Origin: a virus
IMG/VR virus record: IMGVR_UViG_3300034190_001469
Location: 1 to 21,335 of that record
Reading direction: 5' to 3' (one strand)
DNA: 21,335 nt
The notes beneath the pieces are model-generated. The model saw only the letters and a list, made by a program, of their open reading frames with translations, searched no databases and was not told the DNA's origin. Position numbers and translations under genes: made by a program. Position 1 is the stretch's first letter, and each line of letters opens with the position of its first letter. This document shows positions 1 to 21,335 of the stretch, piece by piece.

Positions 1-1489
1 TATTCATAGTCTCCGCTATTGATGGACCTACATCACCTCGCTTAGCCCAACAGGAACTGTCTAGTACAGCATCATATATCTTACCATCCCCCTCTTCAGC
101 ATCTAGTATAGCCCATGCTAACTTGTCTGCTGTCAGTTTATTAACATATAACTCACGATAGATCCAAAGAACATCATCGTAATCAATAGCTCCCCAAAGA
201 ACAGCAGAATGAGAAGAATAACCAAAGTCGCATGATCTGATTTTAGTCCAGCCACTAGGTACTTCAAATGCTTCGACAGTGTGAATATCTTTATCAAATT
301 CTGGAAACGCTCCATCCTCGACAACATCCCAATTCCCATATAAAAACTGTTGGCGTTTGGCCTCTGGTAGTGACCCCAACATTGATACATAACTATGGTC
401 TTGTGTCAAGTACGGATTATCCCATACTGACGCTGCAATAAATTTACGACTAATACCAGATACTATTTCTTGACCATTAGCAGTAAATCTTACTTCTTCT
501 ACAAACCTCTTACCGTGTGGTGCAGGGTCTATAAACATCTTTTTAACCCATGCAGATCCGATATTTCCTGGATTACCAGTTGCCCTCATCTGCAAAGGTA
601 TACTTGTGTCTACTGTTCTTAACGATGACCTAAGAAAATGCCATATATCTGAGTTGCCATATTGCGGAAGCTCGTCCACACCGATCCATGTATATGATTG
701 GCCCTGATATCTAAGTGCATCTTGTAAGTTTTCACAGTATCCAAACTCTATTCTTGCTCCACTTGGAAAGTGCCAAGTGTTTTCTTGTGCCTTAAACTTA
801 GCACCTTTAAATGCTTTGGGATATATCTGTTGTGTCTGAAAGATAACATCCCTTAACTCTGGCATAGACCTACGCAATAGTAATGCCCTATGTGCAGATT
901 TATGTGCAAACCTTAATGGTGCTATTAGTAGACTATAGGTTTTACCTCCACCTCTAGCCCCACCATAAAATACTTCTCGTTCTCCTGCTGCCAGAAACTC
1001 TGTCTGTGGACCTTTATTAGGTTCAAATGCAACTTCCTGTTCTGGTGCAACTGTATCGTTAGGAAACTCAAATGTCTCTTGTTCTATATCACTAGATTTA
1101 GCAGTGGCTTTTTTAAGTCTACGTTTTGCCTGTTCTGCTTTAATGCTAGTCTGTTTAACTGTATTCTTGAGTCGCTTGACTTTCTTCTGTTGTTTATTGA
1201 GATTGGCTTCTCTTTTCTCTCTACGAGCATCAAGTTCTTCTTTCGTCCAAGCCAATTTGTGTAGTCTGGTAGCAGATAATTTCCTATTGGTTTCATTCTC
1301 TAACCATCCTGCGACCTTTCTTACTGGTTGTTGATCTTCTCTAATCTTTACTATAGCTTCTTCTAGCTTAGTCAGTACCTTTGCATCTGGGTAATAGAAA
1401 GACTTGTCTTGACCTTTCTTAGCTGGATCATAACCATATGGCGTTATACCCACGGCTGGTATTGGTTTAGTCTTACTCCTCGTCTTCAT
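1..1489 (-). CDS. terL: Terminase large subunit (partial, C-terminus outside window)
   Basis: ATP-driven motor and nuclease that packages phage DNA into the prohead. About 496 codons are visible. Residues 1-150 are a lysine/arginine-rich, probably coiled-coil extension. The Walker A loop GGARGGGKT lies at residues 176-184, Walker B (IGVDE) ends at D272-E273, and the coupling motif ATGNPGNIG follows. The nuclease half begins with CDFGYS (candidate metal-binding D421) and a second acidic motif (AVLDSS) close to the window edge. The ATG at 1489 overlaps the end of the small-subunit gene by 17 bp, which argues for translational coupling and for this start. The remainder of the nuclease lies left of the window. 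The family is certain; the long basic N-terminal extension is less usual and may contact DNA or the small subunit. Confidence 0.93.
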   Translation of the reverse strand, partial: MKTRSKTKPIPAVGITPYGYDPAKKGQDKSFYYPDAKVLTKLEEAIVKIREDQQPVRKVAGWLENETNRKLSATRLHKLAWTKEELDARREKREANLNKQQKKVKRLKNTVKQTSIKAEQAKRRLKKATAKSSDIEQETFEFPNDTVAPEQEVAFEPNKGPQTEFLAAGEREVFYGGARGGGKTYSLLIAPLRFAHKSAHRALLLRRSMPELRDVIFQTQQIYPKAFKGAKFKAQENTWHFPSGARIEFGYCENLQDALRYQGQSYTWIGVDELPQYGNSDIWHFLRSSLRTVDTSIPLQMRATGNPGNIGSAWVKKMFIDPAPHGKRFVEEVRFTANGQEIVSGISRKFIAASVWDNPYLTQDHSYVSMLGSLPEAKRQQFLYGNWDVVEDGAFPEFDKDIHTVEAFEVPSGWTKIRSCDFGYSSHSAVLWGAIDYDDVLWIYRELYVNKLTADKLAWAILDAEEGDGKIYDAVLDSSCWAKRGDVGPSIAETMN

Positions 1490-1856
1490 CTTCGTCTTTA
1501 TTTAATGGAGGTAAAACAACTACGGCTGATGGTGTACCCTTATGCTCTATCTTTTCAGTACGGACTAGCCCTACTCTGTCTAGTACTTCTTTAGACGCTG
1601 CCAGTCTTTCCCTGTTACCTAATGCACTAGGATCATCAATGACGTTAACCATAGACAGTACGGCTTTAGGTGCATTGGCTGCTAGTACATATTCGGCTCG
1701 TTCTATTATCTCATCTTTGAGCCTCTTAATTATTCTGGCAGGATACTCTGCTTTAGAATACCCTGCACTGTCCATAGCAGCCCGAAAGTTACCATTCGCA
1801 TCGTTAAACAAAGCGTCTAGGAATAAACTTTCCTTTTCAGTTAGGCTAGTTTTCAC
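1473..1856 (-). CDS. terS: Putative terminase small subunit
   Basis: A 127-residue protein just upstream of the large terminase. The N-terminus (LTEKESLFLDALF followed by AAMDSAGYS) has the look of the helix-turn-helix of phage small terminases, which recognise the packaging site and recruit the motor. The middle is helical and the C-terminus is strongly acidic (alternating D and E), a plausible contact for the basic N-terminus of the large subunit. It starts with GTG; the GTGA overlap with the stop of the preceding gene is 4 bp, so the unit is coupled on both sides. The assignment rests on position, size and the N-terminal motif; the family is too divergent to be sure by eye. Confidence 0.72.
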   Translation of the reverse strand: MKTSLTEKESLFLDALFNDANGNFRAAMDSAGYSKAEYPARIIKRLKDEIIERAEYVLAANAPKAVLSMVNVIDDPSALGNRERLAASKEVLDRVGLVRTEKIEHKGTPSAVVVLPPLNKDEDEDEE

Positions 1857-2866
1857 TTACCCATACCTCTTCTGGTAAATCCACCATACCGCATTCCGTA
1901 TGTTTTCTTATTACCTTTGTACATTCCACCTTTACCAAATGCTTTAGCCATACCACCTTTGTAAAGGTTTAAATCGTCTGCTTCAAACTTATAATCATCC
2001 TCATTAGGGCTGTAATCATAACCCTTTGCCTTTTTAGGATCGCTTATATCTTTTTTCTTTGCTGTTTTCTTTTTAGATACTTCTTGACCTACATCTGTTG
2101 TAGTAGGTTTCTTTCTAGATCTTTTTTCTTGGGTAGCCATATCTTGAGCAGCTTTTTTAGATGCTATCTTTTTCTCAGTAGTTGCTATACCCTCAACATC
2201 TTTATCTCTTGGTCTAGGAGCTTTAGGTTTGGGTTTTGGTTTGGGAGGTTTAGCTAATGTAGCCTGTCTAGATTTCTGGTTAGGAGATACAGTAGCTTTA
2301 CCACCCATTCCTTCCTCTTTAGGTAGTTTAGCCTGTCTAGATTTCTGGTTAGGTGTTACAGTAGCAGGAGTTCCTTTAGGTTCTTTTTTATCTTTAGATA
2401 GTGATGAACCTACTGCTATTCCTGTTGCTGCTGCTACAGTGCCTAATCCAACTTTACGAGCAGCACCTCTAGCTAACATCTTTTCTCCTTCAGCTTTAGT
2501 TACTTTTTTCATGCCCATGTCTATATCGCCTTTTTTAGTCTTAGACAGTGGACCTTTCTTATATACTACAAAAGCATCTTCCATTTCTTTTTTATTTCCA
2601 GGAGTTCCTCTACCTCTACCTGTTTTCATCTTTTGTGTTTTTACAGGATCAAAGTATTTCTTTGCTGCTTTTACAAGATTAGGACCAAACTTTTTTACAG
2701 CAGCAGTTGCACCTTTTGCAGCTATAGCAGCTGATACTGCTTTTAATCCTACTACAGGAATAAGCATAGACATACCTGCTTTAGATGCCTCTGTAGCCCC
2801 TTCCCCCATAGTTTTTTTAGTAGAAGATTTATTTTTACTAGTTTTTACTTGACCTGGAACTGACAT
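1853..2866 (-). CDS. Lysine-rich protein with glycine/methionine C-terminal tail (337 aa)
   Basis: No family recognised. The protein is very rich in K, A, G and P. Hydrophobic or small-residue stretches lie near residues 30-60 (MLIPVVGLKAVSAAIAAKG) and 140-160 (VGLGTVAAATGIAVG). A low-complexity linker contains a KPKPKP run and two copies of a PNQKSRQA unit. The last 40 residues (KGGMAKAFGKGGMYK, then YGMRYGG and TRRG) closely match the tail of the next gene upstream. Lying just before the terminase genes suggests a virion-associated or DNA-binding role, for instance an internal capsid protein; that is inference. A longer opposite-strand reading exists here but has no family features, and base composition fits the minus-strand gene. 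Confidence 0.75.
   Translation of the reverse strand: MSVPGQVKTSKNKSSTKKTMGEGATEASKAGMSMLIPVVGLKAVSAAIAAKGATAAVKKFGPNLVKAAKKYFDPVKTQKMKTGRGRGTPGNKKEMEDAFVVYKKGPLSKTKKGDIDMGMKKVTKAEGEKMLARGAARKVGLGTVAAATGIAVGSSLSKDKKEPKGTPATVTPNQKSRQAKLPKEEGMGGKATVSPNQKSRQATLAKPPKPKPKPKAPRPRDKDVEGIATTEKKIASKKAAQDMATQEKRSRKKPTTTDVGQEVSKKKTAKKKDISDPKKAKGYDYSPNEDDYKFEADDLNLYKGGMAKAFGKGGMYKGNKKTYGMRYGGFTRRGMGK
2260..2353 (-). repeat. 25-bp direct repeat inside lysine-rich gene
   Basis: An exact 25-bp block occurs at 2260-2284 and again at 2329-2353, 69 bp (23 codons) apart, so the reading frame is kept. It encodes the duplicated PNQKSRQA unit of the 337-residue protein. The exact DNA identity suggests a recent in-frame duplication or slippage. 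Confidence 0.9.
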
Positions 2867-2870
2867 AGTT

Positions 2871-3809
2871 TTATCCTTTTAGTTTTCTAGTTACTCCACC
2901 GTAGCGCATACCATAGGCTTTTTTAGGAGTTTTATACATACCGCCTTTACCAAATGCTCTTGATCTAGGCATACCACCCTTACGGAAGTTCATTTCATCC
3001 TCTAGTTTTTCGTTTTCAATACGGTCTTTAACCATTTGTGAGGAAGATCTTTCATCTCCTAGCATACGAGCAATTTTAATACCTAGACGATCACTATCTT
3101 TTACTACGCTTCTTTTTGGTTTATTTTTGGCCTTTTTGTCATCGCCTACTATAGGTGTAGTTTTAGTTTTCTTAGGTGGATCTTTCTTAATTGCAGGAGC
3201 AGAAGCATCTGGACCTAATCCTTTACCTTTACCTTTACCACCCATCTCATCTACCGATGAAACACTGGCTGGTTTTTTAACCTTTTTGTCGCTTCCTGTA
3301 AGTTTAGGCATTTTTGCAGAAGTTTGCTTTACTTCTTCATACGTTTTTGTACTTTTAGGAGCAGAGACACCAAACAGTCTTTCAAACCTTTGTCTCTGTT
3401 TATTTTCTGCCTCTAAAGTTTTAGCATTATCTATTTTTGTAAGTATATTTTTTATTACAGAGCTACCCTTACCTGCTCCTCCTGCTAGTTTATCTCTTTG
3501 TGCTTGAGATAATGTAATATTATCACCTTTAAAAAATGGTTTATTTTTTCGTTCTTTTCTTCGTTGTGCTACAGTTTTCCCACTAGTATTACTATTAGGA
3601 TTAATAGCAGAAGATCTTGGGGGTTTAGCAGGAACTTTTAACTGCCTTTGTTTTTGTGCATCAGATACACCTATTTTAGCTTGTTTCTGTTGCTGTTTCT
3701 TTTTATCAGCTATTTGTTTTCTAACATCGTCTATTTTTGATTTAGACATAATACCTGAATTTATATATCCTGTAAGTTTTGCTTCTAGTTGGGCTAATGT
3801 TTCTGCCAT
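2871..3809 (-). CDS. Lysine-rich protein sharing C-terminal tail with its neighbour (312 aa)
   Basis: No family recognised. The first 50 residues look helical and charged (LAQLEAKLTGYINSG), followed by long K/S/P-rich low-complexity sequence and short predicted helices. The tail (RKGGM, AFGKGGMYK, KKAYGMRYGG, TRK) matches that of the 337-residue protein 4 bp downstream, although the bodies do not obviously align. The strong positive charge is compatible with nucleic acid binding or packaging inside the head; this is inference. The start ATG at 3809 lies one base after the stop of the small membrane protein gene. Expression is presumably from the leftward promoters near 4590 and 4778. Confidence 0.75.
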   Translation of the reverse strand: MAETLAQLEAKLTGYINSGIMSKSKIDDVRKQIADKKKQQQKQAKIGVSDAQKQRQLKVPAKPPRSSAINPNSNTSGKTVAQRRKERKNKPFFKGDNITLSQAQRDKLAGGAGKGSSVIKNILTKIDNAKTLEAENKQRQRFERLFGVSAPKSTKTYEEVKQTSAKMPKLTGSDKKVKKPASVSSVDEMGGKGKGKGLGPDASAPAIKKDPPKKTKTTPIVGDDKKAKNKPKRSVVKDSDRLGIKIARMLGDERSSSQMVKDRIENEKLEDEMNFRKGGMPRSRAFGKGGMYKTPKKAYGMRYGGVTRKLKG

Positions 3810-3810
3810 G

Positions 3811-3969
3811 TTATTTATCCCTTTTTATACCATTAAATAAATCAAATAAGGTACGGACTTTTTCCTTGAGGATTTCCGTATCTGAGTGTAGTTTAGCTAA
3901 GATTACTATTAGTGTTATTAACCCAAATACGATGGGCCATATACTTGTCGCTACCTCTACTATTTCCAT
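3811..3969 (-). CDS. Small single-helix membrane protein (52 aa)
   Basis: A short open frame starting MEIVEVATSI. Residues about 9-26 form one hydrophobic segment (IWPIVFGLITLIVIL), followed by a charged amphipathic helix (HSDTEILKEKVRTLF). It fills the gap between the HNH gene and the lysine-rich gene, leaving 3 and 1 bp, which supports it being real. The layout (one membrane helix with a cytoplasmic or periplasmic coiled helix) recalls small phage holin- or spanin-like proteins, but nothing specific proves a lysis role. Confidence 0.6.
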   Translation of the reverse strand: MEIVEVATSIWPIVFGLITLIVILAKLHSDTEILKEKVRTLFDLFNGIKRDK

Positions 3970-3972
3970 GTG

Positions 3973-4218
3973 TCATGTTCTTCTAGGTTTTCTCTTTGGC
4001 TGCATACGCCTATTCGCTCTTTTAGATATTACGGCTAGATTACTACGCCTATTATCTTGTGCATTGCCATTCTTATGATGTACTTCCATACCTTTTGGTG
4101 GTTTTAATTTACTATTAGCAGCATTACGTCCTGCCCTACGTTTCTTTTGTTTAGGTTTAGCATGATACTCGTCATACTCTTTCCTATAGTTGCGCTTTCG
4201 TTTAGCTGTAGGAGCCAC
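3973..4218 (-). CDS. Mini HNH endonuclease-like protein (81 aa)
   Basis: A small, highly basic protein with an HNH-type core: MEVHHKNGNAQDNRRSNL around residues 44-61, giving H47-H48, D55-N56 and N60 at the usual spacing. HNH proteins next to terminase genes assist packaging-linked cleavage in HK97-type phages, and the position near the terminase operon fits, although here they are separated by three genes. The basic N-terminus (about 40 residues) lacks the CxxC zinc pairs seen in larger HNH enzymes. It starts with GTG at 4218, inside the 3' end of the upstream gene (17-bp overlap). A homing-type HNH is the alternative. Confidence 0.72.
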   Translation of the reverse strand: MAPTAKRKRNYRKEYDEYHAKPKQKKRRAGRNAANSKLKPPKGMEVHHKNGNAQDNRRSNLAVISKRANRRMQPKRKPRRT

Positions 4219-4450
4219 GAACTACACCCTTTTTAAGTACCTTGAGTACAAGTCCACCATTCTTTATGTTTATGCCTGATTTCTTTTTCTTAATGGGTTT
4301 TATTCCCATACTCTTTTCTTCATCTCTATCGTATTGACCACTTCTTAATGATCTAAGAAAAGCACCATAGTTTTTTTTACTACCAAACTCTTCTTGTTCT
4401 TTCTTTGAGAGGCTATCCCATGTAGGCGGTGTCTTATCAGTCATATTCAT
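4202..4450 (-). CDS. Hypothetical protein, first gene of leftward operon (82 aa)
   Basis: Not recognised. The N-terminal half (TPPTWDSLSKKEQEEFGSKK) looks like a short helical domain; the C-terminal half is lysine-rich and ends in a glycine/valine stretch. Two in-frame ATGs lie at 4450 and 4444; the AGGG about eight bases before the second makes 4444 at least as likely. It is the promoter-proximal gene of the leftward unit, about 130 bp downstream of an exact consensus sigma-70 promoter, and its 3' end overlaps the HNH gene. Confidence 0.6.
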   Translation of the reverse strand: MNMTDKTPPTWDSLSKKEQEEFGSKKNYGAFLRSLRSGQYDRDEEKSMGIKPIKKKKSGINIKNGGLVLKVLKKGVVRGSYS

Positions 4451-4463
4451 ACCCTAATAAAAG

Positions 4464-4499
4464 AAAGGGGGAGGTAACTGCTTAACCTTCAACCCCTTT
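4464..4499 (-). terminator. Terminator-like hairpin in the leader of the leftward operon
   Basis: Read leftward, AAAGGGG pairs with CCCCTTT (7 bp), then after an uneven internal loop AGGT pairs with ACCT, with a nine-base loop. The stem is followed by a T-rich run (TTTCTTTTATT) shortly before the start of the 82-residue gene. It lies between the promoter at 4590-4618 and the first gene, so it could act as an attenuator or antitermination target. It could alternatively terminate leakage from the left; orientation is not proven. Confidence 0.4.
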
Positions 4500-4518
4500 A
4501 AATGCAATCACTGGACCC

Positions 4519-4536
4519 TAGAAGGTCATACTTCTA
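4519..4536 (-). promoter_or_regulatory. Leader stem-loop upstream of leftward operon
   Basis: TAGAAG and CTTCTA form a perfect six-base-pair stem around a six-base loop, about 20 bp upstream (in transcript order) of the terminator-like hairpin at 4464-4499. Two consecutive hairpins in the leader fit an RNA-regulated leader; the function is inferred only from layout. Confidence 0.35.
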
Positions 4537-4589
4537 ACCACGAACCCCTCAAGATAAAGATTAAAAGTACGCAGTTTTATTAGTTTCGT

Positions 4590-4618
4590 ATTATATCATA
4601 TGTATATATCACTGTCAA
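4590..4618 (-). promoter_or_regulatory. Leftward sigma-70 promoter, exact consensus (proximal)
   Basis: Read on the minus strand: TTGACA (4618-4613), 17-bp spacer, TATAAT (4595-4590). Both hexamers and the spacing match the consensus exactly. A transcript would start near 4583 and reach the 82-residue gene after a leader of about 130 bases. Confidence 0.85.
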
Positions 4619-4646
4619 GTAAAAAATGATACTAATAACAATAATG

Positions 4647-4676
4647 TTTACACATAGTAGCAATATTATATATAAT
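4647..4676 (+). promoter_or_regulatory. Rightward sigma-70-type promoter
   Basis: TTTACA (4647-4652), 18-bp spacer, TATAAT (4671-4676). It is the first of two tandem rightward promoters that share the block TTTACA-(C/T)-ATAGTAG 46 bp apart. A transcript from here would carry a leader of roughly 830 bases before the first rightward gene. Confidence 0.55.
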
Positions 4677-4692
4677 AAAGAGTACATATGTG

Positions 4693-4722
4693 TTTACATA
4701 TAGTAGTTATATAGTGTATATT
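4693..4722 (+). promoter_or_regulatory. Rightward sigma-70-type promoter (second tandem copy)
   Basis: TTTACA (4693-4698), 18-bp spacer, TATATT (4717-4722). It repeats the arrangement of the promoter 46 bp upstream and lies between the two leftward consensus promoters, so opposing transcription would interfere. Confidence 0.5.
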
Positions 4723-4777
4723 ATAGTATAATACATATACTCTGTATATAGTCTCGCTGATGCTCGACTAAAAAGTG

Positions 4778-4806
4778 ATTATATCACGAATATACTAGTT
4801 TGTCAA
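4778..4806 (-). promoter_or_regulatory. Leftward sigma-70 promoter, exact consensus (distal)
   Basis: Read on the minus strand: TTGACA (4806-4801), 17-bp spacer, TATAAT (4783-4778). This is a second perfect consensus promoter 188 bp behind the first. Its -10 sits inside the small dyad GTGAT/ATCAC at 4775-4787, which could be an operator. Confidence 0.85.
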
Positions 4807-4885
4807 GTGTTTTATTAGTATAGTACGAATATTACCCTATACCCCGACTTCTTGTACTATTATTTTACTGTTTTATATCAAGGTG

Positions 4886-4915
4886 TTGACAAGCTATTTT
4901 CGATAATTTTGTATA
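4886..4915 (+). promoter_or_regulatory. Possible rightward promoter
   Basis: A consensus -35 TTGACA (4886-4891) is followed after 18 bp by TGTATA (4910-4915), a weaker -10. Downstream there is a TATATATATAA stretch and a small stem (TAGCC/GGCTA, 4934-4950). Confidence 0.45.
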
Positions 4916-5080
4916 ACGGTATATATATAACGTATAGCCCTGCCGTGGCTACCGCGTGGCCCTACTTGACCTGATTTTAATTAATTACCTATCAAATTAG
5001 TTTCGACTTTACCTAAAATTTTAGACAAATTTGTATTACAATTGATTAGTATTTGACTCAAACCTGACGAAATAATATTA

Positions 5081-5097
5081 TTGGCACGGATTTTGCA
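5081..5097 (+). promoter_or_regulatory. Sigma-54-type promoter, full consensus match
   Basis: TTGGCACGGATTTTGCA matches the published sigma-54 consensus (YTGGCACGrNNNTTGCW) at every defined position; the invariant GG (5083-5084) and GC (5095-5096) are exactly 12 bp apart. A start near 5108, rightward, is implied. The match is seen directly; use by host RpoN is inference. Confidence 0.6.
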
Positions 5098-5147
5098 TAC
5101 CACCACATATATAATTCTGTGTACCATATCTGTGATGTATGTATTAA

Positions 5148-5255
5148 CTAACATAGTTAGTATAGACTAACTTAGTTTAACTGTATGAATAAAGTTAGTA
5201 TAGACTAACATTGTTAATAGATACTAATAGTGTTAGTATAACCTAACATAGTTAG
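5148..5255. repeat. Three-copy dyad array with 38-bp period
   Basis: GTTAGTATAGACTAAC occurs exactly at 5156-5171 and 5194-5209, and as GTTAGTATAACCTAAC at 5232-5247: starts are 38 bp apart each time. Each is an inverted repeat (GTTAGT/ACTAAC in the exact copies). The array is bounded on both sides by another dyad, CTAACATAGTTAG, at 5148-5160 and 5243-5255. Such arrays bind dimeric regulators or replication initiators; it lies 90-200 bp upstream of the second sigma-54-like site, where enhancer sites usually are. Confidence 0.85.
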
Positions 5256-5261
5256 TCAAAC

Positions 5262-5339
5262 CTATCACGGTCTGCGACCCTATCATAGTATAGGCTTCGC
5301 CTATCATTTTTCTATCATGACGGAACTGCGTTCCTATCA
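5262..5339. repeat. CTATCA / mini-hairpin cluster A
   Basis: Five CTATCA copies start at 5262, 5280, 5301, 5312 and 5334. Three follow tiny hairpins with three-base loops: GGTC-TGC-GACC (5269-5279), ATAGGC-TTC-GCCTAT (5290-5304) and GGAAC-TGC-GTTCC (5322-5334). Stem sequences differ but stay complementary, while the loop closing is always C-GNA-G when read on the minus strand. A related cluster lies at 7627-7715. Confidence 0.85.
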
Positions 5340-5343
5340 AAAG

Positions 5344-5360
5344 TTGGCATGGATCTTGCA
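5344..5360 (+). promoter_or_regulatory. Sigma-54-like promoter, one mismatch
   Basis: TTGGCATGGATCTTGCA matches the sigma-54 consensus with a single change (CACG to CATG); GG at 5346-5347 and GC at 5358-5359 are 12 bp apart. A start near 5371 would give a leader of about 145 bases to the gene at 5517. A partial copy of the block, GCATGGATC, recurs 27 bp downstream (5374-5382). Confidence 0.5.
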
Positions 5361-5447
5361 TAGAAAATCGACTGCATGGATCATATATGTGTTGAGTCTC
5401 GACTCGGACAGATCGTGTTTTCATCACATATGTGTCGCACTTTTCTA

Positions 5448-5476
5448 TTTACACTATTAGTACTATTTGCTATATT
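5448..5476 (+). promoter_or_regulatory. Rightward sigma-70-type promoter of the small-gene cassette
   Basis: TTTACA (5448-5453), 17-bp spacer, TATATT (5471-5476), with transcription expected to start about 34 bases before the ATG at 5517. A perfect palindrome CACATATGTG (5425-5434) lies just upstream and may be an operator. Confidence 0.55.
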
Positions 5477-5516
5477 AAATCATCAAAAGAACTAGCAAAA
5501 AAAGGATGTTGCAAAA

Positions 5517-5774
5517 ATGACACAGTTGGGATCAATAGAACACTTCGAGAAAATCTTTAATAAAATAGAAAAGACTGCCGAAACTCGCATTGAAGAGTTG
5601 GAACTAGAAATTGCAAAACTAAAACATTATCATAAATTAGAATTAGAAAATTATACCGATGAAATTAAGAGTCTTAAAGACTACATAAAAAAAGATAAAC
5701 AGTACATAGAATATGTTGAAAATAAATATTATGAATTAGAAAAAGAAATAATTGAATTAAAAAAGACTGACTAA
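5517..5774 (+). CDS. Small coiled-coil protein (85 aa)
   Basis: Not recognised. From about residue 8 to the end it is almost all charged and leucine/isoleucine heptads (for example IEELELEIAKLKHYHKLELE), giving one long coiled coil, so it probably dimerises. AAGGA lies about 11 bases before the ATG. It is the first gene of the cassette and is followed by a conserved hairpin leader and a second small coiled-coil gene. Its lysine and asparagine codons are almost all AAA and AAT/AAC. No catalytic or DNA-binding signature is visible. Confidence 0.7.
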   Translation: MTQLGSIEHFEKIFNKIEKTAETRIEELELEIAKLKHYHKLELENYTDEIKSLKDYIKKDKQYIEYVENKYYELEKEIIELKKTD

Positions 5775-5775
5775 A

Positions 5776-5834
5776 AATATTATCAACGGGCTGGTGCAAT
5801 ACTGTATCAGCCCACAACACAAGGAAAAAATAAA
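5776..5834 (+). promoter_or_regulatory. Duplicated hairpin leader, copy 1
   Basis: GGGCTG (5788-5793) pairs with CAGCCC (5808-5813); the stem can extend inward with wobble pairs around loop ATAC to about 11 bp. It is flanked by ATTATCAAC and ACAACACAAGG and ends at the ATG of the next gene. Copy 2 at 6009-6066 has the same flanks and compensatory stem changes. Confidence 0.7.
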
Positions 5835-6008
5835 ATGATACATTCCAGCAAAATAGATCTAGCAAAAATTAGAGACTTGCAAGAAAAAGTTGAGCGGTTA
5901 GAATTAGAAATATCAAGACAAAAATTGGAACTAACATCTTTGAAATTCGGAACCAAGAACTACAAAAACTTTATGACTGAAAACTTTGACATTAACGACT
6001 ACGTATAA
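5835..6008 (+). CDS. Small coiled-coil protein (57 aa)
   Basis: Not recognised. A short frame starting MIHSSKIDLAKIRDL; residues about 9-37 form heptad-type coiled coil (LQEKVERLELEISRQKLEL), and the tail is acidic and aromatic (NFDINDYV). It begins directly after the first copy of the duplicated hairpin leader with AAGGA as ribosome site, and ends just before the second copy; this strict leader-gene-leader-gene order supports it. It may be a partner or paralogue of the 85-residue coiled-coil protein upstream, but the sequences are too simple to tell. Confidence 0.6.
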   Translation: MIHSSKIDLAKIRDLQEKVERLELEISRQKLELTSLKFGTKNYKNFMTENFDINDYV

Positions 6009-6066
6009 TATTATCAACGGGCCGATGCAATATCGTGTCGGCCCAACAACACAAGGGAAAAATAAA
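6009..6066 (+). promoter_or_regulatory. Duplicated hairpin leader, copy 2
   Basis: GGGCCGA (6019-6025) pairs with TCGGCCC (6038-6044), extended by U-G, G-U and C-G pairs inside. Compared with copy 1, a T-A pair is replaced by C-G and a G-T pair by A-T, while flanks and the AAGG-GAAAAATAAA ribosome-site segment are nearly identical. This pattern indicates a conserved RNA structure controlling the following gene. Confidence 0.7.
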
Positions 6067-6516
6067 ATGTGTAATTTTAATCATACTACTAGCCAAGTTA
6101 GACTTCAAGCCGATACATGGATCAATAAGGGTTTACCATTTGGACGCTATAACTATCTCGTAAACATTCGTGAGATTGAATCTAAAATTCAAACATACTG
6201 GACTAAAACCGGAACGTATGTCGAGAATAATGGCAAGGGATACATAGCAAGATCAGCCCGTAAAAACTCCCATGCATTAAGTTGGTTCTTCGATCTATTC
6301 AATGGTAATTATGCCGCTTATCGACAAGCTAAAAAACAATATGACAGTGCGTCTATGACTGTATCGGAGATGTTAGAATATAACAGACAGTTAAAACGTG
6401 TTCATGTTGCAATGCAAAACAAAAAAACAGTTAGAATATCAGCGAAACAAGCTAAACATTTTTCGGGATTGTTGCGCGATAAACTAACAGCCAAGGGTCA
6501 TAAAATCGCTTCATAG
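6067..6516 (+). CDS. Hypothetical protein (149 aa)
   Basis: Not recognised. The start at 6067 is chosen because it follows the second hairpin leader and an AAGGG ribosome site in the same arrangement as the preceding gene; an in-frame ATG at 5986 would lie inside the upstream gene and leader. The product is basic and mostly helical, with an aromatic patch (SWFFDLFNGNYAAY) near residues 72-85 and a C-terminal basic helix region (SAKQAKHFSGLLRDKL). The basic charge is compatible with nucleic-acid binding, but there is no clear motif. It is followed by a hairpin with a T-run. Confidence 0.7.
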   Translation: MCNFNHTTSQVRLQADTWINKGLPFGRYNYLVNIREIESKIQTYWTKTGTYVENNGKGYIARSARKNSHALSWFFDLFNGNYAAYRQAKKQYDSASMTVSEMLEYNRQLKRVHVAMQNKKTVRISAKQAKHFSGLLRDKLTAKGHKIAS

Positions 6517-6537
6517 ATCCCCTGTGTTAACTCTATC

Positions 6538-6584
6538 GACTGGCTTATTATGGAGGAAATAGGCCAGTCTCTTTTTTCCTCCAT
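6538..6584 (+). terminator. Terminator-like hairpin interleaved with a second stem
   Basis: GACTGGC (6538-6544) pairs with GCCAGTC (6563-6569), followed by TCTTTTTT: a plausible intrinsic terminator with an 18-base loop. The loop strand ATGGAGGAAA (6550-6559) is perfectly complementary to TTTCCTCCAT (6575-6584), which overlaps the T-run. The two stems interleave, so they form a pseudoknot or exclude each other, as in an attenuator. The loop strand also contains GGAGG. Confidence 0.6.
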
Positions 6585-6601
6585 TAACTAAGGAATTAAT
6601 T

Positions 6602-6778
6602 ATGACAATACGAATCAAACCATTTTATAACGATATTAGAGATTTTCACCATGATGTATATTCTCCCGAAAATTCAGATATGTTGCAAGATCAATATAGA
6701 CAAGAACAATTAGATGTTATAGATTCACAATGGGATGCAATCTTGCATCTTGATCTAGAAAAACTAATAGGGAGATAA
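6602..6778 (+). CDS. Small hypothetical protein (58 aa)
   Basis: Not recognised. An acidic frame beginning MTIRIKPFYNDIRDF and ending LHLDLEKLIGR; AAGGA lies about 8 bases before its ATG. It directly follows the terminator-like interleaved hairpin, so its expression may depend on readthrough, and it ends four bases before the gp88-like gene. Predicted helical in its second half (QYRQEQLDVIDSQWDAI). Supported by good spacing, ribosome site and gene packing rather than by homology. Confidence 0.55.
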   Translation: MTIRIKPFYNDIRDFHHDVYSPENSDMLQDQYRQEQLDVIDSQWDAILHLDLEKLIGR

Positions 6779-6782
6779 GACC

Positions 6783-7487
6783 ATGAAACTACTTGATACT
6801 ACTGGTAATAATACCAAACTACGAAAGAACAACAAAGATATAAAGATTCGTGTCGCTGGTTTATCGCTATATCCTATTGATACTCGTGTTTGTCCATATC
6901 AGAATATAGCACAATGCAAAACACCTTGTTTATCTGATTCGGGTTTCGCTAAAGTTTATAAATCGGTTAACCAAGCCAGAAAAGCAAAGACTGATTTCTA
7001 CTTAAACGACAGGGAAAACTTTATTATTCAATTAAAAAACGAACTAACTAATTTTCAGAAGTTATGCAAGAAACAACAAGTTATTCCATATATCCGACTC
7101 AATGTTATTAGTGACATACAATGGGAATTAAAAGCTAATGGATCTATTCCGCAATCATTCCCTAATATCAATTTCTTTGATTATACCAAGATAGCAAAGA
7201 GACTAGGCAAAACGCCAGACAACTATGAATTAATGTTTTCTTATTCCAATGCCCTAGCATATCAACAATCTGTGAGAAAAGCGTTAAAGACTGACGTTCC
7301 AATATCGGTGGTATTTTTTGGGAATATGCCTAATAGGTTTATGGGAAAAGAAGTGGTTGACGGTGATTCAAGCGATATCGTAAACCTGTCTCATAAAAAT
7401 AAAATTGTCGGATTGAAATATAAATCTGTCGGTGATAAAATCAACCCTATTGATTCAACCTTTATCGTAAATATGGAGAGCCTATGA
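6783..7487 (+). CDS. Phage gp88-type family protein of unknown function (234 aa)
   Basis: The layout resembles phage proteins often labelled gp88-like: an N-terminal cysteine cluster (CPYQNIAQCKTPC, about residues 37-49) after an LSLYP motif, then RLNVISDIQW, then FFDYTK, then a serine-containing FSYSNAL strand and near the C-terminus MGKEVVDGDSSD. In that family the same order of cysteines, R-x-N/H-SD, YTK and S motifs is kept; no biochemical function is established to my knowledge. The clustered cysteines suggest metal binding. It is the only gene in the 5517-7573 cassette with recognisable relatives, and its stop overlaps the ATG of the following membrane peptide (ATGA). Confidence 0.6.
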   Translation: MKLLDTTGNNTKLRKNNKDIKIRVAGLSLYPIDTRVCPYQNIAQCKTPCLSDSGFAKVYKSVNQARKAKTDFYLNDRENFIIQLKNELTNFQKLCKKQQVIPYIRLNVISDIQWELKANGSIPQSFPNINFFDYTKIAKRLGKTPDNYELMFSYSNALAYQQSVRKALKTDVPISVVFFGNMPNRFMGKEVVDGDSSDIVNLSHKNKIVGLKYKSVGDKINPIDSTFIVNMESL

Positions 7488-7573
7488 TACTAGAAAAAAT
7501 TGCATTTCTTGCACTAACATTATTTATTTATGGATTATTCATTTACATTCTAAACAAAAGTTTGGAGAGATAA
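7484..7573 (+). CDS. Membrane peptide (29 aa)
   Basis: A very short frame coupled by a 4-bp ATGA overlap to the gene before it. Almost the whole product is one hydrophobic helix (IAFLALTLFIYGLFIYIL) ending in a basic, polar tail. Its ribosome site is GGAGA inside the upstream gene. The coupling and clean hydrophobicity support it being translated; its role is unknown. Confidence 0.45.
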   Translation: MILEKIAFLALTLFIYGLFIYILNKSLER

Positions 7574-7579
7574 AAAAAT

Positions 7580-7625
7580 AATTAGCTAGGATTTATATAA
7601 AATTTTATGTAAATTCTAGCTAATT
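7580..7625 (+). terminator. 46-bp near-perfect palindrome closing the cassette
   Basis: AATTAGCTAG (7580-7589) and CTAGCTAATT (7616-7625) are the outer arms; inside, ATTTA/TAAAT and a perfect ATAAAATTTTAT centre complete a dyad of 23 paired positions. The only two deviations (7590/7615 and 7596/7609) are G-T, so they are wobble pairs in a rightward RNA but mismatches in a leftward one. The stem is AT-rich and lacks a good downstream T-run rightward, so terminator is only the best guess; mRNA 3' end protection is an alternative. Confidence 0.55.
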
Positions 7626-7626
7626 C

Positions 7627-7715
7627 CTATCAAAATTTTCTATCATAAGGTGTCTGCGACCCTATCATATATATGTTACTATCATGTTTCGCATCTGCCG
7701 ACGCATTTGCTATCA
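7627..7715. repeat. CTATCA / mini-hairpin cluster B
   Basis: Five CTATCA copies start at 7627, 7640, 7662, 7679 and 7710. The third follows GTC-TGC-GAC (7652-7660). The block GTCTGCGACCCTATCATA is identical at 7652-7669 and 5270-5287, and TTCCTATCAAAA is identical at 7624-7635 and 5331-5342. Like cluster A, it lies just upstream of a rightward promoter and gene block. Confidence 0.85.
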
Positions 7716-7735
7716 TCTGCCGACGCATCTGCCGA
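7692..7735. repeat. Short direct repeats CATCTGCCGACGCAT
   Basis: CATCTGCCGACGCAT occurs at 7692-7706 and 7714-7728, and its first ten bases again at 7726-7735, overlapping the second copy. The repeat is GC-rich in an otherwise AT-rich stretch and is interrupted by one CTATCA. It was not seen elsewhere in the window. Confidence 0.85.
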
Positions 7736-7757
7736 ATAAAATAAATTATTAATACTA

Positions 7758-7786
7758 TTTACTTTATAATTATATTGTGGTAAACT
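7758..7786 (+). promoter_or_regulatory. Possible rightward promoter
   Basis: TTTACT (7758-7763), 17-bp spacer, TAAACT (7781-7786), about 36 bases before the ATG at 7822. Distances to the downstream gene and to the CTATCA cluster upstream resemble those of the promoter at 5448-5476, but the -10 matches only four of six positions. Confidence 0.35.
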
Positions 7787-7821
7787 TTCAATTATTCATA
7801 CAAATAATATTGGAGAAATAC

Positions 7822-8340
7822 ATGAACATATTCTTTATAGACAAATGCCCTGTTATGTCAGCTATGCAGTTATGTGACAAACACGTTGTCAAGATGGTAC
7901 TGGAGACTGCCCAGATGTGTAGTACTGCTATACATGAATGGTGCTTTGGTGATGAGCCTATTCTAGATAACATATACAAGTCTGCATACAAGAACCATCC
8001 TATGACTGTATGGGTGCGAGAGAATGATGCTAACATGATGTGGGCTGTATTGCATGGACTATCTATAGGTAGAGAGTACAAGTATAGATATGGTAAGGAT
8101 CACAAGAGTACTGCTATACTAGAGAACATCTCACAGTATATGTTCCATGACAACTTTGATGAGGACTATACATTGCATACAGAACCACCACAATGTATGC
8201 CTGATATGTATAAAAGACTTGACTATGTAGAGGCTTATCGTGCATACTACATAGACGCAAAGTCTCACATATTAACATGGACTAAGCGTAAAAGACCAGA
8301 GTGGGTATTTCCTTACGCAACAAGAATGGGATTTAATTAA
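7822..8340 (+). CDS. Conserved phage protein, distantly like pyrimidine-dimer glycosylase family (172 aa)
   Basis: Start chosen at 7822 after GGAGA; an upstream in-frame ATG at 7777 lies inside the promoter zone. The pattern NIFFIDKCPVMSAMQLCDKHVVKMVLE, then NHPMTVWVREN, then REYKYRYGKDHKS recalls a widespread phage/bacterial family whose order (N-terminal strand, D-K-H/R-V-K helix, NHP-x-W, E-Y/W-x-R-x-G) is like the Pyr_excise (pyrimidine dimer DNA glycosylase) domain. The relation is judged from motif order only and enzymatic activity is unproven. Its stop overlaps the first base of the Mom-like gene (TAATG), so the two are translationally coupled and probably work on the same substrate, DNA. 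Confidence 0.6.
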   Translation: MNIFFIDKCPVMSAMQLCDKHVVKMVLETAQMCSTAIHEWCFGDEPILDNIYKSAYKNHPMTVWVRENDANMMWAVLHGLSIGREYKYRYGKDHKSTAILENISQYMFHDNFDEDYTLHTEPPQCMPDMYKRLDYVEAYRAYYIDAKSHILTWTKRKRPEWVFPYATRMGFN

Positions 8341-8936
8341 TGTTTGTAGGATGGACTGATCAAATGCAACATATGTATGAAGTAGTACAGATACCATATG
8401 AGGCTACAAAGGATTGGATACTAAACATTCACTATGCCAAACGTATGCCATCAATTAGTTATGCATATGGTCTATATCGTTATGATGAGATGGTAGGCAT
8501 GGTATCTTATGGTAGCCCTGCATCACCTTGGTTGTGTAAAGGCATCTGTGGTGAGGAACATAAGTCTGATGTCATCGAGTTGAACAGGTTGGTACTCAAA
8601 GATAATCTACCCAACGAGGCATCATTCTTAGTATCTAAGTCATTGAAACTATTACCTAAACCCAAAGTAGTTGTATCATACGCCGACACTGCCCAAGACC
8701 ATGCAGGTATCATTTACCAAGCTACTAACTTTCTGTTTACTGGTACAACTAAACCTAGAACAGATATAGCTGGTAAGGATGGTAAACATTCTAGACACCA
8801 TCTAGGTGACAGAACTAATAGAATTAATCGTAGTGCAAAGCATCGTTATGTATATTTTATTGGTACTAAAAAAGAAAAAAAGATATTGCGTAATGCTTTA
8901 CGTTATGATATAAAAGATCAGTACCCAAAGTACTAA
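8340..8936 (+). CDS. Mom-like adenine modification protein (198 aa)
   Basis: Phage Mu Mom modifies adenines to N6-carbamoylmethyladenine, protecting phage DNA from host restriction; relatives have a GNAT-like fold. Family hallmarks are present in order: HYAKRMPSISYAYGLY near the N-terminus, MVGMVSYGSPASPW, the ELNRLVL strand with D before it, SFLVSKSLKLL, VVVSYADTAQDHAGIIYQATN, then FTGTT and a KHSRHH element. Length is near that of the family. It is coupled to the glycosylase-like gene by a one-base overlap and sits 2.9 kb from a DNA methyltransferase, so the phage probably uses more than one anti-restriction modification. Gene function is confident at family level; the exact base made is not known. 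Confidence 0.82.
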   Translation: MFVGWTDQMQHMYEVVQIPYEATKDWILNIHYAKRMPSISYAYGLYRYDEMVGMVSYGSPASPWLCKGICGEEHKSDVIELNRLVLKDNLPNEASFLVSKSLKLLPKPKVVVSYADTAQDHAGIIYQATNFLFTGTTKPRTDIAGKDGKHSRHHLGDRTNRINRSAKHRYVYFIGTKKEKKILRNALRYDIKDQYPKY

Positions 8937-8979
8937 ATGCTTATGGGTCCACATATTAGGGAAGGAGAGAATTAATACT

Positions 8980-9138
8980 ATGATTAACACTGCACTAACT
9001 TTCTACTTATTCATTGCATTGCTAGGTGTTACAATAATTGCAATAGCATGGATTTTTTTCTTGACACAAAGATTAAATAAGTTATCATCCACATTAAGAG
9101 AAGTTTTAATTAATTATTCAAAGGAGAATAAAGAATGA
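8980..9138 (+). CDS. Small membrane protein (52 aa)
   Basis: A short frame after a strong AGGAGAG ribosome site. Residues about 4-28 form one long hydrophobic helix (ALTFYLFIALLGVTII and on), followed by a charged amphipathic tail. The stop overlaps the next ATG by four bases, supporting translation. The single membrane helix plus cytoplasmic tail is common in phage accessory membrane proteins; function unknown. Confidence 0.55.
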   Translation: MINTALTFYLFIALLGVTIIAIAWIFFLTQRLNKLSSTLREVLINYSKENKE

Positions 9139-9983
9139 ATGTACTAGAAAATTTTGGTGATGCAGACTTTGATATAGACTTTGCTCCACTAGAAAGATTT
9201 CCAGAACGTAAGTATGTTATTCGTACTGATACTGATGAGGCTATCGGTGTTGTTGGTAAGGACTTTGGTGGTGTTAGTCATCCTCAGTTCTTTGGACAAA
9301 TACGAGAGGCTTGGGCTGAAGAGTTAGGGTTCACACACAAGGACTTCTATGATTCAGTAGCATTGGAGAATGATGTCAGTATTGATACCAAAGTATCTCG
9401 CAATGGTGCTTGGGCATTGGAGAAAGTAGTCTTCAACAATCACAAGGCTACTGTCGAGACAAGTAGACATACTACTGAAACTGCTCTGTCTCTGTATGCA
9501 TGGCATGGTGTTGATGGATCTACTTCTAACAATGTAATCAGTGGTGCTATTGATTTTTTCTGCACTAATGGTATGGTTACTGGTGACTACAGTAAGATAC
9601 GCAAGAAGAATACTAGGCACTTTGACATGGGCCGTATCACTCACGAGATGGAAGGTATCTATGATCGTTGGGTAGATCACAATGCATGGTGTCAAAAGTT
9701 AGCAGAGAAAGATGTGTCTGTTAATGCACTCAAGACCGCTCTTGAAGACATACTACCAGAGAGAGCATCTAAGAATATGCTTAACTCAGTGCTTGATGAG
9801 TTCAGTGTAAGAGGTGCAAATGCATGGGCTGTCTACTCTGCATTCACTCAGTATGCTTCACACGAGGATCGTTTCGGCTTTCGACAGACTGCCAATGACA
9901 ATACTCTGGAGCGTCAGTTCAAGCGTAATGAAGATGTAGCGAAATGGATTGAGCATCCTTCTTTCCTAAAATTGGTTGCATAA
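9135..9983 (+). CDS. DUF932-like phage/plasmid protein (282 aa)
   Basis: Resembles the DUF932 phage/plasmid protein family by its sequence pattern: an N-terminal region with GVVGKDFGGVSHPQFF, a central stretch with ISGAIDFFCTNGMVTGDYSKI and a basic RKKNTRHF, a helical DxW region, and a C-terminal AVYSAFTQYASHEDRFGF motif followed by R-rich helix (DNTLERQFKRNEDVAKWI). The family is common in phages and plasmids and near DNA metabolism genes, but no activity is established. AAGGAG lies about eight bases before the ATG, which overlaps the upstream stop. Confidence 0.65.
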   Translation: MNVLENFGDADFDIDFAPLERFPERKYVIRTDTDEAIGVVGKDFGGVSHPQFFGQIREAWAEELGFTHKDFYDSVALENDVSIDTKVSRNGAWALEKVVFNNHKATVETSRHTTETALSLYAWHGVDGSTSNNVISGAIDFFCTNGMVTGDYSKIRKKNTRHFDMGRITHEMEGIYDRWVDHNAWCQKLAEKDVSVNALKTALEDILPERASKNMLNSVLDEFSVRGANAWAVYSAFTQYASHEDRFGFRQTANDNTLERQFKRNEDVAKWIEHPSFLKLVA

Positions 9984-10162
9984 TGAGAGTAATGAAGCGT
10001 AAAATAAAGGTCTTTGAGGATCATGACGATCTGATCCTTGAAGACTATATTAGAGACATATATAATGATGTTAAACAAAATGAGGATAAAGACAATGCAG
10101 AAATCATCCAAGGCTTTGAAGCAATCAAAAAAGAGGAACTTGATGGCGATAGCTTTAGCTGA
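9983..10162 (+). CDS. Small acidic protein (59 aa)
   Basis: Not recognised. The ATG overlaps the stop of the DUF932-like gene (TAATG). The N-terminus is basic (MRVMKRKIKV), the rest strongly acidic and helical (EDHDDLILEDYIRDIYNDV). A longer overlapping frame in a different register covers part of this stretch; the coupled start and charge pattern favour this one. Its end overlaps the next small gene by 20 bp. Confidence 0.5.
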   Translation: MRVMKRKIKVFEDHDDLILEDYIRDIYNDVKQNEDKDNAEIIQGFEAIKKEELDGDSFS

Positions 10163-10256
10163 TCCATTATTCCATAAACGAGTAATTGAGAATAAAAGAC
10201 GTAAAAAACTATTAGCTAAACGAACTAAACGAGAACTGATGAAAGGTGTTATATGA
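10143..10256 (+). CDS. Small basic protein (37 aa)
   Basis: The product MAIALADPLFHKRVIENK followed by a lysine/arginine run is like small basic proteins (DPLF-x-x-R-V pattern) often found in phage replication regions, probably RNA- or DNA-binding or ribosome-interacting; no function is known. The start at 10143 is chosen for the GAGGA site six bases upstream; an in-frame ATG at 10038 would add an unlike N-terminus overlapping the gene before. The stop overlaps the next start. Confidence 0.5.
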   Translation: MAIALADPLFHKRVIENKRRKKLLAKRTKRELMKGVI

Positions 10257-10450
10257 TGCCTATAAGTGATGACGATTACGATCATGTCCAAGCGATAGCT
10301 ATATGCCACTCCGACTGGAGTCCAAAAACAGCAGCAAAAGTAGCTAAAGTGATGGGTTTTACTGAGTTTGAACAATACAAAGCAGTGTATAGTGCAGGTA
10401 AAAAGGCGATAGCAACATATACACATAAAGGTAAGGTGTGGGATGATTGA
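10253..10450 (+). CDS. Small hypothetical protein (65 aa)
   Basis: Not recognised. The acidic N-terminus (SDDDYDH) is followed by WSPKTAAKVAKVMGFTEFEQYKAV, a helix pair that could be a small helix-turn-helix, though no family assignment is possible. It is coupled to both neighbours: its first codons overlap the upstream stop and its last eight bases overlap the primase start. Two adjacent ATGs (10253, 10256) are possible starts. Confidence 0.55.
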   Translation: MMPISDDDYDHVQAIAICHSDWSPKTAAKVAKVMGFTEFEQYKAVYSAGKKAIATYTHKGKVWDD

Positions 10451-11207
10451 GTTACCCGACTTTGATGAGATAGATGAAAACCAAGGCATAAGAGTTAATT
10501 GTCCTAGTTGTGGTGGGTATGGTACATTCACTGCTACGAGAGTTGATGGGAGTATTCTGTATAATTGTTACAAAGCAGGATGTTCTGTGTCTGGTAAGAA
10601 GGATGTTATGGGATCAAGCAAATATGTTAGAGAAAAATCTATCATTGCTGCTGAGCCAAATAAATATGAGTTCGATATACCAGAACACTTTTCTATTTAT
10701 TTCCCAAAGAAAATGGTTAAATATTGTAATGAGAATAATATTGATACTAATAAAGTACAACTATACTATGATGTTAAATTAGACAGAGCAGTATTTCCGA
10801 TCTTCATGGCACAACCCTCTAACTTTGACGTTCCTACTATTTGGAGAAATAAAGTGGTTGATGCTGTTGGTAGAACGCTAGGAGGATCTTGGAGTAAATG
10901 GCATAGATATGGTAACTCAGGTTTACCCTTTATTTGTGGTAATAGTGAGACTTGTTATGTTGTTGAAGACTGTGCATCTGCTGTAGCTGTATCGCAGTAT
11001 GGTACTGGACTTGCATTGCTAGGCACAAATTTATCTGATTCAATACTTGACATTGTGGTAAACTATCCTTATGTTATAGTATGTCTTGATAAAGACGCAT
11101 CTGCCAAGGCAATACAAATGAAAAATAGAATTGGACAATTTACCAAAGCTGAAGTAAGATTACTTGATGTTGACCCTAAAGAGAAACCAGAAGGAGTATT
11201 AGAATGA
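10443..11207 (+). CDS. DNA primase, zinc ribbon plus Toprim (254 aa)
   Basis: Makes RNA primers at the fork, like the primase half of T7 gp4 but as a separate protein. A zinc-binding module is at the N-terminus: C20-x2-C23 and C42-x4-C47. The Toprim domain follows: YVVEDCASAVAVSQ with the catalytic acidic residue and VIVCLDKDAS with the DxD-type metal site, joined by LLGTNLS. No helicase domain is attached; the helicase gene lies two genes downstream. Start overlaps the preceding gene by 8 bp. The stop overlaps the methyltransferase start (ATGA). Confidence 0.88.
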   Translation: MIELPDFDEIDENQGIRVNCPSCGGYGTFTATRVDGSILYNCYKAGCSVSGKKDVMGSSKYVREKSIIAAEPNKYEFDIPEHFSIYFPKKMVKYCNENNIDTNKVQLYYDVKLDRAVFPIFMAQPSNFDVPTIWRNKVVDAVGRTLGGSWSKWHRYGNSGLPFICGNSETCYVVEDCASAVAVSQYGTGLALLGTNLSDSILDIVVNYPYVIVCLDKDASAKAIQMKNRIGQFTKAEVRLLDVDPKEKPEGVLE

Positions 11208-11755
11208 CTACATACAATAGAGCTTTTTCCATGCCTAACAGTCAAACCTTTAGCATGAAACCTATTAAAGAGTTTGTGGAACATTGGATTGGTTTAGCAT
11301 ATTCTGCTGAAGATAGAAATAATCCAATTGTTGTAGATCCTTTTGCTAGAGATAGTAAGTATGGTACAATAACTAATGATATAAATACTATTACAGATGC
11401 TCATTATCATATGAAAGCAGATGATTTTCTGGATATGTTGTTGGATGATGGAGTACAAGCTGACGTTGTGTTATATGATCCACCATACAGTCCAAGACAG
11501 ATCAGTGAGTGCTACAGTGCTAGTGGTATAAAGACTACGCAACAAGACACACAGAGTAGTTTCTATACTAAAATAAAAGATCGTATCAGACCTCTTGTCA
11601 AACCTGATGGTATTGTGCTATCCTTTGGATGGAACTCTATGGGAGTTGGTAAGAAGTTTGGTAGCTATGAAGAAATACTATTGGTAACTCATGGTGGAGC
11701 GCATAACGATACAATATGTGTTGCACAAAGAAAGGATACAAACGAATATGTCTAA
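11204..11755 (+). CDS. DPPY-type DNA adenine methyltransferase-like protein (183 aa)
   Basis: Carries a catalytic DPPYSPRQ motif (residues 92-95 for DPPY) after a hydrophobic strand (ADVVLYDPPY), typical of amino-methyltransferases acting on adenine N6 or cytosine N4. An IVVDPFARD motif near residue 45 and TNDIN near residue 58 take the place of the usual FxGxG cofactor loop; a C-terminal EEILLVTHGGAHNDTI completes the phage family pattern. It is short for a methyltransferase and lacks a clear target-recognition domain. Inserted between primase and helicase with overlaps on both sides, so it is expressed with replication genes; likely role is protection from restriction. Confidence 0.75.
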   Translation: MTTYNRAFSMPNSQTFSMKPIKEFVEHWIGLAYSAEDRNNPIVVDPFARDSKYGTITNDINTITDAHYHMKADDFLDMLLDDGVQADVVLYDPPYSPRQISECYSASGIKTTQQDTQSSFYTKIKDRIRPLVKPDGIVLSFGWNSMGVGKKFGSYEEILLVTHGGAHNDTICVAQRKDTNEYV

Positions 11756-12959
11756 TGATTTATTAGGACTATTTCTATCTCATAACTTCTATGAGAAGAA
11801 CAGACACTTGATCGCAATGGACTTCTTTGAGAATGAAGCCAAGAAGATCTGGCGTAGCATTGAGTTAGGTCATGCAAGATATGGGCGTGACTTGACCCCT
11901 GCTGAAGTAGAAAAGGTATTGTTCAGTGAGTTTAGGACTATGACAAGTAGCCAGAAACAAGCTATGATGATGCTGACTAGAACATTATCTAATGATATTG
12001 GTGAGGATGTTGCAGAAGATGTTCTCAGAGATCAGTTTAAAGTTTACTTTGGTAGACAGTTAGCTGATCTTGGTATCAAGATGATGGACAACAAGGTGAA
12101 TGACCTGACCAAGGTCAATGAATTACTGGGTAAGTACGAACAGAACTTTATGCCCAAGGAAACTATACAGGAGATTAAACATGATGTCGCATCTTTATTG
12201 CACTCTACTAAAGATGTATCCAAGTACAAATGGAACCTCAAAGGACTCAGGGAAATCTGTGCAGGTATCGGACCCTCGACCTTCTCTGCTGTCTTCGCTC
12301 TTGTCGAAACTGGCAAAACTGCGTTCCTAATATCTACATTGTTTGGGCCAGATGGTTTCTTGAACCAAGGTGCAAAGGTAATGATACTAGGTAATGAGGA
12401 GCCTGTCGAGCGTACTGCACTGAGAGCAGTTAGTTCGTTCACTGGCATGACTGACAAACAGATTGCTAATGATACTATTACTGCACACAATCAATGGGAT
12501 GTATATTCTAGTCAGTGTGTGTTCTTGAATACTGACGAGGTGTCCTCAATGGAGGAACTGGATCAGTTACTAGCCAAGCACAAGCCTGATGTATTAGGTA
12601 TTGACCAGCTAGACAAGATGCAAGTTGGAGGCAATCATGCTAGGGATGACATACGTTTGGGTGAGATCTATCGTACTGCTAGGACATTATCTAAGAAGCA
12701 TCAGTGTGCAATCATTGGTGTGTCTCAGGCTAATGCTGAAGCAGATGGTAGAACTGTGCTACGCTTCACTCAGATGGCAGGAGCAAGAGTAGGTAAAGCT
12801 GCTGAAGCAGATCTTATTATTGGTATAGGCAAAGAGACTGAGGAAGGTGGTTCAGACAATGGACTCAGACATATCTATGTCAGTAAGAATAAGCTAGGTG
12901 GTAAGCATGGTACTTGTACTACTGTAATCAAGCCAGAGGTATCCAGATATGTCGATTAG
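11748..12959 (+). CDS. Replicative DNA helicase, DnaB/T7 gp4-type (403 aa)
   Basis: Hexameric helicase that unwinds the fork and works with the separate primase. The start at 11748 is chosen because the product begins MSNDLLGLFLSHNFY; the longer reading from 11691 lies within the methyltransferase gene. The first ~150 residues are helical (N-terminal collar). The RecA-like domain has a Walker A of the form A-x4-GKT (V186-E-T-G-K-T191) with alanine in place of the first glycine, Walker B LGIDQLD (D286), a VSQANAEADGRTV loop and an SKNKLGGKHGT C-terminal segment. The overlap with the upstream gene is 8 bp. Assignment is strong. Confidence 0.87.
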   Translation: MSNDLLGLFLSHNFYEKNRHLIAMDFFENEAKKIWRSIELGHARYGRDLTPAEVEKVLFSEFRTMTSSQKQAMMMLTRTLSNDIGEDVAEDVLRDQFKVYFGRQLADLGIKMMDNKVNDLTKVNELLGKYEQNFMPKETIQEIKHDVASLLHSTKDVSKYKWNLKGLREICAGIGPSTFSAVFALVETGKTAFLISTLFGPDGFLNQGAKVMILGNEEPVERTALRAVSSFTGMTDKQIANDTITAHNQWDVYSSQCVFLNTDEVSSMEELDQLLAKHKPDVLGIDQLDKMQVGGNHARDDIRLGEIYRTARTLSKKHQCAIIGVSQANAEADGRTVLRFTQMAGARVGKAAEADLIIGIGKETEEGGSDNGLRHIYVSKNKLGGKHGTCTTVIKPEVSRYVD

Positions 12960-13116
12960 TACTGGATATCCTCATGCTACTTTCAATGATGTGAAGAGTT
13001 GTCTTCACCCCGATCCTGACATTACCTGTCTTGATTGTGATTGTTGGAAGTTAAACCCTTTTCAAGAAAATATGGAGGAATCTAAAAAAGAACTTGACAA
13101 ACTGATTATTATGTGA
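12949..13116 (+). CDS. Small cysteine-rich protein (55 aa)
   Basis: Not recognised. It starts inside the last codons of the helicase gene (11-bp overlap). Four clustered cysteines (CLHPDPDITCLDCDCW, about residues 19-34) suggest a compact zinc-binding knuckle, followed by an acidic/lysine helix (EESKKELDKLII). Probably a small DNA- or protein-binding accessory factor; inferred only from the cysteines and position. Confidence 0.5.
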   Translation: MSISTGYPHATFNDVKSCLHPDPDITCLDCDCWKLNPFQENMEESKKELDKLIIM

Positions 13117-13123
13117 TATTGAA

Positions 13124-13145
13124 GTATTCCCCTTCGGGGGGATAC
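13124..13145 (+). promoter_or_regulatory. UUCG tetraloop hairpin before the lysin gene
   Basis: GTATTCCCC (13124-13132) and GGGGGATAC (13137-13145) form a nine-pair stem closed by a C(UUCG)G tetraloop, one of the most stable RNA loops; one pair is a T-G wobble. There is no T-run, so it is less likely a terminator than an RNA processing or stability element that separates the replication mRNA from the lysin gene. The ribosome site AGGAGG follows 7 bases later. Confidence 0.65.
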
Positions 13146-13164
13146 ATTACCTAGGAGGTATAAT

Positions 13165-13572
13165 ATGCTTGAAGGATTAGCTTGTTTAGCACTTAATATA
13201 TATCATGAAGCTAGAGATCAACCGATAGAAGGTCAGGTAGCTGTAGCTCAAGTAGTAATGGAAAGAGTAAAGAGTAATAAATACCCTAACAGTATCTGTG
13301 AAGTAGTAATGCAAGGCCCAACATACTCATGGTCTATTAATTATCCTATTAAACACAGATGTCAATTCAGTTGGTACTGTGACGGATTGAGTGACAGACC
13401 TAAAGATATGACTGCATATTTAAATTCAATAGATGTTGCAGAAAAGACTTTACATGGACTGAAAGATGTGGTAAAAGGATCTATATACTACCATAGCGTA
13501 AAAGTAAAACCTTGGTGGGCAAAGTACAAGATAAGAGTGAGACAAATTGGGGATCATATATTTTATAAGTGA
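13165..13572 (+). CDS. SleB-like cell wall hydrolase, probable endolysin (135 aa)
   Basis: Matches the Hydrolase_2 (SleB) family of peptidoglycan hydrolases, which cleave glycan strands: CLALNIYHEARDQPIEGQVAVAQVV at the N-terminus with the catalytic glutamate E15 in the HEAR motif, then YPNSICEVVMQ, CQFSWYCDG, and a C-terminal GDHIFYK. It is just the catalytic domain, with no signal peptide or wall-binding repeat, so it would need a holin for export if it acts at lysis. The strong AGGAGG site (six bases before the ATG) suggests high translation. It lies inside the replication region, unusual for a lysis gene but known in some marine phages; a tiny membrane peptide follows. Confidence 0.82.
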   Translation: MLEGLACLALNIYHEARDQPIEGQVAVAQVVMERVKSNKYPNSICEVVMQGPTYSWSINYPIKHRCQFSWYCDGLSDRPKDMTAYLNSIDVAEKTLHGLKDVVKGSIYYHSVKVKPWWAKYKIRVRQIGDHIFYK

Positions 13573-13581
13573 GGATATTAA

Positions 13582-13659
13582 ATGGATTTACTTAATCACG
13601 CATACATAATAGGAATATGTTTTATAACAGTTTTAATAATGCTATTTGCAGGAGAATAA
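13582..13659 (+). CDS. Membrane peptide after lysin gene (25 aa)
   Basis: MDLLNHAYIIGICFITVL and a short hydrophobic end make one transmembrane helix. A GAGGA site precedes it, it starts nine bases after the lysin stop and ends one base before the polymerase start. Its place directly after the lysin suggests a holin-like or lysis accessory role, but at 25 residues it is far shorter than known holins, so it may be only a coupling peptide for the polymerase. Confidence 0.4.
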   Translation: MDLLNHAYIIGICFITVLIMLFAGE

Positions 13660-13660
13660 T

Positions 13661-15766
13661 ATGCCATATGGTAACAATATAGATTATGCGTTAGTTATAG
13701 ACCTTGAAGTTGATTTGGGTGGTGATCGTAAAGATCCCTCCCCCTATAATAAAGACAATACACTAGCAGCTATAGGTTATACATTCAGATCTTTAGATGG
13801 TTCACCTATATGGAACAGTGATGGTGCTGTAAAGATATTGAAAATACCTAAAGATAATTATTATCTAAAAGATTTTATAAAAGCTATAGATGAAGCCACA
13901 TATATTGTAATGCATAATGCTAAGTTTGATGTAGCTTGGTTGCGTGAGGTAGGTGTGGACTGTAGATCTAAGATTATTGATACTATGATTAATCAGTATA
14001 TACTTAACAAGGGAATACGAGGTAAGCTAGGTTTGAAAGCACTAGCAGAGGAGTATGACCTTACTCGTAAACAAGCCTCTCTTGCTGACGCATTCAAAGA
14101 AGGTTTGAATTACAGTGATATGTCTGCTGAAGATCAGCTAAAGTATTTATATCATGATGTTATGGCTACTGCTGAGTTATTTGAAAAGCAAGAGAAAAAG
14201 TTTAGACGCAAAGAAAATAAGTCTTTGATACCGATACGAGATCTTATGTGTGAGTTCTGTGATGTTCTCACTGATATAGAACGAGCAGGTATGGCTATAG
14301 ATACTGCTGAGATGCATAAGGTTGACCATGATTACCAAGTAGAACAAGCAGAGTTAACTGAGTATCTTAATAGTACAGTTAAAAAGCTAGTAGGTGATAC
14401 ACCAATCAATCTTAGTTCACCAGAGCAGTTGTCTCAGGTCATTTATTCATACAAGTTAAAGGACAAAAAGACTTGGCGTGATGTCATGAACATTGGGGTA
14501 GATGCCAGAGGTAAACCAAAGCGTAGACCTAAGATGATGGAGTCAGGTTTTGTTAGATGTATCGATGAATGTTTTGTTCCCACGTTCAAGACCCAAGCTA
14601 AACGCTGTTTGTTTTGTAATGGAAAGGGAACTATACAGAAGTATAAGAAGGATGGTACACCATACAAGAATACAACTAAGTGTGTGCATTGTGAAGGTAC
14701 TGGCTTTATCTACAAAGAGTTAGGAGATATAGCAGGACTAAAGGTTAATCCTACACTTGCTCTAGCATCGGCAGGAGGATTTAAGACAGACAAACATACA
14801 CTAGTAGAACTAGAGAGAGGACAGAACAATCAAGAAGTCAAGAAGTTTTTGAACTCTTTAATAAGATTATCTGCTATTGATACATACAGAAGTTCTTTTA
14901 TAGAAGGAATATTCAAGAACATGGTTAATAGTACAGATAATATACTTCATGCCAACTTTAATCAGTGTACTACTGCTACAGGTAGATTGAGTAGTAGTAA
15001 CCCTAATTTACAGAATATGCCCAAAGGAAAGTTGTTTCCTGTTAGAAAAGCATTTGTGAGTAGGTTTGAGGATGGACAGTTGCTTGAAGTAGATTATTCT
15101 CAGCTAGAGTTTAGGATAGCAGGTATCCTAGCCAAGGATGAGAAAATTAAACAGGAAGTAGAGGAGGGGTTCGATGTCCATTCTTACACGGCAAAAGTAC
15201 TCACTGAAAACGGTGAACCAACAGATAGAGGAGCTGCCAAGGCATCTACGTTCAGACCTCTTTACGGAGGAACGCAGGGTACATTCGCACAAAGAGTATA
15301 CTTCCAAGAGTTCTTTGGAAAATACTCAGGAGTATTCAACTGGCATGAAAGACTACAAGATGAAGCTATACAAAATGAAACTATTACTACTGCTACAGGT
15401 AGGCAGTTTAAGTTCCCTAATGTATATCGTACTAAGCAAGGGAAAGCATCTGTTAAGACACAGATAGTCAACTACCCTGTTCAATCTGTAGCTACTGCTG
15501 ATATAGTTCCTCTTGGCGTAATTATGTTACACAAACAGCTAAGAGAACGTAATTTAAAAAGCCTAGTTATCAACACAGTACATGATTCTGTTGTAGTAGA
15601 TTGTCATCCTGATGAGATTGAAGAGGTCAAACAGGTTGCCAGTATATGTTTAGTCAAAGCACAAGATGAAGCTGAGAAGCGATTTGGTCTAGATAAATTT
15701 ATTCCTCTGGAAGTTGAAATGTCTATTGGAAATAATTGGATGGAACAGGAGAGCCTTAATGTTTGA
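13661..15766 (+). CDS. polA: DNA polymerase I-type (family A) with 3'-5' exonuclease and zinc-finger-like insertion (701 aa)
   Basis: Phage replicative polymerase. Start chosen at 13661 after GGAGA. Exonuclease motifs: D14-x-E16, HNAKFD (D90) and YLYHDV (D166). Polymerase motifs: A, EVDYSQLEFR (D478); B, R-G-A-A-K followed by F531 and YG; C, VHDS (D642) where HDE is more usual. The motif B position equal to E. coli F762 is phenylalanine. An extra region between the NLSSPEQL element and motif A holds two CxxCxGxG units (C316/C319 and C341/C344), DnaJ-like, probably binding one zinc. That region lies in the thumb. Its 3' end overlaps the endonuclease VII start by 8 bp. Confidence 0.93.
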   Translation: MPYGNNIDYALVIDLEVDLGGDRKDPSPYNKDNTLAAIGYTFRSLDGSPIWNSDGAVKILKIPKDNYYLKDFIKAIDEATYIVMHNAKFDVAWLREVGVDCRSKIIDTMINQYILNKGIRGKLGLKALAEEYDLTRKQASLADAFKEGLNYSDMSAEDQLKYLYHDVMATAELFEKQEKKFRRKENKSLIPIRDLMCEFCDVLTDIERAGMAIDTAEMHKVDHDYQVEQAELTEYLNSTVKKLVGDTPINLSSPEQLSQVIYSYKLKDKKTWRDVMNIGVDARGKPKRRPKMMESGFVRCIDECFVPTFKTQAKRCLFCNGKGTIQKYKKDGTPYKNTTKCVHCEGTGFIYKELGDIAGLKVNPTLALASAGGFKTDKHTLVELERGQNNQEVKKFLNSLIRLSAIDTYRSSFIEGIFKNMVNSTDNILHANFNQCTTATGRLSSSNPNLQNMPKGKLFPVRKAFVSRFEDGQLLEVDYSQLEFRIAGILAKDEKIKQEVEEGFDVHSYTAKVLTENGEPTDRGAAKASTFRPLYGGTQGTFAQRVYFQEFFGKYSGVFNWHERLQDEAIQNETITTATGRQFKFPNVYRTKQGKASVKTQIVNYPVQSVATADIVPLGVIMLHKQLRERNLKSLVINTVHDSVVVDCHPDEIEEVKQVASICLVKAQDEAEKRFGLDKFIPLEVEMSIGNNWMEQESLNV

Positions 15767-16151
15767 ACAACTCAATTTATTTAAAATTGAGGTAAAAAAA
15801 GAAAAGGATAATATAGTATGCAGACATTGTAAAAAAGAAAAACCCATAATGATGTTTCGATTATATAGAAGGGCAACAGGGGATCACAGACAAAGCAGAA
15901 GTACCTCATGTAAAGAATGTCAAAAATCTCATGGTAAGATAGTAGATAAAATTAGAAAAACTGCACCTCCTCAGACAACATACTGCGTTATATGTAATAA
16001 ACAAGATATAAAAACTGTCTTAGATCATTGTTATGAAACAGAAACTTTTAGAGGCTGGTTATGTCATCATTGTAATTTAGCAATCGGACTACTTGGTGAT
16101 GATGTAGAAGGTTTAACAAAAGCGTTAAAATATATAAAAAAAGAATTGTAA
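15759..16151 (+). CDS. Recombination endonuclease VII homologue (130 aa)
   Basis: T4 endonuclease VII resolves Holliday junctions and branches before packaging. The C-terminal domain is typical: CVIC (C76, C79), VLDHCYET with D89-H90, RGWLCHHCN (C102, C105, N106), then GLLGDD and a closing helix; four cysteines bind zinc and D/H/N form the HNH-like site. The N-terminal half adds CRHC (C21, C24) and CKEC (C51, C54), a probable second zinc knuckle. An in-frame ATG at 15714 is rejected because it lies in the polymerase gene. Strong lysine/arginine content fits DNA binding. A promoter follows, so it ends this transcription unit. Confidence 0.8.
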   Translation: MFEQLNLFKIEVKKEKDNIVCRHCKKEKPIMMFRLYRRATGDHRQSRSTSCKECQKSHGKIVDKIRKTAPPQTTYCVICNKQDIKTVLDHCYETETFRGWLCHHCNLAIGLLGDDVEGLTKALKYIKKEL

Positions 16152-16167
16152 AAATATTAAAATGTTC

Positions 16168-16196
16168 TTGACAATTACGAAAGTATGTGTTATACA
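16168..16196 (+). promoter_or_regulatory. Rightward sigma-70 promoter
   Basis: TTGACA (16168-16173), 17-bp spacer, TATACA (16191-16196), in the 72-bp gap before the ssDNA-binding-like gene; the start is expected near 16203, with AAAGGAG just before the ATG at 16224. The promoter can drive the downstream nuclease and nucleotide genes separately from the polymerase. Confidence 0.75.
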
Positions 16197-16223
16197 ATCA
16201 GTCTACTTTGAAAGGAGAATAGT

Positions 16224-17039
16224 ATGTCATTAGTTGAATTAGACTTTACGGAATCAACAGATTTGTTTGTTGTTCCAGAAGATACGGGGCCATTGATTCC
16301 AAGAGCATCTATAAACAGGGATGCATTCTTTGGAGATGATATGGCTAGTGTACCTGTTCCATCAATTAAGTTGGAGCATCCTGATCACAGTACAGTGTTC
16401 GGTAAGAACGTATCGGTACGAGTGTTTGCTACTACTATGCAGACTTCTGTATTCGATAGTGATGAGGAAGAGTATACTAATATGTCTCAGCACTTTGTCA
16501 GGTTTGGTGACAAGGCGTTGGATTGGCAAGGTGGTAACAAGTGTGGTTGGATACCTTCCAAGCAACGTGAGAAGCTAAAGGCAGAAGATCCAGTTGCCTA
16601 TGCAAGAGCCAGTAAGGTTAAATTGTATAGACATTTGTTTGGTATGATGACTATGACTGATGCAGTCAAGGCAGGTTCTGACCCAGTTGAGTTTGATCCT
16701 ATACCATTTCGTATGCGTCTTGGCCCATCTAACTTCTATGAGATTGGTAAGGTTGTAGGAGAACTTGCTAAACAGAATAGGCAACACTTCAACTACAATC
16801 TAGAACTCTCTTATGGTGTTGAGAAGCGAGGATCTAATCAGTGGTTTGTTTTAAAGTACAAGCCTTTGTTAGATGATAAAATTGATATCAGTCAAGATGA
16901 CAAGGATAATCTAGCAGTATTCCAAGAAGTCATCAAAAAGGAAAATGAATCTGTTATTGAACGAATGAGAGAAAACATGAGTAGTTCTAATCTTGGTTCT
17001 GAATTTATAGACATAATTCCTGCTCAAGAAAATGACTGA
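16224..17039 (+). CDS. Probable single-stranded DNA-binding/replication accessory protein (271 aa)
   Basis: Fits a phage ssDNA-binding protein by size, place and shape: a mixed strand-rich body (FGKNVSVRVFATTMQTSVFD, then YKPLLDDKID) and a charged acidic C-terminus (EFIDIIPAQEND), as expected of SSBs that recruit partners. No family motif is diagnostic to my eye. It lies between the polymerase/endonuclease block and two nucleases, has its own strong promoter and ribosome site, and its stop overlaps the nuclease start by 8 bp. If not an SSB, it is a conserved replication-module protein. Confidence 0.5.
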   Translation: MSLVELDFTESTDLFVVPEDTGPLIPRASINRDAFFGDDMASVPVPSIKLEHPDHSTVFGKNVSVRVFATTMQTSVFDSDEEEYTNMSQHFVRFGDKALDWQGGNKCGWIPSKQREKLKAEDPVAYARASKVKLYRHLFGMMTMTDAVKAGSDPVEFDPIPFRMRLGPSNFYEIGKVVGELAKQNRQHFNYNLELSYGVEKRGSNQWFVLKYKPLLDDKIDISQDDKDNLAVFQEVIKKENESVIERMRENMSSSNLGSEFIDIIPAQEND

Positions 17040-17901
17040 TCTTCAATCTAAACTAGACCTGTTTCTTGCAGGAACTCCAGAGATTCCTCGTAGTATCATC
17101 TATGAAGCTAGTCAGATGTTCAATGAGAAGTTATCTAGGTTTAACTACAAGAAGCTAGGTAGTAGTAATGGTTTACCGTCTATGTCTCAGATTGGTAAAC
17201 CTATGTGTCAGCTACAGGCATCTAAACTTGGTTGGAAAGAAGCACCAAAGCCAGATCACTTTAAGATCATGATGGCTTACGGTGACATGACTGAAGTTCT
17301 AGCTGTTGCTTTATTGTTATCAGCAGGTATAAAGATTACTGATATGAACAAGAAGGTCAAACTTCCAACTAAGGTAGGTGATATGTATGGTGAATTGGAT
17401 TTAGTTATACAATTAGAGGATAAGAGTGTATGGGATATTAAGAGTGCAAGTTCATGGTCTTATGACAAACGATTTGCTTCCTACGAACAACTAAAAAGAC
17501 AGGATGACTTCGGTTATTGCTGTCAGTTGTTTGGTTATGCTAAAGCAGAGGGTGTAAAAGCAGGAGGTTGGATCGTAGTCAATAAAGGTACAGGTCAGAT
17601 GAAGGTTATCGAGGCTGATCCTGAAGATCAAGACCACTACATTGATTTAATTGAACAGAAAGCACTACAGATCTCTAAAACTACTGAAGAGGCTCATTTT
17701 GAGAGGCTTTATGACGATACTTTGGAAACTTATTACAAGAAATCTACTGGTAATCGTAAATTACAAATGCCATGCACGTTTTGTGACTATAAGTTTTCAT
17801 GTTGGAAGGGTTTAAAGTACGTTAAAAACCCTGTATCTAAAGCAGGTAACTATGAGTACTATACGCAAATGGCTAATAGATATGAAACCAGCGTCAGCTA
17901 A
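17032..17901 (+). CDS. Cas4/RecB-type PD-(D/E)XK exonuclease (289 aa)
   Basis: The nuclease core is clear: GELDLVIQ (D123), VWDIKSAS (D135 and K137) and the Q-x3-Y motif (Q165, Y169). C59 near the N-terminus together with C248, C251 and C257 near the C-terminus match the arrangement of an iron-sulphur cluster in Cas4 and AddB-type nucleases. Phage enzymes of this type resect DNA ends for recombination or degrade host DNA. It is coupled to the SSB-like gene (8-bp overlap) and its last 20 bases overlap the next nuclease gene. No CRISPR array is nearby, so a phage recombination role is preferred. Confidence 0.82.
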   Translation: MTDLQSKLDLFLAGTPEIPRSIIYEASQMFNEKLSRFNYKKLGSSNGLPSMSQIGKPMCQLQASKLGWKEAPKPDHFKIMMAYGDMTEVLAVALLLSAGIKITDMNKKVKLPTKVGDMYGELDLVIQLEDKSVWDIKSASSWSYDKRFASYEQLKRQDDFGYCCQLFGYAKAEGVKAGGWIVVNKGTGQMKVIEADPEDQDHYIDLIEQKALQISKTTEEAHFERLYDDTLETYYKKSTGNRKLQMPCTFCDYKFSCWKGLKYVKNPVSKAGNYEYYTQMANRYETSVS

Positions 17902-18232
17902 AAACAAAGGAAGGTTATTACAACAGTGGGTAAGGGATATACTATTATCTAAATTAAAGGGTGTAGAAGATGATGATATCAAATCTACTCCAATGGGTGT
18001 AAATGGCCCTGATATTAGTTTATCCCCTCTCGCCAGAAAGAAATGGCCTTGGGCTGTCGAGTGTAAATCTAGAGCAAAGTTTGCTGTATATGATATTATG
18101 TCTCAAGCTGAAAGTCATGTTACAAAGAATACTAAACCGTTAGTGATCATCAAAGCTAATCGCAAAGAACCACTAGCACTTGTTTACGCTAAAGACTTTT
18201 TGGAGATGTCATGTCAGATAAGCAAAAAATAA
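17882..18232 (+). CDS. Second PD-(D/E)XK nuclease, possible Holliday junction resolvase-like (116 aa)
   Basis: The start at 17882 is chosen because the product begins MKPASAKNKGRLLQQWVRD, the usual start of this phage family; the longer reading from 17852 overlaps the upstream gene further. Nuclease residues are D44 (in NGPDISLSPLARK), E60 and K62 (AVECKSR). Small archaeal-type Holliday junction resolvases and T7 endonuclease I have the same D-E-x-K layout, so it may cut branched DNA or act as a single-strand nicking enzyme. The neighbouring endonuclease VII homologue would then be a second branch-cutting enzyme. Confidence 0.62.
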   Translation: MKPASAKNKGRLLQQWVRDILLSKLKGVEDDDIKSTPMGVNGPDISLSPLARKKWPWAVECKSRAKFAVYDIMSQAESHVTKNTKPLVIIKANRKEPLALVYAKDFLEMSCQISKK

Positions 18233-18501
18233 ATCATATTGCTAATATACCTGATTGTAGTCTTATGATACTAGTTACTCATGATGGTGTAGAGATACAG
18301 ATAACTTGTGGTGATTTTGCATCACCAAACGTTAAAGACAGTTCAGAGCATGAAATGATAAAAGATATTGGTTCTGCTATAATGGAAATGGTTCAAGATA
18401 TAATAGGTCATGCAGTAGAGGAAGCTGTAGAACCTAGTGAAATAGAAGTAAAAGGTAATGTTATTTATTTAAATACTAAACTACCACCAACAAAACACTA
18501 G
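18211..18501 (+). CDS. Hypothetical protein (96 aa)
   Basis: Not recognised. An acidic protein with a strand-rich N-terminus (CSLMILVTHDGVEIQITCGD) and a helical middle (MIKDIGSAIMEMVQDIIGHAVEEAVE). A TGGAGATGTC segment precedes its ATG, which lies within the upstream gene (22-bp overlap). It belongs to the nuclease/nucleotide operon, but no function can be inferred. Confidence 0.6.
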   Translation: MSDKQKINHIANIPDCSLMILVTHDGVEIQITCGDFASPNVKDSSEHEMIKDIGSAIMEMVQDIIGHAVEEAVEPSEIEVKGNVIYLNTKLPPTKH

Positions 18502-18509
18502 GAGATAAC

Positions 18510-18803
18510 ATGGAAGATATGGTTAATCATCCTCCACACTATAATCAACATGGTGTAGAGTGTATTGATGCGATTAAAGCAACTACAGGAGATAACTTTA
18601 AAGATTATTTAAAAGGAAACATAATGAAATACCTTTGGCGTTTTAATTATAAAGGTAAACCTGAAGAAGACTTACAAAAAGCTAAGTGGTATTTAGATAA
18701 ATTAATATCAGAAGTTGCTTTAAGTCGTTATAAAAATACCTCAGATGTGCAAGATCTTTTAGATCAAGCCAGAGGAAGAAAACCAAGAAGAAAGGAAGGT
18801 TAA
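18510..18803 (+). CDS. DUF3310 protein (97 aa)
   Basis: The N-terminal two thirds match the phage DUF3310 family: VNHPPHYNQHGVECIDAI, then GNIMKYLWRF, then KGKPEEDLQKAKWYLDKLI. The family, common in many phages near nucleotide metabolism genes, has been proposed to be nucleotide-related but lacks an established activity. The extra basic C-terminus (RGRKPRRKEG) is variable. AGGAGA lies six bases before the ATG, and the next gene begins one base after its stop. Confidence 0.85.
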   Translation: MEDMVNHPPHYNQHGVECIDAIKATTGDNFKDYLKGNIMKYLWRFNYKGKPEEDLQKAKWYLDKLISEVALSRYKNTSDVQDLLDQARGRKPRRKEG

Positions 18804-18804
18804 C

Positions 18805-19347
18805 ATGGTGTCACTTACAGAAGACTTAAATGGTTATATACATAATGAGAGTGTAGCAGATAAACTTACTACGGGAGGAATGATACCTTTGGAATTACAA
18901 GCAGATTATCTAGGTTGTCTAGAAGAATTTCAAGATGAGGTAACAAAACGCTTGACAAATGCAGCAGTACATGATAGAGTATTGTTACAGAGTAGAGGTA
19001 ATTTAATTACTGAGGTAAGTAAAAATAACTTTGATCGAATGGATTTATGTCAAGAATTAATTCAAGAGGAATTAGAAGAACTTCAAGATGAATTAGATGC
19101 ACCTGAAATAAATCCAGAAAAAGTACTTAAAGAATTATGTGATGTTCTCTATGTTGTGTTTGGATTTGCTTCACGATATAAAGAGTTAAAGTTTTTACCA
19201 GAGGCATTTATACGAGTGCATCATAATAATATGACCAAAGTAACAAAAGGTCATTTTAGAGGAGATGGTAAGTTGGTTAAACCTGCTGACCACAAACAAC
19301 CCGACTTGTCGGATTTAATTGAGAAAGGAGTAAACTATGGAAGCTAG
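18805..19347 (+). CDS. MazG-like nucleotide pyrophosphohydrolase (180 aa)
   Basis: The middle of the protein carries the metal-binding pattern of MazG/HisE-type enzymes, which hydrolyse NTPs or alarmones to monophosphates: QELIQEELEELQDEL (E88-E92 region) and KELCDVLYVVFGFA (E110, D113), followed by a VHHNNMTKV loop that usually binds base or phosphate. The N-terminal ~75 residues are unlike MazG and not recognised. Such enzymes are frequent in marine phages and are thought to adjust the nucleotide pool. ATG follows AAGGAAGGT. The next gene starts inside its end (11-bp overlap). Confidence 0.7.
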   Translation: MVSLTEDLNGYIHNESVADKLTTGGMIPLELQADYLGCLEEFQDEVTKRLTNAAVHDRVLLQSRGNLITEVSKNNFDRMDLCQELIQEELEELQDELDAPEINPEKVLKELCDVLYVVFGFASRYKELKFLPEAFIRVHHNNMTKVTKGHFRGDGKLVKPADHKQPDLSDLIEKGVNYGS

Positions 19348-19570
19348 TCTAATTAAAGACCTTGAAGAGGATATCAAGGCAAAACAACAAGAATTAAATC
19401 AGTTAAAGTATAAGGATGTATACGATGCCCAAGATGAATATGAATCTGCTCAAGTAGTTTATAAAGATGCAGAAAAGAATATGATTGAGGCAGCTAAAAA
19501 ACTATCTCAAGCTAGAATAGATAGTGGTTTTAGTAGAGCTACTGTCTTGCATCGTTCCTTTAGGTTATAA
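19337..19570 (+). CDS. Small coiled-coil protein (77 aa)
   Basis: Not recognised. Residues 5-60 are charged heptads (LEEDIKAKQQELNQLKYKD, then YKDAEKNMIEAAKKLSQA), predicting a coiled coil; the tail is basic and short. It is coupled at both ends: start inside the MazG-like gene and stop sharing one base with the following ATG. Possibly an accessory to a neighbouring enzyme. Confidence 0.6.
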   Translation: MEASLIKDLEEDIKAKQQELNQLKYKDVYDAQDEYESAQVVYKDAEKNMIEAAKKLSQARIDSGFSRATVLHRSFRL

Positions 19571-19746
19571 TGTTTAGCTTAACCTTAACAGCAAAGGTAA
19601 GGGTAGAAGAAGACAGTCATTACGTCCCTGTAGATGGGGTTGACGGTCTTCTTCAGACCTTACCAAAAGACTTTAAAACTGTTCTTGAAGACTACTTTGA
19701 GGATTTTGAAATTACTATTACAGAGGTAGAGATAACAAATGACTAA
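19570..19746 (+). CDS. Small acidic protein (58 aa)
   Basis: Not recognised. MFSLTLTAKVRVEEDSHYVPV and the ending FEITITEVEITND suggest a compact beta-rich fold with a central helix (TVLEDYFEDF). The start shares a base with the upstream stop (TAATG) and the end overlaps the reductase start by 8 bp, so it is translationally coupled on both sides. Function unknown. Confidence 0.55.
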   Translation: MFSLTLTAKVRVEEDSHYVPVDGVDGLLQTLPKDFKTVLEDYFEDFEITITEVEITND

Positions 19747-21335
19747 TTTTAAATCTAACATGAACCCAATGTTTCGTTCTAAATTTTCAGAAGATATCTT
19801 CAACTTAAAGTATTCTCATACAGGTTGTGATACTTGGGAGCAGTTGTCTAGAGTTCTTGTGGAAGATGTATGTGGTAATTTACGTTCAGGTGAAGAAGCT
19901 CTGATGCGTAAAGAAGAACGCAAACAACTACAAGAGTATATAACAGATCTCAAGTTCGTTCCTGGGGGTAGATACTTATATTATGCAGGAAGAGATAAAA
20001 GATTTTATAATAACTGCTTTCTATTGTCAGCAGAAGAAGATACAAGAGAAGATTGGGCTAACCTTAGTTGGAAAGCAGAATCATGTTTGATGACTGGTGG
20101 TGGTATAGGTATTGACTATTCTACTTACAGAGAATCAGGACGTTCTCTTGGAGGCTCTGGAGGATTAGCATCTGGTCCTATTCCTAAGATGCAGATGATT
20201 AATTCTATTGGAGCCAATGTAATGCAGGGTGGATCTCGTAGATCTGCCATGTACGCTTCCTTAAACTGGAAGCATAATGACATCCCTAGCTTTTTAACGG
20301 CAAAGGATTGGGACACAATGCCAGTAGGTACTACAGGTTTTACATTTAAACAAATCAAAGAGCAAGACTTTAACTTTCGCGCCCCTCTTGATATGACTAA
20401 TATAAGTGTAAACTATGATACAGATTGGCTTGTAAATTATTGGAACACTGGTGATGTTGGTGAAGTGTTCTTGAGTAATGTCAAACAGGCACTTCGTTCT
20501 GCTGAACCAGGATTTAGCTTTAACTTTATGGAGAACGAAAATGAAACTTTACGAAACGCCTGTACTGAAGTATGTAGCTCTGATGACAGTGATGTGTGCA
20601 ATTTGGGCAGTATCAACCTTGGGCGTATTGAGTCGATATGGGAATTGGCCCATGTAGTAGAACTAGCTACTAAATTTTTAATTTGTGGTACTCTGAGGGC
20701 TGAGTTACCTTACCAGAAAGTTTATCAAGTAAGACAGAAAAACAGACGGTTAGGACTTGGCCTGATGGGTATGCACGAGTGGTTAATTAAACAAGGAGAG
20801 AAATATGAAGTTACCACAGATCTTCACAGATGGTTATCTGTGTATAAAGGAATCAGCGACAAAGTTTCTAGAGAATTTGCAGACGAATTATCCGTATCTA
20901 GGCCAGTGGCGAATCGTGCTATTGCTCCAACTGGGTCTATTAGTATTCTTAGCGGTACTTCTTCTGGCATAGAACCTATATTCGCTGTAGCATATAAACG
21001 TAGATATCTAACTGGTGGTACTCGTTGGAAATATCAATACGTTGTAGACTCAGCAGCACAAGAGTTAATAGATCTTTATGGTGTAGATCCAGAGAGTATT
21101 GAATCTGCACTAGACCTAGCAGAAGATTATGAGAGAAGGATTAAATTCCAAGCTGATGTACAAGACTATGTAGATATGTCCATTAGTTCTACAATTAATC
21201 TACCTGCTTGGGGATCTAAGAATAATAATGAAGATACAGTAAAAAACTTTTCTGATACTTTAGCTTCCTATGCTAATAGGTTACGAGGATTTACAGAATA
21301 TCATGATGGTTGCAGAGGTGGGCAACCACTATCGT
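19739..21335 (+). CDS. Ribonucleotide reductase catalytic subunit, probably B12-dependent class II (partial)
   Basis: Reduces ribonucleotides to deoxyribonucleotides for phage DNA synthesis. About 532 codons are visible and the C-terminus is cut by the window edge. Motifs: NNCFLL (C93), GGGIGIDYSTYRESG and NVMQGGSRRSAMY, the active site N273-x-C275-x-E277 (NACTEV), CNLGSINL (C287, redox partner of C93), GLGLMGMHEWL, APTGSISILSGTSSGIEPIF and RGGQPL. Single-subunit layout and the GGG/GGSRRSA loops favour adenosylcobalamin-dependent class II over class I, but the decisive parts are partly outside. The start at 19739 overlaps the previous gene by 8 bp; an alternative ATG is at 19760. Confidence 0.85.
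   Translation, partial: MTNFKSNMNPMFRSKFSEDIFNLKYSHTGCDTWEQLSRVLVEDVCGNLRSGEEALMRKEERKQLQEYITDLKFVPGGRYLYYAGRDKRFYNNCFLLSAEEDTREDWANLSWKAESCLMTGGGIGIDYSTYRESGRSLGGSGGLASGPIPKMQMINSIGANVMQGGSRRSAMYASLNWKHNDIPSFLTAKDWDTMPVGTTGFTFKQIKEQDFNFRAPLDMTNISVNYDTDWLVNYWNTGDVGEVFLSNVKQALRSAEPGFSFNFMENENETLRNACTEVCSSDDSDVCNLGSINLGRIESIWELAHVVELATKFLICGTLRAELPYQKVYQVRQKNRRLGLGLMGMHEWLIKQGEKYEVTTDLHRWLSVYKGISDKVSREFADELSVSRPVANRAIAPTGSISILSGTSSGIEPIFAVAYKRRYLTGGTRWKYQYVVDSAAQELIDLYGVDPESIESALDLAEDYERRIKFQADVQDYVDMSISSTINLPAWGSKNNNEDTVKNFSDTLASYANRLRGFTEYHDGCRGGQPLS

Follow-up and report, generated by a model that had tools for sequence, protein, structure and literature searches.

CTATCA clusters and their surroundings

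The window, by which we mean the whole stretch of 21,335 nucleotides that was analysed, belongs to a marine HMO-2011-type podovirus lineage and carries two clusters of the hexamer CTATCA, with five copies in each and all ten on one strand (Table 1). The earlier note had described these two groups of five, every coordinate being right, together with a block of 18 bp, GTCTGCGACCCTATCATA, which is indeed exact in both clusters (5270-5287 and 7652-7669). Over its full length the window is not enriched in the hexamer (13 copies vs 16.8 expected); 10 of the 13 are packed into about 170 bp of a single strand, at irregular copy-to-copy spacings of 7 to 41 bp.

Table 1. Features in and around the CTATCA clusters (positions of the window)
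Feature	Position	Strand	Remarks
Small HNH protein	3973..4218	-	Near terminase genes; candidate nicking enzyme
Sigma54-type promoter-like TGGCACGGATTTTGCA	5082..5097	+	Upstream of cluster 1
Palindrome GTTAGT-N4-ACTAAC repeats, period 19/38 bp	5147..5253	+	Operator-like; adjoins cluster 1
Cluster 1	5262..5339	+	CTATCA at 5262, 5280, 5301, 5312, 5334; three mini-hairpins
Hairpin h1, GGTC-TGC-GACC	5269..5279	-	Minus-strand loop GCA
Hairpin h2, ATAGGC-TTC-GCCTAT	5290..5304	-	Minus-strand loop GAA
Hairpin h3, GGAAC-TGC-GTTCC	5322..5334	-	Minus-strand loop GCA
Sigma54-type promoter-like TGGCATGGATCTTGCA	5345..5360	+	Abuts cluster 1
Sigma70-like promoter TTTACA-17-TATATT	5448..5476	+	Downstream of cluster 1
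Cluster 2	7627..7715	+	CTATCA at 7627, 7640, 7662, 7679, 7710
Hairpin h4, GTC-TGC-GAC	7652..7660	-	In cluster 2
CATCTGCCGA, three copies	7692..7735	+	Second half of proposed interruption motif
Last cluster 2 site CT^ATCATCTGCCGA	7710..7723	+	L001 contig starts at A; homologous starts in G001, L002
Sigma70-like promoter TTTACT-17-TAAACT	7758..7786	+	Downstream of cluster 2
Mom family protein (PF25680)	8340-8936		
Lone site CT^ATCATTGCTGCTG	10639..10653	+	Inside primase ORF 10443-11207; L062, L064 start at A
DNA methyltransferase (phrog_11619)	11204-11755		
Endonuclease VII-like protein	15771..16151	+	Second candidate enzyme
Lone site CT^ATCATGTACTGCTG	18962..18977	-	Inside ORF 18805-19347; L051, L061 end at A

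About ten relatives have such clusters as well, mostly in the same two control regions. Cluster 1 is found at the same place in L003, L006, L209, L213, L214, L216, L218, L219, L232 and the near-complete 53-kb relative G001, and cluster 2 in L003, L006, L007 and G001, with reduced forms in L008 and L232. Outside the clusters CTATCA is avoided: the window has 3 copies vs 16.9 expected from dinucleotides or 10.7 from a Markov model, and G003 has 4 vs 23.8 or 14.4. The structural-gene region of G001 tolerates ten copies of CTATCAA/G. The HMO-2011-type phages CRP-212, CRP-3, CRP-235 and HMO-2011 have the same gene order and a divergent control region at the same place, and their DNA polymerase is about 41% identical to that of this lineage. 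They differ, however, in having neither the clusters nor the avoidance (by the Markov model, 31 copies vs 33.1 in CRP-212; also 36 vs 33.7 in CRP-3 and 41 vs 46.2 in HMO-2011); no similar array was found in these four or in HTVC033P. Across all viral contigs the pattern CTATCA..CTATCAT..GTGTC occurs in 75 stretches, among which the only arrays are the four already known, the rest being mostly one coding sequence. In 84,980 bacterial genomes the element has four isolated matches and no clustered copies, which argues against a mobile REP-like repeat.

Each cluster is followed downstream by a sigma70-like promoter, and promoters similar to that at 7758..7786 occupy the same place in L002, L007, L008 and G001. 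Sigma54-type boxes (GG-N10-GC with TGGCAC/TTGCA) number two in the window vs 0.04 expected; a phage-encoded sigma54 or sigma54 activator was searched for and is absent. The GC-skew minimum of G001 coincides with cluster 1, but gene direction also switches there, so the minimum is no proof of an origin. Together with the single orientation of all copies, the two sigma70-like promoters, the sigma54-type box abutting cluster 1 and the operator-like palindromes next to it would suit an uncut cis-regulatory array, in which a transcription factor binds CTATCA(T) as a direct-repeat operator and controls the promoters shortly downstream, with the palindromes serving as spacers or cruciform switches. 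Head-to-tail repeats are bound by winged-helix or OmpR/PhoB-like factors. We nevertheless consider such an array unlikely: its copies are irregularly spaced, the distance from cluster to promoter varies from 30 to about 110 bp, and several relatives keep the cluster but lose the sigma54-type boxes (these persist in G001 and L209 but are missing or truncated in L214, L216, L218, L219 and L232). It would also leave unexplained the avoidance of CTATCA and, as described below, the contig ends within genes and the site in the primase gene. A PhoB box (CTGTCAT repeats, 11 bp) was rejected, the 11-bp spacing being found in just one pair of copies.

Mini-hairpins beside the CTATCA copies

Four of the ten CTATCA copies are preceded by a hairpin with a 3-nt loop, and six are not. 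Stems of at least 3 bp closed by C..G occur at the offset of these hairpins at 1.1% of window positions (vs 4/10 CTATCA copies; binomial P 3e-6), and three of the eight GC-containing 4-bp triloop palindromes in 21 kb fall in cluster 1. The stems, of 4, 6, 5 and 3 bp, are different but complementary and lie 5, 3, 5 and 5 nt (loop to CTATCA) from their copies, all as the earlier note had stated. The near-fixed spacing that it saw in the window does not hold in relatives, where the gap is 3 to 7 nt (4 to 8 nt from the loop centre). Likewise, the C-GNA-G loop is correct for the minus strand of the window but widens to C-RNA-G (R, purine; N, any base) in relatives, whose loops include TTT, TAT and TCT (minus strand AAA, ATA and AGA) and, in one case, the 4-nt loop TTGC (minus strand GCAA).

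Comparison among relatives revealed that the stems change while remaining paired. Thus, h1 becomes CGTC/GACG or GCGTC/GACGC (L214/L216/L218) or GTGC/GCAC (G001), and h4 becomes GTCGC-TCT-GCGAC, GTCGC-TTT-GCGAC or GTCGC-TAC-GCGAC; the h2 loop is TGC in L214-L218 and the minus-strand loop of h3 is GTA in L006. Across 17 hairpin variants there are 22 double-sided pair changes and not a single one-sided change; one-sided changes in relatives were what the earlier note had named as evidence against its proposal. Paired cells make up 88% vs 60% in shuffles, with 0 of 500 shuffles matching, and the covariation score is 0.699 vs 0.175 shuffled and at most 0.096 slid. The C-TNY-G loop is almost invariant. 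Compensatory changes are therefore above chance, and paired stems with double-sided changes point to selection on the hairpin fold, in agreement with the earlier proposal.

Folding energies for DNA and RNA do not tell the strands apart, and the hairpins fold as RNA too. Since their orientation is also fixed relative to transcription, CUAUCA repeats and hairpins might act in the transcript, as a nut-like antitermination site or a protein sponge. This is very improbable. G-U pairs are nearly absent among the 68 hairpin cells, there is no Rfam match, and in L007 and G001 a cluster is closely preceded by intrinsic terminators; cluster 2, moreover, has its promoter on the downstream side and would be poorly transcribed. 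Nor would an RNA element account for the contig ends and the minus-strand site.

The earlier note had likened the hairpins to the single-stranded promoters of the phage N4 virion RNA polymerase (vRNAP). The likeness is real in several respects: a mini-hairpin on one strand whose 3-nt loop is closed as C-GNA-G, bases conserved within a few nt past the stem, a free stem sequence and a hairpin-then-start polarity. However, N4 vRNAP requires a purine at -11, -10G, -8G and +1C (PMC4496689), whereas the window loops (GCA in three, GAA in one) place C at -11 in three of four, the bases at -8 are T, G, A and T, and +1C occurs in none of the four. Moreover, the copies are tandem, six of them have no hairpin, and the distance from loop to fixed start varies between 9 and 13 nt. 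Searches of G001 and relatives by tblastn and phmmer found no protein resembling N4 vRNAP, RNAP1 or RNAP2, and a Pfam search for single-subunit RNA polymerases (PF00940), run without a positive control, returned nothing. The largest unexplained virion protein of G001 (1229 aa) was considered as a possible concealed polymerase; it matched nothing in the PDB and shows no recognisable RNA polymerase motif. The single-subunit polymerase that the earlier note had suggested seeking elsewhere in the genome was thus not detected in G001. With the required bases, the spacing and the polymerase all not found, we rejected N4-type promoters, and a promoter for N4-type or any other virion RNA polymerase seems extremely improbable.

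Contig ends at CT^ATCA

Of 122 distinct lineage contig ends with homologous upstream context, eight fall at CT^ATCA, where 0.037 would be expected (Poisson P 9e-17). They belong to L001, G001, L051, L061, L062, L064, L229 and L310; the next most frequent end hexamer occurs twice. L002 (ATCC) and L008 (ATCA) were left out of the count because their upstream context was not verifiable. A later contig search gave one such end in 26 (L310), and 18 ends fetched before that gave none. Ends beginning with ATCA make up 9/99 in the lineage vs 2/206 in contigs of other phages, and these 206 control ends disfavour a generic assembler bias. Contigs ending at one common site represent different strains (L051/L061 are 95% identical, L062/L064 85%). 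This excess suggests a deliberate cut or nick.

Right-hand contigs begin exactly at ATCA, whereas five left-hand contigs overrun the site, by 1 (L213), 4 (L219), 8 (L216), 15 (L232) and 32 nt (G001); taken alone, left ends near sites are weakly above chance. Exact right starts with overrunning left ends are as would be expected of a nick in the CTATCA strand followed by end repair, and the asymmetry is consistent with a single-strand nick. L213 is also the only contig ending at a CTATCA with an intact hairpin; the ends otherwise spare hairpin-bearing copies, so that any link between hairpin and cutting is at most tentative.

Outside the window clusters, CTATCAT has only two copies (10639, plus; 18977, minus), and both are contig-end sites without hairpins. 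Putative interruption sites thus occur on both strands, 18977 being on the minus strand and the others on the plus strand. In the primase gene, nearly all aligned relatives retain CT^ATCAT, or a close variant of it, with TGCYGA behind it, while the encoded residues differ, and CTGCCGA lies in a different reading frame in G001, L065 and L232.

Two other explanations of the ends deserve attention. A bulky base modification at the motif might stall sequencing polymerases, so that reads and contigs stop at a site that is not nicked. A Mom-like protein and a DNA methyltransferase are encoded in the window, and strand-specific stops would be expected here as well. The context modified by Mom of phage Mu is, however, short and degenerate rather than a 6-7-mer; if one strand were blocked, the other could still be read, and left contigs that overrun the site are not predicted. 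We find this quite improbable, and put at a similarly low level the possibility that CT^ATCA is a degenerate cos/pac-like site cleaved by the terminase together with the neighbouring HNH protein, mainly at the last copy of each cluster. In favour of packaging, contigs of three different phages (L001, G001 and, as CTATCC, L002) begin at the final CTATCA copy in cluster 2, and the terminase genes have an HNH protein encoded close by, an arrangement also seen in HK97-like cos phages. On the other hand, further sites lie in the primase gene, ORF 18805-19347 and the structural region, and a packaged genome cannot be severed at all of them; many contigs run across each site.

An alternative raised in the earlier note, a target of an HUH nuclease or initiator, fared better in one half: the contig ends speak for a nuclease target, but an HUH enzyme was not found. 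The HUH families covered, Y1_Tnp, Phage_GPA, TrwC and Relaxase, are all absent, and a host-encoded HUH enzyme could conceivably act at CTATCA. Within the phage, the small HNH protein and the endonuclease VII-like protein are candidates.

A putative interruption site and its relation to known systems

Taken together, these observations incline us, by little more than an even chance, to see in CTATCA the core sequence at which the DNA is interrupted in a site-specific manner, in the simplest case by a single-strand nick at 5'-CT^ATCA(T), and in the clusters arrays of such sites. The motif would be CT^ATCA(T), often with CTGCYG within 0-4 nt after it. A phage (or host) endonuclease would read CTATCA in fixed orientation and cut after CT, probably also at cluster copies besides the last one. 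The arrays lie where the two rightward operons begin, and some copies have a small palindrome directly on their 5' side. When the DNA is negatively supercoiled or in part single-stranded, these palindromes may extrude as mini-hairpins that would either position the enzyme or hold the region open; the minus-strand loops of these hairpins (C-GNA-G, C-ANA-G, C-GNNA-G) resemble those of a very stable type of DNA hairpin. With the divergent promoters and the replication operon next to them, the arrays might regulate access of the replication or transcription machinery, or relax the DNA there.

A bolder version, a hairpin-guided nicking origin, appears rather improbable to us. Here, closely spaced CT^ATCA nicks would release short plus-strand pieces, and the minus-strand gap would fold into GNA mini-hairpins that load a replisome or RNA polymerase at both control regions, with neither an HUH initiator nor a phage RNA polymerase. 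Were it true, nicks in phage genomes would gain a function. Even the simpler proposal, if true, would extend site-specific nicks to an unrelated and abundant marine phage group and tie them to covarying-hairpin arrays at transcription and replication control regions, making their role directly testable. The ends of public metagenome contigs may, moreover, be a record of DNA interruptions and a cheap means of finding nick motifs in uncultured phages.

Among known systems, the oriT of HUH relaxases (R388, with the nic site ...TCT^ATAG) and REP/IS200-type hairpins have a hairpin just 5' of a sequence that is cut after CT, as would be the case at some of the cluster copies. Unlike in HUH systems, no HUH protein of the four families is present here, the lone sites lack a hairpin, and the presumed cut lies outside the loop.

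For about 50 years phage genomes have been known to carry nicks at specific sites, to which no function has been assigned (PMC11780129). The interruptions of T5, phiKMV-like phages, tf and Rembedalsseter, phages unrelated to the HMO-2011-type group, resemble the sites proposed here in their short consensus, precise cut, few copies per genome and lineage specificity. The consensus is TACT^RTGMC in tf (PMC3517423) and WACTRTGAC in Rembedalsseter (PMC11780129), and both the tf site and CT^ATCA(T) would be cut after CT and before a purine. In contrast to the nicks of tf, T5 and phiKMV, the sites described here lie on both strands; because of the minus-strand site at 18977, we do not file them under the classical one-strand kind, while maintaining that they may work alike. 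They differ further in forming two intergenic arrays by promoters and covarying mini-hairpins, in having CTGCYGA as a second half, and in that here we infer the interruptions from contig ends.

Gene layout and CTATCA clusters

The window, a complete IMG/VR contig of 21,335 bp, is a fragment of a phage genome with no similar DNA among 50,697 phage records. Judged by its sequence, the phage is a podovirus of the HMO-2011 type, and its DNA polymerase is nearest to those of the Roseobacter phages CRP-212, CRP-3 and CRP-235 (~41% identity). As the earlier note stated, ten CTATCA copies form two groups of five; every copy is on the plus strand. Cluster 1 lies in the non-coding region from which terminase-side genes run leftward and replication genes rightward; cluster 2 separates a short operon ending in a GP88-family gene (PF17338) from the replication operon, whose first gene is pyrimidine-dimer glycosylase-like (PF03013). 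The CTATCA count for the whole window is not raised (13 versus 16.8 expected), so the signal is the clustering. We found the same motif in related contigs: both control regions are clustered in L003, L006 and the near-complete G001 (IMGVR_UViG_3300030104_001707, 53,384 bp, listed also as L116/L117). The two ends of the G001 contig share a 32-bp overlap that falls exactly at cluster 2. In L007, cluster 2 is accompanied by a further cluster upstream of the GP88 gene, cluster 1 recurs in L209, L213, L214, L216, L218, L219 and L232, and L008 keeps just two copies. Outside the clusters, CTATCA is avoided in the window lineage and unavoided in CRP-212, CRP-3 and HMO-2011. Breaks inside clusters are unusually frequent in the relatives' assembled contigs.

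Features of the window and of the related contig G001
Feature	Contig	Position	Strand	Remark
Non-coding divergence point	window	4451-5516
Sigma70 promoters, leftward operon	window	4806-4778; 4618-4590	minus	perfect 12/12, extended -10
Conserved non-coding ATATAACGTATAGCNCTGCCRTGGCNACCGC	window	~4925-4960
Near-perfect sigma54-type promoters	window	5082-5097; 5345-5360		0.04 expected in window
Near-perfect sigma54-type promoters	G001	2461-2476; 2522-2537	minus
Operator-like palindromes	window	5147-5253
CTATCA cluster 1	window	5262-5339	plus
39-nt repeat	window	5776-5814; 6007-6045
CTATCA cluster 2	window	7627-7715	plus
L062 and L064 starts	window	10641		within primase gene
L051 and L061 ends	window	18975	minus

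Cluster 1 is flanked by putative sigma54-type promoters in the window, G001 and L209; genuine sigma54 promoters would be unusual in a phage. Their -24 half, TTGGCACG, is retained in most relatives; the -12 half is gone or shifted in L214, L216, L218, L219 and L232. The palindromes beside cluster 1, present at the same place in G001 and L218, vary among relatives (GTTAGT-N4-ACTAAC in the window and L213, GTTCTAATAGAGAAC-like in G001) and look like an exchanged regulator-specific module. The conserved element upstream of cluster 1 occupies the same place in G001, L209 and L232, and in L218 GGGATTTAAGGTCGATTTTAACT is repeated in tandem immediately downstream of the cluster, ~3545-3620 nt upstream of the gene for the terminase small subunit. 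Sigma70 promoters of the rightward operons are weaker than the leftward pair. Two small genes each have, directly upstream of the ribosome binding site, a copy of the intergenic 39-nt repeat (copies 85% identical), whose hairpin differs on both sides between copies (GGGCTG..CAGCCC and GGGCCGA..TCGGCCC). Restriction-type palindromic hexamers are strongly avoided in the window and G001 (GAATTC, 0 versus 42.7 expected; GCTAGC, AGGCCT, GCATGC and GAGCTC likewise 0), which suggests that the hosts possess several restriction systems.

Hairpin covariation and the N4 promoter reading

Hairpins do lie directly 5' of four CTATCA copies, with stems of 4, 6, 5 and 3 bp; C..G-closed hairpins at that offset occur at 1.1% of window positions versus 4 of 10 CTATCA copies (P = 3e-6). 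Stems vary across relatives (GGTC, CGTC, GCGTC, ATAGGC, GGAAC, GTC, GTCGC, GTGC, GATCGC), and the proposal that their sequence changes while pairing is kept holds among 17 variants, with 22 double changes, zero one-sided ones, 88% of cells paired and a covariation score of 0.699 versus 0.175 when shuffled. Weak cases are L214 h3 and L218 h3 (third hairpins of cluster 1), L219 and the second hairpin of G001 cluster 2. The C-G closing pair and first loop base T are unchanged throughout and the third base is T or C, with one exceptional loop, TTGC. On the minus strand, the described GNA loops, known when C-G-closed from very stable DNA mini-hairpins, are present, but not exclusively: ANA and one GNNA occur once relatives are included. 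Loop conservation may be partly due to a recurring CTGC word, which also occurs after the proposed cut site.

In the N4 hairpin loop, G and A make a sheared pair, and N4 vRNAP requires a -11 purine, -10G, -8G, +1C and a start at fixed distance (PMC4496689). The earlier reading of the hairpins as N4-type promoters is not supported: the window hairpins violate these base rules, the loop-to-CTATCA distance drifts among relatives, and no N4 RNAP-like protein was detected in G001 or the cultured relatives.

Contig ends at CT^ATCA

Several independent contigs of relatives end within CTATCA, at CT^ATCA. The first bases of both L001 and G001 are the ATCA from cluster 2's last copy, and L002, which lacks upstream context, starts with ATCC at the same place; further ends lie outside the clusters (table). 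Those of L001, L051, L061, L062 and L064 read CT^ATCA in uncut relatives, and that of G001 in its own other end. Ends beginning with ATCA number 9/99 in the lineage versus 2/206 in other phages' contigs; one of the nine (L226) was dropped as a site for having no CT before it, and the ATCA end of L008 has no upstream context. CT^ATCA is found at 8 of 122 distinct ends with upstream context versus 0.037 expected (P 9e-17; runner-up hexamer, two occurrences). Such ends read out the DNA only indirectly and represent about six distinct sites, and the P value is partly after the fact, because the motif was noticed in the very ends later counted. The sole independent data are two later batches, with 0/18 and 1/26 (L310), or 1/44 combined. 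Outside its clusters the window has only two CTATCAT copies, both contig-end sites. CTGCYG lies 0-4 nt downstream of most sites, and in the primase gene this block is kept despite differing reading frames and residues among relatives, which points to selection on the DNA itself.

The simplest common cause of these ends would be a physical DNA interruption at CT^ATCA. Right-hand contigs begin exactly at ATCA and left-hand ones run 1-32 nt past the site; a nick on the CTATCA strand followed by library end repair would give exact right starts and left overruns. The earlier note had alternatively proposed an HUH-nuclease target; a search for four families of HUH enzymes found none, and the window encodes two candidate enzymes, one a small HNH protein and the other endonuclease VII-like. 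The hairpins are linked to cutting by position only. Possible roles of the sites are replication start, transcription control, torsion relief and packaging; the cumulative GC-skew minimum of G001 falls at cluster 1, which fits an origin, though it is confounded by gene direction.

Comparison with known phage nicks

Site-specific nicks are established in T5 and phiKMV-like phages, and T5 mutants without them are viable. The function of nicks is unknown in these phages, as it is in tf and Rembedalsseter. Phage tf is nicked at TACT^RTGMC (PMC3517423), and site-specific nicks have also been described in Rembedalsseter (PMC11780129). Compared with all of these, the window lineage is new in that its sites are gathered in two arrays at control regions, are in part immediately preceded by covarying hairpins and occupy both strands.
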